The notes under the pieces: model-generated | Database searches by the model: none | Told to the model about the DNA's origin: nothing | What the model saw: only the letters and a program-made list of their open reading frames with translations | Source of the DNA: Lautropia mirabilis | GTDB lineage: Bacteria > Pseudomonadota > Gammaproteobacteria > Burkholderiales > Burkholderiaceae_B | Length of the DNA: 64,000 nt | Reading direction: 5' to 3' | Assembly: GCA_945876565.1 (NCBI GenBank) | Contig: CAMCOS010000001.1 | Span: forward strand, 95,925 to 159,924 | Made by a program: the position numbers and the translations under genes | Shown here: in pieces, positions 1 through 64,000 of the stretch | How the letters are laid out: each line of letters starts with the position of its first letter | Numbering within the stretch: the first letter of the stretch is position 1

Positions 1-927
1 AAAGCCCTCGCCGGCCTATGCGAGCACGGCCAGGTCGACTTTCAGGAATGCACTCATATCCAGACTGAGATTCAGACCATTAGTTTCAAGGACGGTCGCG
101 ACCTGAATGCGCTCGAAAAAGTCGGCGCTGACTGGACGGCGCGGGCAGCACTGGCACTGGAACGTCGAAAGCAGGCAGAGCCGCCTCTGCGCTCGGCCGA
201 GAAGCAGGTTGCCGCCAAGGAGCAGCAGGCAAGGGCACTGAGAGTCCGGCGCAACACTGCGGCGCTGGAGCAGGATCGCGGGCAACGTCTGCTTGAGGAA
301 CTCGAACGCTGGGAGAAAGCCTCCGGCTCGCCGGAAGCCGCAGATCAACTGGAAAAGTCGATTGCCCGCAGCGCTGAAATCGAACAGAGCATCAATGCCG
401 CGCGAGTGCAGCTCGCGACGCTCCAGCACGAAAGGTCTGCCCGTGAAAAATCGCTAGGTAAGTTGACCGATCTGCTCGTGCAGGAACTGCTTTCGAAGGA
501 AGCCGTCGGCGTCCTGGAGGTACGCGATGAAACCCGGCCATTCCGCCTTTCGCTCCGTGGTGGAGAAGCCTTCCGCGTGTTGGAAATCCTGATTGGCGAC
601 TTGGTATGCCTGCTCGACGCCAGCAACCCGGCCAGCGCCTTCCCCGGCCTGCTGATCCACGATTGCCCGCGCGAAGCCGACATGGGGCCGCGGCCCTACC
701 GCGATTACCTCCACTTGATCGAGCGCATCGAGCGTGAGGCGTACGGTGATGCTGCACCATTCCAGTACATTGTCACCACCACCACACCGCCGCCCGAATC
801 TCTTCAGGACGAGCCGTACCTGCGCTTGACACTTGATCCGAGTCACGACGAGGAGTTGCTGTTTGGGCGGCGGTTCAGAACGCAGGTACAAACAGAGCCC
901 CTTCAACCGGCAGAGCGGCAGACATGA
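1..927 (+). CDS. SMC/ABC-like coiled-coil ATPase, C-terminal part (5' truncated by window edge)
   Basis: Frame 1 is open from base 1 to TGA at 925-927. Long Glu/Arg/Gln-rich coiled coil, then GLLIHDCPREADMG (Walker-B/D-loop-like) and a C-terminal TTTTPPP...LTLDPSHDEELLFGRRF. The ORF track lists only the internal GTG start at 406. Confidence 0.7.
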   Translation, partial: KALAGLCEHGQVDFQECTHIQTEIQTISFKDGRDLNALEKVGADWTARAALALERRKQAEPPLRSAEKQVAAKEQQARALRVRRNTAALEQDRGQRLLEELERWEKASGSPEAADQLEKSIARSAEIEQSINAARVQLATLQHERSAREKSLGKLTDLLVQELLSKEAVGVLEVRDETRPFRLSLRGGEAFRVLEILIGDLVCLLDASNPASAFPGLLIHDCPREADMGPRPYRDYLHLIERIEREAYGDAAPFQYIVTTTTPPPESLQDEPYLRLTLDPSHDEELLFGRRFRTQVQTEPLQPAERQT

Positions 928-3900
928 CCATCATTCAGGCGAAATATCAACAGCTGGCTCCGCGAAGCGACTTCCTGAGCGATGTCGTTGTATTGGCACA
1001 GGCATGGAAGAAGACCCATACGGCAATCCGGAAACACAACTGGTACGCCGATATGCTGGAGCTTGATTGCTCAACGGTCGACCTTCAACGCCAGCTAGGT
1101 ATATGGGCTGAAGCTGTGACCCACAAGAATTTCGCGCCTGACTTCATGCGGTTGGTGCCTGCGCCGAAGAATTCACGATGGGAGTTCCCGACTGACCCTG
1201 AAAAGATTCAACTCGATGTGCTGGATATTCTCAGTACAGATGCAGAGCGCCTTCGGAAGCATGATCAAAACATTCAGTTTGATGCTTGGCGTGTAGCGGA
1301 GACTGGGGCGAAAGGTAATACGACAAGGGAGCAAAAACTTCGTCCCCTTGCGCATCTCTCCATCCGGGATCAGACCTTGGCGACCGCTGTGATGCTCTGC
1401 TTGGCAGACGCGGTGGAAAGTGCTCAAGGAGACACATCTGAACGAGACGGTATCAAAGCCCAGAGAGCAGGTATTTTTAGCTATGGCAACCGCTTGCATT
1501 GCCGATGGGATTCGTCCACCAAACCTCGCCCACGAGCATGTTTCGGCTGGGGAAACTCACGCACCTATAGCCAGTACTTTCAGGACTATCGGGTGTTTCT
1601 GGCGCGGCCACGCGGGGTTTGTGCAGAACTGGCCACGCAATTACCGGCCGGGCGTGAGCTCTACGTGGTTTCGCTGGACATCAAGTCGTTCTTCGATCAG
1701 GTTGATCGCACTGCGCTTGTCGGCCAGCTCAAGCAGCTCTATGCCGAATTTGCCGAAAGCTTCGGCCTTCCGGCTTCACTCTTGGCAGACGATGAATTCT
1801 GGAAGATAGCCGAGCGCATATTTTCATGGCAATGGGAATCGGCGGATCAACAGTATGCGCCGTTAATTTCACCCGACTCCCCGTTGCCGACGGGTCTGCC
1901 ACAAGGATTGATTGCATCAGGCTTCCTGGCCAACGCTTACATGATTGGCTTTGACCGTTTGATGGGCGAGGCACTCAATGCCTTGAGCCCTGAAAATGAC
2001 TTCATCATCCGAGACTATTGTCGCTATGTGGATGATATTCGGTTGGTCGTGGAGGCGCGACATGGCGATGGCGAGGATGCCGAAAAATTGGCGCGTGACA
2101 TCAGTGCTCGGCTTGATGAGCTATTAAAGCGACACATTTTGCAGATTGGCGCCAAGATTCCCCTGGTGTTAAACGATGAGAAGACGGCGGTAACACCGTA
2201 CAGATCGATATCTGCACAAAATAACCTGTCGGCCTTGATGGAGCTTTTGCAGGAAGCAATCAGCGGAACGTTCGATTTGGATTCTCTGGCCCAGGCTGCC
2301 GGTGGGCTTGATGGATTGCTCTGGATGTCTGAACAGTTGGACGATCCTCAGGCGCGGAAGAAGTCGCCGCTGGATCTGGCCAACATTGCAGTGCCCAACA
2401 CAGACGTTCGCGACGATACGGTAAAGCGATTCGTCGCAACCCGCATTGCATCGGCCCTCCGCATGCGCTTGGCGATGACGGATACCGAGGGAAAGGCGGA
2501 CAACGAAGCGGCGATCAATGATGAAGTGAACGCCGGGGCCGCATTGAGCCACGAGTTCGAGGCCATGGCGCGAAAGCTGATCAAGTGTTGGGCGGACAAC
2601 CCTGCCCTGGCCTTGCTGTTGAGAGTTGGATTGGATCTGTTTCCTCACCCCAGACTACTCGGGCCAGTGTTGGATGCGCTCGAAAGCAAGCTATACGCAA
2701 TCGCCAGGAAGGATAACGAGACGGCTTCCCATGAGGTGAAGGTTGCCGAGTATGTGGCCGCGGATCTGTTGCGAGCGGGAGCTTCGGAAACCGGCTACCG
2801 AGAGGATGCCGAATATCCAGACGCTGCTGATATTGGCCAGTATCGGCGCGACCTTGCCATATTTGCTCGACAAGTCTTGATCGAGCGAGAAAGTCATTCA
2901 CCTTGGTATCTCCGACAGCAGGCTCTGCTATTTCTTGCCTCAGTCGGTGATCATTCAGCAGCAACCACGGTATCGTCGGACCACCCTGATAATTATTCTC
3001 GGCTCCATCAGGCGATGCTCTATTCGCCTTGTCGCGATACCGATTTGGAAATTGCACTACCGCTTGCGCTGGTTGGGCAGCAACTCTCACCAGCTCCTGA
3101 CCGTTTCGCGGCTTGGCTAAACGAATGCCTTCGAGCCAGCAGAGATACCGAGGTAATTCGGCGAAGTGTGCTTACGGTGGCGCTCAATCGGCCTGACTTG
3201 ATTCAGGCCGCGATCAAGATAAGAACAGGCAAATCGGCAAGTTGGCGGCAGTTTGTGCCAACTTCGCTGAAGGCGTCACGCAATGGATCCACCAAGAAGT
3301 CGTTGCGGCTCGACAAGGGCGCTCGTTTACCGCTACTGCGGCTGATCTCTGCTCCGTTCAATCCTTTTTCTCAGGAGAACGGGTTGCTCGTGCTGGCGCA
3401 GGCATTGCTGGAGAAACCAGACATCGAGAAGATTCTCGCCGCTGGGTTGCACATCGGCGAAATTGAGGCGACGTGCAAGGATTGGTCACGGATTCAATCA
3501 CTGCCCGAGCACGAGCCGGACTTTCTCGAAATCACATTTGACCGTGACCAGGGGGTTGATCCTCTTTACGAGCCCCCTCCTTGGGTTGAGTCAGATGTGG
3601 CATGGCTCTATGGTTTGGGGAGAATCCTTCGTGCCTGCATTACGGGTGAGTTTGACTTCACGGCGGGACGCTATCTCACGACGGAGGATGCTTCACGATA
3701 TTACGGCCTGCGATCCACGTGGTTCAAAAGGCGGTTTGGATTATTGAACACCGGTCGCGGCCTGCTCGATGAGCCTGCGCCAATCTCGCCATGGCTCTCA
3801 AGTTTATTGTCCGTGTTACTGCAATGGCCGGGTACGGATATCAGGGGAGAGAACGCGGCGAAGCTACTCTGCGCGAAAACCCGCGTCGAAATTCTCGAGT

Positions 3901-4889
3901 CGATTCAGGAACGCATCGCCGTGCAGCGTGCGCTATATGGCGGTCAATCGGGTACGCCTATGTACGTTGTGCCAACTCAGGAGGATCTGCCTCCGGTTGC
4001 ACGACCCATGCGCATCGCAGTGGTTCAACCAATGCTCCCACGTCGGGACCAGTTCAACACCAAAGAACCATGCCGCTGGTCGGGGAAGCTGATGGCCGAA
4101 CATCGCCGCCACTTGGCTGAGGTGTGTCGCCTGACTCACCAGAAGCTGAAGACCTGGGTAAGCGCCCAGAAGGATGGGAAGGAAGACGACCGGAATCGCG
4201 AACCGATGGTTGATCTGATTCTATTTCCTGAACTGTCTGTTCACCCCGAGCACATTTCCCACCTGCGAGCTCTCTCAGATAAGGTTAAGGCATCGATATT
4301 CGTCGGGTTGACCTTTATCCAGCCCCCTAGGCATGCGGCCCCGATCAACCAAGGTTTGTGGCTGATCCGAACTGAAAATCCTGGTGGCGGAAGAACCCTT
4401 CAGTATGCCTGGCAAGGGAAAAAGCACCCGACTTCGCTCGAAGAGAAGATGGGAGTCAAAGGACATCGCCCACATCAGGTTCTGGTGGAGTTCCCTATCG
4501 GCACCCACACGCCAACGCGAGTGGCAGCCGCCATCTGTTACGACGCGACAGACCTGGCTCTGGTGGCTGATTTGCGCGAGCGGTCAGACGTATTTCTGGT
4601 TGCCGCGCTCAACCAGGATGTTCAGACTTTTGACAACATGGTTGCGGCTCTTCATTTCCACATGTACCAGCCTGTCGTACTGGCCAACATGGGCGAATTC
4701 GGTGGATCGACTGCTCAGGCGCCGCTGCCAAAATATGAGCGGCTGATCGCGCATGTCCACGGCGGCAATCAGGTTGCCGTCAGCGTGTTCGAGATAGATC
4801 CCAGTCTATTCAAGACGATTGCCAAGCCAAAACCCACACATGACTTGAAGACGCCTCCCGCTGGATACAAAGGCCGGCCACCATGTTGA
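924..4889 (+). CDS. Reverse transcriptase-nitrilase fusion, UG/DRT class-1-like defence RT (1321 aa)
   Basis: RT motif A (SLDIKSFFDQVD), motif B (PTGLPQGLIASGFLANAYM), YVDD box (codons 2025-2036). C-terminal carbon-nitrogen hydrolase: ILFPELSVHPEH (Glu codon 4230-4232) and AAICYDATD (Cys codon 4536-4538). Confidence 0.9.
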   Translation: MTIIQAKYQQLAPRSDFLSDVVVLAQAWKKTHTAIRKHNWYADMLELDCSTVDLQRQLGIWAEAVTHKNFAPDFMRLVPAPKNSRWEFPTDPEKIQLDVLDILSTDAERLRKHDQNIQFDAWRVAETGAKGNTTREQKLRPLAHLSIRDQTLATAVMLCLADAVESAQGDTSERDGIKAQRAGIFSYGNRLHCRWDSSTKPRPRACFGWGNSRTYSQYFQDYRVFLARPRGVCAELATQLPAGRELYVVSLDIKSFFDQVDRTALVGQLKQLYAEFAESFGLPASLLADDEFWKIAERIFSWQWESADQQYAPLISPDSPLPTGLPQGLIASGFLANAYMIGFDRLMGEALNALSPENDFIIRDYCRYVDDIRLVVEARHGDGEDAEKLARDISARLDELLKRHILQIGAKIPLVLNDEKTAVTPYRSISAQNNLSALMELLQEAISGTFDLDSLAQAAGGLDGLLWMSEQLDDPQARKKSPLDLANIAVPNTDVRDDTVKRFVATRIASALRMRLAMTDTEGKADNEAAINDEVNAGAALSHEFEAMARKLIKCWADNPALALLLRVGLDLFPHPRLLGPVLDALESKLYAIARKDNETASHEVKVAEYVAADLLRAGASETGYREDAEYPDAADIGQYRRDLAIFARQVLIERESHSPWYLRQQALLFLASVGDHSAATTVSSDHPDNYSRLHQAMLYSPCRDTDLEIALPLALVGQQLSPAPDRFAAWLNECLRASRDTEVIRRSVLTVALNRPDLIQAAIKIRTGKSASWRQFVPTSLKASRNGSTKKSLRLDKGARLPLLRLISAPFNPFSQENGLLVLAQALLEKPDIEKILAAGLHIGEIEATCKDWSRIQSLPEHEPDFLEITFDRDQGVDPLYEPPPWVESDVAWLYGLGRILRACITGEFDFTAGRYLTTEDASRYYGLRSTWFKRRFGLLNTGRGLLDEPAPISPWLSSLLSVLLQWPGTDIRGENAAKLLCAKTRVEILESIQERIAVQRALYGGQSGTPMYVVPTQEDLPPVARPMRIAVVQPMLPRRDQFNTKEPCRWSGKLMAEHRRHLAEVCRLTHQKLKTWVSAQKDGKEDDRNREPMVDLILFPELSVHPEHISHLRALSDKVKASIFVGLTFIQPPRHAAPINQGLWLIRTENPGGGRTLQYAWQGKKHPTSLEEKMGVKGHRPHQVLVEFPIGTHTPTRVAAAICYDATDLALVADLRERSDVFLVAALNQDVQTFDNMVAALHFHMYQPVVLANMGEFGGSTAQAPLPKYERLIAHVHGGNQVAVSVFEIDPSLFKTIAKPKPTHDLKTPPAGYKGRPPC

Positions 4890-4941
4890 ATCGCATTCAA
4901 ATATTTGCCATTGAAACAGCACGGTCCGAAGGAATAATCAG

Positions 4942-5658
4942 ATGACCCAAGAAACCACCCTGAGAATTTACAACGTTTATTGCGATGAGTCGTGCCACTT
5001 GGAGCACGACGGGCAGCCCATCATGGCGTTTGGCGCAACTTGGTGCCCCAAGGACGAGGCGCACCGGCTGGCCACCGAACTCAGGGACATCAAGAGTCGT
5101 CATCGCGCGCGAGGCGAACTCAAGTGGTCAAAAATTTCAGCGGCACGTCTTCCGTTCTACCTGGAGCTGGTCGACTGGTTTTTAGCCGAGCAGCCGCTGC
5201 ATTTTCGTGGCCTGGTTGTGCTGGACAAGCAGAATCTTGATCATGCGTCATTCAATCAGGGTGATCACGACGTCTTTTATTACAAAATGCAGTTCTCGCT
5301 ACTGAACAAAATATTGAGCCCCGATAGCCGGTATGCGATATATCTGGATGTCAAGGACACCAGAAGCCGCCTCAAACTCAAGAAACTGAAAGAGGTGCTG
5401 TGCAATAACGTGTATGACTTCACCAGCGACATGATTGGTCATATCCAGAACATTCACTCTCATGAATCTGAGCTGATGCAGGTGGCCGACTTTCTGACCG
5501 GGGCACTGGCCTATCGACATCGAGGGCTATCCGGAAATCCCGCCAAAATGCAGGTGATCGAGCATCTCGAAACCCGTTGGGGACGGTCGCTCTTGCAGGC
5601 GACCTCGTTACGAGAGCAGAAGCTCAATATTTTCCTTTTCCGTCCAAGGCAGGCATGA
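4942..5658 (+). CDS. DUF3800 domain protein (RNase H-like fold family)
   Basis: N-terminal YNVYCDESCHL, GELKWSKI, YLDVKDTRS and C-terminal SELMQVADFLTGAL are typical DUF3800 motifs. Confidence 0.8.
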   Translation: MTQETTLRIYNVYCDESCHLEHDGQPIMAFGATWCPKDEAHRLATELRDIKSRHRARGELKWSKISAARLPFYLELVDWFLAEQPLHFRGLVVLDKQNLDHASFNQGDHDVFYYKMQFSLLNKILSPDSRYAIYLDVKDTRSRLKLKKLKEVLCNNVYDFTSDMIGHIQNIHSHESELMQVADFLTGALAYRHRGLSGNPAKMQVIEHLETRWGRSLLQATSLREQKLNIFLFRPRQA

Positions 5659-5659
5659 C

Positions 5660-6136
5660 ATGGCCGCACATCCGACATGGCTGCCCGTAATATTTCCGAT
5701 GTCGCCTTGGTCAGAAGCAGTGATGGAAGCGCTTTATGCAATTTTCCGCCGCGACTTCGTCGACAACCCGGCGAGTTATCGAGGACACGGCGTATGGTTC
5801 TTCCCGGAAAAGGATCGCGGCAAGGAAAACATCTTCTGGCATTTGGTGGAGCGGGACGACAAGGGGACTGGCGCTCGCCTCCCGGATTTCCGTCGTTCTG
5901 AGAGATTGCCTTGGGCACGGCCAATGCTGGACAACCTGGGCCAGCCTGAAATTCTGGATTGGGACTATGCGGAAGGCGACAAAAGCATCCACACGTACGT
6001 ATGGCTCAAGGATTTCGACTATTTGATCGTGATGAAGAAGTACCCGAACGGGCAGCGCCGGTTGATAACGGCGTACTACGTCGATTACGAAAATACCCGC
6101 CGGAAACTACGGAAAAAATATGAGGGGCGGGTTTAG
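5660..6136 (+). CDS. Small protein, possibly BECR/RelE-like nuclease fold; family not securely assigned
   Basis: 158-aa ORF starting 1 nt after the DUF3800 stop. C-terminal DYLIVMKKYPNGQRRLITAYYVDYENTRRKLRKKYEGR resembles BECR-type toxin-like domains. An internal ATG at 5699 is an alternative start. Confidence 0.5.
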   Translation: MAAHPTWLPVIFPMSPWSEAVMEALYAIFRRDFVDNPASYRGHGVWFFPEKDRGKENIFWHLVERDDKGTGARLPDFRRSERLPWARPMLDNLGQPEILDWDYAEGDKSIHTYVWLKDFDYLIVMKKYPNGQRRLITAYYVDYENTRRKLRKKYEGRV

Positions 6137-6243
6137 ATGCTTGCAGAAATGAAAAGGCCGGCGCACGTGGCGTCGGCCCAACTCCTTCTGCCTTTGGCAG
6201 ATGAGATGACCAAATTATGGTCGTCTGATCGGCGGAAGTCAAG

Positions 6244-7023
6244 GTGTTCAACAGAGCCGGGGGGCGCATGCTCTCGGAGTTGAAGCTGCTGACACTGGCC
6301 CAGCTGGAGAAGGCCGCCATTGATTCCGGCTTTGATGTTGTTGGCGGGCTTGCCAGCAGGCTGATGTCGTTTCGTAGCAGCCAGTGTCCGCTGAAGGTTT
6401 GGCTCGGCATTATGGATGCTCGGCCACTGGTAGGCCTTTCCATGGCGAATGTTGCGGCCGAGATGGATCGTCTATCGATCTCAGCTCCTTTACCAGTTGA
6501 AGGTTGCCATGCATGGATCACCGCTGCGGATTTCGTTGATCTTGATCACTTGCTCGGTCGCGCTTTTGCACTATCACGAGCCCTTCCGAATCAGTTGCTC
6601 GAATCGTGGGAGCACCAGGTTCAAACGCTTTCTGCCACTGAACGTGAATCGGTTGTCCGCCAACGCGTAGGACAGGAGTTGTTTCGGGAGGGACTCCTGG
6701 CGCTCTGGGCTGGGCGTTGCGCGGTGACAGGTTTGGACGAACCCGTGCTGCTACGCGCCAGCCACGCCAAGCCGTGGAAGGATGCAAATGATGCAGAGCG
6801 CCTCGACGTCTACAATGGCCTGCTACTTGCGGCACACTTGGATGCAGCCTTCGACAAAGGCCTGATCACTGTGGATGAGAAGGGCATCGTCGTTCCAAGC
6901 CCAACATTGTCGCAACTGTCACTCCAGATACTTGGCCTGACCAGCGATCGGTCGATTGTGCATCTACGTTCCCAGCATCATCCCTATATGCGATGGCATC
7001 GGGAACATGTATTCCGGAAATGA
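6244..7023 (+). CDS. HNH endonuclease (HNH_2-like)
   Basis: GRCAVTGLDEPVLLRASHAKPWKDAN...LDVYNGLLLAAHLDAAFDKGLI is a classic HNH_2 core. GTG start at 6244 or ATG at 6268. Confidence 0.85.
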   Translation: MFNRAGGRMLSELKLLTLAQLEKAAIDSGFDVVGGLASRLMSFRSSQCPLKVWLGIMDARPLVGLSMANVAAEMDRLSISAPLPVEGCHAWITAADFVDLDHLLGRAFALSRALPNQLLESWEHQVQTLSATERESVVRQRVGQELFREGLLALWAGRCAVTGLDEPVLLRASHAKPWKDANDAERLDVYNGLLLAAHLDAAFDKGLITVDEKGIVVPSPTLSQLSLQILGLTSDRSIVHLRSQHHPYMRWHREHVFRK

Positions 7024-7236
7024 GTAGCCTTAACAGTGCTCGGCAACCTGATCGCTTGAAACACGTTCCTTTGTCATCGAACTTGAGCAGCTTCAGCATG
7101 CAAGCGATAATACGTTTTTCCCCTAGTGTCGAGTATTGGCACGGTCTTCAAGCGACGAAAAAACAGGACAAGGAACCGGATAAATTTCCTAGTAGCTGTC
7201 GGCATCGCATAGAAGAATTAACAGGATAGATTAACT

Positions 7237-7824
7237 ATGCTACTGATGATCGACAATTACGATTCATTCACATACAACTTGGTGCAGTATTTTGGTGAAT
7301 TAGGCGAAGATGTTTGCGTATACCGCAACGATCAGGTAACGATAGAGGAAATTGAGAGCCTCCAGCCTGATCATATTTGCGTCTCACCCGGACCCTGCTC
7401 GCCTGCTGAAGCGGGTATTTCGGTGCCTTTGATCAAGCATTTCGCAGGCAAACTGCCGATTCTGGGGGTTTGCCTCGGGCACCAGTCGATTGGGGCCGCA
7501 TTTGGGGGGCGGATTGTTCGCGCCAAAGAGCTAATGCACGGCAAAACCTCCGACATCACCCACTTGGGCACAGACGTGTTTGCCAACTTGCCATCCCCAT
7601 ACACAGTCACGCGGTACCATTCTCTAGCCATTGAACGCGACACTTTGCCTCAGTGCCTGGTGGTGACAGCCGAAACACCGGACGGTGAAATCATGGGCAT
7701 CCGGCATCGGGATCTACCGATCTATGGCGTGCAGTTTCACCCAGAGTCGATCTTGACCGAGCACGGCCATGCGCTCTTGCAGAACTTTCTAAAACTGACA
7801 CACCCGATTGCCGCGGCAGCCTAA
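7237..7824 (+). CDS. trpG: Anthranilate synthase component II (glutamine amidotransferase)
   Basis: [32 protein letters not shown] motifs. Confidence 0.97.
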
Positions 7825-7836
7825 CCGGAGACAGAC

Positions 7837-8868
7837 ATGACCATTACACCGAGTCAAGCGCTGTCTCGCTGCATTGAGCACCGGGAGATTTTTCATGATG
7901 AGATGCTGCACCTGATGCGCATGTTAATGCGCGGTGAAATGTCACCCACGATGGCAGCGGCCATCATCATGGGGTTGCGCGTCAAAAAAGAAACCATTGG
8001 TGAAATCACGGCGGCCGCCACGGTCATGCGCGAATTTGCCACGCCCGTAAAAACCACAAATGCGGCTGATTTGCTTGACCTGTGCGGCACAGGTGGCGAC
8101 GGCTCCAGCACCTTCAACATTTCGACCACCGCCATGTTTGTCGCCGCAGCAGCCGGTGTACCCGTGGCCAAACATGGCGGACGCAGCGCATCATCTCCAA
8201 GCGGAAGCGTCGACATCATCGAAGCACTTGGTGGGCGTGTCGATCTCACACCCGAGCAGGTGGCGCAATGCATCAGCGAAATCGGCATCGGGTTTATGTT
8301 TGCGCAGGCCCATCACAGCGCCATGAAGCACGTTGCACCAATACGCAAGGAACTTGGCGTTCGCACGATGTTCAACATCCTAGGGCCACTGACCAATCCG
8401 GCTGGCGCAAAAAACCAGATGATGGGCGTTTTCCATCCTGACCTCGTTGGCATTCAAGTGCGCGTGCTCCAGTCACTTGGCTCGCGCCACGTTCTGATCG
8501 TTCATGGTCGCGATGGCATGGATGAAGCATCACTGGGCGCAGCCACCATGGTGGGTGAACTCAAAGATGGCGAAGTGCATGAGTATGAAATTCACCCAGA
8601 AGACTTTGGCTTGACCATGATGTCAAACCGAAGCATCCGCATATCCACCAAAGAAGAGTCCAAGGCACTGGTGCTAGAGGCACTGGGCAACACCCCAGGC
8701 GCTGCACGTGACATCGTGGCCTACAATGCAGGCCTTGCGATCTATGCAGGCAACCGGGCCAGCAGCATGGCCGATGGCATCAAACAGGCGTTCGACCTCA
8801 TTGCCAGTGGTGCTGCACGTGACAAACTTGAGCAATTCTGTGCGCTCACTAGGAAATTGACTTCATGA
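7837..8868 (+). CDS. trpD: Anthranilate phosphoribosyltransferase
   Basis: [29 protein letters not shown] motifs; follows trpG. Confidence 0.97.
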
Positions 8869-9653
8869 GCAACATTCTGGACGAGATACTGGCTGTCAAG
8901 GCCGAGCAAGTCAAAGCGGCGCGCCAACTGCGTAGCGAGGCAGATTTGTTGCGCGAGGCGCAGGCGCGCCAGGATTTGCGCGGATTTGCCGCTGCCATCG
9001 AGGACAAGATCGCTAGCGGCAAACCGGCCGTCATTGCGGAAATCAAAAAAGCCTCGCCCTCCAAAGGGGTGATTCGAGAGGATTTCCATCCGGCGCAGAT
9101 TGCAGCCTCCTACGCGGCCGGTGGTGCAACTTGCCTATCGGTACTCACTGATGTGAAATTCTTTCAAGGCTCGCATGACTATCTACGCCAGGCCCGTGCG
9201 GCGTGCCCGCTGCCGGTGCTGCGCAAAGATTTCATGATCGATCCATACCAGGTCATCTCGGCTCGCGCCATGGGTGCGGACTGCATTCTGTTGATCGCTG
9301 CGGCGCTTGAAACAACCCGCATGCAAGAGCTGGAAGCTTGCGCCATGGAGTTGTCACTCGATGTGCTCGTCGAAGTTCATAACGCTCAAGAACTGGAACA
9401 GACGTTAACCCTCAAAACCAACTTGCTGGGCATCAACAACCGCAACCTAAAGACGTTTGAAGTGTCGCTAGACACCACGCTTGGCCTGCTTGATCAGATC
9501 CCGACTGGCAAGCGTGTGGTCACCGAAAGCGGGATTTTGTTGCGAGAAGACGTAAAACTGATGCGTGAGCACGGCGTCAATGCATTTCTGGTTGGTGAGG
9601 CCTTTATGCGGGCACCTGATCCTGGCACAGCATTGGCAGAGTTGTTTTTTTAA
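8865..9653 (+). CDS. trpC: Indole-3-glycerol phosphate synthase
   Basis: [38 protein letters not shown] overlap with trpD. Confidence 0.97.
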
Positions 9654-9752
9654 CTAGCTGGCAACAAAGGCAAGAATGCACGAGAGCCAGCAAACACCGT
9701 CTGCTAGCTGGTTCAGCAAGCAATGACAACAGCGCATTGATCCATGATGGGC

Positions 9753-9944
9753 TTACTTCTTCATGGGGCAGGTGTTCACGCCAATCAGTGAGTAAGCGGG
9801 GCAAACCTTGAATAGACCCGTGGCCAATGGCACAACACCAATCCAACCCCAGACACCGATGGTGCCAGACAGCGTAAGCGCAATCAGCGCAAGGCCGACG
9901 ACAATTCTAAGAATGCGATCGATACCACCAACGTTTGTTTTCAT
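9753..9944 (-). CDS. DUF2892 (YgaP-like) membrane protein
   Basis: MKTNVGGIDRILRIVVGLALIAL...CPAYSLIGVNTCP is a typical DUF2892 sequence. Confidence 0.85.
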   Translation of the reverse strand: MKTNVGGIDRILRIVVGLALIALTLSGTIGVWGWIGVVPLATGLFKVCPAYSLIGVNTCPMKK

Positions 9945-9984
9945 GGTCTTTCTCCGGAGTAAAGGGAACTCTGTTTAAGTGCGG

Positions 9985-10314
9985 TCAAGACTTGGATTGA
10001 CCACAGTACAAACCGTAAAGCGTCTGCATCATCAACAAAACCGATGGACTAGCAAGCTTGTAATAGATGTACTTGCCTTCACGCCGGGTGGTCACTAGCT
10101 TTTCATCACGCAACACGCCCAACTGTTGGGATAAGGTTGGCTGGCGAATGCCAGTCAAGGACTCTAACTCGCCGACATTGAGCTCAGAACCGATCAGATG
10201 GCATAGAAGCATCAATCTGTCTTCATTGGCCATTGTCTTAAGCAATGCACAAGCTTTACCGGCTGATGTGCGTAACTCTTGTACATTCGAAGACGTCAGG
10301 GTGACGGCGCTCAT
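9985..10314 (-). CDS. ArsR/SmtB family regulator, BigR/SqrR-like
   Basis: Winged HTH TGIRQPTLSQQLGVLRDEKLVTTRREGKYIYYKL, plus Cys in LLCHL and GLYCG as in BigR persulfide sensors; divergent from a persulfide dioxygenase-like gene. Confidence 0.85.
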   Translation of the reverse strand: MSAVTLTSSNVQELRTSAGKACALLKTMANEDRLMLLCHLIGSELNVGELESLTGIRQPTLSQQLGVLRDEKLVTTRREGKYIYYKLASPSVLLMMQTLYGLYCGQSKS

Positions 10315-10343
10315 GCTTTGTCTCTATGGATTTGATGAGAATA

Positions 10344-10359
10344 TTATATTTGTATATAA
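10344..10359. promoter_or_regulatory. Putative BigR-like operator (TTATAT-TTGT-ATATAA)
   Basis: Perfect 6-bp inverted repeat with a 4-bp spacer in the AT-rich divergent intergenic region. Confidence 0.5.
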
Positions 10360-10411
10360 ACTATTTATCAATATAATAAACATATAGCTGTTTTTTATAT
10401 GGAGCACTGAA

Positions 10412-11269
10412 ATGCGCGTACAACCCTTCTTTGACAATGACACCTCTACCTTCACCTACGTCGTTGACAATGGCACTGGCAGTGCCTGCGCCATTATCGA
10501 TTCCGTGTTGAACTACGACCCAAAGTCGGGCCGCACCAATACAGCTGGCGCCGATGCGGTCATTGAGTACGTTAAAAGTCATCAACTAAAAACCGAATGG
10601 CTGCTTGAAACGCATGCCCATGCCGACCACCTTTCGGCAGCGCCTTATCTAAAGCGACAGCTTGGTGGCAAGATCGCCATTGGCGAGTCCATCAAAACGG
10701 TTCAGGGAGTCTTCAAGAAGATCTTCAATCTCGAGCCAGAATTCCAACTCGACGGCTCACAGTTTGACCATCTCTTTAAAGCGGACGAGGTCTTCAAGAT
10801 TGGTGAGATCGAGGCCCATGCATGGCATGTGCCTGGCCACACGCCAGCCGACATGGCCTTTGTTGTGAATGGCGACACGGTGTTTGTCGGCGACACCCTG
10901 TTCATGCCTGACGTTGGTTCGGCTCGCTGCGACTTTCCAGGCGGCAATGCCAACACCCTGTATGCCTCAGTCAAGCGCCTCCTGGCTTTGCCACCTGAGA
11001 CCAAACTCATGATGTGCCATGACTACCCGCCAGTCGGGCGTGAGGTACGCTGCGAGACCACCGTGGCTGAAGAGCGGGCTAAGAACATTCACTTGCACGA
11101 CGGTGTAACCGAACAAGAGTTCGTCAGTATGCGTAGCACCCGCGACGCGACGCTAGCCATGCCAACGTTGCTGTTGCCATCCATCCAGGTAAACATTCGG
11201 GCGGGCGCACTTCCACCAGCAGAGGATAATGGCGTAAGCTATCTGAAGATTCCTCTGAATGCGATATGA
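10412..11269 (+). CDS. MBL-fold hydrolase, Blh/persulfide dioxygenase-like
   Basis: ETHAHADHLSAAPYL, WHVPGHTPADMAF, VGDTLFMPDVGSARCDFPGG. Confidence 0.85.
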   Translation: MRVQPFFDNDTSTFTYVVDNGTGSACAIIDSVLNYDPKSGRTNTAGADAVIEYVKSHQLKTEWLLETHAHADHLSAAPYLKRQLGGKIAIGESIKTVQGVFKKIFNLEPEFQLDGSQFDHLFKADEVFKIGEIEAHAWHVPGHTPADMAFVVNGDTVFVGDTLFMPDVGSARCDFPGGNANTLYASVKRLLALPPETKLMMCHDYPPVGREVRCETTVAEERAKNIHLHDGVTEQEFVSMRSTRDATLAMPTLLLPSIQVNIRAGALPPAEDNGVSYLKIPLNAI

Positions 11270-11278
11270 CATTAACGA

Positions 11279-12763
11279 ATGTTCGAACTGGCCGAGTCTG
11301 ATCCCATCCTGCCTGATAGTGAGGCCAAACGCTTAATCCCACTATTGCGCACGCAACTGCTGCGTGCGCAATACAGGTTGTTAGAGCAAAAGGGTCGGGC
11401 ACTGCTCGTGGTAGTCAGTGGCATCGATGGTGCTGGCAAAGGCGACACCATCAACCTCTTGAACGACTGGATGGATGCGCGTCATATCCACACCATGGCG
11501 TTCACACGCCCAACCGAACAAGAACGTGTTTACCCGCGTCAATATCGCTTCTGGCGTGCATTGCCAGCCAAGGGTGAAATTGGGATTGTGTTCGGTTCGG
11601 GCTACGCGCCGTTAATGGAGGAAGCCCTCAAAAAGCGCCCAGACCCAGACAAACTTGAAGACCTGATTCTGACTGCCCGGCGATATGAGGCAGACTTGGT
11701 CGCCAACGGCGTTCAAGTCATCAAGCTTTGGTTCCATCTATCCAAACGGGCTCAGCGCACACGCATGCAAGCGTTGCTGCTTAATCCATCGACCGCGTGG
11801 AAGGTGGGCCCAGAGGATCACAAAGTGGCCAAGCGATTTAAACGCTTGCGTCTAGCAGCCCAACGCGTGATCGAAGCAACCGACTCCGGTCATGCCCCTT
11901 GGACGATTATCCCGGCCGCTGACCAGAACACCCGCATGGTGCGTACAGGGCAAGCTGTTTTGAGTGCGCTAAAAAGAAAAAGTGTAAGTGTGCCGGCAGT
12001 ACACGACCCAGCGACACTGCCCAAGCTGAAACGACCATCAAACCCCTTGGCAAAGCTTGACTTCACCACCGAACTCTCTAAGGACGACTACGAGAACGAA
12101 TTACTTGATTGGCAAAATCGCTTGGCCAATCTGGTGCGCAGCCAGCGTTTTCAGGCCAAGCACGCGCTGATGATTGTTTTTGAAGGCTCAGACGCGGCGG
12201 GCAAGGGTGGCGCCATACGTCGCATCACGCAGGCAATCGATGCGCGTCAGTACGACATCATGCCAGTGGCGGCACCCAAGCCATTTGAACTAGAGCGCCC
12301 TTACTTGTGGCGTTTCTGGCGAAATGTGCCTAGGCTAGGGCGAATTTCGATTTTTGATCGTTCTTGGTACGGCCGAGTACTTGTTGAGCGCGTCGAAAAG
12401 CTTGTGCCCCCTTCGGTCTGGCGACGGGCATATGGTGAGATCAACGGGTTTGAACAACAATTGACGCACGATGGCGTGATGGTGGTGAAGTTTTGGCTAG
12501 CGATCACACCCGAGGAGCAGCTAAAGCGCTTCAAAGAGCGAGAAGCACACCCCTATAAGCAATACAAACTCACACCAGAAGACTGGCGCAACCGCCGTAA
12601 ATGGTCGGCGTATGAGGCTGCGAGCACCGATATGCTGACGCACACCGATACAGACCATGCAGGCTGGCACTTGGTGGCAGCCAATGACAAACGCCATGCT
12701 CGTATCGAGGTGTTAAAACAGTTGGTCAAGCGCATCGAAGAAGTCATCAAAGATGGTAACTAG
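11279..12763 (+). CDS. pap: Polyphosphate:AMP phosphotransferase (two PPK2 domains)
   Basis: Duplicated PPK2 Walker A (VSGIDGAGKGDTI; FEGSDAAGKGGAIRRIT) and FDRSWYGRVLVERVE. Confidence 0.9.
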   Translation: MFELAESDPILPDSEAKRLIPLLRTQLLRAQYRLLEQKGRALLVVVSGIDGAGKGDTINLLNDWMDARHIHTMAFTRPTEQERVYPRQYRFWRALPAKGEIGIVFGSGYAPLMEEALKKRPDPDKLEDLILTARRYEADLVANGVQVIKLWFHLSKRAQRTRMQALLLNPSTAWKVGPEDHKVAKRFKRLRLAAQRVIEATDSGHAPWTIIPAADQNTRMVRTGQAVLSALKRKSVSVPAVHDPATLPKLKRPSNPLAKLDFTTELSKDDYENELLDWQNRLANLVRSQRFQAKHALMIVFEGSDAAGKGGAIRRITQAIDARQYDIMPVAAPKPFELERPYLWRFWRNVPRLGRISIFDRSWYGRVLVERVEKLVPPSVWRRAYGEINGFEQQLTHDGVMVVKFWLAITPEEQLKRFKEREAHPYKQYKLTPEDWRNRRKWSAYEAASTDMLTHTDTDHAGWHLVAANDKRHARIEVLKQLVKRIEEVIKDGN

Positions 12764-13190
12764 CCAATTGCATTGCCCGCTTTGCATCACACCATTGCCC
12801 AGCGAACTCGTACGCACCGAGCATTGGGCAATCATCGATGTGCAGGACCCGATGTTTCCAGGCTTTACCCGCGTCATTTGGTTGGCCCATGTCGCCGAGA
12901 TGACGGACCTAGCCCTCCACGAACGACAGCAACTGATGGAAATTGTCTTTGTGGTGGAAACAGTCATGCGCCAGACCCTCGCTCCCCACAAAATAAACCT
13001 CGCGAGCCTGGGCAACCAAGTACCCCACCTGCACTGGCATGTCATCCCGCGCTGGCCCGACGATGCTGCATTCCCCGCCTCCGTCTGGACGCCTGGCCAA
13101 GACACTGAGGCAGCACAACAGCGCCGTACTGAAGTGCAAGGGGCGGTCAAGCATTATCATCAAGCTTTGATTCAACGCCTGACATCCTAA
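12753..13190 (+). CDS. HIT family protein
   Basis: NLASLGNQVPHLHWHVIPRW: HxHxH motif. Confidence 0.9.
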   Translation: MVTSQLHCPLCITPLPSELVRTEHWAIIDVQDPMFPGFTRVIWLAHVAEMTDLALHERQQLMEIVFVVETVMRQTLAPHKINLASLGNQVPHLHWHVIPRWPDDAAFPASVWTPGQDTEAAQQRRTEVQGAVKHYHQALIQRLTS

Positions 13191-13192
13191 CC

Positions 13193-14110
13193 ATGACCAC
13201 GACAACCCGAGTTGCCTGGCGCTCTATGCTGTTTGTGCCAGCCAACAGTGACAAGTTTTTACAGAGCGCGCTCAAGCGCTCGGCCGATGCCATTCAACTA
13301 GACCTTGAAGACGCCTGCCCACCTGATCTGAAAGAATCGACGCGTGAGCGCATTGGTGAACTGGCACAGCGCTGTGCGGATAACGGATTTGACGTGATTG
13401 TGCGCGTGAACCGCCCTTGGCGACTGCTGCTGCGCGATCTTGAAGCTTGCGTGCATCCAGCCATCAAAGCGTTGACGCTACCAAAAGTACCTGACGGCTC
13501 ATTTATTCGATCGGTGGCAGAAGTGCTGGCCGAGGTCGAGCAGGAAAAAGGCCTACCGATTGGTCACACCCAATTGATCGCCATGGTGGAAGACGCTGAT
13601 GGGCTAGCCAACATGGATGACATTGCGCGCGCGCACTCACGCGTCTACGGCATGATCGTGGGTGCTGAGGACTTGGCTGTTTCATTGCGCATGGCCGTTG
13701 ACGCAGATGGACTCTATGTACCCAATGTGATGGCGGTTGCTGCCTGCCGACGCGCTGGCATCGTACCCATCGGATTTGTGGGATCGGTGGCGGACTTTGC
13801 GGACCAGGATAAATTCCGTCAAACCGTTCAAAGGGCCGCACGGCTGGGATTTGAAGGGGCCTTTTGTATTCACCCCACACAAGTCGATGCCGCCAACGAG
13901 GCGTTTAGTCCTGACCCAAAGGCAGTTGAACGTGCCAAGTCGCTACTGGCCACGTTTGAGCAAGCTCGGGCAGCCAACCAGGCCACTTGCACCTTTGAAG
14001 GACGCATGGTCGATGCGCCCGTGGTGGCACAAGCGCAACTGCTCATTGAACGTGATGATGCATTGAAAGCCATCTTGGCGCGTCGACAGAGTTCGCATCG
14101 TGGCGCCTGA
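13193..14110 (+). CDS. CoA ester lyase, HpcH/HpaI aldolase family (CitE-like)
   Basis: RSMLFVPANSDKFLQSALKRSADAIQLDLEDA, GAEDLAVSLRM, GAFCIHPTQV. Confidence 0.92.
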   Translation: MTTTTRVAWRSMLFVPANSDKFLQSALKRSADAIQLDLEDACPPDLKESTRERIGELAQRCADNGFDVIVRVNRPWRLLLRDLEACVHPAIKALTLPKVPDGSFIRSVAEVLAEVEQEKGLPIGHTQLIAMVEDADGLANMDDIARAHSRVYGMIVGAEDLAVSLRMAVDADGLYVPNVMAVAACRRAGIVPIGFVGSVADFADQDKFRQTVQRAARLGFEGAFCIHPTQVDAANEAFSPDPKAVERAKSLLATFEQARAANQATCTFEGRMVDAPVVAQAQLLIERDDALKAILARRQSSHRGA

Positions 14111-14133
14111 ATTATCTGACGCAACTGGCTCAG

Positions 14134-14859
14134 ATGCCCAGTAACCAACTGCGCGATGTATCAGCGCTCAGTATTGACAGCTTGCCTGAGCTCTGGCGAG
14201 CCATATTGTGTGTGCCGCCAGCCAGTACTCAACTGGCCATCACTGAAGCGGCCATCAAAGCAGAACTAGCGGCTGGCGCGATTATCTATCCAAGTGACCC
14301 ATGGCGTGCACTGCGGCTGACTCAATACGATGAGGTCAAGGTTGTGATCCTGGGCCAAGACCCCTACCACGGTCCAAGCCAAGCTCAGGGCTTGGCGTTC
14401 TCGGTTGCATCGGACTGCAAAACACCCCCAAGCCTGAAGAACATCTTTGCTGAGATTGCCCAAGACCCCCTGCTAGCAACCGATGGCTTAAAACCGCAGC
14501 CCAATCCTGATCTCACTCGGTGGGCCAAACAAGGCGTGTTGCTTTTAAACACCTCCTTGACGGTGCGAGATGGGCTTGCCGCTTCCCATGCCAAGCTTGG
14601 TTGGCAAATCGTGACAGACGCTGTCATTGCAGCCGTGGCCAAACGTCAAACACCTACGGTATTCATGCTTTGGGGAGCGCATGCGCAAGCCAAGACTGAC
14701 CTCATTCAAACGCATGGCAGGCAACATCTGATTCTGTCAGCCAATCACCCATCACCGCTATCTGCGCGCAGACCACCTGTGCCGTTTCTGGGGTGCGGGC
14801 ATTTTGGGAGGGCCAATGAATGGTTGGAGGGTCAGGGGTTACAGGTAGTCTGTTGGTAA
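14134..14859 (+). CDS. ung: Uracil-DNA glycosylase
   Basis: VVILGQDPYHGPSQAQGLAFSV, LLLNTSLTVRDG, SANHPSPLSA. Confidence 0.95.
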   Translation: MPSNQLRDVSALSIDSLPELWRAILCVPPASTQLAITEAAIKAELAAGAIIYPSDPWRALRLTQYDEVKVVILGQDPYHGPSQAQGLAFSVASDCKTPPSLKNIFAEIAQDPLLATDGLKPQPNPDLTRWAKQGVLLLNTSLTVRDGLAASHAKLGWQIVTDAVIAAVAKRQTPTVFMLWGAHAQAKTDLIQTHGRQHLILSANHPSPLSARRPPVPFLGCGHFGRANEWLEGQGLQVVCW

Positions 14860-14920
14860 ATCTAGAACGGCAGCACAAGGTCAATCCGAACGATTCAGCC
14901 AACACCACCTGCGACGACAA

Positions 14921-15316
14921 CTAAAGTTGTGTCTTCATAGCTTCGACTACCATTAACAAAGCTTGAATGTCCTCAAGGATTGCCGCCCGATCCAATGCCT
15001 GCTCGAATTCCATGAGACCTGATTCGTAACGAGCCTGCACTGCAAACATGTTGAGCTCAACTAAATGCCAATACCCCTCAGCCCCTTCGGCACCAACCTC
15101 TTCTAGCAATGCCAGCAAGCGGGAGACATCATGGGTTAGTGGAAAGTCTACAAACAACAGCGCAAGCCAGGCCTTAAGAGATTTTTCTACTGCTTGTTGA
15201 GCATGAAACCCAAAAATCTCATCCGCAAACAAAGGGTTGTCGATCATGCCACGCAAGGCATCGAAATCCTTACGCGCCATGATTAAGAGGTTACGTGCGT
15301 ACTCAGGTGCTGGCAT
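14921..15316 (-). CDS. HEPN domain protein (putative toxin of HEPN/MNT pair)
   Basis: MPAPEYARNLLIMARKDFDALR...FGFHAQQAVEKSLKAWLALL...LTHDVSRLL. The longer ORF start at 15502 lies inside the MNT gene. Confidence 0.8.
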   Translation of the reverse strand: MPAPEYARNLLIMARKDFDALRGMIDNPLFADEIFGFHAQQAVEKSLKAWLALLFVDFPLTHDVSRLLALLEEVGAEGAEGYWHLVELNMFAVQARYESGLMEFEQALDRAAILEDIQALLMVVEAMKTQL

Positions 15317-15638
15317 GTAAAACTTTTCCCTCACGTTGAGCTCGACCAATGATGTGATGGCTAAAATGCTTGAACTTATCAAACTCATCCCTACTGTACA
15401 GCAACAGGTCTTTGGCAACCGGCAACTTGCGCAATGCCAAGTAAAGACGAGCAGTTTCTTTCCTTCGGCTTCGCTCAAGACCAAATGGCTCACGCTCAAC
15501 AATCAGCAAATCCACGTCTGAGTCAGTCCGAGCGTCACCTCGCGCGTGCGATCCAAACAGAATAATTTGCTCAGGATCTGCGACCCGAACAATCGTGTCG
15601 ACCATTTCTTGAATCATGTTGTCATGGACATCGCTCAT
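15303..15638 (-). CDS. MNT nucleotidyltransferase (putative antitoxin of HEPN/MNT pair)
   Basis: ILFGSHARGDARTDSDVDLLIVE (GSx10DxD); strong SD (aaggaggc) upstream of ATG at 15638; overlaps the HEPN start by 14 nt. Confidence 0.85.
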   Translation of the reverse strand: MSDVHDNMIQEMVDTIVRVADPEQIILFGSHARGDARTDSDVDLLIVEREPFGLERSRRKETARLYLALRKLPVAKDLLLYSRDEFDKFKHFSHHIIGRAQREGKVLHAST

Positions 15639-16010
15639 TGGAAATGCCTCCTTAGATGCGCACTTTATTCTCGCCAATCTTGCATGCAGTCAATGATACC
15701 TTCCAACGGCAAGTGTTAGTTTGAAAAGCTGATCGCAAAGTCATACCCTTACAAGCTAGGGCGCCGGAAACAGCACTATCGGTGTTCTGGTCAACCCCGT
15801 GAAACCATCAATCAGCAAAGATAAAGGCCCACTCTTAGATCCACAGCAGATTGCGTCCCTAGGGTTTCTACTAGATTTATATCAAAAAATAGACTACACT
15901 CTCAACTCACGTTAATTTTTAATCGCTTCCTGACCCTCTTTCCTTTCGCGGCTGACAAAGCCCTAGTATGCGTTCGGTTGTCCCGGTCGGCACGATTCAA
16001 AGGAAAGAAG

Positions 16011-17375
16011 ATGTCATTTCAAGCACTCGGGCTTGCTGCCCCGTTGCTGGCCGCTATTTCGCGTGCCGGTTTCTCAGAAGCAACAGCCGTTCAACAACAA
16101 GCCATTCCTGCCGCTTTGCAAGGTCAGGATCTCATGGTGTCCGCACAAACTGGCAGTGGTAAAACCGCAGCCTTCATGCTGCCCGCACTTCATCGTTTAA
16201 GCCAGCAAGCTGGCAACGGTGGTCGTGGCGTACAGGTACTGGTTCTTACCCCCACGCGTGAGTTGGCCATGCAGGTCAGCGAAGCGTCGAGCCTGCTTGG
16301 CAGCCAGATCAAAGGTCTGCGCGTTGCAACCGTCGTCGGTGGCATGCCCTACGGCGCCCAGCTCAAAGCGCTATCCCAGCGCGTGGATGTATTGGTTGCC
16401 ACGCCTGGTCGCCTAATGGACCACATGCAAAGCAAGCGCGTTGACCTGTCAACCGTGCACACCTTGATTCTGGATGAAGCTGACCGCATGCTGGACATGG
16501 GCTTTATCGATGACATCAAAGCCATCGTGGCAAAAACACCTGCCAAACGTCAAACCCTACTGTTCTCTGCCACGTTTGATGGCAGCGTTGCCAAGCTCGC
16601 TGAAACGATGATGCGCGAACCGGTCCGGATTCAAATCTCGGCACCCAAAGAGCGTCATGCCCAAATCGAGCAGCACGTTTTTTACGCTGACAGCAAAGAG
16701 CACAAGCTGCAGTTGCTTGATCACATGCTGCGCGATTCCAGTCTAGACCAGGCCATCGTGTTTACCGCCACCAAGCGCGGTGCTGACGACTTGGCAGACG
16801 CCCTGAATGAACAGGGTTTCCATGCGCAAGCCCTGCACGGCGACATGAATCAGCGTCAGCGCACCCGTGCACTGACCGCAATGCAGCGTGGCCGTGTCCG
16901 TGTTCTGGTAGCCACCGATGTTGCCGCCCGCGGCATTGACGTGCAGACCATCAGCCATGCCATTAACTTTGACCTGCCGATGCAAGCCGAAGACTACGTG
17001 CACCGCATTGGTCGTACGGGCCGTGCCGGACGTCAGGGCACTGCCATCACGCTATGTGAGCACCGTGACCGCTTCAAAGTACGTCGCATTGAGCAATTCA
17101 TTGGCCACGGCATTGCGGCCAGCGAAATCCCCGGACTTGAGCCTAAGCGCGTGGCCCCCAATAAGCCACACGTCAAAAATGCCAAGCCACGTCGTCCAGG
17201 GTTCGGTGCCAAGCCTGGTACTGGCGCCAAGCCCGCTGCCGGTGCCGCGGCCAAGCCCGGCTTTGGTGCCAAACCACGTGCCGCAAAACCTTATACTGCC
17301 GGACATGCAAAACCCGCACGTCCAACGACCAGAGCCCGCACAGATTCATCTGACCGCCGACGCGCTCGCGCATAG
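16011..17375 (+). CDS. rhlE: DEAD-box RNA helicase (RhlE-like)
   Basis: AQTGSGKTAAFMLP, PTRELAMQ, DEADRMLDMGF, SATF, HRIGRTGRAG; Gly/Ala/Lys/Pro-rich tail. Confidence 0.93.
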   Translation: MSFQALGLAAPLLAAISRAGFSEATAVQQQAIPAALQGQDLMVSAQTGSGKTAAFMLPALHRLSQQAGNGGRGVQVLVLTPTRELAMQVSEASSLLGSQIKGLRVATVVGGMPYGAQLKALSQRVDVLVATPGRLMDHMQSKRVDLSTVHTLILDEADRMLDMGFIDDIKAIVAKTPAKRQTLLFSATFDGSVAKLAETMMREPVRIQISAPKERHAQIEQHVFYADSKEHKLQLLDHMLRDSSLDQAIVFTATKRGADDLADALNEQGFHAQALHGDMNQRQRTRALTAMQRGRVRVLVATDVAARGIDVQTISHAINFDLPMQAEDYVHRIGRTGRAGRQGTAITLCEHRDRFKVRRIEQFIGHGIAASEIPGLEPKRVAPNKPHVKNAKPRRPGFGAKPGTGAKPAAGAAAKPGFGAKPRAAKPYTAGHAKPARPTTRARTDSSDRRRARA

Positions 17376-18519
17376 CGAACACGTCAGCACCCACCTGCGC
17401 ACGCAAATTGCGCAAGTGGGTGGCTGGATCCCTTTTGCCCGATGGATGCACGAGGCGTTGTATGCGCCGGGGTTGGGCTATTACGCCGCAGGCTTGGCCA
17501 AACTCGCCACGCGTGACACACTACACTCGCCTGGTCCCGCACAGGGTGACTTTGTTACTGCCCCTGAACTGTCGCCCGCCTTTGGGTACACACTGGCGCA
17601 GCAGGTCGCTCAAGTTCTAGCGCAGCAAGATCACCCAGCTGTTTTCGAATTTGGCGCCGGTTCTGGCCAACTCGCCTTCGATGTGCTCACCGCTCTGTCG
17701 GCTCTGGACATTCATCCCACCTACCAAATACTCGAAGTATCGGCCGATTTGCGTGCCCGTCAGCAAGCGCACTTGGCGCCATGGCAATCTCAAGTGCACT
17801 GGCTAGATGCCCTGCCTGAGGCGTTCTCAGGGGTGGTGCTGGCCAATGAAGTGCTTGATGCCATGCCGGTTCACCTCGTTGGCTGGAATGCCGATGGGTC
17901 TGTGTTTGAACGTGGCGTGATCTGCACTGCTGATGGATTCGCTTGGCAAGACCGGCCAGCCAACGAGATGCTCGCCAATGCCTTATCTGCCAAGATGCCG
18001 CCCTTGCCAGGCTATGTTACTGAGATCAACCTCGCTGCCCAAACCTGGGTTGCCCAAATGGGTCAGTGGCTCAAGTGGGGCGCGGCATTCTTAATCGACT
18101 ACGGATTTCCTGAACGGGAGTACTACCACCCGCAGCGCCACGAGGGCACATTGATGTGCCACATCCAGCATCGCAGTCACGCCCAGGCGCTTATCCTGCC
18201 CGGCCTACAAGACATTACCGCGCACGTTGACTTCTCGGCCATGGCCAACGCGGCGTTTGGGGCTGGCCTCGATGTGCTGGGTTACACCAGTCAGGCGAGG
18301 TTTTTAATGAATGCGGGCCTGCTCGAATTGTTGCCCACACTTGACACAGCTGCGCAACGCGGAATCGATAAACTGATTTCAGAAGCGGAAATGGGCGAGC
18401 TTTTTAAAGTGCTGGCTATTGGTCGTGGTGTTGGCCGTGGTGTTGGCCGTGGTGTTGGCCGTGGTGTTGAGGGTGAACTGATCGGATTTAGCCATGGTGA
18501 CAGGCTGCATCAGCTGTAA
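17305..18519 (+). CDS. SAM-dependent methyltransferase, MidA/NDUFAF7 family
   Basis: GGWIPFARWMHEALYAPGLGYYAAG, GDFVTAPELSPAFGYTLA, FEFGAGSGQLA, VVLANEVLDAMP; ATG at 17305 inside the rhlE 3' end. Confidence 0.88.
   Translation: MQNPHVQRPEPAQIHLTADALAHSEHVSTHLRTQIAQVGGWIPFARWMHEALYAPGLGYYAAGLAKLATRDTLHSPGPAQGDFVTAPELSPAFGYTLAQQVAQVLAQQDHPAVFEFGAGSGQLAFDVLTALSALDIHPTYQILEVSADLRARQQAHLAPWQSQVHWLDALPEAFSGVVLANEVLDAMPVHLVGWNADGSVFERGVICTADGFAWQDRPANEMLANALSAKMPPLPGYVTEINLAAQTWVAQMGQWLKWGAAFLIDYGFPEREYYHPQRHEGTLMCHIQHRSHAQALILPGLQDITAHVDFSAMANAAFGAGLDVLGYTSQARFLMNAGLLELLPTLDTAAQRGIDKLISEAEMGELFKVLAIGRGVGRGVGRGVGRGVEGELIGFSHGDRLHQL
18421..18468 (+). repeat. 12-bp tandem repeat (GGYCGTGGTGTT)x4 encoding GRGV x4
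   Basis: Read directly: ggtcgtggtgtt followed by three exact ggccgtggtgtt units. Confidence 0.97.
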
Positions 18520-18572
18520 CAGTTGGTTAGGCTACAAATGCTTTAAAGCATGGTTTGGTTTTAAGGGGATCG

Positions 18573-19016
18573 ATGGTGACAGAGCGCAAACAAAGGCAGG
18601 CAAGCGCGGACTATGTCTTTTTCCATGAGATGGAAACACGCTGGAAGGACAACGACATCTACGGTCACGTCAACAACGTGGAGTACTACTCTTACTTTGA
18701 CACCGCCGTTGCAGCTTTTCTGATCTCCAAGCTTGGGCTGTATTTCAAGTCCAGCCCGGTGATTGCTTATGTGATTGAAACCGGCTGTACGTATTTTGAG
18801 TCGATCGCATTTCCCGATCGTATCAAGGTCGGGGTGCGTATTGTCAAGCTAGGCAACAGCAGCGTGACGTATGAGTTGGCAATCTTTAAAAATGATAGCA
18901 ACCAAGCCTGCGCTCAAGGGCACTTTATACATGTCTATGTGGACCGAGCCAGCGACAAGCCAACTCCCATCCCTGACGATGTGCGTACTGCCATGCAGAC
19001 CATCGCTATGACTTGA
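18573..19016 (+). CDS. Acyl-CoA thioesterase (4HBT hotdog fold)
   Basis: METRWKDNDIYGHVNNVEYYSYFDTAV is a typical 4HBT motif. Confidence 0.9.
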   Translation: MVTERKQRQASADYVFFHEMETRWKDNDIYGHVNNVEYYSYFDTAVAAFLISKLGLYFKSSPVIAYVIETGCTYFESIAFPDRIKVGVRIVKLGNSSVTYELAIFKNDSNQACAQGHFIHVYVDRASDKPTPIPDDVRTAMQTIAMT

Positions 19017-19785
19017 GGGTCGCTATCACCGGCGCGTGATCTGACGGTTGCTCGTTTTCGCGGGGCGCGCGATCAACCACGCAGCCGTGACAACGATCTG
19101 CCAAGGCCTTGGACAGCAACACATGATCAATGCGCAGCCCAGCGTTGCGCTTGTACCCGTTCAGTCGATAGTCCCACCAGCTAAATGACTTCTCTGGCTG
19201 ATCAAACAATCGGAACGAATCGGTTAGACCCAGGCCGATCAAGCGCCGAAACGCCTCTCGCTCGGGTTCAGACACCAGCACTTGATCTTTCCAGCGTTTG
19301 GGGTCATGCACATCCTCATCAGCCGGCGCGATGTTGTAGTCACCCACAATCGCCAGGTTGGGATGAGAGTGAATCTCACTGGCCAACCAATTGGCCAAGC
19401 GGTCAAACCAGGCAAGCTTATAGGGATATTTGTCTGACTCAAGTGATTGCCCATTGGGGCAATAGACATTGATGAAACGAAAAGGCCCCAGCGGTGTTTC
19501 GAACGTTGCTGCAATCAAGCGCTTTTGTGGGTCATCATCACCTGGGATATTGAGCACCACGTCTTGCGCAGGCAATTTAGACAAAATCGCCACGCCGTTA
19601 TAAGTCTTTTGTCCAAGCCACACGGCTTGGTACCCGGCCGCTTGTACTGCCTGAAGCGGAAACTTATCCTGATCGAGCTTTAGCTCCTGCAGCCCGACAA
19701 AATCCGGCTCAGCAACCGATAGCCACTGAAGTACTTGGGGTAAACGGACTTTGAGTGAGTTAACGTTCCAAGTGGCAACTTTCAT
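19006..19785 (-). CDS. xth: Exodeoxyribonuclease III
   Basis: MKVATWNVNSLKVRLPQVLQWL, GLQELKLDQDKFP, GDYNIAPADEDVHDP, SDHAPVIATL. Confidence 0.95.
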   Translation of the reverse strand: MKVATWNVNSLKVRLPQVLQWLSVAEPDFVGLQELKLDQDKFPLQAVQAAGYQAVWLGQKTYNGVAILSKLPAQDVVLNIPGDDDPQKRLIAATFETPLGPFRFINVYCPNGQSLESDKYPYKLAWFDRLANWLASEIHSHPNLAIVGDYNIAPADEDVHDPKRWKDQVLVSEPEREAFRRLIGLGLTDSFRLFDQPEKSFSWWDYRLNGYKRNAGLRIDHVLLSKALADRCHGCVVDRAPRENEQPSDHAPVIATLKS

Positions 19786-19865
19786 GACACGCTCTGACAG
19801 TGTTGAATGAAGCAATACTGTACCTGAGGCGGCTGACAGGTGCTTAAGATGACTTCGGGCACTGT

Positions 19866-21020
19866 TTAGCCAAAGGCAGTCAGCGCTTGTTTGATTGCAT
19901 CAAAGCGTGCTGCACGTACAGCCAACGAAATCGCCTGAGCACCTTGTGCTTGCAGCGGCTTTGCGATGACACCGGCATCAATGGATCGTGCCGCAAGCAG
20001 CGCGCGCTGCCAACGATCAATATCGCAATCGACCGAGTGGCTGGCAATGCTCAACAAGGCTGATAGCCGCTCAGGTCGACGGATGGCATCGGCTCGCTCA
20101 AGCAGAGTCAAAGCCTGCTCAGGCCAGTCTGCCAGGCTCCAATCGTTCGATGCAACGCAGGCCGATTCGATGAGCGGCAGAAGTTGAGCCCACTGCGCAC
20201 AATCTCGAGGCGCACGCAGGCGTTGGGCCAGTCTATCCCTTTCCTCGGTCAGGCTCATGCAAAGCGCGTACATGCCGGGTAAGGATCGCCCGCCTGCGAT
20301 GGCTGCGCAATCGAGCCGTGACCCCAACGGTGGGGCGTAAACAAATCCAGGCATGACCACTGGCAACGCGTCGCATTGCATTAAAACCTCGAACATCCGG
20401 GCGGGCTGCTCGCTCATCAGCCCCCGCGAAACTTCCTGCCACACCCGTTCGGGCACCAGTGCATCGGCCTCGCCAAGCTCAACCATCCGTTTGCACAAGG
20501 CAATGGTCTCAGGCGCAATCCGAAACTCAAAAAATCGCGCAGCAAATCGAGCCAGTCGCAAAATTCGGACCGGATCTTCTTCAAACGCTGGTCCCACATG
20601 GCGCAGCACCTGCTGGTGCAGGTCCTTTTGTCCACCCAAAGGATCGATCAGCTCGCCATCTGGCGTTTTGGCCATGGCGTTCACCGTCAGATCACGACGT
20701 TTGAGATCATCCTCAAGCGACACATCCGCACCAGCATAAAAAGTAAAGCCCTTGTAGCCCTTGCCGGACTTGCGCTCGGTGCGTGCGAGCGCATACTCCT
20801 CTTTGGTATGCGGATGCAGAAATACCGGGAAATCTGACCCGACCGGAATAAAGCCACGCTTGACCATGTCATCTGGTGTAGTACCCACCACGACCCAGTC
20901 GCGATCACCGGCCTGCCGACCCAGCAGTTCATCCCGAACGGCGCCGCCAACCACAAACACCTGCAAGCCGGCCACCATGGGATCCGTCATCGCAACCCGA
21001 TCAGCGTGGCGCAATCTCAC
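19866..21020 (-). CDS. cca: CCA-adding nucleotidyltransferase
   Basis: [52 protein letters not shown]. Confidence 0.94.
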
Positions 21021-22932
21021 CGAGCCTGGCCTTTAGCGACTGAGGCTGACCCGTGAAGACGACGGCATAGTATGTGGCGTTGGACAAAACGTGTTTGACG
21101 TAGTCCCGCGTTTCGGTGAACGGAATGGTCTCAGCAAATATGGCCCCTTCGACCGGGCCATTCAAAGTCTTACGCCATTGCACGGGTCTGCCTGGACCGG
21201 CGTTGTAGCCTGCACTGGCCAACACTTGTGAGCCATCAAGGTCTTCAAGCACCATGCGCAAGTAATTCGTGCCAAGCTTTGTGTTCACATCAAAATCATT
21301 CACCTGCGAAGGTTGGAAATTATTCAGGCCAATCTTGCGTGCTACATACTTGGCCGTGGCTGGCATCAACTGCATCAATCCGGATGCGCCCACCACCGAC
21401 TTGGCGTCCATCACAAATCGGGACTCTTGCCGTATCAAACCATAAACCCACGCAGGATCTACATCGATTGCAATAGCCTGCGCTGCAACCTGCCCCTCAA
21501 AAGGCGCAATAAACCGCTGCGAGAAATCAACCTGCTCTTGAGTCCGCTCGGAGGTGTTCACTACCCGGTCATAGATTTGCTGTTCACGCGCGAATTCAGC
21601 CGCGGCCAGTAACTGACGATCGCTTAGGTTACGCAACCCAAAATTCCACTGCGGCACCGCGTCGCGGCGCAATCCGAGCTTAAACAGTGCGACTGCCTGT
21701 TGCAGGTCAGGGTTGTTTCGAGCCTGCTCGAGCTCCTGAACGGTGACTGGATCTGGTGCGGGTGGTGCCACTATCGACTGCCCCAGCTCCTCGAGCGCGA
21801 GTTGCCCATAGAAGTGAAATTCGTCTGAGATATCCCGGAAAATCGCATCGGCTTGCTCAGTTTTTCCCTGCGCTTGCAAGGCACGGGCAAGCCAGTACTG
21901 CCAATCAATTTCATCGCGCCGTGCGGGTGGCATCCATTCGATCGCCGTTTGTACCCAGTTCCATTGGATGGTGGGCTGACGCAAGGCAGCCCTCACACGC
22001 CACGCGTAACCGGTTTCAGACAGCGCAATGTTACCGGCGCGCCGATACCACTGATCAGCCCGAGCCTCATGGTTAAGCGCGGCGCGAAGCGCGAGCTGCG
22101 ACCATACCCAGCCAGCATCCTCTGCTGGCAGCCGCTTAGACCAATTGTTTTCTAGGTCACTGGCAGCAGTATTTAAACTGTCGCGCCCAACTCGCGCCAG
22201 CGCAACCGCCGCGATGAGCGCCTCGTCACCGCTGGCCTTGCCTTTGTATTGGCGCAACCAGTTGGCGGGCGAACTCATCATGGCGCGATAGCGACCCAGT
22301 GTTTTAGTGTCAAACAAAAGCGCGGCAACCTGATCAGCGGTCTTGGTGTGGTTGCGCTCAATCGCATCTTGCAACAAGGTCACCAAATCCTGCCGTTTCA
22401 TCACACCATCGGCCACAAACTGATTCAGCATCGCCCAGCAAGCTTTACCGGGCGCGAACTCAGTCATGGCCTGTTCTGACGTTGCCCGCTGCCCGGTCAT
22501 GTGTTGCGCCTCAAGCTTGGCACAACGCACCTCGCGATTAAGCCAAGGAAATTCACCTAGGTCACGAATCTTGTTAAAGGCACCTGACTCATCAGCTGCC
22601 AATACCCACTGCGCCTTGAGTTTGTTCGCCATGTAGCTTTCTGGATAGCGCTGTAAAAAAGCTGTCGCAACTGGCACATCCAACACGTTCTTGGCAGTCT
22701 GCACCGCCCGATCAGCAATCCAATAGTCAACGTAGACCTGCAAGACATCGCCTTGTGCTCTGGCTGCGAGCGAGGCGAGCTGATTCCATTGCTTGGCATC
22801 TACCGCGTCTTTGGCAGCGACCACCGCTTTAGCGGACGGGCTGTCCACGTCATAGGTAAAGGACGCTGCCCACGGCGCATACAACAGCGCAGGCAGTGCG
22901 ACTGCGATGGTCCTTAAAAAACTTTGTGGCAC
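21001..22932 (-). CDS. slt: Soluble lytic murein transglycosylase
   Basis: [43 protein letters not shown]; signal peptide if GTG at 22932 is the start. Confidence 0.9.
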
Positions 22933-23030
22933 AGCAACACCTCTTTGACAGCGATCAGTGATTAGGTTCAAGATAGGGGTTTGGTGGTTTGACCCAAACC
23001 TGCTTCGATAGTTGCAAGAATCAACACGGC

Positions 23031-23672
23031 ATGGCACAGAATAACGCAGACCATTTGCGCAGGCGCTTAAAACAAGCTCGCCAGGCGATTCCCGTTGCAG
23101 ATCGTCAACGAGGCAGCCTGCTATTGCGCGCACGGTTGTTCACTTGGCTGGCCACCTCCCGCACTGCTAGCGAGCAAGCCGGCTGCGCACCACCGACGGT
23201 CGTGGCTGGTTTCTGGCCATTAACCGACGAACCAGATTTGGTTGCGCTCTATCAACAATGGCATGAGAACGCAATCGTCGTGGCACTACCCGTCATGCAA
23301 AATGCCGATCAAACCTTGCAGTTTCATCGATGGCACCCCGAGATGCCGATGCAGACCGCTGGTTTCGGCGTTCAAGAGCCGCCTGCGACCGAACCGCTAC
23401 TGCCCGATGTGGTCTTGGTGCCCACACTTGGCTTCACACCAAACGCAGATCGCCTTGGTTATGGCAAAGGTTTTTATGACCGCACGCTTGCTGGATTTGC
23501 AAAAATCAATCACCGCCCCACCACGATCGGTGTTGCCTGGGATAACGCCAACTTGCACGAGCTCGACCCCACTTACCGGGCTGCGTCGCACGATCGCCGG
23601 CTAGACGCCGTCATCACGCCTAACAACTGGTACCCGCAGGCGCCACGCTGGGGCGATGTTTTACTAACGTGA
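23031..23672 (+). CDS. 5-formyltetrahydrofolate cyclo-ligase
   Basis: DVVLVPTLGFTPNADRLGYGKGFYDRTL motif. Confidence 0.93.
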   Translation: MAQNNADHLRRRLKQARQAIPVADRQRGSLLLRARLFTWLATSRTASEQAGCAPPTVVAGFWPLTDEPDLVALYQQWHENAIVVALPVMQNADQTLQFHRWHPEMPMQTAGFGVQEPPATEPLLPDVVLVPTLGFTPNADRLGYGKGFYDRTLAGFAKINHRPTTIGVAWDNANLHELDPTYRAASHDRRLDAVITPNNWYPQAPRWGDVLLT

Positions 23673-24512
23673 CAAACCCTGCCATATGGCCATGGTTGCG
23701 GCTGCGTTGTTTAGCGTATAGAAATGCAAGCCTGGCACCTGATTCTCCAGAAGCGTCTGGCACATCTCGGTGACCACGTCAGCACCAAAAGCTCGTATTG
23801 ACTCACGGTCATCCCCAAACTCTGCTAGCCGAAGGCGAATCCAGCGCGGAACTTCCGCACCGCACATCTCAGAAAACCGCATCAATTGGGTGTGGTTGAT
23901 AATGGGCATAATGCCGGGCACGATGGGCACAGACACGCCAAGCATGTGGGCACGATCCACGAAATCAAAATACGCATCGGCATTAAAGAAGTACTGCGTA
24001 ATGGCGCTGTTGGCACCGGCCTGGACTTTTTCTGCGAAGTGGCGCAAATCAGCCTGTGGCCCGGCTGCCTGTGGATGCATTTCGGGGTAGGCTGCAACCT
24101 CAATGTGAAACCAATCACCGCTGTGTTCACGAATCAACGCAACGAGTTCTGCCGCGTAGCGCAGCAGGTCAGCACCACCCGCAGCCCCCATGCCGGAGGG
24201 CAAATCACCGCGCAAGGCCACAATGCGCCTAACACCTTCAGCTTTGTACTGGTCAAGCAAATCTCGCAACTGCGCACGCGTTGACCCAATGCAGGATAGG
24301 TGCGGCGCTGCATCAAATCCCATGGACTTCAAATGCTTGACCGTTTCCATCGTGCCTTCACGGGTCGTGCCCCCTGCCCCGAAAGTGACGCTGACATAAC
24401 TAGGCCCAATAGAGCGCAAGGCATGAGCGCTATCGGTTAAGCGTTGCTGTGATGCTTCGTCACGCGGCGGAAAGAACTCAAGGCTAAAAGCCTGACCAGT
24501 CAATTTAGTCAT
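23664..24512 (-). CDS. metF: Methylenetetrahydrofolate reductase
   Basis: FSLEFFPPRDEAS, VSVTFGAGGTTREGTMETV, ALRGDLP. Confidence 0.96.
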   Translation of the reverse strand: MTKLTGQAFSLEFFPPRDEASQQRLTDSAHALRSIGPSYVSVTFGAGGTTREGTMETVKHLKSMGFDAAPHLSCIGSTRAQLRDLLDQYKAEGVRRIVALRGDLPSGMGAAGGADLLRYAAELVALIREHSGDWFHIEVAAYPEMHPQAAGPQADLRHFAEKVQAGANSAITQYFFNADAYFDFVDRAHMLGVSVPIVPGIMPIINHTQLMRFSEMCGAEVPRWIRLRLAEFGDDRESIRAFGADVVTEMCQTLLENQVPGLHFYTLNNAAATMAIWQGLSR

Positions 24513-24847
24513 TGTTGAAATATCAGCATCGAGAACAAGCTTGAAATCACGCTGTAAAGGATGGCGCCAGCGACTGCCCACCAGAAACCTTCGACCTGGA
24601 ACCCTTTAAACAGCGAACCCGCCAACCAAAACACCAAGGCGTTAAGCACAAGCAAAAACAAGCCCATGGTCACAATCGTGATTGGCAACGTCAACAAAAT
24701 CAGCAAGGGCTTGACCAGCGTATTGAGCAAACCCAGCACCACGGCTGCCAGCATCGCCGACCAAAAACTGCCGATGACAATACCGGGCAACACATAGGCG
24801 ACTGCCAGCAATGCCACCGCATTCAAAATCCACACAACAAGCAACAT
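24509..24847 (-). CDS. YvlD/phage-holin-family 4-TM membrane protein
   Basis: Hydrophobic; VVLGLLNTLVKPLLILLTLPITIVTMGLFLLVLNALVFWLAG. ATGA-type overlap with metF. Confidence 0.9.
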   Translation of the reverse strand: MLLVVWILNAVALLAVAYVLPGIVIGSFWSAMLAAVVLGLLNTLVKPLLILLTLPITIVTMGLFLLVLNALVFWLAGSLFKGFQVEGFWWAVAGAILYSVISSLFSMLIFQQ

Positions 24848-24899
24848 GGCGTCTCTCCTGAAAGCGATGGCAACTGCTGTTGCCAATTAACACTCGCAA

Positions 24900-26315
24900 T
24901 TAATAACGGTAATGCTCAGGCTTGTAAGGACCGTCCTGATTCACCGTAATGTAGGCAGCCTGCTGCGGTGTCAATTCGGTCAATTGAGCACCGATCTTCT
25001 TCAAGTGCAAGCGAGCCACTTTCTCATCCAAGTGCTTAGGCAACACATAGACCTCACCGGCCTTGTACTGGTCATTGCGGGTAAAGAGCTCAACCTGCGC
25101 AATGGTCTGGTTGGTAAATGACGAGGACATCACAAACGACGGGTGACCGGTGGCACAACCTAAGTTAACCAAGCGGCCTTGCGCCAATAGGATGATGCGC
25201 TTGCCGTCCGGGAAGATCACGTGATCAACCTGGGGCTTGATTTCTTCCCACTTCAAATCTTCGATGCCAGCCACATCAATCTCGTTATCGAAGTGACCGA
25301 TGTTGCAAACGATGGCTTGATCTTTCATGCGCTCCATGTGTGCACGAGTAATCACGTGGTAGTTTCCAGTAGCCGTGACAAAGATGTCAGCTTTGTCGCA
25401 AGCCTCTTCCATGGTCACGACCTTGTAGCCTTCCATGGCCGCCTGCAAAGCGCAGATTGGATCGATCTCAGTTACCCATACTTGGGCGCGTAGCGCTGCG
25501 AGCGCCTGGGCAGAACCCTTGCCCACGTCACCGTAGCCGCAGACCACCGCAATCTTGCCAGCGACCATCACGTCAGTCGCGCGCTTGATGCCATCGACCA
25601 AGGATTCACGGCAACCATAAAGGTTGTCAAACTTGGACTTGGTTACCGCGTCGTTCACGTTAATGGCTGCAAATGCGAGCTCACCACGCTTGGACATTTG
25701 ATACAGGCGATGCACGCCCGTGGTCGTCTCTTCTGTGACACCACGGATCTGAGCCAGACGGGTCGAGTACCAGGTCGGATCACGCTTGATCTGATCACGA
25801 ATCGCCGAGAACAAGGCGACTTCTTCTTCAGAGGTGGGCTTATCGAGCACGGTGAGGTCTTTTTCTGCTTTAGAACCGAGGTGCAACAACAGGGTGGCAT
25901 CACCCCCATCATCCAGAATCATGTTGGCATGATGACCATTGGGCCATTCAAAAATGCGGTGCGTGTAGTCCCAATACTCGACCAACGATTCACCTTTCTT
26001 GGCAAACACCGGCGTCCCACTCGCGGCAATCGCAGCAGCAGCATGGTCCTGCGTTGAAAAAATGTTGCATGACGCCCAGCGCACTTCTGCACCCAAGGCC
26101 TGCAGCGTTTCGATCAGCACTGCCGTTTGAATGGTCATGTGCAGGCTGCCCGTAATGCGAGCACCCTTTAGCGGCTTGACCAGTTCGTACTCTTCGCGCA
26201 CAGCCATCAGACCGGGCATTTCGGTCTCGGCGATTTTGATTTCACGGCGACCCCATGGGGCCAATCCGATATCGGCAACGACGTAATCAGTAAATTTGTC
26301 TTTCACAGCGTTCAT
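24900..26315 (-). CDS. ahcY: S-adenosylhomocysteine hydrolase
   Basis: [50 protein letters not shown]-terminal HYRY. Confidence 0.97.
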
Positions 26316-26424
26316 GTCAATGAGCTCCATTCGTTCATCTGACAGCAACGCGGGAAATCGGCTGATCCCACCGCAATCACTGTCGTTTCAGGATTGGGCG
26401 AGCGCCGTTTGGATGAGGCAAGAA

Positions 26425-26510
26425 AAACTGATTTGCCTGCATACCAGATCACCTGAGCCTGGCGGGTGGAGAGATCCACACCGTCGCAACGCTCCTCAGG
26501 CAATCTTTGT
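26425..26510 (-). ncRNA. SAH riboswitch upstream of ahcY
   Basis: Minus strand reads GATTGCCTGAGGAGCGTTGCGACGG...CGCCAGGCTCAGGTGAT...GCAGGCAAATC: conserved GAGGAGCGYUGCGAC and CCAGGCUC segments with closing stem GATTGCCTG/CAGGCAAATC. Confidence 0.88.
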
Positions 26511-26573
26511 TTCAGGTTTGTATTGTAGCGTGTTTAGCGAAAGATTCCTACATCGGGGCGATCCAATGGGAAT

Positions 26574-26628
26574 ATTCAGTGACAATTCAGTGGCAATTCA
26601 GTGGCAATTCAGTGGCAATTCAGTGGCA
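26574..26628. repeat. 11-bp tandem repeat (ATTCAGTGGCA)x5
   Basis: Five consecutive 11-bp units; only the first differs by one base (ATTCAGTGACA). Confidence 0.95.
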
Positions 26629-26691
26629 ATTGACAACAGTCTGACTGCCAACTGATACTGCAGTCAGAATTTTCACCACAGGGAGACCGGC

Positions 26692-27099
26692 ATGACAGCG
26701 AAACACGAAACCGACAAACTTTTTGAGCAAGGGCTCGAGGTGCGACGGGAAGTGCTAGGTAAAGAGTACGTCGATGGCAGTATTTCCAAGGCTGACGACT
26801 TCATGATGGCGTTTCAGCACATCACCACCGAGTGGTGCTGGGGCTACGCATGGACGCGTGAAGGTTTGGATAAAAAAACCCGCAGCATGTTGAACTTGGC
26901 CATGCTGACCGCTCTGAAGTGCCCGAACGAAATTAAATTGCACGTTCGCGGTGCTTTAAACAACGGTGTAACGGTTGAGGAGATCAAGGAGATTTTGTTG
27001 CACGCCACCGTCTACAGCGGCATACCAGCAGGGCTTGAAGCCTTCAAGGCCGCTCACAGTGTGCTCGTGGAAGAAGGTGCGCTTAAGGGCAGCAAATAA
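26692..27099 (+). CDS. Carboxymuconolactone decarboxylase family protein
   Basis: EWCWGYAWTREGLDKKTRSMLNLAMLTAL...HVRGALNNGVTVEEIKEILLHATVYSGIPAGLEAF. Confidence 0.92.
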   Translation: MTAKHETDKLFEQGLEVRREVLGKEYVDGSISKADDFMMAFQHITTEWCWGYAWTREGLDKKTRSMLNLAMLTALKCPNEIKLHVRGALNNGVTVEEIKEILLHATVYSGIPAGLEAFKAAHSVLVEEGALKGSK

Positions 27100-28013
27100 T
27101 GTCAGTCAAGCCTAGCATTGGGTTCATCGGGCTTGGCAAGATGGGCTGGCCCATGGCCAGCCGACTGGCGCAGGCTGGCTACAGCCTAAGTTTGCTCGAT
27201 GCCGATGTTGCGCTGGCTAGCCAACTGGCCAAAGACATCAACGCCCGGGTTGCCACAAGCGCCAAGGCATTGGCCGAGGTGTCTGATGTCATCATCACCA
27301 TCCTGCCAAACAGCCAGGTGGTGCAGGCTGTGCTTGAGGGTTCTGATGGCGTACTGGCGGGCTTGCGCGCAGGCTGCGTGATTATCGACATGACCTCCGG
27401 TGTGCCAAGCATGACTCAGGCGCTTGCCAGTCAGGTTGAACAAGCCGGTGGCGCGCTCGTCGATGCCCCCGTCTCAGGTGGCGTGCCACGTGCCAAGACC
27501 GGTGAGCTCGCCATCATGTTTGGTGGCGCTGAATCTTTACTCGAACCAGTGCGGCCGGTGCTTGCGTGCATGGGCAACTCAATCGAGCGCATTGGCGATG
27601 TGGGGTCGGCGCACGCCATGAAAGCGCTCAACAACCTCGTGTCTGCCGGTGGGTTTCTGATCGGTGTTGAGGCGCTCATGATCGGAAAGCGTTTCGGCTT
27701 AAGCCCAGACAAAATGGTCGACGTGCTCAACGCCTCTACCGGGATGAACAATTCGACACAAAAAAAGTTCAAGCAATACGTGTTGTCTGGCAAATACAAC
27801 TCGGGATTTGGGCTCGATCTGATGGTCAAGGACTTGGGCATTGCCCTTGGACTTGCCCATGAAACCCAGACACCAGCGGCCTTTTCTGCGCTGTGCCATG
27901 AAATGTGGGCCGCTTCTTCGCGCATGCTCGGCACCGGACAAGACCACACTGCAATAGCCAAGCTCGTGCAGACGCTGGCTAACGACTCTATTGAAAACAC
28001 CCGTGATCGTTAG
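27099..28013 (+). CDS. NAD(P)-dependent oxidoreductase, 3-hydroxyisobutyrate dehydrogenase family
   Basis: IGFIGLGKMGWPMASRLAQAGY, DAPVSGGVPRAKTGELAIM, KALNNLVSAGG. Confidence 0.93.
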   Translation: MSVKPSIGFIGLGKMGWPMASRLAQAGYSLSLLDADVALASQLAKDINARVATSAKALAEVSDVIITILPNSQVVQAVLEGSDGVLAGLRAGCVIIDMTSGVPSMTQALASQVEQAGGALVDAPVSGGVPRAKTGELAIMFGGAESLLEPVRPVLACMGNSIERIGDVGSAHAMKALNNLVSAGGFLIGVEALMIGKRFGLSPDKMVDVLNASTGMNNSTQKKFKQYVLSGKYNSGFGLDLMVKDLGIALGLAHETQTPAAFSALCHEMWAASSRMLGTGQDHTAIAKLVQTLANDSIENTRDR

Positions 28014-28044
28014 CGACCACTGAGCACAGCAACCACGGGTACTG

Positions 28045-28275
28045 CTACTTTGGTGCGCGGCGATTGTCTGGCGGCTTGGGAAACCCTTGCACCAGGATGC
28101 GCTCCCAAACCGCGTCTTTCTCCTGCGGTGTCATGAACACCCAGTTAGAGACTTCCATGACAGTCCTCCCGCATCCTCGGCAGATGTCATCAAACAGCGT
28201 AGAGCATACCGCCACGCAGGGTGAGTCTGCGCGAATCGGCAATTTGCTGTGGGGCGTGCTGTCTTGGCTACTCAT
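28045..28275 (-). CDS. DUF1289 domain protein
   Basis: SPCVAVCSTLFDDICRGCGRTVMEVSNWVFMTPQEKDAVWERI. Confidence 0.9.
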   Translation of the reverse strand: MSSQDSTPHSKLPIRADSPCVAVCSTLFDDICRGCGRTVMEVSNWVFMTPQEKDAVWERILVQGFPKPPDNRRAPK

Positions 28276-28360
28276 GGGACGCCTAAATACACGCGCTGTG
28301 CGATTTGTTTGAGTTTCATGATCGCTTGCAGTGTAGCCACCAAACCCAGACGGGCGTTAC

Positions 28361-28384
28361 AAAACCCGCCCAAATGGGCGGGTT
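28361..28384 (-). terminator. Rho-independent terminator downstream of metK
   Basis: Minus strand AACCCGCCCATTTGGGCGGGTTTT: strong GC hairpin followed by a T-run. Confidence 0.85.
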
Positions 28385-28426
28385 CATGGCAAGGCAAATT
28401 AATGGAACCTAGCCAACCGTTGGTTT

Positions 28427-29590
28427 TTAAACGGCTTTTTTCAAGTCGGCTACCTTGTCAGTGGCCTCCCAGCTGAACTCGGGCTCGCTGCGACCGAAGT
28501 GGCCATATGCAGCGGTCTTGGAGTAGATCGGGCGCAACAAATTGAGCATGTTCACAATCCCGCGCGGGCGCAAGTCAAAGTGCGCACGAACGATTTTGGC
28601 AAGCTGATCATCAGGCACCACACCCGTGCCTTCGGTGTAGACCGTAATGTTGATCGGCTCGGCCACGCCAATGGCGTAGCTGACCTGCACCTGGCACTGT
28701 TTTGCCAGGCCTGCGGCCACGATATTCTTGGCAACGTAGCGCGCTGCATACGCTGCCGAACGGTCAACTTTGGATGGATCTTTACCGGAGAACGCGCCAC
28801 CCCCATGTGGGCATGCGCCACCATAGGTATCCACAATGATTTTTCGGCCGGTCAGCCCGCAATCGCCCTGTGGTCCGCCAATCACAAAGCGCCCGGTCGG
28901 ATTAACCAAGAACTTGGTTTGAGGTGTAATCAAGCCATCTGGAAAGCTCGGACGGATGATGTCTTCGATCACCGCCTCATGGATCGCTGTTTGCGAGATC
29001 TCGGGCGAGTGCTGAGTCGAGAGCACAACCGTGTCGACTTCCACTGGGCGCCCATCAACATAGCGAAACGTCACTTGGGACTTGGCATCTGGACGCAACC
29101 ACGGCAGGCGACCGTCTTTACGCAACTCGCTCTGGCGCTGCACCAGGCGGTGAGAATACCAAATGGGCGCCGGCATCAAGTCAGGCGTCTCATCACATGC
29201 ATAGCCAAACATCAAGCCCTGATCCCCAGCACCTTGGTTCAGAAACTCTTCAGACGAACGATCAACGCCTTGAGCAATGTCAGGCGATTGCTTGTCGTAG
29301 GCCACGAGCACGGCGCAACCCTTGTAATCAATGCCGTAGTCACTGTTGTCGTAACCGATGCGCTTGATGGTGTCGCGCGCTACCTCGATGTAATCCACAT
29401 TGGCTGTGGTGGTGATTTCGCCGGCCAGAACAACCAAACCGGTATTGCACAGCGTTTCAGCAGCAACACGGGCGTTGGGATCCTGCGTGAAAATCGCATC
29501 TAGGATTGCGTCAGAGATCTGGTCTGAAACTTTGTCGGGGTGACCTTCGGAGACAGATTCCGAGGTAAAGAGAAAATCGTTGGACTTCAT
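28427..29590 (-). CDS. metK: S-adenosylmethionine synthetase
   Basis: [67 protein letters not shown]. Confidence 0.97.
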
Positions 29591-29833
29591 CGACATATCA
29601 ACATCCTTACTTAAGTACTTGGCCAGCATGATGCCAACCATCGGTTAGTGGGTGCGCTGCACCCCTGTAACCTTGTACTAAGTGATCCAGTGATCGATCT
29701 CAAGCATGTCGGTGATGGGCGCGACGCTTTAGCGGACAATATCTGCATCCTTGGTTATCAGATGCAGTTGGTCGTCCCGCAAGTTGTCGGTTAACTCAAC
29801 GACCAGCTCGCATTTTAAGCGAAAATACGATTA

Positions 29834-30691
29834 ATGTTACTAATTCTATTTCGACTACTGTCCCTGTTGCCGCTCGCCGCTCTGCAGGCCATCGGCCGCG
29901 CAGGGGGCAGATTGGTGTTTGCCCTGCCAGGTCGCTATCGCGAGCGCCTGATCGCCAACGCCCGTCAAGCCGGGTTCAATGAGCCCGCGTTTTTCAGAGA
30001 AGCGGCCGCGCAGACGGGCGCCATGATCATGGAACTGCCCAAAATCTGGCTTAAGCCGAAAGAGTGTCTGGCCAAAGTGTTTGGCGATGAAGAGCACATT
30101 CTGCGCGATGCACAAAACGCTGAGCGTGGCATCCTGTTCCTAACCCCGCATTTGGGCAGCTTTGAGATGTCTGCCCGTCACGGCGCAAGACAACAGCGCC
30201 TGACAGTGATGTTTCGCCCACCACGCAAAGCGTTCCTGGCGCCGCTCATGGACATCGCACGTAACGGCTCTGGTGTAGTGGCTGTGCCGGCCAATCGACA
30301 GGGCGTTAAAGAATTTGTCAGAGCGTTAAAACGTGATGAATCGGTCGGCATGCTACCCGACCAAGTGCCGCGCGAAGGCGACGGCGTATGGGCGCCGTTT
30401 TTTGGGCGCGAAGCATTCACGGTCACGCTGCCTGGCAAGCTTGCTGCAATGACCAACGCCATTGTGATTGTTGCAGCCTGTGAACGGCTGCCTAATGGCC
30501 AAGGTTGGCGCATGCATTATTTGCGTGCGCCTGACGTACTGCCTGAAGACAGTCGCGAGCAAGCAACGCTATTTAATGCGATGATGCAAACCTTGATTAG
30601 CCGATTTCCAACGCAGTACTTATGGGGATATCACCGTTACAAACGACCGAAACAAGCCCCACCGCCACCTGAACTTGCCAGCCGTGATTAA
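29834..30691 (+). CDS. Lipid A biosynthesis acyltransferase (LpxL/HtrB family)
   Basis: LTPHLGSFEMSAR, MFRPPRKAFLAPL, PDQVPREGDGVWAPFFGREAFT. Confidence 0.92.
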   Translation: MLLILFRLLSLLPLAALQAIGRAGGRLVFALPGRYRERLIANARQAGFNEPAFFREAAAQTGAMIMELPKIWLKPKECLAKVFGDEEHILRDAQNAERGILFLTPHLGSFEMSARHGARQQRLTVMFRPPRKAFLAPLMDIARNGSGVVAVPANRQGVKEFVRALKRDESVGMLPDQVPREGDGVWAPFFGREAFTVTLPGKLAAMTNAIVIVAACERLPNGQGWRMHYLRAPDVLPEDSREQATLFNAMMQTLISRFPTQYLWGYHRYKRPKQAPPPPELASRD

Positions 30692-31649
30692 ACTCAGACC
30701 GCCTGCCAAACAGCAAGCCGACTCGCGCGCCGACGACCTTTATGCGCTAAAGCACCAATCGGTTAGCGCCTGGTTGCTGGTCACCACCTTTGAGCTATTG
30801 GGACGAGCACCCATGCGGTTTCGCCTCGGGCTTGGATGGTTATTGTCCATACTCGCGCCTATCTTGATGCCCCGGCGCGTCAAAATTGCCAAACGCAACA
30901 TTGAACTGTGCTTTGCAGACAAGACCGCAGAAGAACAAAAACAACTTCTGCGAGATCACCTTCGCTCACTGGTTCAGAGTTTTATTGATCGCAGCGTCAT
31001 CTGGTTTGGTAGCCCAGAAGAGATCGAGGCCTTCGTCACTATCTCGGGCATTCAGCATGCTCACCACTTCACTGATCAGCAGCTACCCATCATGTTGCTT
31101 GCGCCTCACTTTATCGGGCTGGATGCCGCTGCCAGTCGCCTAACGCTTGCTGGACCTGAGGGTGCCACCATTTACTCAGAGCAACGCAATAAACTAATCG
31201 ATGCTTTCGTGCGGCTAGGACGTGGGCGGTTTCACAACGTGCACCTCATTAGCCGCAAAGATGGGGTGCGTGGGCTGATTCGCCTCATACGAGAGGGCAT
31301 GCCAGTCTATTACCTGCCTGACATGGACCTTGGGAAACGCGGCGCGGCGCTAGTGCCATTTTTTGGGGTGCCGGCGTACACACAACTGGCCACGGCTCAA
31401 TTGGCTCGGCAATTTAATTTGCCCGTGCTACCTGTCATCAGTACATGGGACCCCAAGACCGGCAAATACCACGTTGAGGTTTTGCCACCATTGGACACCT
31501 TCCCTGATCCAAACAAAACCCCGGAAGCAGATACCGCACACTTAAATGAGCTCATCGAGCAGTGGGTCCGCCCACGGGCGGCTCAGTACTACTGGGTGCA
31601 CCGGCGTTTCAAAAACCGCCCCGAAGGCGAACCCTCCCCCTATGAATGA
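30675..31649 (+). CDS. Lipid A biosynthesis acyltransferase (LpxL/LpxM family)
   Basis: RRVKIAKRNIELCF, LAPHFIGLDAAASRL, LPDMDLGKRGAALVPFFGVPAYT. Confidence 0.92.
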   Translation: MPAVIKLRPPAKQQADSRADDLYALKHQSVSAWLLVTTFELLGRAPMRFRLGLGWLLSILAPILMPRRVKIAKRNIELCFADKTAEEQKQLLRDHLRSLVQSFIDRSVIWFGSPEEIEAFVTISGIQHAHHFTDQQLPIMLLAPHFIGLDAAASRLTLAGPEGATIYSEQRNKLIDAFVRLGRGRFHNVHLISRKDGVRGLIRLIREGMPVYYLPDMDLGKRGAALVPFFGVPAYTQLATAQLARQFNLPVLPVISTWDPKTGKYHVEVLPPLDTFPDPNKTPEADTAHLNELIEQWVRPRAAQYYWVHRRFKNRPEGEPSPYE

Positions 31650-31675
31650 CGGCCAAACACGGCGATAATCCAGCT

Positions 31676-32560
31676 ATGGAATGGTCTTTCACTAAAATGC
31701 ATGGCGCGGGCAACGACTTTGTCGTGCTAGATGGTTTGACTCAAATCATTGAGATGACCCCCGCGCGCGCACGCGCCATCGCACATCGCCACTTTGGCGT
31801 TGGTTGCGACCAGATTCTGCTTGTCGATGCGCCTAGCGACCCAAACGCGGACTTTCGTTACCGAATTTTTAACTCTGACGGTTCAGAAGTTGAGCACTGC
31901 GGCAACGGCGCTCGTTGCTTTGTGCGCTTTGTGCACGAACGCAAGCTGTCAGCTCGCAATCCCATTCGTGCCGAAATTGCCACAGGATTAATCACACTCA
32001 GCGAGTTAGACAACGGGCAAGTTCGGGTTGAAATGGGTCAAACTCGATTTGAACCCGCCGACTTGTCGTTTGACCACACCGGTCTGCCCACACGCGTGGT
32101 CGGCCAGGACACGCAATACGGTTTATCTGTTGATGGCCAAGAAAACCCGGTTTGGCTATCCCTGGTCGCCATCTCAAACCCGCATGCCGTGCAGCTCGTT
32201 GATGATGTCTCGAACGCGCCGGTCACCACTGTTGGGCCTGTGATTGAACGCCATGCGAGATTCGCCAAGCGGGTGAATGCCGGGTTTATGCAAGTCCTCG
32301 ATGCGCATCACATCAAACTGCGAGTCTACGAGCGTGGTGCCGCAGAAACACTGGCCTGTGGCACGGGCGCGTGCGCGGCCGTGGCCAGCGGCATTCGCCA
32401 AGGACTACTACAAAGTCCTGTTCAGGTACAAACGCGGGGCGGTGAGCTCACCATCGAATGGGATGGCATGACCCTGCAGATGACTGGTCCTGTCACCACC
32501 GTCTTTGAAGGTCGAATTGATATCGACGCCCTGGTTCAAGCCATTCCAACTTTTGAGTGA
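31676..32560 (+). CDS. dapF: Diaminopimelate epimerase
   Basis: FTKMHGAGNDFVVLDG, FNSDGSEVEHCGNGARCFVRF, YERGAAETLACGTGACAA. Confidence 0.97.
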   Translation: MEWSFTKMHGAGNDFVVLDGLTQIIEMTPARARAIAHRHFGVGCDQILLVDAPSDPNADFRYRIFNSDGSEVEHCGNGARCFVRFVHERKLSARNPIRAEIATGLITLSELDNGQVRVEMGQTRFEPADLSFDHTGLPTRVVGQDTQYGLSVDGQENPVWLSLVAISNPHAVQLVDDVSNAPVTTVGPVIERHARFAKRVNAGFMQVLDAHHIKLRVYERGAAETLACGTGACAAVASGIRQGLLQSPVQVQTRGGELTIEWDGMTLQMTGPVTTVFEGRIDIDALVQAIPTFE

Positions 32561-32564
32561 ACTG

Positions 32565-33248
32565 ATGACAGAGAATCTAAGTGCATTAACAGTCGCCCGC
32601 TTCTTACAGGAAAACCCGACGTTTTTTTCCGAGCACACTGAACTGTTTGCAACCCTGACCGTACCGCATCCAAACCAATCGCGCGCCATCTCTTTGGGTG
32701 AACGTCAAATCTTGACATTGCGCGATCGTCAGAAAGAGCTCGAACTGCGTCTTGCGTCGTTGAGTTACCAAGCCACTTTGAATGAGGACCTTGCGCACAA
32801 AATCACGCGCTGGTGTGAGGTCATGCTGTCGGCTGATGCAGCCGCCTGCGTTCCTAGCCACATCATCGCTGGCCTAGCGCAAACGTTCGACATACCAGAC
32901 GTTAGCCTGCGTCTATGGTCAGTCGATATTGATGCACACGGCGTTGGCGAACCCGTTGATGAAGATGCGCGCCATTTCGCTCAGAGCCTGGCAGCGCCCT
33001 ATTGTGGTCCAAACAAAGACTTTTCCGTAGCAGCCTGGCTTAAACAGAGCCCCGCCTCCATGGCCATGGTGGCAATTAAGCACGGCTCAAGCGCCGACGC
33101 CACCACGGTTGGGCTTTTATTGCTAGGGTCTGACGATCCTGATCGGTTTACCAGTGACATGGGGACGGCTTTCCTGAAAACCATCGGGCGGCTCGCCTCC
33201 GCCGCGGTTGGTCGCCTACCGCTGAAGTCAGGTAGTTCAACAGCATGA
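32565..33248 (+). CDS. DUF484 family protein
   Basis: VARFLQENPTFFSEHTELFATLTVPHPNQSRAISLGERQILTLRDRQKELELRL. Confidence 0.92.
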   Translation: MTENLSALTVARFLQENPTFFSEHTELFATLTVPHPNQSRAISLGERQILTLRDRQKELELRLASLSYQATLNEDLAHKITRWCEVMLSADAAACVPSHIIAGLAQTFDIPDVSLRLWSVDIDAHGVGEPVDEDARHFAQSLAAPYCGPNKDFSVAAWLKQSPASMAMVAIKHGSSADATTVGLLLLGSDDPDRFTSDMGTAFLKTIGRLASAAVGRLPLKSGSSTA

Positions 33249-34216
33249 ACGCACCGGTTGCCCTACCGGAACCGATGCGTCAGTGGCTAGAGCACCTTGC
33301 CACCCAACGCCGCTATGCCAACAACACGGTATCAGCCTACGAACGTGATCTGCAGCAACTCGTTGAGCTAGCCAACGGCATTGCACCTGAGAACATTGCT
33401 GATCGACACATTCGTCAATTTCTTGGCAAGCTACACGCGCAGGGACATCAGCCAAGAAGCCTGGCGCGCATGCTCTCAGCATGGCGTGGCTTTTACGCCT
33501 GGTGGGCACCCAAAACAGGGCTTCTGCTAAACCCCACACAGGACGTCAAGCCCCCCAAAGCAAGCCGCAGCCTACCCAAGGCCCTCTCAGTTGATCAGAC
33601 CCAGGCTTTGCTGGACTGCAGTGCGTTAGCGGCATCTCGTGAGCCGCTAACGTTGCGTGATCGAGCGATGTTTGAACTGTTTTACTCAAGCGGTCTGCGG
33701 TTAAGCGAGCTTGTAAGCCTTGACGTGACTTACTGCAAAGCATGGGGCTATGAGTCTACTAGCTGGTTAGACGCAGCGCAGGGGGAAGTTCACGTACTTG
33801 GCAAAGGCAGCAAACGACGCACGGTTCCGGTGGGCGCGCAAGCATTGCAGGCGCTTGAGCAGTGGCAACAGGTGCGTGAGCAGTTCATCAAATCGAATAA
33901 CAACATTACCGACCGATTCGCCTTGTTTGTCGGTGAGCGTGGCAAGCGCATTCATCGGCGGGTGATCCAGCAACGGTTGGCCGACCTGGCCTTGGCCGCT
34001 GGCATGCCAACGCGCGTTCACCCACACGTCTTGCGCCACAGCTTTGCCAGCCACGTTTTGCAATCCGCGCAGGACCTCAGGGCTGTCCAGGAAATGCTTG
34101 GCCACGCCAGCATCTCGACCACTCAGGTCTATACCAAGCTTGATTTTCAGCACCTGGCCTCGGTGTACGACGCAGCGCATCCGAGAGCCAACCGGAAATC
34201 TCCCAGCAAATCCTGA
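33245..34216 (+). CDS. xerC: Tyrosine recombinase XerC
   Basis: HVLRHSFASHVLQSAQDLRAVQEMLGHASISTTQVYTKLDFQHL; follows dapF-DUF484. Confidence 0.93.
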   Translation: MNAPVALPEPMRQWLEHLATQRRYANNTVSAYERDLQQLVELANGIAPENIADRHIRQFLGKLHAQGHQPRSLARMLSAWRGFYAWWAPKTGLLLNPTQDVKPPKASRSLPKALSVDQTQALLDCSALAASREPLTLRDRAMFELFYSSGLRLSELVSLDVTYCKAWGYESTSWLDAAQGEVHVLGKGSKRRTVPVGAQALQALEQWQQVREQFIKSNNNITDRFALFVGERGKRIHRRVIQQRLADLALAAGMPTRVHPHVLRHSFASHVLQSAQDLRAVQEMLGHASISTTQVYTKLDFQHLASVYDAAHPRANRKSPSKS

Positions 34217-34297
34217 ATGCATCGCAACAACGCAATCGTTGGAAACTTGTGCCATGCCATACTGTCTGACAGAAAAATAGCTCACGGGCTTGATCAG

Positions 34298-34993
34298 ATG
34301 AAACACACGAACCATGCAACCAGGCACTTGCAGCAATTAGTGCTCGGATTGGCGGTCTTGATGCTCTTATGGCTGCCACCAATTGTTCATGCCCACCCAC
34401 ACATGTGGGTGCAGGGCGAAGTAGAGCTGACGTTTGACGCACAAGGCCAAGTCACGGGTGTCACGCAAAGCTGGGTATTTGACGAGATGTTTTCAAGCTA
34501 TGCCAAGCAAGGTTTGCCTGAGGGCGCTGACAAGCGACCGCCACAGGCAGAGCTCGACAAGATCGGGCACTCTTGGATTCAAGCACTCGCTGACCCCATG
34601 TCGCACTATTTCACCACCGTCACCCATGGCAACAGCGAGGTGCCCGTCAGGCCGGCGCAGCGCGTGCGAGTTGACTGGAATAACGCCACTGAACAAATGT
34701 CACTGACGTTTGAATTGCCTTTTCTGACACCCTTGATGGTTGGCCAACGGCCATTAACCGTCTCGGTAGCGGACCCAACTTTCTACGTGGCATACAGCTT
34801 TGAGGGCGATAATGCCATCAAGCTTATCGCTGCACCCGAAATCTGCCAAGCAAAGTACGAGATGCCAAAAAGACTGGACAATCAGACAGCCCAGCGACTC
34901 GCTGCCTTGGGCCCCAACGTCACCGAGCTGCCTCCGGACTTATTGGCTGTGACGCAGACACTGCAACACAGAGTGGTCTTAGCATGTCAATGA
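34298..34993 (+). CDS. DUF1007 family periplasmic protein
   Basis: Signal peptide, then HAHPHMWVQGEVELTFDAQGQVTGVTQSWVFDEMFSSY. Confidence 0.9.
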   Translation: MKHTNHATRHLQQLVLGLAVLMLLWLPPIVHAHPHMWVQGEVELTFDAQGQVTGVTQSWVFDEMFSSYAKQGLPEGADKRPPQAELDKIGHSWIQALADPMSHYFTTVTHGNSEVPVRPAQRVRVDWNNATEQMSLTFELPFLTPLMVGQRPLTVSVADPTFYVAYSFEGDNAIKLIAAPEICQAKYEMPKRLDNQTAQRLAALGPNVTELPPDLLAVTQTLQHRVVLACQ

Positions 34994-36048
34994 AGATATC
35001 CGCAATACTTTGTAACAAGTCGTTGGTTTTCTGGTTGTTGGCATGCCTGCTATTGACCGTCAGTGCCGCAGCCCTGGCTCAGTCACCCCATCCGTTTGCG
35101 GTGCCCGAGCAACGTCTGCCCACACCAAACAGTGGCTGGTTTGCCCAATGGACGGGCCAAATCGCCATCTGGCAATCCGATTTCTACCGTGGACTCACCG
35201 GTGCGGTGCGTGCCTGGAAAGCCGACGGATGGCAAGCCTGGGGGTTGCTCGGCTTGTCATTTGCTTATGGCGTGTTTCATGCGCTTGGACCCGGGCATGG
35301 CAAGGCAATCTTGTCGGCCTACGTACTTGCCAATCGTGAAACGATCCGCAATGGCGCCATCCTGGCGTTTGTGTCAGCGCTGATTCAAGCGTTGGTTGCC
35401 ATCGCCATGGTGGGCATTGCTGCGGGCATCTTGAACGTCACGGGGGCTGTACTCAATGAAGTGACCATGTGGCTTGAACTTGGCGCCTATGCTTTGCTCA
35501 GCGGACTCGGTATTTGGCTGGTCTACAAACACATTGGCGTGCCGGTGATGTCGTGGGCATCTCGGTTGTGCAAGCGCCATCATCATGACGAGTTGCACAG
35601 TCACTCGCATGAACATCATCACGATCATGATCACCAGCACATCCATGCCCATGACAACAGTTGTGGGTGCGGTCATGTTCACATGCCCGACCCATCGCAG
35701 ATATCAGGCAAGCTGAATTGGCGCAAGGCATGGGGCGCGATTATGGCGATTGGGCTCAGACCCTGCTCGGGTGCCATTCTGGTACTCGTGTTTGCGCTGT
35801 CACAACAGTTCTTTGTGGCGGGGATTGCTGCCGCTTTGGCCATGGGACTAGGCACTGGACTAACGGTAGCAACGCTTGCCATGATGTCGCTGGCGGCTGG
35901 CAGAATGGCCGAGGCTGCCGGTGGCAGCCAAGGCCATCAATGGGGTCAGGCCATTGGCGCCACACTGCAAGGCGCCGCCTCAATCGCGGTATTGCTATTT
36001 GGCATTCTGCTCTTTAGCGCTGCTTGGCAATACGGCGCTTTGAACTAG
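34984..36048 (+). CDS. NicO/RcnA-like metal transporter with His-rich loop
   Basis: FAYGVFHALGPGHGKAILSAYVLA, cytoplasmic loop HHHDELHSHSHEHHHDHDHQHIHAHDN, GLRPCSGAILVLVFAL. Confidence 0.9.
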   Translation: MSMKISAILCNKSLVFWLLACLLLTVSAAALAQSPHPFAVPEQRLPTPNSGWFAQWTGQIAIWQSDFYRGLTGAVRAWKADGWQAWGLLGLSFAYGVFHALGPGHGKAILSAYVLANRETIRNGAILAFVSALIQALVAIAMVGIAAGILNVTGAVLNEVTMWLELGAYALLSGLGIWLVYKHIGVPVMSWASRLCKRHHHDELHSHSHEHHHDHDHQHIHAHDNSCGCGHVHMPDPSQISGKLNWRKAWGAIMAIGLRPCSGAILVLVFALSQQFFVAGIAAALAMGLGTGLTVATLAMMSLAAGRMAEAAGGSQGHQWGQAIGATLQGAASIAVLLFGILLFSAAWQYGALN

Positions 36049-36099
36049 CGCTTCGAACTAGCGCTTTGCCCTAGCACTTTGCACTATCTCTTTGCACTA
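36035..36099. repeat. Degenerate 13-bp tandem repeat x5 (GCGCTTTGNACTA)
   Basis: Units: gcgctttgaacta, gcgcttcgaacta, gcgctttgcccta, gcactttgcacta, tctctttgcacta. Confidence 0.9.
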
Positions 36100-36135
36100 A
36101 AGCTTGAACCACTCGCGCCATGGTTGCTGTGGCGG

Positions 36136-37155
36136 CTATCGCTGCAGCGTCATCCAAATCAAGTCTGCGTTGTAGGCAAACATTTTCAGATAGGTGTCAG
36201 TAGCCGTACCCGGTGCGGAGAGCGCGTCTGAGTAAAGCTCGCCACCAATTTTCACGCCAGTTTCCTCGGAGACTCGCTGCAAGAGCCTTGGGTCACTCAT
36301 GTTCTCAACAAATAGGGCGCGCACCTTGTCATGCTTGATTTCACGAATCACGCGGGCCACGTCAGCAGCCGAGGGTTCGCGCTCGGTAGTCCACCCTTGC
36401 AAGGAAAAGAAGTCCACGCCATAGGCCTGACCAAAGTAGGCAAATGCGCCGTGCGAGGCAATGACGCGGCGGTCCTTGCGCGGGATTTGCGCAAGGCGGG
36501 TTTTTGTCTTTTGATTGAGTGCATCGATTTCACCGATGTACTGCTGGGCGCGTAGATTAATGTCCGTGGCTACTGCTGGCCTGACCTGAATCAGCGCATC
36601 TCGAATATTCTTAACGTAGATTTTGGCGTTGCCCAAATCCTGCCAAGCATGGGGATCAACGTCACCGTGATCATGGTGCTGATGGTCATGCTTATGCTTA
36701 TGCTTATGCTTATGCTTGTCGTGGTCGTGTTTAGCATGGCTGTGCTTTTCATCCTCATGCTTGCCATGGTCATGCTTGTGCCCGGCTTGCTCAATCTTGA
36801 TGGGCTTGATGCCATTGGTGGCCACCACCAGCTTGCCCTTAAAACCGGACGATTTCACTAAACGGTCGATCCATCCTTCAAAGCCTAGGCCATTAATCAC
36901 CACGATGTCAGCTTGCGCCAGCGCCTTTGCGTCAGCTGGGCTTGGATCAAACACGTGGGCATCTTCATCTGGCCCCACTAGGGAGGTCACCATGACGTTG
37001 TCTGCTCCGACCTGATGCACCATGTCAGCCAAAATCGAGAAACTAGCCACCACGTTAATCGGCTTTGTGTCAGCTGCGGTGGCAACGGTTGGCAGCATGA
37101 CCAGTGAGGTTGAGGCAACCAGGCAGGCTGCCAGTTTGGCAAATGGATTTCTCAT
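36136..37155 (-). CDS. znuA: Zinc ABC transporter substrate-binding protein
   Basis: INVVASFSILADMVHQVGADNVMVTSLVGPDEDAHVFDPSP, His-rich loop, DVDPHAWQDLGNAKIYVKNI. Confidence 0.92.
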   Translation of the reverse strand: MRNPFAKLAACLVASTSLVMLPTVATAADTKPINVVASFSILADMVHQVGADNVMVTSLVGPDEDAHVFDPSPADAKALAQADIVVINGLGFEGWIDRLVKSSGFKGKLVVATNGIKPIKIEQAGHKHDHGKHEDEKHSHAKHDHDKHKHKHKHKHDHQHHDHGDVDPHAWQDLGNAKIYVKNIRDALIQVRPAVATDINLRAQQYIGEIDALNQKTKTRLAQIPRKDRRVIASHGAFAYFGQAYGVDFFSLQGWTTEREPSAADVARVIREIKHDKVRALFVENMSDPRLLQRVSEETGVKIGGELYSDALSAPGTATDTYLKMFAYNADLIWMTLQR

Positions 37156-37164
37156 AAAACTCTC

Positions 37165-38031
37165 CTATGACTCCCGGTGACGGACCACCGGTATAAATCG
37201 CAACAACAAGCCGTCGTTGGTGCCCAACAAAAGCGAGATTAGGTAAATCGCACCAGCTGTCAGAACAATGGCTGGCCCTGAGGGCAGGCTAAAGTGATAC
37301 GACAACAACAAGCCAATCAGGCCGCTGGTCATGGCGAATACGCTAGCCAGCGCGCAGGCCTTAGGGATGTCGCGCGACCACGATCGCGCCGCAATCGCTG
37401 GCAACATGAGCAAACCCACGGCCATCAACGTGCCCATTGTCTGAAAACACGCCACAAATGTCAGTACCACTGTCAGCATGAATAGCTGGTTGGCCCACTT
37501 GCCAGATTGACCAAACTGCAACAAGAACAGGGGATCAAAACTGCTAGCCAGCAATACCCGCCAGACAAAGGCCAGCAATACAAGCGCCACACTGGTGGCG
37601 GCCGCAATCAATACGAGTGCACTGGCATCGACTGCGAGAATGCTGCCAAATAACAGGTGCATCAAGTCAACGCTGCTGCCCTTAATCGAAATCAGTGTCA
37701 CGCCAATGGCCAAGGCGATCAGATGAAAGGCCGCCAGACTCGCATCTTCCTTTTGTGATGTATTGCTAGACACAAAACTAGCAAGCAACGCGACCAGCAG
37801 AGCGCTCACAAAGGCGCCCAAGCCCAGCACAGGCAAGGACATACCCGCCAGGAAGTAACCCACCGCCGCGCCCGGCAGCACCGCGTGTGCAATCGCATCA
37901 CCAGCCATACTCATGCGTCGCATGACCAGCAAAACCCCTACTGGCCCACTAATCAAGCCCAAGGCCAACGAGGCGACCAAGGCGCGTCGCATGAAGGCAA
38001 ACTCAGCGAATGGCGACCATAAAGCGTCCAT
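37165..38031 (-). CDS. znuB: Zinc ABC transporter permease
   Basis: ABC-3 permease: SMAGDAIAHAVLPGAAVGYFLAG, TMGTLMAVGLLMLPAIAARSWS. Confidence 0.92.
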   Translation of the reverse strand: MDALWSPFAEFAFMRRALVASLALGLISGPVGVLLVMRRMSMAGDAIAHAVLPGAAVGYFLAGMSLPVLGLGAFVSALLVALLASFVSSNTSQKEDASLAAFHLIALAIGVTLISIKGSSVDLMHLLFGSILAVDASALVLIAAATSVALVLLAFVWRVLLASSFDPLFLLQFGQSGKWANQLFMLTVVLTFVACFQTMGTLMAVGLLMLPAIAARSWSRDIPKACALASVFAMTSGLIGLLLSYHFSLPSGPAIVLTAGAIYLISLLLGTNDGLLLRFIPVVRHRES

Positions 38032-38807
38032 TAATGCGCCTCGTGGTTGTGAACATGTTCTTGGCCTGGCACCTCACACCATGAGGCGGTGTCGTGCCAA
38101 GCCAGAGAGCGCTGATTTGCCTGCGCTAGATGATCTGGCGAAAGCACTTGAGCCGTCGGCCCCCAACTCACCAACTCGCGCGCAATCAACAAAGTCTGAG
38201 GGAAGTGATTGATCACCATTTCCATGTCATGCAGCACGGCGATTACCGTGCGGCCTTGCTCGTGCCACTGCTTGACCACACCAAGCAAGTCTCGTGTCGT
38301 TGTTGCGTCAAGTGCACTGAAGGGCTCATCGAGCAAAATCACGGGGGCATTCTGCACGATCAGCCTGGCAAACAAAACCCGTTGCAACTGACCGACCGAA
38401 AGCTGGTCAATCAAACGATCCTCAAAACCCGTCAAACCCACTTGACCCAGTGCTGCCGTAATCGCCTGACGTTCGCTTTGATCGACTGTCCCCAGTGCAC
38501 CCACCCGTGGCCATGCACCCATGGCCACGACTTCCAGTACCCGCAGCGGAAAATCCGAGTTAATTCCGGACAGTTGTGCCAGAAATGCAATTGCCCCGGG
38601 TTTGCACAGATCCGATCGGCGCTCGATACTGCCTTGGGCTAACCGTCGCAAGCCAATGATGGCTGCCAACAGTGTTGACTTACCGGCGCCATTGGGTCCA
38701 ACAATGGCGGTTAGGGATCCATCTTCGAAGCTACCGCTGACATGGTGCACAGCCGGATGGCCCTGGTAGGCAACCGTGACATCCGCAAGACGCAGCGCGG
38801 CATCCAT
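38031..38807 (-). CDS. znuC: Zinc ABC transporter ATP-binding protein
   Basis: AIVGPNGAGKSTLLAAIIGL, QLSVGQLQRVLFARLIVQNAPVILLDEPFSALD. Confidence 0.93.
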   Translation of the reverse strand: MDAALRLADVTVAYQGHPAVHHVSGSFEDGSLTAIVGPNGAGKSTLLAAIIGLRRLAQGSIERRSDLCKPGAIAFLAQLSGINSDFPLRVLEVVAMGAWPRVGALGTVDQSERQAITAALGQVGLTGFEDRLIDQLSVGQLQRVLFARLIVQNAPVILLDEPFSALDATTTRDLLGVVKQWHEQGRTVIAVLHDMEMVINHFPQTLLIARELVSWGPTAQVLSPDHLAQANQRSLAWHDTASWCEVPGQEHVHNHEAH

Positions 38808-38811
38808 GGCG

Positions 38812-38934
38812 CTAGCCCTCAAAGCCAGTGACAAGCCAGACCGCGAGCCACAGCGGCAACAACAGCAGGCAGACCAGTGCTAGACGGCGTCCAATACCCC
38901 AAAGCAGCGGGTGGAGATGTCGGTTTGATGTCAT
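38812..38934 (-). CDS. Small membrane protein (40 aa), first gene of the putative znu operon
   Basis: ORF translates to MTSNRHLHPLLWGIGRRLALVCLLLLPLWLAVWLVTGFEG; one strong TM helix; stop 4 nt before the znuC ATG; too short for the ORF track. Confidence 0.55.
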   Translation of the reverse strand: MTSNRHLHPLLWGIGRRLALVCLLLLPLWLAVWLVTGFEG

Positions 38935-38975
38935 GAGAGCTCGACGCAAGCAACAGTGAAGCGAAAAAATAATTA

Positions 38976-38997
38976 TAATGATAATTCATTATCATTA
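38976..38997. promoter_or_regulatory. Fur/Zur-type operator palindrome
   Basis: TAATGATAAT-TC-ATTATCATTA: perfect 10-bp arms, resembles the Fur box; lies between the znu operon and the fur-family gene. Confidence 0.8.
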
Positions 38998-39058
38998 ATA
39001 GCCATCTTAATTCTTTAGCTCGTCGATTTTGATGGCGTACCCGCGTTACAGTTGAGTC

Positions 39059-39433
39059 ATGGAAAGAAGCACGAAACAACGCTCGGCGATTCGTGAGGCG
39101 CTTCAGATGGCTGATCGGCCACTTCTAGCGACTGAAGTTCTAGCACTGGCACAACGCATCGTGCCATCGCTTGGTATCGCAACGGTCTATCGCACCCTCA
39201 AAACACTGGTCGATCAAGAGTCTTTGCAAGTCGTTGAGTTGCCAGGTGAAAACCCCAGATTCGAGTTTGCCCACGGCCACCACCATCATTTCAGCTGCAA
39301 TAACTGTGGGCGGGTGTTCGATATTCATGATTGCCCAGGGGACTTCACCAAGCTAGTGCCACCCGGATTCGAGGTGAGCGGCCATGAACTGACCCTCTAC
39401 GGGCGTTGCGCCGAATGTGAAGTCCAGACTTGA
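39059..39433 (+). CDS. Fur family transcriptional regulator (probable Zur)
   Basis: RSAIREALQMADRPLLATEVLALAQ...GIATVYRTLKTLVDQESLQ...FEFAHGHHHHFSCNNCGRVFDI. Confidence 0.9.
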   Translation: MERSTKQRSAIREALQMADRPLLATEVLALAQRIVPSLGIATVYRTLKTLVDQESLQVVELPGENPRFEFAHGHHHHFSCNNCGRVFDIHDCPGDFTKLVPPGFEVSGHELTLYGRCAECEVQT

Positions 39434-39564
39434 AATTTCCCTGACTTGCCCCCATTTTGCGCTAGATTTCGGCACGGCACGCACAAATAGGTTAAAAACG
39501 CCTGTTCTAGGTTGTAGTGCCAAAGCCACCAACCCACCCAGTGATTAGTACAACCAGACTCGCC

Positions 39565-40677
39565 ATGACACAAAGTTCACCCATCGCGCTTGACCAAATG
39601 ATCCCCGTCACAATCCTGACCGGATTCCTTGGTGCAGGCAAAACCACACTGCTCAAGCGCATACTGACCGAGTTCCACGGCAAGCGCATTGCCGTGATCG
39701 AGAACGAGTTCGGACCGGAAAGCATCGACAACGATTTGCTAGTCGAAGTCCATGACGAGGAAATCATCGAACTGTCCAACGGTTGTGTTTGTTGCACGGT
39801 CAGAGGTGACTTGCTAAGAACTTTGACCGATCTGCGCAAACGGCGTGAGTCTGGTGAACTGAATTACGAACGGGTAATTATCGAGACCACCGGCATGGCC
39901 AACCCAGGTCCGGTTTGCCAAACATTCTTTATGGATGACGATGTTGCTGAATACTTCCGACTGGACAGCGTCATCACGGTGGTCGATGCCAAACATGGCA
40001 TGCAGACACTAGACGATCAAGAAGAAGCACAAAAGCAAGTCGGCTTCGCAGACCGCATTCTGGTATCCAAGCGGGATTTGGTGACAGACGCTGAGTTTGA
40101 CGCCCTCAGAAAACGCTTAGTCCACATGAACCCACGCGCACCTATTGAAGTCGTTAACTTTGGTGAAGTGAACCTGGGCAAAATCATCGACATTAGCGGC
40201 TTTAATCTGAACTCGATTCTGGACATCGATCCCGAGTTTCTGGCCGATACCCACCCTGACGCAAAGCACGATCACGATCACGATCATGGACATGAGCATC
40301 ATCACGGCCATGATCACGACCATGGTCATGACCACAGTCACGATCATGGGCATGGGCATCACCATCATGCGCATCAGGACGACATCGGGGCCTTTGTATT
40401 TAAGGCCGATAAACCATTCGATCCCGAGCGCCTTGAGGAGTTCTTAGGTGGCGTTGTTCAGGTATACGGACCCGATTTATTGCGTTATAAAGGCATTCTT
40501 TACATGAAAGGCATTGACCGGCGCATGCTATTTCAAGGCGTGCACATGTTGATGGGGGCGGAGCCCGGCAAACCATGGGCTCCCAAAGAGAAAAAAGCCA
40601 CCAAAATGGTATTTATTGGTCGCAAGTTACCGCAAGAGATCCTAACCAAAGGTCTTGAGCAGTGTCTAGCGGCCTAG
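39565..40677 (+). CDS. CobW/COG0523 family GTPase (zinc metallochaperone-like)
   Basis: [34 protein letters not shown], long His-rich linker [36 protein letters not shown]. Confidence 0.93.
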
Positions 40678-40725
40678 CGGCAGCATCGACAATCGTTCGA
40701 TAACCGACAGAAATGGAGCAAGTGC

Positions 40726-41187
40726 ATGGCGACCAAGGCGGCACCTAAAAAAACCAAGTCAACCACCGTTGACAACACGTCGATTCCGACTGAGGCTGAG
40801 CTGCTGAAGATGCCCGAATCGGATTACATGAATGACAGACAACTCGCTTTCTTTAAGCAGCGCCTGCAGCAGCTTGAAGAAGAGATCCTTGTCAATGCCG
40901 GCGCGACCACCGAGAATCTGCGTGAAACACAGTTTGTGCCTGACCCGGCTGACCGCGCCACGATCGAGGAAGAGCACGCGCTCGAGTTGCGCACTCGCGA
41001 CCGAGAGCGCAAACTGTTAAAGAAAGTCCAACAGTCGCTGGCTCGGATTGAATCGGGTGACTACGGCTGGTGTGAGGAAACAGGCGAAGCCATTGGCGTA
41101 CCACGCCTCTTGGCTCGCCCCACTGCTACGCTCTCGCTTGAAGCGCAGGAGCGCCGCGAAATGCGTCAAAAAATGTTCGGCGACTGA
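40726..41187 (+). CDS. dksA: RNA polymerase-binding protein DksA
   Basis: YMNDRQLAFFKQRLQQLEEEI, DPADRATIEEEHALELRTRDRERKLLKKVQQSLARIESGDYGWCEETGEAIGVPRLLARPTATL. Confidence 0.93.
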   Translation: MATKAAPKKTKSTTVDNTSIPTEAELLKMPESDYMNDRQLAFFKQRLQQLEEEILVNAGATTENLRETQFVPDPADRATIEEEHALELRTRDRERKLLKKVQQSLARIESGDYGWCEETGEAIGVPRLLARPTATLSLEAQERREMRQKMFGD

Positions 41188-41255
41188 CGCGCAACAACTA
41201 GACACTGCCATCGAGGCAAGCAAGCTTGGCTCGGTGTAACCATCCAAAGGTAGCT

Positions 41256-41789
41256 ATGGAACAGTTTCATGCAACGACCATCGTCTGCGTGCGACGCGGC
41301 AGCCGCGTCGCCATGGGCGGTGACGGGCAGGTCACTCTGGGCAATATCGTCATCAAAGGCACTGCGCGCAAGATCCGACGGCTATACCACGACAAAATAC
41401 TCGCTGGGTTTGCCGGTGCCACCTCAGATGCGTTCACACTGCAAGAGCGATTTGAGGCCAAGCTCGAAAAGCACCAAGGTCATCTCATGCGGGCGGCCGT
41501 AGAACTGTCGCGTGACTGGCGGACTGACCGCATTTTGCGGCGCTTGGAAGCCATGTTAATTGTGGCTGACCACGAACACACCCTGGTGCTCACGGGCAAT
41601 GGGGATGTGCTGGAGCCAGAAAACGGTCTGGCTGCCATTGGTTCGGGTGGGGTATATGCACAGTCAGCTGCGTTGGCGCTCTTGCGACACTCCGAGTTGC
41701 CGCCCGAGGAGATCGTGAAATCCTCACTTGTCATCGCGGGTGAGCTTTGCATCTACACCAATCAAGAACACATCATTGAAGTCCTGTGA
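41256..41789 (+). CDS. hslV: ATP-dependent protease subunit HslV
   Basis: [30 protein letters not shown]. Confidence 0.96.
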
Positions 41790-41797
41790 GCATACCC

Positions 41798-43129
41798 ATG
41801 TCTGCCAACAACATGACCCCCAAAGAGATTGTCTCCGAGCTAGACAAACACATCATCGGACAGCATGCTGCAAAGAAGGCCGTGGCCGTCGCCTTGCGCA
41901 ATCGCTGGCGACGCCAGCAAGTTGCAGAGCCTTTGCGCCATGAAATCCACCCCAAAAACATTTTAATGATTGGCCCGACTGGTGTTGGCAAGACCGAGAT
42001 CGCACGTCGTCTGGCCAAGCTTGCCAATGCGCCCTTCATCAAGATCGAAGCCACCAAATTCACCGAAGTAGGCTACGTGGGCCGCGATGTCGACACCATC
42101 ATCCGTGACCTCGCGGAAATGGCAGTCAAGCAAACGCGTGAACAAGCGATCAAACAGGTCAGAACTCAGGCTGAAGACGCCGCGGAAGACCGAATTCTTG
42201 ACGTTTTAATTACGCCACCCCGTGCAGCCGATGGGTCACCCATCCGCGAAGAATCAACGGCTAGACAAACGTTTCGCAAGCGCTTGCGCGAAGGTACGCT
42301 CGACAATACAGAGATCGACATTGAGCTCGACGCCCCCATGCCGCAAATGGACATCCTGGGCCCACCCGGCATGGAGGACATGGCCGAGCAACTCAAAAGC
42401 ATGTTTGCCGGGTTGTCTCGCGACAAAAAGAAAACCCGCAAAATGAAGATCAAAGAGGCCTTCAAGCAGTTGATTGAAGAAGAGGCCGCCAAACGGGTCA
42501 ACGAAGAAAACATCAAAACCGATGCGGTGCGGCTAGTGGAGCAACATGGCATCGTCTTTCTCGATGAAATCGACAAAATCGCGACTCGCCAGGAAAGTGG
42601 CGGTGCCGAAGTGTCACGCCAAGGCGTGCAACGCGACTTGCTGCCGCTCGTTGAAGGCACGACCGTTAGCACCAAGTACGGCATGATCCGCACAGACCAT
42701 GTCTTGTTTATCGCATCTGGTGCGTTTCATCTTTCACGTCCATCTGACTTAATCCCTGAGCTACAGGGGCGATTCCCCATTCGAGTTGAACTGAGCTCCT
42801 TGTCAGCCAATGACTTCGTGCGGATTCTAAATGAAACTGATGCCTCGCTCATTAAGCAGTACACCGCACTGCTGCAAACTGAAGCGGTTGGACTTAGTTT
42901 CACCGAGGATGGCATCCATCGTTTGGCCGAGCTCGCTTTCGAGGTCAATGAACAAACCGAGAACATCGGTGCACGACGCCTATACACCGTCATGGAACGG
43001 TTGCTCGAAGACGTGTCATTTGATGCGACCTCACACAGCGGCCAGACTCTTGTGATTGACACGGCCTATGTCAATGACAAACTGCAAGAAACCGCGCAAA
43101 GCCAGGATCTGGCGCGCTATGTACTTTAA
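41798..43129 (+). CDS. hslU: ATP-dependent protease ATPase subunit HslU
   Basis: [61 protein letters not shown]. Confidence 0.96.
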
Positions 43130-43146
43130 CCAAAATCGGAAATCTG

Positions 43147-43728
43147 ATGCCTGATCGATTGACCATCATTACCACCCGCACAGGCGACGAAGGAATGACT
43201 AGTTTGGCCGATGGCTCGCGTGTGCCTAAAACGCATCCAAGGATCGATGCCCTTGGCGATGTGGATGAACTCAATAGCCAGCTCGGACTGCTATTGGCGC
43301 ATATGAGCGAAACACCGCATCATGCGCATCTGGCCGCTCTTGCCGACGATCTCAAGCCCGCACAGCACGCCCTGTTTGATATTGGCAGCGAGTTGGCGAT
43401 CCCCGGCCATACACAACTCAAACCGGAGCAACTTGCGCATCTCGACAATCTAATCGATCAAATCAATGCAAAGCTGCCTAGCTTGAAAGAATTTATTTTG
43501 CCGGGCGGTTCAGTGCTATCTGGCCAAGCGCATGTCGTACGTAGCGTCTGCCGTCGCGCCGAGCGATCGGTGGTAGCCATGCATCAGGCCGAGCTTAGCG
43601 AAGGTGATCCAGACAAACTACTGGGACAACGTTACTTGAACCGTTTGTCAGATCTGATGTTCATCGTGGCACGCGCGATTAACCAAGCGCTTGGCCAGCC
43701 AGACGTATTTTGGAACAAGGCTGGCTAG
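43147..43728 (+). CDS. Cob(I)yrinic acid a,c-diamide adenosyltransferase (PduO type)
   Basis: TRTGDEGMTSLADGSRVPKTHPRIDALGDVDELNSQLG, VRSVCRRAERSVV, LNRLSDLMFIVAR. Confidence 0.94.
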   Translation: MPDRLTIITTRTGDEGMTSLADGSRVPKTHPRIDALGDVDELNSQLGLLLAHMSETPHHAHLAALADDLKPAQHALFDIGSELAIPGHTQLKPEQLAHLDNLIDQINAKLPSLKEFILPGGSVLSGQAHVVRSVCRRAERSVVAMHQAELSEGDPDKLLGQRYLNRLSDLMFIVARAINQALGQPDVFWNKAG

Positions 43729-43761
43729 ACTTAGCTAGCCCAAAACTCAAAAAACCTGCAA

Positions 43762-44721
43762 TTAGATCGTCACGCCCGCTTTGTGAGCCTGCTCATCGGC
43801 GTGATACGAAGATCGCACCATGGCACCAACCGCTGCATGGCTAAACCCCATGGCTTGGGCTTCACGCTCGAACATCGCAAACGTGTCTGGATGCACATAG
43901 CGTAAAACAGGCAAGTGGTGTGCCGAGGGTTGCAAGTATTGACCGATGGTCAGCATGTCAACATCATGCGCCCGCATGTCGCGCATGACCTCTAAGATCT
44001 CTTCGTCCGTTTCACCGAGTCCCACCATCAAACCGGACTTGGTCGGCACACCAGGGCATCGTTGTTTGAAGTCTTTGAGCAACTTTAAGGAGTGCGCATA
44101 ATCAGAGCCAGGACGGGCCTGCTTGTACAAGCGTGGAACTGTCTCCAAGTTATGGTTCATGACATCTGGCGGGGCCAGATCGAATATACCGAGCGCCCGA
44201 TCCAGCCTACCCCGGAAATCAGGCACCAAGACTTCGATTTTAGTGTCAGGTGACAATCTTCTGACCTGCTCAATACATTCCACGAAGTGCGCAGCACCCC
44301 CATCACGCAGGTCATCGCGGTCCACTGAGGTGATAACGACGTAATTCAGTTTCAGCGCAGCGATGGTCTTAGCCAGGTTACTGGGCTCATCCTGGTCAAG
44401 TGGGTCTGGTCGACCATGACCAACATCACAGAACGGGCAGCGTCGGGTGCATTTGTCACCCATGATCATGAACGTCGCAGTGCCCTTACCAAAACATTCG
44501 CCGATATTGGGGCAGGACGCTTCTTCACACACAGTGTAAAGATTGTGTTCACGCAAAATTCGTTTGATATCGTAAAAGCGTGACCCAGCCGGCGCAGTCT
44601 TGACCCGAATCCATTCAGGTTTTTTTAACCGCTCGGCTGCCACGACCTTGATAGGAATGCGCGCGGTCTTGGCCTCAGACTTTTGTTTGGCGGTTGGATC
44701 GTAGGTCGGTGCTGTCGGCAT
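43762..44721 (-). CDS. lipA: Lipoyl synthase
   Basis: [39 protein letters not shown]. Confidence 0.97.
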
Positions 44722-44783
44722 GGTCGGTCCTGGTCAGTCCTGTTTGGGTAAACTCCCTTGCTATCAGGGAAGACCCTTCCTTG

Positions 44784-45446
44784 TTATTTTACCTGCAGTC
44801 GGGCATGACCAATGATATTCCCCGCCAGGATCGAGGCCACCGATTCCCATTGAGCCCGTGCACCCACACTGGCCATGCTAACAGTTTTAAGCCCTTGGTA
44901 ACCACACGGGTTAATGCCATCAAAGGGCGAGAGATCCATGTCAACGTTCAAGGCCACACCATGATAGGTGCAACCCTTTCGCACCTTAATGCCAAGTGCT
45001 GCGATTTTGACTAGCTCCGAATCAGCCGTGGACTGAGGTAAATACACACCTGGCGCGCCCGGTTTACGACAAGCATGCGGCAAACCAAATGCGACCAAGG
45101 TATCAATAACTGCATATTCTAGCGCCTGAACCATGGCGCGTATCGTCAACCCCGTTCGCTTTAAGTCGGCCAGCACGTAAACCACCACTTGTCCGGGGCC
45201 ATGGTAGGTTACCTGCCCGCCACGATCAGAGTGGACAACAGCAATATCACCCGGGCTTAACAAGTGCTCTGGCTTACCGGCTTGGCCTAAGGTGTAGACA
45301 GGTTCATGCTCCACCAGCCACAACTCATCGAGCGTCTCTGGGGTTCGCTGCTCGGTAAAAACCTGCATGGCACGCCAGCTCTTCATGTAGGAGGACAACC
45401 CCGGCCAGCGTTTAACGCCGGCAAGCCCAGTGGGGGTCAGTTGCAC
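44784..45446 (-). CDS. lipB: Lipoyl(octanoyl) transferase
   Basis: VYTLGQAGKPEHLL, DRGGQVTYHGPGQVVVYVL, CTYHGVALNVDMDLSPFDGINPCGYQGL. Confidence 0.96.
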   Translation of the reverse strand: MQLTPTGLAGVKRWPGLSSYMKSWRAMQVFTEQRTPETLDELWLVEHEPVYTLGQAGKPEHLLSPGDIAVVHSDRGGQVTYHGPGQVVVYVLADLKRTGLTIRAMVQALEYAVIDTLVAFGLPHACRKPGAPGVYLPQSTADSELVKIAALGIKVRKGCTYHGVALNVDMDLSPFDGINPCGYQGLKTVSMASVGARAQWESVASILAGNIIGHARLQVK

Positions 45447-45730
45447 TACAACACCACCGAGACTAGCGGGTGACTGTGCAACGCTTTGTAAAGGCTATCA
45501 AGCTGCTCACGTGATGTGGCTCGAACGGTGAACGTCAAACCAACGTAGTTGCCTTTAGCGCTCATGCGCATCTCAACAGTCGAGGAATCAAAGGCTGGGT
45601 CATGGGTGAGCACCACATCGGTCAACGCCTGCGCGAGTGCCGGGTCTTGCTTGCCCATCACCTTGATCGGAAAGTCACAGGGATACTCAATTAAAGACGT
45701 TTTATGTGAACCAGTGCCTTGAGCCGTCAT
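45446..45730 (-). CDS. DUF493 (YbeD) family protein
   Basis: SLIEYPCDFPIKVMGK...SAKGNYVGLTFTVRATSREQLDSLYKALHSHPLVSVVL; adjacent to lipB. Confidence 0.93.
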   Translation of the reverse strand: MTAQGTGSHKTSLIEYPCDFPIKVMGKQDPALAQALTDVVLTHDPAFDSSTVEMRMSAKGNYVGLTFTVRATSREQLDSLYKALHSHPLVSVVL

Positions 45731-45732
45731 CG

Positions 45733-46626
45733 TCAAACCTCCTTGGGACACAAACGCACCAAGCAGTCATCGTAGGCCTGGCGCAAACGTGCATAAACCG
45801 GTCCAGGATTGCCGCTGCCGACAGGTCGACTGTCGAGCTCAACCACCGGCAACACCTCTCGCGTGGCCGATGACACCATCAACTCGTCGGCTTGCATCAC
45901 CCGTTGGCGTGAAATGGGCTCAAGCACAAACTCAAGACCACATTGATCACACAGCTGCTGGAACAAACCGTAGCGAATACCCTCGAGTACTCGATTGTCT
46001 TTGGGTACACCATAAACCCGGCCGTCTTCAACCACCCAGGCATTGCAAGCCGCGCCTTCGGTCAACACGTCACCACGAAACTGAATCACCTCATCCACGC
46101 CTGCTTTGATGGCAGCCTGCTTGGCCAGCACATTGCCAAGCAACGAGACCGATTTGATGTCACAGTGCAGCCAGCGCATGTCTTCAATGCCAATGGCCCG
46201 AACGCCACGCGTGCGTAGCGCCTGCGAGGGTAGCGTCATTGGCGAGACCATCGCAAACACGGTTGGTCGAACCGGTGGGTTCGGAAACGCATGGTCACGC
46301 TTGGCCACGCCTCGGGTCACCTGGATATAGACCATGGCATGATCGCGCTTGGGTTGCTTGCCCAGAAGCTCAGCGATTAAGGATTGCCATTGCTCGCGCG
46401 ACATGGGCTGGGTGATTTCAATTTTGGCGAGACTGCGGTCAAGACGGTCAAGGTGCTCTTGCATCCTGAATGGCTGCTGATGATAGACCGGCACCACTTC
46501 ATAGATGCCATCCCCAAAAATAAATCCACGGTCCAAAACGGAAACACCTGCTTGCGATAGTGGCAAATGATTTCCGTTCAGGTAGACGACTGGATCACCC
46601 TCAATACCCTGAATTGCATCGAACAT
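45733..46626 (-). CDS. D-amino acid aminotransferase (class IV PLP)
   Basis: VSVLDRGFIFGDGIYEVVPVY, DIKSVSLLGNVLAKQAA, EGAACNAWVV. Confidence 0.93.
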   Translation of the reverse strand: MFDAIQGIEGDPVVYLNGNHLPLSQAGVSVLDRGFIFGDGIYEVVPVYHQQPFRMQEHLDRLDRSLAKIEITQPMSREQWQSLIAELLGKQPKRDHAMVYIQVTRGVAKRDHAFPNPPVRPTVFAMVSPMTLPSQALRTRGVRAIGIEDMRWLHCDIKSVSLLGNVLAKQAAIKAGVDEVIQFRGDVLTEGAACNAWVVEDGRVYGVPKDNRVLEGIRYGLFQQLCDQCGLEFVLEPISRQRVMQADELMVSSATREVLPVVELDSRPVGSGNPGPVYARLRQAYDDCLVRLCPKEV

Positions 46627-46666
46627 ACCGTGGCCTTTACGTCTATCGTCTATTAGTCATCAAAAT

Positions 46667-47875
46667 CTACTGCAGCCAGAGCTTGATCTGATCGATCACT
46701 CGACCAAAGAAGCCAGCCCTCTCAACTGAGGCCAATACGTCAAGCGGCAGCACCCGCAAGGGCTGACCATCAACGGTTAGCGTGAGCGTCCCCACCCGTT
46801 CGCCCGCAGCCAGCGGTGCCAGCAAAGGGTCCGGGCGCTGCGCAACCAACGCTACCTCGCCTGTCTTGCCGCGCGGAATCGTCAGCCAGATCGCCTGCGC
46901 CGTACCAAGTTTAGCCATCTCGGCGGTGCCCTCCCACACTCGCGCCTCTAGTGCAGCTTGGCCCGCATCAACTAGCTTAACCGTATCGAAATTCTGGAAT
47001 GCCCAATTCAGCAGCTTCAAGCTCTCTTCAGCGCGGGTAGATTCACTGTCAGCGCCCACCAGCACGCTGATCACCCGACGATCACCTCGCTGGGCCGTGG
47101 AGACCAGGCAATAGCCTGCTGCCTCCGTGTGACCTGTTTTCATGCCATCAACGGAGGGGTCGGCCCAGAGCAGTCGATTACGGTTTGCCTGCTTGATATT
47201 GTTGTAGGTGAACTCGCGCTGCGAATAGACCTGGTACTTATCCGGGTGATCTGCAATCATGCGTTGCGCAAGGACGGCCAGATCACGCACGGTCGTGACG
47301 TGCCCAGGGTCGGGCAGTCCACTGGCGTTCTTGAAGGTGGTCTCAGTCATGCCCAGTTTGCGCGCTTTCTCTGTCATTTGCTGCGCGAAAGCCTCTTCAG
47401 TACCTGACAGGGTCTCAGCGATCGCCACAGAAGCATCGTTGCCCGATTGGATCACAATGCCCTGAAGGATTTCATCAACCGTCACTGGCTTGCGTGGCTC
47501 AATGAACATACGTGAACCCGGTGTCTTCCAAGCCTTTTCTGAAACAGGTACTTCCTGATTGCGGCTAATGCGGTTCTCTTTCAGCGCATCAAAAGCCATA
47601 TATACCGTCATGATCTTGGTCAGTGAAGCAGGCTCAATTGCTAGCTCAGGATTCTGCGCTGCAATCGTCTGGCCAGTGACTGCATCCACCAGAATCCAGG
47701 CACGTGCGGCGACTACCGGCTTTGAGATCGACGAGACTGCTGAAACATCAACGACGGGCGCACTGGTGACCACCACAACAGCCTGAGCCGCTGTCTGCGA
47801 GACAGCTTGCCATGGCAAGCTGGCAACCAAAGCACTTGCAACCACCACTCGCCATTTTGAAGTCCAGAAACCCAT
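46667..47875 (-). CDS. dacC: D-alanyl-D-alanine carboxypeptidase (PBP5/6)
   Basis: EPASLTKIMTVYMAF (SxxK), VIQSGNDASVAIAE (SGN), VDGMKTGHTEAAGYCLV (KTG). Confidence 0.93.
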   Translation of the reverse strand: MGFWTSKWRVVVASALVASLPWQAVSQTAAQAVVVVTSAPVVDVSAVSSISKPVVAARAWILVDAVTGQTIAAQNPELAIEPASLTKIMTVYMAFDALKENRISRNQEVPVSEKAWKTPGSRMFIEPRKPVTVDEILQGIVIQSGNDASVAIAETLSGTEEAFAQQMTEKARKLGMTETTFKNASGLPDPGHVTTVRDLAVLAQRMIADHPDKYQVYSQREFTYNNIKQANRNRLLWADPSVDGMKTGHTEAAGYCLVSTAQRGDRRVISVLVGADSESTRAEESLKLLNWAFQNFDTVKLVDAGQAALEARVWEGTAEMAKLGTAQAIWLTIPRGKTGEVALVAQRPDPLLAPLAAGERVGTLTLTVDGQPLRVLPLDVLASVERAGFFGRVIDQIKLWLQ

Positions 47876-47916
47876 CAGCACTTTCCTTTTTTGTCGTTCA
47901 ACACACAACCGAGATG

Positions 47917-48564
47917 TTACAAGCACTTCAATCTTGTCTGCACCAACTCTCGCAAAACCAGTAGCTTTCCATGAAAAAAGTGACCGGTGTTTGGAACCAC
48001 CACCACCGGCATATCAATGGGTCTGGCCCACCGCATCACTTCCTCAAGCGGCACGACATCATCGTTCTCGCCATGGATCACCAGCGCATCGGCTGGGGCA
48101 TCAACCGATCCATGTTGAAACCTCAACACAGCGGAGCCTGCCCAGATCACCATTTGCGGCAGATCATGGCCGTCGTCCTTTAACCGCGCGTAGAGCTGCG
48201 CGCCCACACAAGTACCAAACGAAAACCCGCCAAGCACCCACTGACCGGCCGCAAGCGCCGGATAGCGAGCACAAAATTGCGCAACCAGCATGAACATGTC
48301 GTTGGTTTCACCAAGACCCTGATCAAATGAGCCGGCTGATGCACCAATGCCACGGAAATTTGGCCGCACAGCCACGAGCCCGCGCTGCACGCAGGCTCTC
48401 GCAATCGTGGTCACCACTTTATTGTCACGGGTTCCCCCTTGGGCGGGGTTCGGATGCAAGACCAGCGCCCACCCAATCGGGTCACCTGTTGGCCAATCCA
48501 TGGCACAGTCAATCACACCGCTTTCGCCCTCAAACGTTATGATCTCGGTTTGATTTGTTTTCAT
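47917..48564 (-). CDS. Alpha/beta hydrolase
   Basis: ALVLHPNPAQGGTRDNKVVTTIARA...AVRPNFRGIGASAGSFDQG...LGGFSFGTCVGAQL. Confidence 0.9.
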   Translation of the reverse strand: MKTNQTEIITFEGESGVIDCAMDWPTGDPIGWALVLHPNPAQGGTRDNKVVTTIARACVQRGLVAVRPNFRGIGASAGSFDQGLGETNDMFMLVAQFCARYPALAAGQWVLGGFSFGTCVGAQLYARLKDDGHDLPQMVIWAGSAVLRFQHGSVDAPADALVIHGENDDVVPLEEVMRWARPIDMPVVVVPNTGHFFHGKLLVLRELVQTRLKCL

Positions 48565-48579
48565 CGGGAAATAGGCTCT

Positions 48580-49173
48580 TTATTTCAACTGTTTAGACAA
48601 CCACTGCACTAGACGATCAAGCAAGCGATCGGTGGCGGTGCGCAACGCTGCTGCACCGGCAGGCGCGGTGTTAGCGCCAGCTTGCTGACTCTCTGTACCC
48701 AAAAACTGGCCGAGCACATTGCCATCACGCACCAACACAGCCTGCAGTGTAATCACGCCCTCATTGACATCGCCGTTGGGGGCATAGACTTGCTCAAACT
48801 GCATGAGCGTCACCCTCAACTGAGGCATTTGCGCATTAATGCTTTCGGTCAGCACCGCCCCATGCAAGGACAGGCGCTCAAACAGACGCTTGCGCACCAA
48901 TGAAACCGGTGGCGCGCTCCAACGATAAGTGGCGTAGCGGTTGGGCGCCCCCTCCATACCGATGCGCCAAATCACATCCTCGACGCCAAGCTGCTTAGTC
49001 TGACTAAATGGTGGCAATGCAAGCGCATCAAAGCGCCACTTCTGTTGGGATGCTTGCATCGGTGCTGGTGCGCCCAAATCCAGCACTACAGGCGCAGGCG
49101 CAACCTTACCTAACCCACATCCGGCTAGCGGCAACGCCAGTGCACCGAGCAACCACTGCCTTCTTGCATGCAT
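48580..49173 (-). CDS. ABC-type transport auxiliary lipoprotein
   Basis: Lipobox LALPLAGCGL; RYATYRWSAPPVSLVRKRLFERL; adjacent to MCE-type transporter. Confidence 0.85.
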   Translation of the reverse strand: MHARRQWLLGALALPLAGCGLGKVAPAPVVLDLGAPAPMQASQQKWRFDALALPPFSQTKQLGVEDVIWRIGMEGAPNRYATYRWSAPPVSLVRKRLFERLSLHGAVLTESINAQMPQLRVTLMQFEQVYAPNGDVNEGVITLQAVLVRDGNVLGQFLGTESQQAGANTAPAGAAALRTATDRLLDRLVQWLSKQLK

Positions 49174-49178
49174 GCCAA

Positions 49179-50129
49179 TTACTCCTGCGTAAATCCGCTG
49201 AACCCAGGCTCACCCGGGCCAGGTCTGACCGGTGGCGGCCCAAACAGTAATGATTGCGGGGACTGTTCAAACAGACGCGCCACCCCGCTAAATGACCTAG
49301 AGGCAACCGATATATCCTCGATCATGCGATTAATCTCAGGCAGTGTCGATGACTCGATCTGCGCGGCCGACTTTTGTAGTTGCGCGAGACTTTGAGTCGC
49401 CAGCGTCAGCGGCCCGGTCGGGCTGTTCAGGTAATCCATGGTCTTTTGGGCTGACTGTGTGAGTCGGTTGACATTGCCACCAAACTGATCGAACTTAGTG
49501 ATCGTTTGATCAAGTTTGACCATGACGCCAGGCAGGGTATCGATCACCGGTGCAAGCTTGACCACCGATTGATTGAGGTTATGAGTGAGCGCCTGCGCGT
49601 TGGCAAGCATGTCTGAGAGTCGTCTTGCGTTGTCTTGCGTCAAAAATACCCGCATGTCCTCAATCATTGCGTCAGCATCTTCAAGCATGCCAACGCCCTC
49701 GATTTGAAGCTTCTGAAGAAAACCTGGCCTGACCGGAATGACGTAGGGATTACTCGTGGTGCTAGTGACGCGTTGCGGGTCTCGGCCATCATCGCGCAAA
49801 TCAACGTTGGAGATGCCCGTCACGCCCTGGGTGGCAACCTCTGCCCAAGTACCCTTGGTGATCGGCGTATCAGGCACCACGCCGATACGCACGCGTATGC
49901 TGCCTGGGTCGTTTTGATCAATCGATAAGTTTTGAACTTGTCCGACGGCCATGCCCTGATAACGAACTTGAGACTGCACTGACAAACCGGCCACCGGATA
50001 CTTGGAGACCAATTCATAGGCCTGATAGACAACGTCCTTTCGACCCAGCCAGACCGCCGTGATGGCCGCAATAATTACGAACAGCACCACAAACAAACCC
50101 GCAAACAGTGCATGGCTTCGGTTTTCCAT
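49179..50129 (-). CDS. MCE/MlaD domain protein
   Basis: SHALFAGLFVVLFVIIAAITAVWLGRK...PVAGLSVQSQVRYQGMAVGQVQNLSID. Confidence 0.92.
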   Translation of the reverse strand: MENRSHALFAGLFVVLFVIIAAITAVWLGRKDVVYQAYELVSKYPVAGLSVQSQVRYQGMAVGQVQNLSIDQNDPGSIRVRIGVVPDTPITKGTWAEVATQGVTGISNVDLRDDGRDPQRVTSTTSNPYVIPVRPGFLQKLQIEGVGMLEDADAMIEDMRVFLTQDNARRLSDMLANAQALTHNLNQSVVKLAPVIDTLPGVMVKLDQTITKFDQFGGNVNRLTQSAQKTMDYLNSPTGPLTLATQSLAQLQKSAAQIESSTLPEINRMIEDISVASRSFSGVARLFEQSPQSLLFGPPPVRPGPGEPGFSGFTQE

Positions 50130-50138
50130 AAAAACTCG

Positions 50139-50915
50139 CTAAGAAGCGATCGCGCCTAACGCGCGAGTGCCTCGTTCCCCATGAAAAAAAGCGTCAATGA
50201 ACGGATGTTTGGTTTTCATAACATCTGTAATGGTACCTTCGACGAGTACGTGTTTGTCGGCCAGCACGGCCACTCTTGTTGATAAGTCCCGTAGCGTATC
50301 AAGGTCGTGTGTGACCATAATGACCGTAAAACCAAGCTGTGTATGCAGCGCTTTGATCAGAGACACAAATTCATCTGAGCGCTGTGGATCAAGTCCGGCA
50401 GTCGGCTCATCAAAAAACAGGAGCTCAGGGTCCAACGACAACGCCCGGGCAAGCGCCACGCGCTTTATCATGCCGCCAGATAGATCTGAAGGCATCAGGG
50501 CTGCATCCCTCGGGGTCAAGCCCACCCACGCCAGCCGCATGAGGACAACATCCCGAATCAAGTCTTCGGGCAAATAGTGCACTTCCCGCAGCGGCAAAGC
50601 CACATTGTCAAAGACGGGCAGTGCCGAAAATAATGCGCCAGATTGAAACAGCATGCCCCATCGTCGTGTCAAAGCGACTCGATCAGCACCTTGATAGGAC
50701 TCGATGTCTCGGCCAAACACCTTAATGGAACCAGACCGAGCACGCTGCAACCCCAAAATGTGGTTCAGCAAGGTGGTCTTGCCCGACCCAGATCCGCCCA
50801 CCAAAGTCAGAATCTCACGCGGCATCACCTGCAAATTCAAGTGCTCATGAACCACATGCAAACCAAAAGCAGTGGTCAAATCCCGAACATCGACAATGGG
50901 TTCTGTGGCGCTCAT
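50139..50915 (-). CDS. ABC transporter ATP-binding protein (MlaF-like)
   Basis: LVGGSGSGKTTLLNHILGL, DLSGGMIKRVALARALSLDPELLFFDEPTAGLDP. Confidence 0.93.
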   Translation of the reverse strand: MSATEPIVDVRDLTTAFGLHVVHEHLNLQVMPREILTLVGGSGSGKTTLLNHILGLQRARSGSIKVFGRDIESYQGADRVALTRRWGMLFQSGALFSALPVFDNVALPLREVHYLPEDLIRDVVLMRLAWVGLTPRDAALMPSDLSGGMIKRVALARALSLDPELLFFDEPTAGLDPQRSDEFVSLIKALHTQLGFTVIMVTHDLDTLRDLSTRVAVLADKHVLVEGTITDVMKTKHPFIDAFFHGERGTRALGAIAS

Positions 50916-52042
50916 CAGATACCCATCTCGTTAAAAATGATCGCATAAATCGCGTCGATGAGAATAACGCCCGTAATCGCCGTGACCACGGAGGCTGTCG
51001 TGCCTTTGCCCAAGCTTTCGGTATTGGGCTCAATTCTCAATCCAAAATGACACGCAATCAAAGCAATCCAGGCACCAAACGTGACGCCTTTGACCAGTCC
51101 GATCCAATAGTTCGTTAGACCAACCGCATTGGGCAGCTCCTGCAAAAACCACATGAACTGCAGACCAAGCGCAAAGTGCGCTGCCAACATGCCACCCAGA
51201 AGTGCCATCGCATCGGTCCACAAGACCAGCAGCGGCATCACGATGGCAAGTGCGATGACCCTTGGCAAGATCAGACGCTGGCCCTCAGAGATGCCCATGA
51301 CCTGCATGGCATCTAACTCCTGCGTCACACGCATGACACCAATTTGTGCAGTGATCGCCGACCCCGAGCGCCCAGCGACCAAGATTGCCGCGAGCACAGG
51401 TCCTAATTCACGGACAATCGACACGCCAAGGAGTTTGACAATGAACTGACCAGCTCCAAACAGTGCCAGCTGTTGCGCCGAGAGATAAGAAATCACCACG
51501 CCAATCAAAAACCCAACCAAGGCTGTGATACCGAGTGCCTGTGCCCCAGCGCGAAAAATCTGGGCCGATATCTCCTTCCAAGGGCCACGCAAGGGCCGAG
51601 CGACCATCACCATAAAATCAATCGCCAAGGCACCAAGCAGTGCCAACAAACGCTGACCGTGCTGAGCGCCCACAGCCACACCATCGCCAATGTCTCGGAT
51701 CCAGGCCAACCAATCTGCCCTGGAAGCAGGCACTTTGTCCGGCACACCTGCGGCGGCGAGCATATTAAAAAGGCGTCGCTGTGAGTCGGAGATCTCGATA
51801 CGTAGCGGCAACTTTCGCCCCCAACGCTCCCAGAGCAGTTGGGCACCAATTGAATCAAGTCGCAGTGTTGGTTCGAGCACCCACCGAGTGTCTAATGGCA
51901 CGCTACGCAGCGCATCACGACGCTGTCTCACCACACCAGGGCCAGACAGTGTCAGCACGTCCCAGCCACCACCAATATGGCACTGGCCGCTTTCAAGGAC
52001 AAAGGGCAAAGATACGGCGGATGGTGAATTGGCTTGAGCCAT
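50915..52042 (-). CDS. MlaE-type permease with N-terminal STAS-like domain
   Basis: VRELGPVLAAILVAGRSGSAITAQIGVMRVTQELDAMQVMGI. Confidence 0.93.
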   Translation of the reverse strand: MAQANSPSAVSLPFVLESGQCHIGGGWDVLTLSGPGVVRQRRDALRSVPLDTRWVLEPTLRLDSIGAQLLWERWGRKLPLRIEISDSQRRLFNMLAAAGVPDKVPASRADWLAWIRDIGDGVAVGAQHGQRLLALLGALAIDFMVMVARPLRGPWKEISAQIFRAGAQALGITALVGFLIGVVISYLSAQQLALFGAGQFIVKLLGVSIVRELGPVLAAILVAGRSGSAITAQIGVMRVTQELDAMQVMGISEGQRLILPRVIALAIVMPLLVLWTDAMALLGGMLAAHFALGLQFMWFLQELPNAVGLTNYWIGLVKGVTFGAWIALIACHFGLRIEPNTESLGKGTTASVVTAITGVILIDAIYAIIFNEMGI

Positions 52043-52094
52043 GTGGGATACTAGTGTGAAGACATAACCACTCGAACCCATGTTATAGCCGATC

Positions 52095-52946
52095 GTGTCA
52101 AGACATGCTTACGTAAAACTGCCTGCGCCGGACGTCATGGCGCAAACGTTGACCCGCGAGTTGCCGCAATTTGCGGCGTCCCATTGGGTTGAGCGGATTG
52201 GGTCGACCAACGCTGACCTGCTCGCGCTTGCCCGTGAAACAGGCTCACAGGCTGGATGGCCACGGTTACTCGGTGCCCATCATCAAACGCAAGGCAAAGG
52301 TCGGCTCGGTCGACCCTGGCAAGACATTCCCGGCAAAACGCTCATGTTCTCTTGCGGCTTTACGCTACCAATTCATGGCAAATCATTGTCTGCTTTGCAA
52401 GGGTTGGGGCCCGCGCTCGGCTCACGCAGTGTGCTTGCCCTGCAGCCACTGCTGACCCAACCACAACGCATGCGCCTGAAATGGCCAAACGACATCATGA
52501 TTGACGATGGCAAATCGGCCGGGGTTTTGATTGAACTGGCCAATTCAACAGACTGCACCTACATCATCGTCGGCATGGGTCTAAATCTTTATGGTCATGA
52601 CGCATTGCAAATTGAACTCGGACGTGAGATCGGTGACATCGGGCCACTGCTTTTGCCAGGGGTCAGTGCAAGTCAATTGGCCAGCACCTTGGCAAACACT
52701 TGGCATGAAACGCTAAACGCCATCTATCAGCATGGTTTCGAACCGTTCAGGGCCGCATACAGCAGCGTGGACTATCTGGCCAACCGCGACGTCAACATCA
52801 TCGACCAAGGGCGAGTAGTGGCCTCAGGCATGGCATCCGGGCTGGGTCCTGACGGTAGCCTGCAATTGAGCACCCCACATGGGACGCAGCATTTCCATGT
52901 AGGGGATGTGTCTGCGCGCCTAAACACGCCAGTGAGCCACTCATGA
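52095..52946 (+). CDS. birA: Biotin-[acetyl-CoA-carboxylase] ligase
   Basis: IGSTNADLLALARE, HHQTQGKGRLGRPWQDIPGKTLMFS, LKWPNDIMIDDGKSAGVLIE. Confidence 0.93.
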   Translation: MSRHAYVKLPAPDVMAQTLTRELPQFAASHWVERIGSTNADLLALARETGSQAGWPRLLGAHHQTQGKGRLGRPWQDIPGKTLMFSCGFTLPIHGKSLSALQGLGPALGSRSVLALQPLLTQPQRMRLKWPNDIMIDDGKSAGVLIELANSTDCTYIIVGMGLNLYGHDALQIELGREIGDIGPLLLPGVSASQLASTLANTWHETLNAIYQHGFEPFRAAYSSVDYLANRDVNIIDQGRVVASGMASGLGPDGSLQLSTPHGTQHFHVGDVSARLNTPVSHS

Positions 52947-53707
52947 CCCTACTGATTGATGTGGGTAACACTCGCTTAAAACTTGCAGTGCTGAACAACG
53001 GTGTCTTTCAGTACTTGACGGCGATCGCCACCGACTGTGCCTCAAGATGCCAACAAAGCCTGAACGAAACGATCAAATCGCTGGGCAGCGAAGTTCGCTC
53101 TTGCGTTGCTGTCAGCGTGGGCCGCGACGAAATCAACCATCTGGTGCAAAGCACTCTGGCACCCACCATCGTCGCGTGGATCAAGCCAGTGGCCAAGGCC
53201 GCTGGCGTTAAAAACGGGTATCCAGAGCCTGCTCAGCTCGGAGCAGATCGATGGGTCGGGATGGTCGGGGTAGCTCACCACTTTGCGCTGCCACATCCCC
53301 CCGTTGTTCTAGCGAGCTTCGGTACAGCAACCACCATTGACACCCTCAGTCCGGACAATGAGTTTACGGGCGGCTTGATTCTGCCCGGCGTTACCATGAT
53401 GCATGAGTCGCTGGCTCGTGGCACAGCCAACCTGCCCAATGCCCCCGGATCCCTCGCATCGTTTCCGACGAGCACCGTCAGCGCCATTACATCTGGCATT
53501 GCAGCAGCGCAAGTTGGCGCGATCTTGCGCCAAGTCCGACTGGCCGAACGAGTCTACGGGCAAGCGCCGATCGTTGGCGTGACTGGCGGGGCACGGGCAG
53601 CTGTGGCAAGCGAATTGACGGATGTGCTTGGCGTGATCGCACCGATAGAGTTGCCACATATTGTCCTCAATGGGTTAGCCGCGTTGGCCCATAAGCACAA
53701 GGACTAA
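52943..53707 (+). CDS. coaX: Type III pantothenate kinase
   Basis: LLIDVGNTRLKLAVLNNG, LGADRWVGMVGV, GTATTIDTLSPDNEFTGGLILPG. Confidence 0.95.
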   Translation: MTLLIDVGNTRLKLAVLNNGVFQYLTAIATDCASRCQQSLNETIKSLGSEVRSCVAVSVGRDEINHLVQSTLAPTIVAWIKPVAKAAGVKNGYPEPAQLGADRWVGMVGVAHHFALPHPPVVLASFGTATTIDTLSPDNEFTGGLILPGVTMMHESLARGTANLPNAPGSLASFPTSTVSAITSGIAAAQVGAILRQVRLAERVYGQAPIVGVTGGARAAVASELTDVLGVIAPIELPHIVLNGLAALAHKHKD

Positions 53708-53731
53708 TCCTGGCGAGGGTACAATTATCGG

Positions 53732-53902
53732 ATGAGATCAATATTCGTTGTTTTGTTGGCTGCCAATGCCCTGATGTTTGGTTTGGGTCAGGGATGGTTT
53801 GGTTCGACCCATGTCGAGCCAGGACGTCAACCCAGTCTGCTGCAAACGCAGCTCAATCCCGATGCCCTGAGCATCAGCGTTGGTCGCCTCCAAACCCGTT
53901 AA
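53732..53902 (+). CDS. Small protein (56 aa), resembles N-terminus of SPOR-type proteins found next to coaX
   Basis: MRSIFVVLLAANALMFGLGQGWFGSTHVEPGRQPSLLQTQLNPDALSISVGRLQTR; N-terminal TM; overlaps waaA 3' end; too short for the ORF track. Confidence 0.55.
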   Translation: MRSIFVVLLAANALMFGLGQGWFGSTHVEPGRQPSLLQTQLNPDALSISVGRLQTR

Positions 53903-55253
53903 TCTGTTGGCCATTGACATCTAACTCAGTGATTGCCTGCATCATTCGCTCGGTTGCACCCAAGTGATTGGTGACCCAGCCACGGCCAGCCAGCCCAGTC
54001 ATGGCTGCTTGCTCTGGCGAGCTTAACCATTTTTGTACTTGCTCAAACGCCCCTTGTGGTGTTGGCACTTGGACGATTGCATCTGCCTGAAGTGCGCTAG
54101 AAACTGCATCAGCGAAATTGTAAGTGTGCGGACCCACCACCACCGGAGTGCCGATCGCACAGGCTTCGATAAAGTTCTGACCGCCATGCGGCTCAAAACT
54201 GCCACCCACCACAGCGACATCAGCCGCCGCATAGAAAAAAGGCATCTCACCCATGGTGTCACCCAATACAACGTCAATGCTCGCCAAGCATTGCTGCGAC
54301 TTTGGGTCATCGCGTAAGACCGACCAACGCGCATATCGACACCCCGCTGCGTCGAGAAGACGAGCTGCCTCGTCAAACCGCTGAGGGTGCCTCGGTATCA
54401 GAAAGAACAGTGGCAGCGTTTTAGATCCGTCCTGGCTTCGTTCAAGGTGCGCACTGATTTGCGCAACCATCGGCTTGTCCTCACCCTCGCGCGTGCTGGC
54501 AATTGCCACCACCGGCCGATTTAGCTGCTCACGCCAATGTTTACCAGCCTCGATTGCCACATGAGGCAACTGCATATCAAACTTCAAATTGCCACATACC
54601 TGTACACGCGAAACACCCACTTCAAATAAGCGCTGCGCATCAGCATCCGACTGTGCCAACGCGAGCGAAACACCCTGATAGGCATCGTGCAACAATCCCC
54701 CGAACAGTCTATTAATCCAACCCGCCTGTTTTAATGACTTCTCAGATAGGCGGGCGCTTGCCAGAATCACTGGCACCGCCTGCTCGCGTGCAGCATGAAC
54801 CAGATTGGGCCACACCTCTCGCTCAATCAAGATCACCAAGCGCGGATTAAAATGTCGTAAGAAACGGCGCATGCACGACACGAAGTCATAAGGCACCCAC
54901 TGCTGCCAGACTTCTCCTCGGCGAATTTCCTCGGCCAGAATGCGACGACCTTCGGCCCGCCCCGTTGGCGTCAGGTGTGTCAATATGACCGTCTCGCCCT
55001 TAAGCGCTAGGGCCTGAATCAAAGGCTTGGCGGCCCTAACCTCACCCACGCTGACCGCGTGAACCCAAATGGGTCGTGGCCCATCCGAAGGCTGCGGATA
55101 GCGTCCAAAGCGTTCAGCTGCCCACAGCTGCCAGTCAGCCGTGCCCGAGCGAGCGCGCCAAAACAACCACGCCCATGCCACTGGAGAGAGTACAACCAAC
55201 AAGAACGAATAAATCAAGCGAGGCAACACGGCTTGTTTCCTTTGCCAAAGCAA
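53874..55253 (-). CDS. waaA: 3-deoxy-D-manno-octulosonic acid transferase
   Basis: GPRPIWVHAVSVGEVRAAKPLI, LIEREVWPNLVHAA, VVGGSFEPHGGQNFIEACAIGTPVVVGPHTYNF. Confidence 0.95.
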   Translation of the reverse strand: MLWQRKQAVLPRLIYSFLLVVLSPVAWAWLFWRARSGTADWQLWAAERFGRYPQPSDGPRPIWVHAVSVGEVRAAKPLIQALALKGETVILTHLTPTGRAEGRRILAEEIRRGEVWQQWVPYDFVSCMRRFLRHFNPRLVILIEREVWPNLVHAAREQAVPVILASARLSEKSLKQAGWINRLFGGLLHDAYQGVSLALAQSDADAQRLFEVGVSRVQVCGNLKFDMQLPHVAIEAGKHWREQLNRPVVAIASTREGEDKPMVAQISAHLERSQDGSKTLPLFFLIPRHPQRFDEAARLLDAAGCRYARWSVLRDDPKSQQCLASIDVVLGDTMGEMPFFYAAADVAVVGGSFEPHGGQNFIEACAIGTPVVVGPHTYNFADAVSSALQADAIVQVPTPQGAFEQVQKWLSSPEQAAMTGLAGRGWVTNHLGATERMMQAITELDVNGQQINGFGGDQR

Positions 55254-55305
55254 ATAAGTTCAGTATACGCAGACCGAGCGAGCAGTCCTGTTACACATCG
55301 CTCAT

Positions 55306-56253
55306 TCAGGCCAGTGCCTCGTTGATGGCCAACAGTACCTGTTCGCTTGAGGGCTCCTTTGCGCGATCACCTAGACTGGCTCTGTAACCAGAGCCAACCA
55401 ATGGCGTGCGAACTGGCGTTGAGGCCTTATATATACCAATGGTATCAATCCCAAGCGCTGCAGACAGATGGGTCAAACCACTGTCTAGCCCGACCATAAT
55501 GCGCGCACCCGCCATTAAATTCGCCAAGTCGCTCAAGCTTGAGCGCGCTTGCACTCTAGCCTGATCACGCCCTTCGATCAGCGCCTGTGCCCGTTCACGC
55601 TCTTGCTCGTTGCCAGCTAGCAGGACTAGCCCCAACCCCTGAGTTTGAAGTCGATCGAATACCGCCTGCCAGCCGCCAGCCCGCCACAACTTGTCGTCTC
55701 GACTCGCCGAGGGCATGATGACCGCGTAGGGTGGCTGAACTGGCGCATCGACACAAAATCTCTGCAACCCGAAATCCGGGTCTCCACGCCATTCATAGCC
55801 AAAGGCTGCCGCTGCTAGCTTACGCTGACGCAACACGGCTGGCTGCCAGAACTCAATGCGATGACGCACATCATAAAAAAAGGTGCACAGCGGCTCACGC
55901 GCTGAACGCCAATCCAGCCCATGCTTTGCGCCACTGGCTGCACGTACCAGCCAAATCGACTTCAGTAGCGCCTGCATGTCGAGCACCATGTCATAGCGGT
56001 TATGGCGAATGGTCTCAAGCACCTGGCCACGCTCAACACGCGATTGGGCTGACAGCCAAGACTTTCGCCAGCGACGGTGCGCAATTGGAATTACTTGATT
56101 AATCGCCGGATGCCAACTCGCAATCTCACTAAAGCTCTCTTCCACGACCCAGTCAATGGTCACGCCTGGCACGTTTGCGGCGATGTCACTGATGGCGGGC
56201 AATATGTGCACCAAGTCACCGAGAGACGATGTACGAACAATCAACAATCTCAT
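55306..56253 (-). CDS. waaC: Lipopolysaccharide heptosyltransferase I
   Basis: LIVRTSSLGDLVHILPAISDIA...IDWVVEESFSEI...MVGLDSGLTHLSAALG. Confidence 0.93.
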   Translation of the reverse strand: MRLLIVRTSSLGDLVHILPAISDIAANVPGVTIDWVVEESFSEIASWHPAINQVIPIAHRRWRKSWLSAQSRVERGQVLETIRHNRYDMVLDMQALLKSIWLVRAASGAKHGLDWRSAREPLCTFFYDVRHRIEFWQPAVLRQRKLAAAAFGYEWRGDPDFGLQRFCVDAPVQPPYAVIMPSASRDDKLWRAGGWQAVFDRLQTQGLGLVLLAGNEQERERAQALIEGRDQARVQARSSLSDLANLMAGARIMVGLDSGLTHLSAALGIDTIGIYKASTPVRTPLVGSGYRASLGDRAKEPSSEQVLLAINEALA

Positions 56254-57173
56254 GGTGCTGGCTCGAGCAATCGCAACACTTGGTCAACACCTTGCTGCCA
56301 AGGTGGCAAGGCAATTCCGAAGGCTTGCTGAAGTTTTTGTGTACAAAGCCTTGAGTTCTGCGGGCGCGTGGCTTGGACTGGAAACTCGCTTGATCCAATG
56401 CCAACGATCGCTTTCTGGGACATCTGGATTGGCCACCCCAATTCTTTTGCCTTCTCGATTAGGTAGCTGGCGTAACCATGCCAGCTTACTGCGCCACCCG
56501 GGCACAGGTGGAACAGACCCCAGCGCGGATCCGTCTGGTCTTGCATCTGTGCGAGCATGCGCAGCGGCACGTCAACCAAAAGCTGAGCTGGCGTGGGTGC
56601 GCCAATCTGGTCGTTGACCACGCGAAGCTCATCACGCGTTTGCGCCAAGCGCAACATGGTCTTGAGGAAATTTTGACCATCGGCACCAAATACCCAGCTG
56701 GTCCTGAAAATCAGGTGCGCTCCACCTGCTGCTTGAACGGCACGTTCGCCAGCCAATTTGCTGCGCCCATAGACAGACAATGGCGCTGGCATGTCAGTCT
56801 CTAAAAACGGCTGGTCACCCCGACCATCAAATACATAGTCAGTGGAATAATGCACCAGCGGCACGTTTACGTTGGCTGCGACTGTCGCCACCACACCTGG
56901 CGCCAATCCATTAATGTCGTAGGCCATTTGCTCTTCTTGCTCAGCACGATCAACAGCTGTGTAGGCAGCGGCATTCACCATCACGGTTGGCCGAACCTGC
57001 TCAACCAAGTCGTAAAGCGTATCTCCCAGCACATCCAGATTGCTTAAATCCAACTGCTCACGTCCAAGCACAGCAACTAACTGCTGACGCGGCAAAGCCT
57101 GCTGCCAGGCATGGCCTACCTGCCCGGTTGCACCGATGAGCAAAATTCGCGAGGGGTATTGTTTGATTGACAT
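56250..57173 (-). CDS. rfbD: dTDP-4-dehydrorhamnose reductase
   Basis: ILLIGATGQVGHAWQQALP, VNAAAYTAVDRAE, STDYVFDG, YGRSKLAGERAV. Confidence 0.94.
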   Translation of the reverse strand: MSIKQYPSRILLIGATGQVGHAWQQALPRQQLVAVLGREQLDLSNLDVLGDTLYDLVEQVRPTVMVNAAAYTAVDRAEQEEQMAYDINGLAPGVVATVAANVNVPLVHYSTDYVFDGRGDQPFLETDMPAPLSVYGRSKLAGERAVQAAGGAHLIFRTSWVFGADGQNFLKTMLRLAQTRDELRVVNDQIGAPTPAQLLVDVPLRMLAQMQDQTDPRWGLFHLCPGGAVSWHGYASYLIEKAKELGWPIQMSQKAIVGIGSSEFPVQATRPQNSRLCTQKLQQAFGIALPPWQQGVDQVLRLLEPAP

Positions 57174-57199
57174 GCCCGCATTGTATGGCGAGCCAGCAA

Positions 57200-57961
57200 T
57201 TAAACAACCAACACGATGATGCCAACGGTCAACAGTAAGAGCAGCGAAATACGCTTGATTTCATGGGCGCGATTCTTAAGCGCCCGCACAAACAGGTAAG
57301 AACCTAATGCGGTCGCCACCACATGGACGGGGACCAGGGTGCCCGCGTAGACCAGTTGCTCCATGCCCAGTGCGCCATTAAGAAGCAAGACCACGAGCGT
57401 AAAGGTCTGGGCAAATGCGAAGTAGACCGTAAAAAATGTCCTGAAAGCCGTCGGCGTGTAATTGGGCGCCGACATCATGTAAAGAATAAACGGTGGCCCA
57501 CCAATGCCCGCAATCCCTGTCAGCATCCCACTTGAAACCCCTGCCACGCTGTCCTGCAACCGCCCTCGCACACCTCGATAAACCCAGCCTGATAGCAGCA
57601 ACAGGGCCAAGACGATCACCACCAGTGAAACCAGCCGCCTGACCACAGATGGGTCAAGCGCATTCAAAAGCATCCAGCCCAGCGGCACACCAACCAACGC
57701 CGGCGGTACCATTCGCCGAATGAGCGGCCAGTCGATATCTTTCCAGACACCGGGCAACATTTGAACGGTCCCCAGCAAATTGATGATCACCACGATCGCG
57801 ACCACGTCTGTCGGGGGTAGATAGAGATTGAAGACTGGGGCTAGCAGCAGGCCACTGCCAAAACCAGAAAATGCACGCATGGTGCCACCGGCAGCCGCCG
57901 TGACCAGCATCACCACAAGCATGGTCATGCTCGGAAAAAGCCCACTCCAATAGTCAACCAT
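57200..57961 (-). CDS. Sulfite exporter TauE/SafE family protein
   Basis: FSGFGSGLLLAPVFNLYLPPTDVVAIVV, GVSSGMLTGIAGIGGPPFILYMMS. Confidence 0.92.
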   Translation of the reverse strand: MVDYWSGLFPSMTMLVVMLVTAAAGGTMRAFSGFGSGLLLAPVFNLYLPPTDVVAIVVIINLLGTVQMLPGVWKDIDWPLIRRMVPPALVGVPLGWMLLNALDPSVVRRLVSLVVIVLALLLLSGWVYRGVRGRLQDSVAGVSSGMLTGIAGIGGPPFILYMMSAPNYTPTAFRTFFTVYFAFAQTFTLVVLLLNGALGMEQLVYAGTLVPVHVVATALGSYLFVRALKNRAHEIKRISLLLLLTVGIIVLVV

Positions 57962-57986
57962 GGTGATGTGGAATAGGATTCAGCCG

Positions 57987-58769
57987 TCAACGTCCTAAAA
58001 ACTGTGGTGCGCGTTTCTCGGCAAATGCGCGCTTGCCCTCGGCATAGTCCTGGCTGTCGAAGCACTGCTGCATTAATTGGCGCATGACTTCTAGGTCAAT
58101 GTCCGCTGGTAATTGCTGAAACTGCCTGATCATGTGCTTGCCTGCCTTCAGTGTTAATGGCGCATTGGCCGCCACTTTCTCGAGGTAGTCATCTACCACC
58201 TCATCAAAAGATGCCACTGGTGCAGTCATTTGCACCAAACCCTTTTGCAGTGCCTCTTGCGCGTCAAAGCGCCTGCCGGACAAGAAAATGTCGAGCGCGT
58301 TGGCTGGACCCACGGCAGTCACCAGATTACGGATGGCACTAAATCGGTAACCCAACCCCATTTTAGCGGCGGGCAAGAAAAAGATGCTGTCTGCGCACGC
58401 GATCCGGATGTCGCAACATAAGGCGAGGTTTAAGCCACCGCCCACGCAATAGCCTTTCACACGAGCAACCGTTGGCTTTGGAAAGTTGTAGAGCGCGTTT
58501 TGTGCGCCTTCGGCAACCCCTTCGTATTGCGCAACCGCATCGGCTACCGTTCGCAACTGATCGAACTGGGATATGTTGGCGCCAGAAACAAACGCTTTGT
58601 CTGCGGCGCCAGTCAATACAACAACCCGAACCTCGTCATCGTGCTCAAAAACCGACAGAGCCGGCTCTAACCCTGCCCACATCTCATATGACATGGCATT
58701 AAGCTTGGCAGGGTCGTTAAAGGTGAGCCATCCCACAGCGCCTTTTTTTTGAACGATGAGGCTGCCCAT
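57987..58769 (-). CDS. Enoyl-CoA hydratase/isomerase
   Basis: VGWLTFNDPAKLNAMSYEMW, FVSGANISQF, GYCVGGGLNLALCCDIRIA. Confidence 0.93.
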   Translation of the reverse strand: MGSLIVQKKGAVGWLTFNDPAKLNAMSYEMWAGLEPALSVFEHDDEVRVVVLTGAADKAFVSGANISQFDQLRTVADAVAQYEGVAEGAQNALYNFPKPTVARVKGYCVGGGLNLALCCDIRIACADSIFFLPAAKMGLGYRFSAIRNLVTAVGPANALDIFLSGRRFDAQEALQKGLVQMTAPVASFDEVVDDYLEKVAANAPLTLKAGKHMIRQFQQLPADIDLEVMRQLMQQCFDSQDYAEGKRAFAEKRAPQFLGR

Positions 58770-58777
58770 TAAGGACT

Positions 58778-59551
58778 TTAGTTTCCGAACAGGTTGCGAT
58801 AGCCGTTTATTCCGTTTTCCAGATGTTCACGCATGGCCTGACGCGCTGCGTTGGCATCTTGGCGCTCGATCGCATCAGCGATGCGTTCATGCTCACCATC
58901 GATCTCCTCAATGCGAGAGGTGCCCAGGCTACGAAAACGCAGCGTGCGCACAGCGTCACGGATCACCGAATCCAGGTGCCCCATGATTCGCACAAAATAG
59001 GGATTGTTGGCTGCGTGTATCACCGCCAAATGAAAGTCTACAGCGCATTTGGCATCGACTTCCCAATCATCGGGGTGTTGCTCGCTTTGACGCAAAGCCA
59101 GCTTGATGGCATCCAATTGGGCTGAGGTTCGGTGGGTGGCCGCCAGTGCTGCTGCGCCCGACTCGACTTCAACGCGCAAGCGGTAAACATCTAGCAACTG
59201 TTTGAAGTCAAGTAAGTCATCTTGCTGCACTTCAAAGGGGCGCTTCTCAATGTGCTGCTTCACAAAGGTGCCTACGCCGTGGCGAGTCTCAACCAACCCC
59301 GTCAGCTTAAGTCGCGCAATCGCCTCACGAATCACGTTGCGGCTCACACCAAACTGCGCCCCAAGCGCCTGTTCAGTTGGCAAGCGTTGACCTGGACTAA
59401 GCGTCTCTTTCAGGACGCGATCACGCAGCTGCGCTGCAATCTCATCTGCCAGGTTTTCTGGTTTACCAAGGCCCTCAAAAGCAGCCACTGGCTTGGACAT
59501 GGCCTGACGGCGATTTTCCCGACTGTGCACGGTGCGTCCGAGTCCATTCAT
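58778..59551 (-). CDS. GntR/FadR family regulator (FCD domain)
   Basis: LSPGQRLPTEQALGAQFGVSRNVIREAIARLKLTGLVETRHGVGTFV; start may be the internal Met at 59500. Confidence 0.92.
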   Translation of the reverse strand: MNGLGRTVHSRENRRQAMSKPVAAFEGLGKPENLADEIAAQLRDRVLKETLSPGQRLPTEQALGAQFGVSRNVIREAIARLKLTGLVETRHGVGTFVKQHIEKRPFEVQQDDLLDFKQLLDVYRLRVEVESGAAALAATHRTSAQLDAIKLALRQSEQHPDDWEVDAKCAVDFHLAVIHAANNPYFVRIMGHLDSVIRDAVRTLRFRSLGTSRIEEIDGEHERIADAIERQDANAARQAMREHLENGINGYRNLFGN

Positions 59552-59765
59552 GACAAACCCCCGACACGCAACGATAAGGTGAAAGCAATGCGACTCATAC
59601 TACAATCCCCCCAATGATTGATTATTGTCTCTTACATGAGCGTTGCGACGCTTCTGAGGTCAATCATATACACCTTTAAGAAGAAATCTAGTAGGGTTGT
59701 CCAACAACTCAATTTTTCTCGATTTGACGCTGGCTAACAATTTCGTCTGATCAACAGGATTGCGC

Positions 59766-60821
59766 ATGATTATTGTCACAGGAGGCGCCGGTTTTATCGG
59801 CAGCAACTTCATCCATACCTGGCTTGCCCAGACTGACGAAGCCGTGATCAATCTGGATAAGCTGACTTACGCCGGAAACCCGGAAAATCTTATTAAATTT
59901 CAGGGAGATAAACGCTACACCCTGGTCCATGGCGATATCGCTGACAGCGCGTTGGTCACGAGGATTCTGACCGAACACCAACCTCGCGCCGTGATTAATT
60001 TTGCAGCCGAATCCCACGTCGACCGATCCATTCACGGACCAGGTGAATTCATTACCACGAATATAAATGGGACATTCCACTTGCTGGAATCGGCTCGTGG
60101 TTTCTGGGAGACACTTCCTGCGGCGGCCAAGCAAGATTTCCGGTTTTTACATGTTTCAACCGATGAGGTTTACGGCACACTTGCGCCCAATGACCCACCT
60201 TTTAGCGAGACCAATCCTTACGAACCCAATAGTCCGTATGCCGCTAGCAAAGCCGCGTCTGATCATCTGGTACGTGCCTGGCATCACACATACGGTCTGC
60301 CGGTGCTCACCACCAATTGCAGCAACAACTATGGCCCTTATCATTTCCCGGAAAAACTCATTCCCTTGGTGATTTTGAACGCGCTAGCCGGCAAACCCTT
60401 GCCAATCTATGGCGATGGCCAACAGGTGCGGGACTGGCTTTTCGTGTGTGACCATGCCCGCGCGATCATGCGTGTGCTCGAGAAGGGGCAGATCGGCCAG
60501 ACGTACAACATCGGCGGCAACCAGGAAAAAGCCAATTTGGACGTTGTTAAAACCATTTGCGCTCACCTCGATGCGCTTTGGCCTAAAGCCGATGGCAGCA
60601 GTTATGCGGAGCAAATTACGTTCGTCAAAGACCGCCCGGGTCATGATCGCCGTTATGCAATCGATGCCAGAAAAATCAAACATGAATTGGGTTGGGAGCC
60701 ACAAGAGACTTTTGAGACCGGGCTTGAGCAAACAATTCAGTGGTATCTCGACAATCAACAATGGGTAAAACATGTCACTAGCGGTGACTACCGAAAGTGG
60801 GTACTAAAGCAATATGGCTAA
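59766..60821 (+). CDS. rfbB: dTDP-glucose 4,6-dehydratase
   Basis: [48 protein letters not shown]. Confidence 0.96.
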
Positions 60822-61719
60822 TCATCCAGCAGGCAAGCAAACACAACGTCGCGGCATCGTTTTAGCGGGCGGCTCAGGCACGCGTCTCTACCCCATTACA
60901 CAGGGGGTCTCGAAACAGCTGTTGCCGATTTATGACAAGCCCATGGTTTATTACCCACTGACCACGCTCATGCTAGCTGGCATTCGGGATGTGCTTTTAA
61001 TCTCTACGCCACAAGACACACCGCGCTTTGAGACACTCCTCGGTGATGGCAGCCAGTGGGGCATGAATATTCAGTTCGCCGTACAACCTTCGCCTGATGG
61101 CTTGGCTCAGGCCTTCATCATTGGGCGGGACTTTGTGGCAAACCAGCCTAGCGCACTGGTTTTGGGTGACAACATCTTTTACGGCCATGATCTGGTCAAG
61201 CTGCTGCATAACGCAGACGAACTCGACCAAGGCGCCACTGTCTTTGCCTACCATGTGCACGATCCAGAGCGCTACGGGGTGGTTGACTTTAACGCCCAGC
61301 GTCAGGCAGTCAGTATTGAAGAGAAACCCGCTCAGCCCAAGAGTAACTATGCCGTAACAGGCTTGTATTTTTACGATGAACAGGTCTGTGACATCGCAGC
61401 ATCGATTAAGCCCTCTGCGCGGGGCGAACTCGAAATTACAGACGTCAACCAACGCTACCTCGCTCAGAACCAACTGAAGGTCGAAATCATGGGTCGTGGC
61501 TATGCTTGGCTAGACACGGGCACACACGACAGCTTGCTCGAGGCCGCGAGTTTTATCAGTACCTTGCAGAAACGTCAGGGTCTGATGGTCGCTTGCCCCG
61601 AAGAAGTCGCTCTAACCCAAGGCTGGATCGATGCAGAGCAAATCGAAAAACTCGCTGCCCCTCTGCAAAAGAATCACTATGGGCAATATTTACGGTCGCT
61701 GATTACGCAACGAGGCTAA
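60814..61719 (+). CDS. rfbA: Glucose-1-phosphate thymidylyltransferase
   Basis: [37 protein letters not shown]. Confidence 0.97.
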
Positions 61720-61724
61720 GCCAG

Positions 61725-62279
61725 ATGCCATACCAGATTGAAGCCACCAACATTGCGGGTGTATTGCTGTTAACACCAAAGGTGTTTGGTGATGATCGCG
61801 GTTTTTTCTTTGAAAGCTTTAACCAGCGTGACTTCGAACAAGCCCTGGGTCACCCAGTGAGTTTTGTTCAAGACAATCACAGCAGATCCAGGCAAGGCGT
61901 CTTACGCGGGCTGCACTTTCAAACGAAACATCCTCAGGGCAAGCTCGTCAGAGTTACCGCCGGCGAAGTATTCGATGTTGCCCTGGATATTCGACCCGAC
62001 TCACCCACCTGCGGCCAATGGACTGGGTATCGCCTGAGCGCCGACAACAAGCAGCAACTCTGGGTGCCGCCTGGCTTGGCACACGGCTTTCTGGTGTTGA
62101 GCGATTACGCTGAATTTCTCTACAAAACCACGGACTACTACTACCCAGAACATGAACGAAGCATTGCGTGGAACGATCCTGATCTGAATATCGATTGGCC
62201 CATTAATCAACCGCCTGCGGTGTCTGCTAAAGACCAACCACACGCGGCATTGACGCTGTCACAGTGGCTAAAAGGCTAA
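61725..62279 (+). CDS. rfbC: dTDP-4-dehydrorhamnose 3,5-epimerase
   Basis: LLTPKVFGDDRGFFFESFNQRDFEQ, VLRGLHFQ, LWVPPGLAHGFLVLSDYAEFLYKTTDYY. Confidence 0.96.
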   Translation: MPYQIEATNIAGVLLLTPKVFGDDRGFFFESFNQRDFEQALGHPVSFVQDNHSRSRQGVLRGLHFQTKHPQGKLVRVTAGEVFDVALDIRPDSPTCGQWTGYRLSADNKQQLWVPPGLAHGFLVLSDYAEFLYKTTDYYYPEHERSIAWNDPDLNIDWPINQPPAVSAKDQPHAALTLSQWLKG

Positions 62280-62283
62280 AGCT

Positions 62284-62814
62284 TTAATGAAATACCGCTG
62301 GGCCACTTGACCCGATCGTCGTGGTCTTGTCCTCACTCATCCAGGCCGGCCATGCATCAAGCGGCCATTGCGCGAGCCGATACTGTGAGTGCACAATCCC
62401 AAGCCACTGTCGCAGCAGCAACGATGGCATGCCAAGCTCAACCACCTGCTTTGGCGTAACGCCTCTGAAGCGCAGACTCACACCCTCTTGACCCGGGGTA
62501 AGGTCAACTTCACGAACCAGCCACTCTTGGACGGTCTGGGCCGTTTGTGGCGTCACGGGCGCTTGGGGCTGCTCTTGCGATTTTTGTTGATGAGAAACTT
62601 GTGCAGCCTGCTGCGCAAATGACTGCTGTACCTCAGGCACGGGGGCCGCTGCCGTCTCACGTTCCAGCAAACCCGCCAAATGCTGGACCAATCGGTCAAG
62701 CAACCGCCGGGTGAGCCACAAAACGACAACATGATTGCCCGGCAACTCAGTGCTGATTCGAAGCCGATCCTCGTAATCAGTAAACTCTGTGGTGAATCGT
62801 TGTGCCACCGTCAT
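62284..62814 (-). CDS. Conserved-looking hypothetical protein
   Basis: ORF with Gln/Ala-rich central linker; start at MTVAQRF chosen. No family recognised. Confidence 0.5.
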   Translation of the reverse strand: MTVAQRFTTEFTDYEDRLRISTELPGNHVVVLWLTRRLLDRLVQHLAGLLERETAAAPVPEVQQSFAQQAAQVSHQQKSQEQPQAPVTPQTAQTVQEWLVREVDLTPGQEGVSLRFRGVTPKQVVELGMPSLLLRQWLGIVHSQYRLAQWPLDAWPAWMSEDKTTTIGSSGPAVFH

Positions 62815-63039
62815 GGTTTGAGTCCCAATAAAGATTAACCGCCGGCTGTGTTTGACAGATTGACAGACCGCCATCGACCCGCAACAAAGCTAAGCTTCGA
62901 AGTGTTGTACCTTCATTAAAATTTTATCCGAGATTATTCATTTGTTGCAGGCGGCAAATGGTAGAGCCGCCAGGCAGCCACGGCGATTCCGCCCTTTATA
63001 AGAACCACCATCAGAAAACCTTCTCAAATTTAGTGGATT

Positions 63040-63866
63040 AGCCCAGTTGACGACCCAAATTCCCCCACCCTTGGCCACTTCAAAATCCCCCAGCTGAGTG
63101 GCGCGCTAGTGCGCTAGCCATCAGTTACCGGCAGGACGTTACTGTGATACCCCTCAAAGAGGGAGAACTGGAGTGAACATCTTGAAACCGCACTTACAAA
63201 CGACTGAATTGACGCTTCTGGTGAGTAACACCAGCCAGCATGAGATTGCGCGCGTCACCCAGATAAATCGCACGGCGATCCGAGCGTATGCCAAGCGCTG
63301 GCGCGAGCAAAAGGCGGACTCCCCTGGAGTTTCCACCGGGTCTGCGGATCAAATTCCCCCACCCCGGCCACCGGCGAGAGCATCCAAACAAGCGGTTTCG
63401 GCCTGCAGCGAGCCCTACCGTAAGTTCATTCTAGTCATGCGAAAGGCCACAGAGATTGGCCCACAGCCACTAAAGCTGTGTGAAACCTGGTTTGCCAGTG
63501 ACGGACGGGTCGGTCACCGCCAGCTCTGGGGCATCGCGAGGTTAGCAGAGCATAACCCCAAGCGCATGGCCGAGCAGGCCTGTGCGATAGTGCTACGCGA
63601 TGGGGTCAACAGCTACAAAACCATCAAAACACTGGTGGAGCGACTCGTGGCAGATGCCCTGGCTGTTCTAGATGCTCCGCGCCAAGGTGAGATCTTGCTG
63701 ACCCAAGAGCACCACCTGATCCGATCCGGTGATGAATACGGTGACCTGTTCGAGATGGCCACCCGACAAAACGCTGAACGATTACTTAACCACCGCCAAC
63801 AGGGAAACCCAACCCCATGAGCATGCCCATGACACAGATTGAGCGCAACCGACTCCAGAATCACCT
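63040..63866 (+). mobile_element. IS21-type element relic (istA with catalytic core deleted, istB truncated)
   Basis: IS-end-like CAAATTCCCCCACCC motif upstream; istA-like HTH N-terminus and C-terminus; ATGA junction at 63817 to a 21-codon istB-like stub. Element ends are approximate. Confidence 0.6.
63173..63820 (+). pseudogene. IstA-like protein lacking the DDE integrase core (in-frame, 215 aa)
   Basis: HEIARVTQINRTAIRAYAKRWRE (HTH), ...SACSEPYRKFI joined to ...DGRVGHRQLWGIARLAEHNPKRMAEQACAIVLRDGVNSYKTIKTLVERL. Confidence 0.55.
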
Positions 63867-64000
63867 TCAATCCGTAACGTAGATATGATCTGGCGGTTGT
63901 TCGTTGACATAACGCTGATGCATTCCAACATATGCTTGTTCGAGGCGTTTAGCGAACAGTTGCCCATTGAACAGAGGAGCGGTTAAGCGGTTTCGATCAA
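63867..64000 (-). CDS. C-terminal fragment of TPR/GT41 (OGT-like) glycosyltransferase, truncated by window edge
   Basis: Minus-strand frame open to the window edge: DRNRLTAPLFNGQLFAKRLEQAYVGMHQRYVNEQPPDHIYVTD*, typical of OGT-like C-termini. Confidence 0.45.
   Translation of the reverse strand, partial: DRNRLTAPLFNGQLFAKRLEQAYVGMHQRYVNEQPPDHIYVTD

What the first reader, a model, noticed from the sequence alone, without database searches (positions are those of the whole stretch)
1..7023. Five-gene RT-nitrilase defence-type locus: SMC-like ATPase, RT-nitrilase, DUF3800, small toxin-like protein, HNH
All five genes are co-oriented and tightly packed (4-nt overlap, 52 nt, 1 nt, 107 nt gaps). 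RT-nitrilase fusions are known as UG/DRT class-1 phage-defence proteins, usually described as a stand-alone gene. An architecture with an SMC/ABC-like ATPase upstream and DUF3800 plus HNH nuclease candidates downstream would be an expanded or different system. Seen directly: gene order and motifs. Inference: that they act as one system.
Basis: partly seen in the sequence, partly recalled or inferred. Interest (0 to 1): 0.87.

Follow-up and report, generated by a model that had tools for sequence, protein, structure and literature searches.

The report
DNA-writing suicide enzyme inside ARMADA operon
A known phage-defence enzyme (a reverse transcriptase fused to a nitrilase, DRT1) sits as exchangeable cargo inside a larger, recently described DNA-methylation defence operon (ARMADA type I) on a mobile island, which suggests that bacteria plug a cell-suicide back-up into a restriction-like system.

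Summary
The five genes and their spacings are real, but the window cuts a longer operon. Upstream in the same genome lie a YprA-like helicase, an SNF2 helicase and an N6-methyltransferase. The order YprA–SNF2–methyltransferase is that of ARMADA type I (Bell et al. 2025, PMC12458937). The operon is the 3' part of a ~32 kb island inserted in the 5' end of trpG. The RT-nitrilase is a bona fide DRT1 (closest solved structure 9YFD), with all catalytic and priming residues intact. In 13 other genomes DRT1 sits at the same place: methyltransferase–[ATPase]–DRT1–[variable genes]–HNH (HNH in 12). The five-gene block is not one unit. HNH is a usual ARMADA I gene. The ATPase goes strictly with a 160–220 aa winged-helix-like tail on the methyltransferase (19/19 with, 0/15 without). 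DRT1 is swapped independently of the core. DUF3800+small protein is a separate known module (PADLOC PDC-M04). The closest cores have an empty slot. Many DRT1s stand alone, with Drt1b, or behind type I restriction genes. Best reading: ARMADA I with DRT1 as a nested abortive back-up effector. Position and modularity are shown; joint function is inferred. New variant of known kinds.

The parts
1..927 (+). 3' part of a 669-aa SMC/LmuB-like ABC ATPase (full gene C1:94842-96851, begins 1082 bases upstream of the window)
   Evidence: Walker A AGHGVGKS and C-terminal GGEA...LIHDCPREAD, both invariant or nearly so in 12 homologues; weak PADLOC LmuB match 2e-14; present in 12 of 14 ARMADA-linked RT loci including this one
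924..4889 (+). DRT1 (UG1, class 3) reverse transcriptase-nitrilase, 1321 aa; YVDD D370/D371, priming Ser S447 (= S402 of 9YFD), nitrilase E1103-K1166-C1205, C-terminal lid K1309/P1312/A1313
   Evidence: PADLOC Drt1a 1386 bits; PDB 9YFD E=1.9e-159; RT, priming and nitrilase residues identical in 77/77 homologues, tail residues in 76-77
4942..5658 (+). DUF3800 protein, PADLOC candidate PDC-M04A; first gene of an independent two-gene cargo module
   Evidence: PF12686 5.7e-16, PDC-M04A 300 bits; conserved D15-E16, D136-K138, Q180-AD183
5660..6136 (+). 158-aa PDC-M04B protein, partner of the DUF3800 gene; toxin-like, fold not resolved
   Evidence: PDC-M04B 162 bits; adjacent to DUF3800 in L107, L118, L135, L136; AF2 model pLDDT 42, not interpretable
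6268..7023 (+). HNH_2 endonuclease, usual terminal gene of many ARMADA I operons (listed start GTG 6244; ATG 6268 preferred)
   Evidence: PF13391 1.1e-11; motif residues invariant in 13 homologues; in 12 of 13 other ARMADA-RT loci and in RT-less ARMADA loci L089-L092, L113, L115, L143, L144
7237..7824 (+). trpG (host); its first codons form the right end (attR) of the island
   Evidence: Same-genus genomes have trpE-trpG contiguous; left end carries a trpG-start remnant, 21 of 28 bases alike

Best explanation
The locus is an ARMADA type I-like anti-phage operon (YprA helicase - SNF2 helicase - N6-methyltransferase - HNH nuclease) whose slot between methyltransferase and HNH is filled with cargo: an SMC/LmuB-like ATPase, a DRT1 RT-nitrilase and a DUF3800/M04B pair. 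Likely working: the methyltransferase marks host DNA; the two helicases, with the HNH nuclease replacing the degenerate Vsr nuclease of this YprA, attack unmarked invading DNA. The ATPase is physically tied to the methyltransferase through a winged-helix-like tail and acts as sensor or clamp. DRT1, held dormant by its own short DNA adducts as shown for 9YFD, is a second, abortive layer that fires if phage replication proceeds or the first layer is blocked. Shown: operon anatomy, intact active sites, recurrence, exchange of DRT1 at a fixed place, ATPase-tail co-occurrence. Inferred: every functional step in this organism, the physical ATPase-tail contact, and that the layers communicate.
For: Gene order and families of the upstream core fit the ARMADA type I description. 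The same order with DRT1 in the slot occurs in 13 other loci, and 12 of these carry the YprA gene; the 13th (L012) is a 10.6 kb contig that begins inside the methyltransferase. RT exchange: SNF2-MTase rho 0.96, SNF2-HNH 0.82, SNF2-RT 0.14; e.g. L031/L049 SNF2 84% but RT 35%. On the RT tree the ARMADA label needs 7 changes, in two well-separated clades. Empty slot in the closest cores L143/L144. ATPase and methyltransferase tail: 19/19 against 0/15, 9/9 independent pairs; tail model pLDDT 79, best PDB matches mostly winged-helix but none significant. DRT1 mechanism from PMC13275509, and the residues that paper showed to be needed are intact. DRT1 also follows type I RM genes in other genomes, as expected of a back-up effector; BREX-type systems recruit back-up effectors (PMC12839542).
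Against: No functional data on this locus. DRT1 is rare in ARMADA I (1 of about 23 usable randomly sampled loci) and mostly occurs without it, so it works alone and may merely share transcription. L014 has DRT1 without ATPase and L051 lacks a recognisable one. Independent exchange of the RT could mean no specific protein contact with the core. Vsr loss maps to a single change on the SNF2 tree, so the Vsr-HNH compensation has no independent replicates.
Confidence: 0.6

Rival explanations
1. Passive cargo: the slot between methyltransferase and HNH is just a recombination-prone place inside a well-expressed defence operon. DRT1 and the DUF3800/M04B pair are stand-alone systems that profit from the promoter, without any functional link to ARMADA.
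For: DRT1 phylogeny is uncoupled from the core; most DRT1s stand alone or with Drt1b; a purified and a cloned DRT1 are self-sufficient (PMC13275509); slot contents vary widely: GmrSD, Schlafen/AlbA_2, DUF3800, McrC-like, none.
Against: DRT1 from two separate clades lands at the same position, after ATPase or methyltransferase and before HNH, and also repeatedly behind type I RM genes, so it favours methylation-based operons; 4-nt overlaps of ATPase and RT genes suggest translational coupling.
Confidence: 0.3
2. A self-contained system of ATPase + DRT1 (ATPase as phage sensor releasing DRT1), inserted as a unit next to ARMADA.
For: ATPase directly precedes RT in 11 of 13 other ARMADA-RT loci; in window and L012 both genes are close kin (76-78%).
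Against: The ATPase occurs without RT in L091, L109, L113, L115, L151, L152, L160 and always with the methyltransferase tail; RT occurs without ATPase (L014), and RT is swapped under related ATPases (L031/L049).
Confidence: 0.08
3. The five genes as one new system, as first read.
For: Tight co-orientation.
Against: DUF3800+small is absent from all other ARMADA-RT loci and free-standing elsewhere; the true operon starts three genes upstream.
Confidence: 0.02

Closest known systems
ARMADA type I (Bell et al. 2025, PMC12458937)
   Same: Gene order YprA-like helicase, BrxHII/RapA-like SNF2 helicase, PglX-like N6-methyltransferase, with intact helicase and methyltransferase motifs
   Different: C-terminal Vsr nuclease of YprA degenerate; adds HNH, SMC/LmuB-like ATPase with methyltransferase tail, DRT1 and DUF3800/M04B. 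The paper's main text has no mention of reverse transcriptase, nitrilase or SMC, and HNH only in its reference list
DRT1 / UG1 RT-nitrilase (Neville et al. 2026, PMC13275509, PDB 9YFD)
   Same: Whole domain architecture, RT, priming, nitrilase and lid residues
   Different: Embedded in an ARMADA I-like operon, no Drt1b; only about 30-35% identity to the plasmid-borne DRT1s compared
PADLOC candidate PDC-M04
   Same: M04A (DUF3800) and M04B adjacent and co-oriented
   Different: Here inside an ARMADA slot behind DRT1; elsewhere free-standing
Lamassu (LmuB/LmuC)
   Same: ATPase weakly matches LmuB; the co-occurring tail on the methyltransferase is winged-helix-like
   Different: No LmuA or separate LmuC; match weak (2e-14), fold match to LmuC not significant (E 1.1)
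PrrC/PARIS-type back-up effectors nested in restriction or BREX operons
   Same: Abortive effector lodged in a methylation-based immune operon
   Different: Effector is an RT-nitrilase, and triggering by anti-restriction is untested

Membership tests
DRT1 (UG1 class 3 RT) | RT domain with intact YxDD | tested here: met
   D370/D371; 77/77 in alignment; Pfam RVT_1
DRT1 (UG1 class 3 RT) | C-terminal nitrilase with Glu-Lys-Cys | tested here: met
   E1103, K1166, C1205 invariant 77/77
DRT1 (UG1 class 3 RT) | Conserved priming serine (S402 in 9YFD) | tested here: met
   S447, 77/77; register fixed through L009 against the 9YFD alignment
DRT1 (UG1 class 3 RT) | Optional Drt1b transmembrane partner (~18% of loci) | tested here: not met
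   No Drt1b beside the window RT; present in L006/L007; not a defining feature
[quoted passage not shown]
   Needs protein
ARMADA type I | YprA-family helicase with fused DUF1998/MZB as first gene | tested here: met
   DEAD + Helicase_C + MZB in one 1758-aa protein; best PADLOC match DruE, as expected for the ARMADA/Druantia branch
ARMADA type I | BrxHII/RapA-like SNF2 helicase second | tested here: met
   NCBIfam DrmD 7.7e-87 (below its cut-off), RapA 1.3e-35
ARMADA type I | PglX-like N6-methyltransferase third | tested here: met
   Eco57I/N6_Mtase, DPACGSG and NPPW intact; DrmMI 210 bits
ARMADA type I | Active Vsr nuclease at YprA C-terminus (described as typical) | tested here: not met
   Catalytic DF.Y...IDGPHH segment missing in the window's YprA, kept in about 20 others; therefore filed as an ARMADA I-like variant, not a plain member
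ARMADA type I | Placement in the ARMADA I clade of the YprA tree | not tested
   Reference YprA set not held
DISARM class 1 | Separate DrmA/DrmB and a DrmC phospholipase-D gene | tested here: not met
   YprA and MZB fused; no PLD gene among the island ORFs scanned
Lamassu | LmuA effector + LmuB ATPase (+LmuC) | tested here: not met
   Only a weak LmuB match; no LmuA match among genes scanned
PDC-M04 (PADLOC candidate) | M04A and M04B adjacent | tested here: met
   300 and 162 bits, 1 nt apart

The most novel reading that the evidence does not exclude
ARMADA I has evolved a sensor-effector bridge: the SMC/LmuB-like ATPase docks on a winged-helix tail of the methyltransferase and, when the modification/restriction layer is blocked or stalled, releases an interchangeable suicide effector lodged in the next slot. 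DRT1 is one such effector, making this the first system in which a protein-primed reverse transcriptase is gated by a DNA-methylation immune complex.
Probability: 0.2. Interest if true: 0.85.

Novelty: new variant of a known kind. Interest (0 to 1): 0.62.

Why it matters
The activation pathway and the nitrilase substrate of DRT1 are open questions (PMC13275509). Finding DRT1 repeatedly docked in ARMADA I and behind type I restriction genes gives a testable answer to when it should fire: when the methylation-based first layer fails. The strict pairing of an SMC-like ATPase with a new tail on the methyltransferase identifies a previously undescribed (in the texts searched) accessory of ARMADA I, and the slot between methyltransferase and HNH is a place to look for further effectors.

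Tried and rejected
(1) Small protein as Drt1b: rejected, it matches PDC-M04B and not Drt1b, and BLAST finds no similarity to the RT-adjacent small proteins of L006/L007/L009. (2) Pseudoalteromonas RT-small-HNH (L006) as a conserved version of the window block: rejected, neither small nor HNH is homologous. (3) HNH as a perfect complement of Vsr: an early look fitted perfectly, but ARMADA-RT loci have both; with all loci, degenerate Vsr has HNH 15/15 against 10/22 with intact Vsr (Fisher 4e-4), yet only one change on the tree, so it stays suggestive. (4) Structure of M04B: pLDDT 42 from two sequences, discarded. (5) ATPase and DUF3800 against PDB sequences: nothing. (6) Rfam in 1-7300: nothing, as expected for a class 3 DRT. 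(7) RT in 274 genomes of the class: only the window's own. (8) M04B in viral contigs: no confirmed match. (9) The main UG/Abi RT survey (10.1093/nar/gkac467) is not held, so prior mention of DRT1 near ARMADA-like or type I RM genes cannot be excluded.
Full report
Observation. The window is C1:95925-159924 of a 2.82 Mb, 89-contig genome, and the upstream DNA could be read. The first ORF is the end of a 669-aa ATPase beginning 1082 bases before the window. Immediately upstream, co-oriented, lie a 1464-aa N6-methyltransferase, a 972-aa SNF2 helicase and a 1758-aa DEAD helicase with an MZB/DUF1998 domain. Junctions from YprA to RT are -4, +11, +13 and -4 nt; then 52, 1 and 131 nt (to the preferred HNH start).

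The island. Further upstream come two RepB/ParB-like genes, a serine-recombinase C-terminal protein, three tyrosine recombinases in a row, a TrfA-like replication gene, a small AlpA-like ORF (named by eye, not scanned) and a phage-type integrase next to trpE. In same-genus genomes trpE and trpG are adjacent. Here about 32 kb separates them, and the left end keeps a remnant of the trpG start (21 of 28 bases like the right-hand trpG start). So the element integrated into the 5' end of trpG.

What the core is. PADLOC and NCBIfam give DruE-like, DpdE/DrmD-like and DrmMI-like matches for the three large genes, none above its curated NCBIfam cut-off. The preprint PMC12458937 describes ARMADA type I as YprA helicase, then BrxHII-like helicase, then PglX-like methyltransferase; that is this order. 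Walker, DEAH, DPACGSG and NPPW motifs are intact. One typical feature fails: the Vsr-type nuclease at the YprA C-terminus is degenerate here, so I file the core as an ARMADA I-like variant. DISARM is excluded by the fused MZB and the lack of a phospholipase-D gene.

What the RT is. It matches PADLOC Drt1a (1386 bits) and the only related solved structure is DRT1, 9YFD (E 1.9e-159). In 77 full-length relatives the YVDD, the priming serine (S447 here, S402 in 9YFD) and the nitrilase triad are invariant, and the C-terminal lid residues are kept in 76-77. PMC13275509 shows that DRT1 makes protein-primed semirandom DNA adducts that hold it in dormant filaments, that RT, priming serine and nitrilase cysteine are all needed, and that defence is abortive.

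Does the block recur? A scan of GTDB species genomes with a five-sequence RT alignment gave 77 loci. In 13 of them (13 of 65 with more than 3 kb upstream) the RT lies in an ARMADA I operon, in the order methyltransferase-[ATPase]-RT-[variable]-HNH. YprA was found in 12 of these 13; the exception, L012, is a short contig that begins inside the methyltransferase gene. Variable genes between RT and HNH: GmrSD/DUF262 (L014, L031, L045, L049; fragments in L023, L048), Schlafen/AlbA_2 (L012, L060), DUF3800+M04B (window), none (L016, L017, L050).

Modules. Within ARMADA-RT loci the pairwise distances of SNF2, methyltransferase and HNH run together (rho 0.80-0.96) and the ATPase follows (0.57-0.68), but the RT does not (0.09-0.15, not significant). 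The RT tree places the ARMADA-linked RTs in two separated clades, with 7 changes of label. Conversely, in samples of the phylum, order and class, ARMADA I SNF2 occurs in about 2-4% of genomes and only about 1 of 23 usable loci has the RT (L147, which by identical gene lengths and scores is the L048 record again). The two cores closest to the window (SNF2 70%) have no ATPase, RT or DUF3800: methyltransferase runs straight into HNH (4-nt overlap in L143). DUF3800+M04B occurs on P1-like E. coli phage-plasmids, a Rhizobium plasmid, a phage contig, and in the slot of another ARMADA locus without RT.

ATPase and methyltransferase tail. Methyltransferases in loci with this ATPase carry a 160-220 aa C-terminal extension (19/19); those without it have 0-20 aa (15/15), including L014, which has the RT but no ATPase. 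On the SNF2 tree the pair changes about 10 times and always together (9/9 independent pairs, p 0.004). The tail is predicted with fair confidence (pLDDT 79); its nearest folds are mostly winged-helix proteins, including LmuC of Lamassu, but no match is significant. The ATPase itself is weakly LmuB-like. I infer that ATPase and methyltransferase form a complex.

Mechanism. The most likely reading is two layers: an ARMADA restriction layer (helicases, methyltransferase, HNH) with an ATPase coupled to the methyltransferase, and DRT1 as a nested abortive layer. The second habit of DRT1, sitting right behind hsdRMS in L064, L065, L066, L068 and L080 and behind type I genes in L041, L062 and L085, supports a preference for methylation-based operons. 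PMC12839542 reports back-up effectors recruited by BREX-type systems, without mentioning RT-nitrilases. Communication between the layers is not shown; passive cargo remains a serious rival.

Novelty. Both parents are known; their combination, the slot, the exchange of DRT1 and the ATPase-tail pairing were not found in the held papers. The main UG/Abi survey could not be read and supplements were not searched. Verdict: new variant of a known kind, interest 0.62.

Noticed in passing
L064, L065, L066, L068, L080, L062, L085, L041 around the RT gene: DRT1 directly behind type I restriction genes (HsdR-HsdM-HsdS-DRT1, gaps 20-60 nt or overlap in most); a second, independent link of DRT1 to a methylation-based system.
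   Followed up: partly
upstream of the window, C1:70747-95924, and window 1-7236: A ~32 kb mobile island splits the trp operon by inserting in the 5' end of trpG; trpG is rebuilt at the right end. It carries integrase, TrfA-like, three tandem tyrosine recombinases, serine-recombinase C-terminus and two RepB-like genes.
   Followed up: partly
L083:5554-12934: A tyrosine-recombinase trio is inserted inside the DRT1 gene of a Polaromonas strain whose near-identical sister (L050) has an intact gene.
   Followed up: no
L031:9953-15348: DRT1 gene of Aromatoleum toluvorans is split by an insertion of about 1.4 kb.
   Followed up: no
L080:10001-14649: DRT1 split between RT-helical and nitrilase parts (two ORFs), followed by a distant DUF3800 gene and an NYN-like gene.
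   Followed up: no
ARMADA I loci (window island C1:82231-87507; L089-L091, L113, L115, L143-L145, L150-L154): A clade of ARMADA I has lost the catalytic segment of the YprA Vsr nuclease; every such complete locus carries an HNH gene (15/15), but the loss is a single change on the tree.
   Followed up: yes
L109, 12668-19247 in the reverse complement of the fetched stretch: ARMADA slot with two ~890-aa proteins and a McrC-like gene after the ATPase: another slot content.
   Followed up: no
L012: The closest RT relative (76%) is on a 10.6 kb contig of a Zixiibacteriota MAG; its proteobacterial-like operon may be mis-binned.
   Followed up: no

Follow-up and report, generated by a model that had tools for sequence, protein, structure and literature searches.

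The window analyzed here, a stretch of 64,000 nucleotides from Lautropia mirabilis, opens inside a gene for an SMC-like ATPase that starts upstream of the window and whose 3′ part occupies positions 1–927 of the plus strand. Four further genes follow on that strand, coding for a reverse transcriptase–nitrilase of the DRT1 type (924–4889), a DUF3800 protein identified by its domain match and as PADLOC candidate PDC-M04A (4942–5658), PADLOC candidate PDC-M04B (5660–6136), and an HNH endonuclease (6268–7023; the ORF is called from GTG 6244, and the ATG at 6268 is inferred from homologs). The stop codon of the SMC-like gene and the start codon of DRT1 share 4 nt in an ATGA overlap (924–927), and DRT1 is probably translated by coupling to the SMC-like gene. 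A trpG-like gene (7237–7824, plus strand), named by eye from its sequence, is the right neighbor of an island of approximately 32 kb that extends from a trpE-like gene lying outside the window on the left. Upstream of the window (L003, L036), the trpE-like gene is followed by several integrase-like genes, ParB-like genes (all of these named by eye) and then four large co-oriented genes. The integrase-like ORFs (425, 405, 314, and 342 aa) lie with a plasmid-replication-like ORF beside trpE (L036, 7906–15728), which suggests that the island is mobile. An Rfam scan returned only an SAH riboswitch far from DRT1 (26393–26503, minus strand), which scores above the gathering threshold and lies upstream of a 482-aa ORF (24900–26348, minus strand).

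The ORF at 924–4889 reads through 1321 codons in one frame with no internal stop, and the 2.8-Mb genome contains one full copy of it, identical in sequence. Judged by its matches, the product is a DRT1 (Drt1a/UG1, class 3 DRT) made up of a reverse transcriptase, an α-helical middle part and a C-terminal nitrilase, with both active sites intact. The PADLOC Drt1a profile covers residues 4–1315 with 1386 bits (E = 0), and PDB entry 9YFD, titled ‘Defense-associated reverse transcriptase 1’ and the sole solved relative found by a single-protein search, matches with 536 bits (1.9e-159). A profile of ten DRT1s (alignment A1) in turn matches 9YFD over its full length with 1363 bits, and RVT_1 is matched above its cut-off. 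Such scores are far above chance, and we assign the protein to the DRT1 family on this basis. Taken as a protein, it is unremarkable, an intact DRT1 from an anti-phage family that is already known.

We assessed the active sites in an alignment (A4) of 13 intact DRT1s: the window protein, L005, L007–L010, L049, L050, L055, L056 (plasmids), and L072–L074 (viral contigs). Partial or broken DRT1s (L002, L011, L012, L013, and L051) were excluded from both A1 and A4, and two short fragments in A4, from the window and L005, were removed ahead of the 13-row counts. In the reverse transcriptase, the motif A aspartate D252 (SLDIKSFFD; 1677–1679), the motif B residues P326-Q327-G328 (within LPQGL, which starts at residue 325; 1899–1907) and the YVDD box at residues 368–371 (2025–2036), whose D370 and D371 correspond to D324 and D325 of 9YFD, are invariant (13/13). 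The same is true in the nitrilase of E1103 (FPELS; 4230–4232), K1166 (GKKHP; 4419–4421), which pairs with the lysine of GKFH in 9YFD, E1173, the first glutamate of SLEE (4440–4442), and C1205 (AICYD; 4536–4538), the predicted nucleophile and equivalent of C1116 in 9YFD. These four residues would constitute an E-K-E-C catalytic tetrad, completed by E1173. In the C-terminal lid (K1309–A1313; 4848–4862), K1309, P1312, and A1313 are likewise conserved in 13/13 rows, and K1219 and A1223 are the 9YFD residues of this segment. The candidate DNA-priming serine, S447 (2262–2264), is present in 13/13 rows of A4 and in 9/10 of A1, the lower count arising because a 2-residue gap is placed differently there; the HMM alignment also moves this gap, to a position after S447. 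We pair S447 with S402 of 9YFD because this gap placement is more economical and because most rows share an S-x3-D/E pattern.

These results bear out most of a preliminary description of the locus, which had recognized intact reverse transcriptase and nitrilase sites in one 1321-aa polypeptide: the frame is unbroken, and the YVDD box, motif A aspartate, PQG motif, and catalytic Glu (4230–4232) and Cys (4536–4538) that it named are all present and invariant. The alignment to DRT1/UG1-type references that it proposed as a check gave the Drt1a and 9YFD matches reported above. Its suggestion that a lysine inside HPTSLEEKMGVKG completes the catalytic triad did not hold, as that segment begins at residue 1168 and its lysines are poorly conserved. 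The lysines of EEK and VKG were rejected as catalytic candidates (K1175 occurs in 3/13 rows and K1179 in 3/10), whereas the invariant K1166 sits two residues ahead of the segment.

The gene also appears to be maintained by selection. Compared with its 72%-identical relative L005, the window DRT1 has a pS of 0.79 and a pN of 0.18 (pN/pS 0.23); we give pN and pS instead of dN/dS because synonymous sites are saturated. By part, pN is similar in the reverse transcriptase (0.21) and the middle (0.20) and lower in the nitrilase (0.12), where pN/pS falls to 0.16. Low pN alongside saturated pS indicates purifying selection on the window DRT1. When the nitrilase part (residues 928–1321) was predicted alone from five sequences, the model had a mean pLDDT of 62.5, which suffices for the fold and not for distances between the E, K, and C residues. 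This predicted domain aligns with C-N hydrolases with Z scores up to 18.6 (235 residues, 3.4 Å), in agreement with Foldseek, and the model thus supports a nitrilase-superfamily fold; structure prediction was another check that the preliminary description had proposed. 9YFD was absent among the structural matches listed for this part.

One could nevertheless regard the gene as a decaying fusion, intact in appearance and released from selection. DRT1 remnants do exist in the same genome, on contig C68, and on a P. syringae plasmid. However, 1321 codons without a stop, the retention of every key residue and a pN/pS of 0.23 make such decay highly improbable. The preliminary reading of an active DRT1/UG1-type enzyme is instead favored by conserved counterparts of residues mutated in a homolog, by purifying selection and by the predicted nitrilase fold. 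The C68 remnant (L004, 4051–4215) comprises 53 residues resembling the DRT1 C terminus (53% identical), so the genome probably had a second DRT1 that has since been broken. The remnant on P. syringae plasmid pPma4326F (L051, 7995–8464) is a 98-aa ORF that matches the DRT1 C terminus and overlaps a DUF3800 fragment.

The Drt1a profile scored at least 390 bits in 8/398 genomes of the phylum, including this one, and five of the matches are full length and without stops. The other 60 relatives searched contained no full DRT1 match, with one partial match of 29% identity in the nitrilase part, and a further 368 genomes sampled from the class likewise gave no full match at E 1e-30. A scan of viral contigs with the window protein as single query found no relative, whereas the A1 alignment recovered three full-length DRT1s and one reverse transcriptase fragment; a phage collection yielded no DRT1 match.

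A FastTree phylogeny of the 13 DRT1s, midpoint-rooted for display, groups the window protein with L005, L007–L010, and L050 (support 0.987), and the other group holds the remaining six (L049, L055, L056, L072, L073, and L074). Drt1b occurs in the records of five of these six, the exception being L072; it adjoins DRT1 in L049, L055, and L056, and in L073 and L074 DRT1 is followed by TM-like proteins. Within the window's group, by contrast, a Drt1b-like match was seen in one genome alone (G261, L007), approximately 0.4 Mb from DRT1, where an AbiD/Abi_2 gene (479–1483, minus strand) overlaps the DRT1 stop codon and is a different possible partner. Profile searches of the window's genome gave no match to PDLC03821 or PDLC02172, so Drt1b was rejected as a partner here; confidence in this negative rests on the same search having found the positive records, with PDLC03821 detecting 4/4. 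Adjacent Drt1b is in any case not a defining feature of the family, being reported for approximately 18% of drt1 genes in PMC13275509. 9YFD is closest to L074 (2349 bits) and scores 536 bits against the window protein and 520 bits against L005; the window DRT1 and 9YFD belong to different clades.

The novelty lies in the operon setting of this DRT1 and not in the protein itself. The four large genes that precede DRT1 encode a DruE/YprA-type DEAD helicase (gene A, 1758 aa; DruE 300 bits, Pfam DEAD and MZB), an SNF2 helicase (gene B, 972 aa; DpdE 612 bits, DrmD 259 bits, Pfam SNF2), a DrmMI/PglX-like methylase (gene C, 1464 aa; DrmMI 211 bits, Pfam Eco57I) and the SMC-like ATPase (gene D, 669 aa from the chosen start; the listed ORF is longer). 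Upstream of DRT1, these genes present the order YprA-like helicase, BrxHII-like helicase, PglX-like methylase, and by gene order and gene kinds the surrounding operon can be classified as ARMADA type I-like. Our searches of the openly available literature and of the main text of PMC12458937 brought up no DRT1 located within an ARMADA operon; in that main text, the terms ‘SMC’, ‘DUF2326’, ‘DRT’, and ‘reverse transcriptase’ have no occurrences. Literature searches also found nothing on PDC-M04 or on defense genes nested with DISARM, BREX, and a reverse transcriptase, and nothing evidently related on DUF3800 with phage defense and reverse transcriptases.

To place this arrangement, we opened 19 methylase loci, drawn from 12/13 genomes (this one included; G157 left out), 2/10 SMC plasmid records, and 5/80 methylase plasmid records; because only part of the records was opened, the resulting tally is not a survey. 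Eight of the 18 loci besides the window have a downstream homolog of its HNH protein (36–45% identical), so that HNH is present in 9/19 (window, L053, L069, L076, L077, L079, L080, L082, and L085). In seven of these nine, the interval between methylase and HNH holds the SMC-like gene alone (L053, L069, L080, and L085) or is empty (L076, L077, and L082). The two with more cargo are the window, with DRT1 and PDC-M04A/B, and L079, with two small ORFs and a UvrD-like ATPase. Among the remaining 10 loci, L071, L086, and L089 end soon after the SMC-like gene and seven have no HNH in the stretch read. Overall, the SMC-like gene occurs in 11/19 loci and DRT1 in 1/19. Two of the seven loci without HNH in the stretch read also hold cargo past the methylase or SMC-like gene: L068 carries a UvrD-like and McrBC-like set (the latter named by eye), and in L083 PDC-M04A/B stands behind a 326-aa protein downstream of the ARMADA I-like methylase (4148–6258). 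In the ARMADA I-like operon of an Acidithiobacillus caldus megaplasmid (L076, 8349–8983), annotated Phd/VapC toxin–antitoxin genes lie between the SNF2 helicase and the methylase.

In the window, DRT1 and the DUF3800/PDC-M04B pair thus separate the SMC-like fourth gene from the terminal HNH gene, and the nesting of DRT1 in an ARMADA I-like operon is real in this genome. Base composition suggests a separate origin for DRT1, as its GC content (0.551) is below that of genes A–D (0.602–0.631); DUF3800 (0.524) and M04B (0.544) are also lower, as is HNH (0.562), so composition alone cannot mark the right edge of the cassette. No convincing repeats bound it. ARMADA gene matches were not found near the intact DRT1s of L005, L007–L010, L049, L055, L056, and L072–L074; for L050 the one match is a local one to a methylase domain, and for L048, a contig with a partial DRT1, it is an SNF2 match of 29% identity.

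How DRT1 relates functionally to its neighbors can be read in more than one way. We tentatively raise the possibility that, in ARMADA type I operons, the stretch between the methylase or SMC-like gene and the terminal HNH gene is a cargo site for whole defense modules. Here it would have received a DRT1 without Drt1b together with PDC-M04, co-translated with the operon, so that non-abortive and abortive layers would arise from one transcript. Alternatively, DRT1 might work within the ARMADA operon as a back-up effector, firing once the helicase/methylase system has been beaten, and not as a stand-alone system. The ATGA overlap with the SMC-like gene fits such a role, as does the position of DRT1 between SMC-like and HNH genes that no other gene separates in 7/9 HNH loci, and other cargo occupies the same region in L079, L083, and L068. 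We nonetheless consider this unlikely, given that the insertion was seen once, that the other intact DRT1s examined lack nearby ARMADA gene matches save for the local one in L050, and that the GC difference suggests a separate origin.

It is more doubtful still that DRT1, DUF3800, and PDC-M04B form a three-gene defense cassette in which M04A/B replaces Drt1b as partner or regulator. The three genes share a strand with gaps of just 52 and 1 nt, Drt1b has no match in the genome, and the overlap of the two gene fragments on pPma4326F recalls the same association. Yet M04A/B occurs without DRT1 in L083 and L067, no M04A/B match was found in the stretches around the other 12 aligned DRT1s, and the gap between DRT1 and DUF3800 contains a weak promoter-like site. 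That site (4911–4938) has 10/12 matches, and sites of this kind would turn up by chance as well. DUF3800 was rejected as a constant DRT1 partner, being absent near the other aligned DRT1s.

The window ORF is very probably a complete DRT1 of the clade without adjacent Drt1b, acting as a single-gene abortive-infection enzyme with S447-primed DNA synthesis and a nitrilase controlled by filaments and a lid. The 9YFD study (PMC13275509) reports that this homolog makes template-free DNA on S402 and forms tetramers and filaments, that its nitrilase is closed by the C-terminal lid, and that T4 escape mutants map to the dda helicase gene. There, phage protection is weakened or lost with D324N/D325N, S402A, C1116A, K1219A, and A1223F, and D324N/D325N and C1116A, which are equivalent to the mutants proposed in the preliminary description, abolish immunity. 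D324/D325, S402, C1116, K1219, and A1223 each have a conserved counterpart in the window protein. By analogy, the reverse transcriptase half would synthesize a short, template-free DNA primed by the protein's own S447, and the DNA-bound protein would first form tetramers and later quiescent filaments, with the lid shutting the nitrilase pocket. An activity of phage replication, for example a single-stranded DNA helicase, would release the nitrilase, which might then hydrolyze an essential small molecule or make a toxin, and the infected cell would stop. For the window protein, the proposal draws on family membership, intact residues, purifying selection, the predicted nitrilase fold, and the operon setting; DNA priming, filaments, the lid, the requirement for Cys and YVDD, and helicase dependence come from 9YFD alone. 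A counterpoint to this transfer of mechanism is that the window DRT1 shares only approximately 30% identity with L056, which represents the branch resembled by 9YFD, and falls in the opposite branch of the 13-sequence tree. Another is that the pairing of S447 with S402 hinges on where the 2-residue gap is put.

That one protein unites an intact reverse transcriptase and an intact nitrilase is something the literature already accounts for. The interest of the window DRT1 is that it comes from a clade outside that of the solved structure and holds all the residues needed to probe DNA priming and lid control across the family, and that its location within an ARMADA I-like operon enables a direct test of layered defense.

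Compared with known systems, the window DRT1 shares its reverse transcriptase–nitrilase architecture with the class 3 relative UG5, although the UG5-nitrilase profile scores only 147 bits on it, far below the 1386 bits of Drt1a. The Candidatus Contendobacter DRT1 (L005) is similar over its whole length, but lies outside any ARMADA operon and is followed by an AAA ATPase matching PADLOC HEC-01A. Homology to 9YFD also extends over the whole length, with reverse transcriptase, priming-serine, nitrilase, and lid residues in common with those described in PMC13275509. The two differ in size (1229 aa for 9YFD and 1321 aa here) and in kinship, since 9YFD lies near L074, whose record carries Drt1b, and the window DRT1 belongs to a clade without adjacent Drt1b. 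Finally, the operon shares with ARMADA type I, as set out in PMC12458937, the order of YprA-like helicase, BrxHII-like helicase, and PglX-like methylase, and it extends that core after the methylase with the SMC-like ATPase, DRT1, DUF3800, PDC-M04B, and HNH genes.

Follow-up and report, generated by a model that had tools for sequence, protein, structure and literature searches.

The Lamassu protein LmuB recognizes DNA ends and then sets LmuA free, and PrrC is encoded inside type Ic restriction operons. The reverse transcriptase (RT) DRT1 (UG1, a class 3 DRT; PDB 9yfd) is presented, in the passages of PMC13275509 drawn on here, as a single gene that is sometimes joined by the transmembrane gene drt1b; alone, it protects E. 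coli, and S402 of the solved protein is the priming serine. ARMADA type I is described in main-text passages of a preprint (PMC12458937) as a system of YprA-like, BrxHII-like and PglX-like genes. The same passages place ARMADA YprA closest to Druantia and report direct protection, not involving suicide, by an ARMADA type II cluster that needs all four of its genes. DRT1, ARMADA and LmuB-type ATPases are each already known. The locus described here, from Lautropia mirabilis, was analyzed in a window of 64,000 nucleotides (C1:95925-159924 of the source genome), and the features under study are collected in table 1.

Table 1. Features at the beginning of the window (window positions, with strand and the evidence for each assignment)
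Feature	Position	Strand	Evidence
SMC-like ATPase, C-terminal part (residues 362-669); 5'-open frame of the window	1..927	+	frames and upstream DNA; motif columns; fold search
ATGA stop/start overlap, ATPase/RT	924..927	+	direct reading
DRT1-type reverse transcriptase-nitrilase, 1321 aa; frame of the window	924..4889	+	PADLOC Drt1a; PDB 9yfd; motif alignment
Payload-slot gene: DUF3800, PADLOC PDC-M04A	4942..5658	+	PADLOC and domain search
Payload-slot gene: PADLOC PDC-M04B	5660..6136	+	PADLOC
HNH endonuclease, usual last operon gene	6244..7023	+	HNH_2 match

We found that the operon runs in the order YprA helicase, BrxHII/DpdE-like SNF2 helicase, PglX-like methyltransferase, ATPase, payload slot and HNH endonuclease. 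Judged from its genes, it is likely an anti-phage operon of ARMADA-I-like type whose fourth gene, an LmuB-like ATPase, is optional, and in which the slot before the HNH gene would hold exchangeable defense modules. The slot here carries a DRT1 RT-nitrilase, probably acting as a self-sufficient abortive layer, together with the PDC-M04 pair. The YprA-like, BrxHII-like and PglX-like genes stand in the same order as in ARMADA type I, but the SMC-like ATPase, the variable payload slot and the terminal HNH gene are extra, none of them appearing in the main-text passages of PMC12458937 drawn on here. Unlike the YprA of ARMADA type I in those passages, the YprA of this operon has lost the C-terminal Vsr-type nuclease motif (DGPxH; C-terminus at C1 about 87000-87507), and the locus is therefore filed as ARMADA-I-like. 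Across 61 related YprA C-termini the motif was kept in 31 and absent in 30 including our own, the latter containing one that was only slightly altered (L045) and two that were not comparable (L040 and L051); absence of the HNH gene tracked neither state of the motif. The best PADLOC match of the YprA protein was DruE, as expected from the kinship with Druantia that the preprint passages give for ARMADA YprA.

The island that contains the operon is about 32 kb long and separates trpE (C1:69192-70718) from trpG-trpD-trpC (window 7237-9653; trpC was assigned by position and sequence). A phage-type integrase gene directly follows trpE. Farther along, still upstream of the window, there are three consecutive Xer-like tyrosine recombinase genes (C1:75578-78727), and a Recombinase-domain gene with two RepB/ParB-like genes (C1:78930-81885) lies just upstream of the YprA gene.

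The earlier note on this DNA had taken the open frame at the beginning of the window for an SMC-like ATPase, and a structure model and a fold search bore this out, showing a coiled-coil ABC ATPase of the SMC/Rad50 type. With upstream DNA added, the whole gene was recovered (C1:94842-96851, 669 aa); it begins 1083 bases before the window and 13 bases past the methyltransferase stop, and the window itself begins at residue 362. The Walker A motif GHGVGKSS accordingly lies upstream, outside the window, and the signature-like LRGGEA (553-570), the Walker B motif LLIHDCPREAD (649-681) and a hinge-like CxH...CxH (cysteines at 19-21 and 49-51) lie inside it. Among 44 relatives, both tip cysteines were invariant or nearly so, as were the columns of Walker A, of the signature (GGEA) and of Walker B (HDCPREADM); a Q-loop candidate was among the invariant columns. 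A distant relative (L069, from genome G312) carries a Rad50-like CPIC at the coiled-coil tip, as against CxH...CxH in nearer relatives. A broken gene was ruled out, as the frame was open at near full length in 48 of 51 related loci; of the other three, two were cut by contig ends (L007 and L047) and one was rearranged (L051).

The structure was modeled on a relative with 74% identity (L004; 44-row alignment, pLDDT 84.8, pTM 0.70), and the model predicts an ABC head from which a single long coiled coil, antiparallel and with a poorly modeled tip, extends. The nearest full-length folds were YydD and Lamassu LmuB, above Rad50 and SMC heads, with 9a6c_A (Z 30.9 over 490 residues, rmsd 22.6) and 9uxh_F (Z 26.5 over 533 residues, rmsd 24.3) as top matches; the large rmsd values probably arise because coiled coils bend. 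The ATPase also matched PADLOC LmuB (2.4e-14), and LmuB models matched 41 of the 44 relatives. No credible relative came from sequence searches of the PDB, whether the query was the single ATPase or the 44-row profile, and only the fold search provided one; no Pfam family exceeded the threshold for the ATPase (DUF2326 remained below it, E 0.096), and NCBIfam gave no match. The model thus places the ATPase close to the LmuB/YydD-like coiled-coil ABC proteins, with which it would share the head and the single long coiled coil, but its identity to them is only 12-15%. Among the PADLOC matches listed (best 25 per protein), neither LmuA nor LmuC was found for the operon proteins, and none of Wadjet JetA, JetB and JetD for the neighbors.

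Related loci (51) were sampled by exact matches to peptide patterns taken from our own ATPase, which leaves distant ATPases under-sampled and makes all rates conditional on the ATPase; they came mostly from beta- and some gammaproteobacteria, and two of them (L024 and L025) represent one organism. The PglX-like methyltransferase adjoined the ATPase upstream in 46 of the 47 loci for which 1.5 kb or more of upstream sequence was available. Where at least 6 kb was available, the SNF2 helicase was present in 45/46 and YprA in 44/46; the exceptions were the rearranged L051 and a locus without YprA (L053) whose fetched flank stops at the SNF2 gene. When 399 genomes were sampled evenly across the order, all five other carriers of the ATPase (27-38% identity) had YprA, SNF2, methyltransferase and ATPase in this arrangement; two of them, G223 and G286, seem to belong to the same species as L033 and L026, respectively. 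A class-wide sample yielded the RT in 1 of 369 genomes, our own, and the ATPase in 2. The ATPase further matched eight plasmid records, and the four inspected all read helicase-helicase-methyltransferase-SMC, with HNH next in three; on plasmids, here and below, neighbors were judged by their annotation.

The same operon also exists without the ATPase. The methyltransferase was found in 20 genomes, 6 of them with the ATPase and 8 more that were fetched, the remaining 6 being weaker matches outside the comparison. In the 8 fetched loci without an ATPase hit (L076-L083), neither the ATPase nor the RT was found, the ATPase being judged absent by a purpose-built profile and by the lack of room for it. 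HNH followed the methyltransferase in 7/7 ATPase-less loci with enough sequence, the two genes being at most about 100 bases apart or overlapping in L076, L077, L081 and L082, and it came next in three of five ATPase-less plasmid operons that were read. The ATPase is an optional gene of the ARMADA-I-like operon.

The contents of the slot were far from uniform. Downstream sequence reached 4.5 kb or more past the ATPase in 44 loci, and of these HNH lay within 9.5 kb of the ATPase in 39 and within 500 bp in 14. Elsewhere the slot held a HEC-03 AAA gene with an RNA ligase, GmrSD/HEC-05, PDC-S39, the MkoA kinase-helicase, a UvrD-type helicase, HEPN/RES or Schlafen-AlbA, or it was empty, and these other defense genes mostly preceded the conserved HNH endonuclease. 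No relative of the M04A gene was found downstream of the ATPase in the 51 loci. In one ATPase-less locus (L078), the gene directly behind the methyltransferase was an AAA gene resembling that of HEC-03.

By its sequence, the RT in our slot belongs to DRT1 (UG1). It matched PADLOC Drt1a (PDLC03745) with E=0 over residues 4-1315 of 1321, and PDB 9yfd, "Defense-associated reverse transcriptase 1", with E 1.9e-159. Like the DRT1 described in passages of PMC13275509, it falls in the same length class and has both a catalytic YVDD (residues 368-371, window 2025-2036) and a C-terminal nitrilase with the CYDATD cysteine (C1205, window about 4536-4538), the latter kept in the relatives covering that part. 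Unlike the published form, it stands behind an SMC ATPase in an ARMADA-like operon; the ATPase is not a Drt1b, a candidate ruled out because Drt1b is a transmembrane protein in the same source. S447, within SGTFD/SGPFD, was invariant in all 14 covering rows including our own (L065 duplicates L033); phmmer aligned the surrounding region to 9yfd with gaps, and S447 may correspond to the priming serine S402. Because the alignment to the one solved DRT1 falls into two stretches and that protein is shorter (1229 aa), autonomy of our RT is an assumption. No relatives of the RT were found in the viral contigs scanned.

The earlier note had made recurrence in other genomes one measure of the ATPase-RT pair, and the adjacency does recur. 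DRT1 sequence was detected within 3 kb behind the ATPase in 11 of the 44 loci that extend 4.5 kb or more beyond it, eight times as a whole gene; the incomplete ones were a 50-residue remnant (L011), a split gene (L037) and an interrupted one (L049). In L037 the RT is divided by a trio of Xer-like recombinase genes, of the kind that also lies upstream of our own YprA, whereas it is intact in the near-identical L048. The RTs form two lineages, with 51-74% and 59-98% identity within them and at most 39% between them. The lineages cross ATPase clades, as lineage I RTs in L034, L054 and L049 sit beside ATPases about 32% identical to our own. On the ATPase tree, a quick tree with some open forks from which truncated, rearranged or duplicate entries (L007, L047, L051, L065 and L066) were left out, RT presence required at least nine changes and RT lineage at least three. 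The four loci with the closest ATPases (L004, L005, L006 and L011) retained only start fragments of the RT of about 10-50 codons; these scars indicate that the RT was once present and later disappeared, whereas the reading frame of the ATPase has remained open in all four. In L005, L006 and L011 the fragments run into a stretch resembling a methyltransferase tail, and the junctions (L005:2320-2560, L006:11960-12200 and L011:11950-12300) have the look of a recombination between two ARMADA-like operons, located behind the ATPase.

Eight DRT1 loci were also reached without the ATPase query and inspected, three from the order sample (G223, G307 and G340) and five from plasmids (H1-H5). Seven of them had no such SMC ATPase alongside; the one that did, G223, appears to be the species of L033 again. 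In H5, an annotated AAA ATPase lies two genes before the RT, and it was not among the relatives listed by the ATPase search. Wherever an ARMADA-like locus was found to carry the RT, the ATPase stood directly before it, all of these loci having come from the ATPase query, and the RT was present in 0/7 ATPase-less ARMADA-like loci read through to HNH. This restriction to ATPase-bearing loci could reflect some dependence of the RT on the ATPase, seven loci being too few to tell.

The closeness of the two genes had originally suggested more than this. Direct reading confirmed that the ATPase TGA (925-927) and the RT ATG (924-926) share an ATGA, but to regard this overlap as strong evidence of co-translation and stoichiometric expression was an overstatement. 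Start codons fell within a four-base stop overlap in 12 of 49 same-strand neighbor pairs at most 300 bp apart (C1:66000-159924), including YprA/SNF2 of the ARMADA-like operon and trpD/trpC; the ATPase-RT pair itself is not among the 49, since taking the longest frame mechanically places the ATPase start within the methyltransferase. At 11 ATPase-RT junctions (our own, L016, L027, L033, L034, L037, L041, L043, L048, L049 and L054, at mechanical first-start positions), the spacing was -4 in our own and L049, and +4 to +230 in the other nine. The overlap, ordinary in the region and kept at 2 of 11 junctions, is therefore weak evidence for a special link between the two genes. A dedicated two-gene DRT1 subtype, with translational coupling, a fixed ratio and one ATPase-RT complex, is very improbable, even though the overlap itself and the recurrence in 11/44 loci speak for it. 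Most ATPase loci have no RT, the ATPase remains intact after RT loss, the RT lineages are incongruent with the ATPase tree, and 7/8 inspected DRT1 loci from non-ATPase queries have no such ATPase; a published DRT1, moreover, needs no partner in E. coli (PMC13275509). The pair proposed in the earlier note is thus joined and recurring, but it is not a dedicated stoichiometric system, the constant partner of the ATPase being the methyltransferase; from the sequences compared, the pair is modular and not a DRT subtype.

Neither does the other extreme fit well. Simple clustering in a defense island, whereby the RT entered the operon by chance and has no functional or regulatory link beyond co-inheritance, would agree with the free turnover of slot contents and with the recombinase genes upstream of the operon. 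We consider it improbable, since the same insertion point was used in two ATPase clades and by two RT lineages, and since the RT always points in the operon direction and mostly lies close behind the ATPase, which favors shared expression at least. Between these stands Lamassu-like gating, in which the LmuB-like ATPase would sense phage DNA structures and hold or release the slot effector, DRT1 being one interchangeable effector. The full-length fold match of the model to LmuB in nuclease-sequestration and DNA-bound states, the PADLOC LmuB matches of nearly all relatives, and a slot that begins directly behind the ATPase and receives many unrelated effectors are consistent with it. Against it, DRT1, HEC-03, PDC-S39 and MkoA match systems or candidates catalogued on their own, the slot also exists without the ATPase (L078), and many ATPase loci have no payload and HNH only. 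Gating is unlikely, if less so than chance clustering.

We return to the ARMADA-I-like operon with an optional fourth gene and an exchangeable slot. From what was seen directly (gene order, recurrence, payload variety, loss and exchange of the RT, and the SMC/LmuB-like fold) we infer a mechanism in which the ATPase would clamp or scan DNA for the helicase/methyltransferase/nuclease system, HNH would be a nuclease acting in trans, and DRT1 would be a co-expressed, self-sufficient backup, by analogy with PrrC in a restriction operon. The abstract of PMC3874168 describes PrrC as a suicidal enzyme under the control of a restriction system, and it serves here as the model for a backup layer; the proteins are unrelated to ours, and guarding at this locus would be an analogy.

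A literature search with partial coverage, in texts exclusive of supplements, returned no paper that describes an SMC ATPase either as part of ARMADA type I or as a neighbor of DRT1. The optional LmuB-like ATPase, payload slot and terminal HNH of ARMADA-I-like operons, with DRT1 as repeatedly exchanged cargo, appear to be new as far as the text searched goes. An SMC ATPase and a terminal HNH nuclease are thereby added to a system type that has three genes in the main-text passages of the preprint. The question shifts from the ATPase-RT pair to an operon of restriction-like character that includes a site where abortive-infection modules are exchanged, and it becomes testable whether such modules merely travel with the host system or are connected to its sensor. 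It is a doubtful, if wider, idea that ARMADA-I-like operons have gained an SMC sensor of the LmuB kind as a universal adaptor, which would watch phage DNA on behalf of the helicase/methyltransferase machine and trigger whichever suicide module is loaded in the slot. If it were true, the DRT1, HEPN/RES, GmrSD and kinase modules would be plug-in effectors of one sensor.
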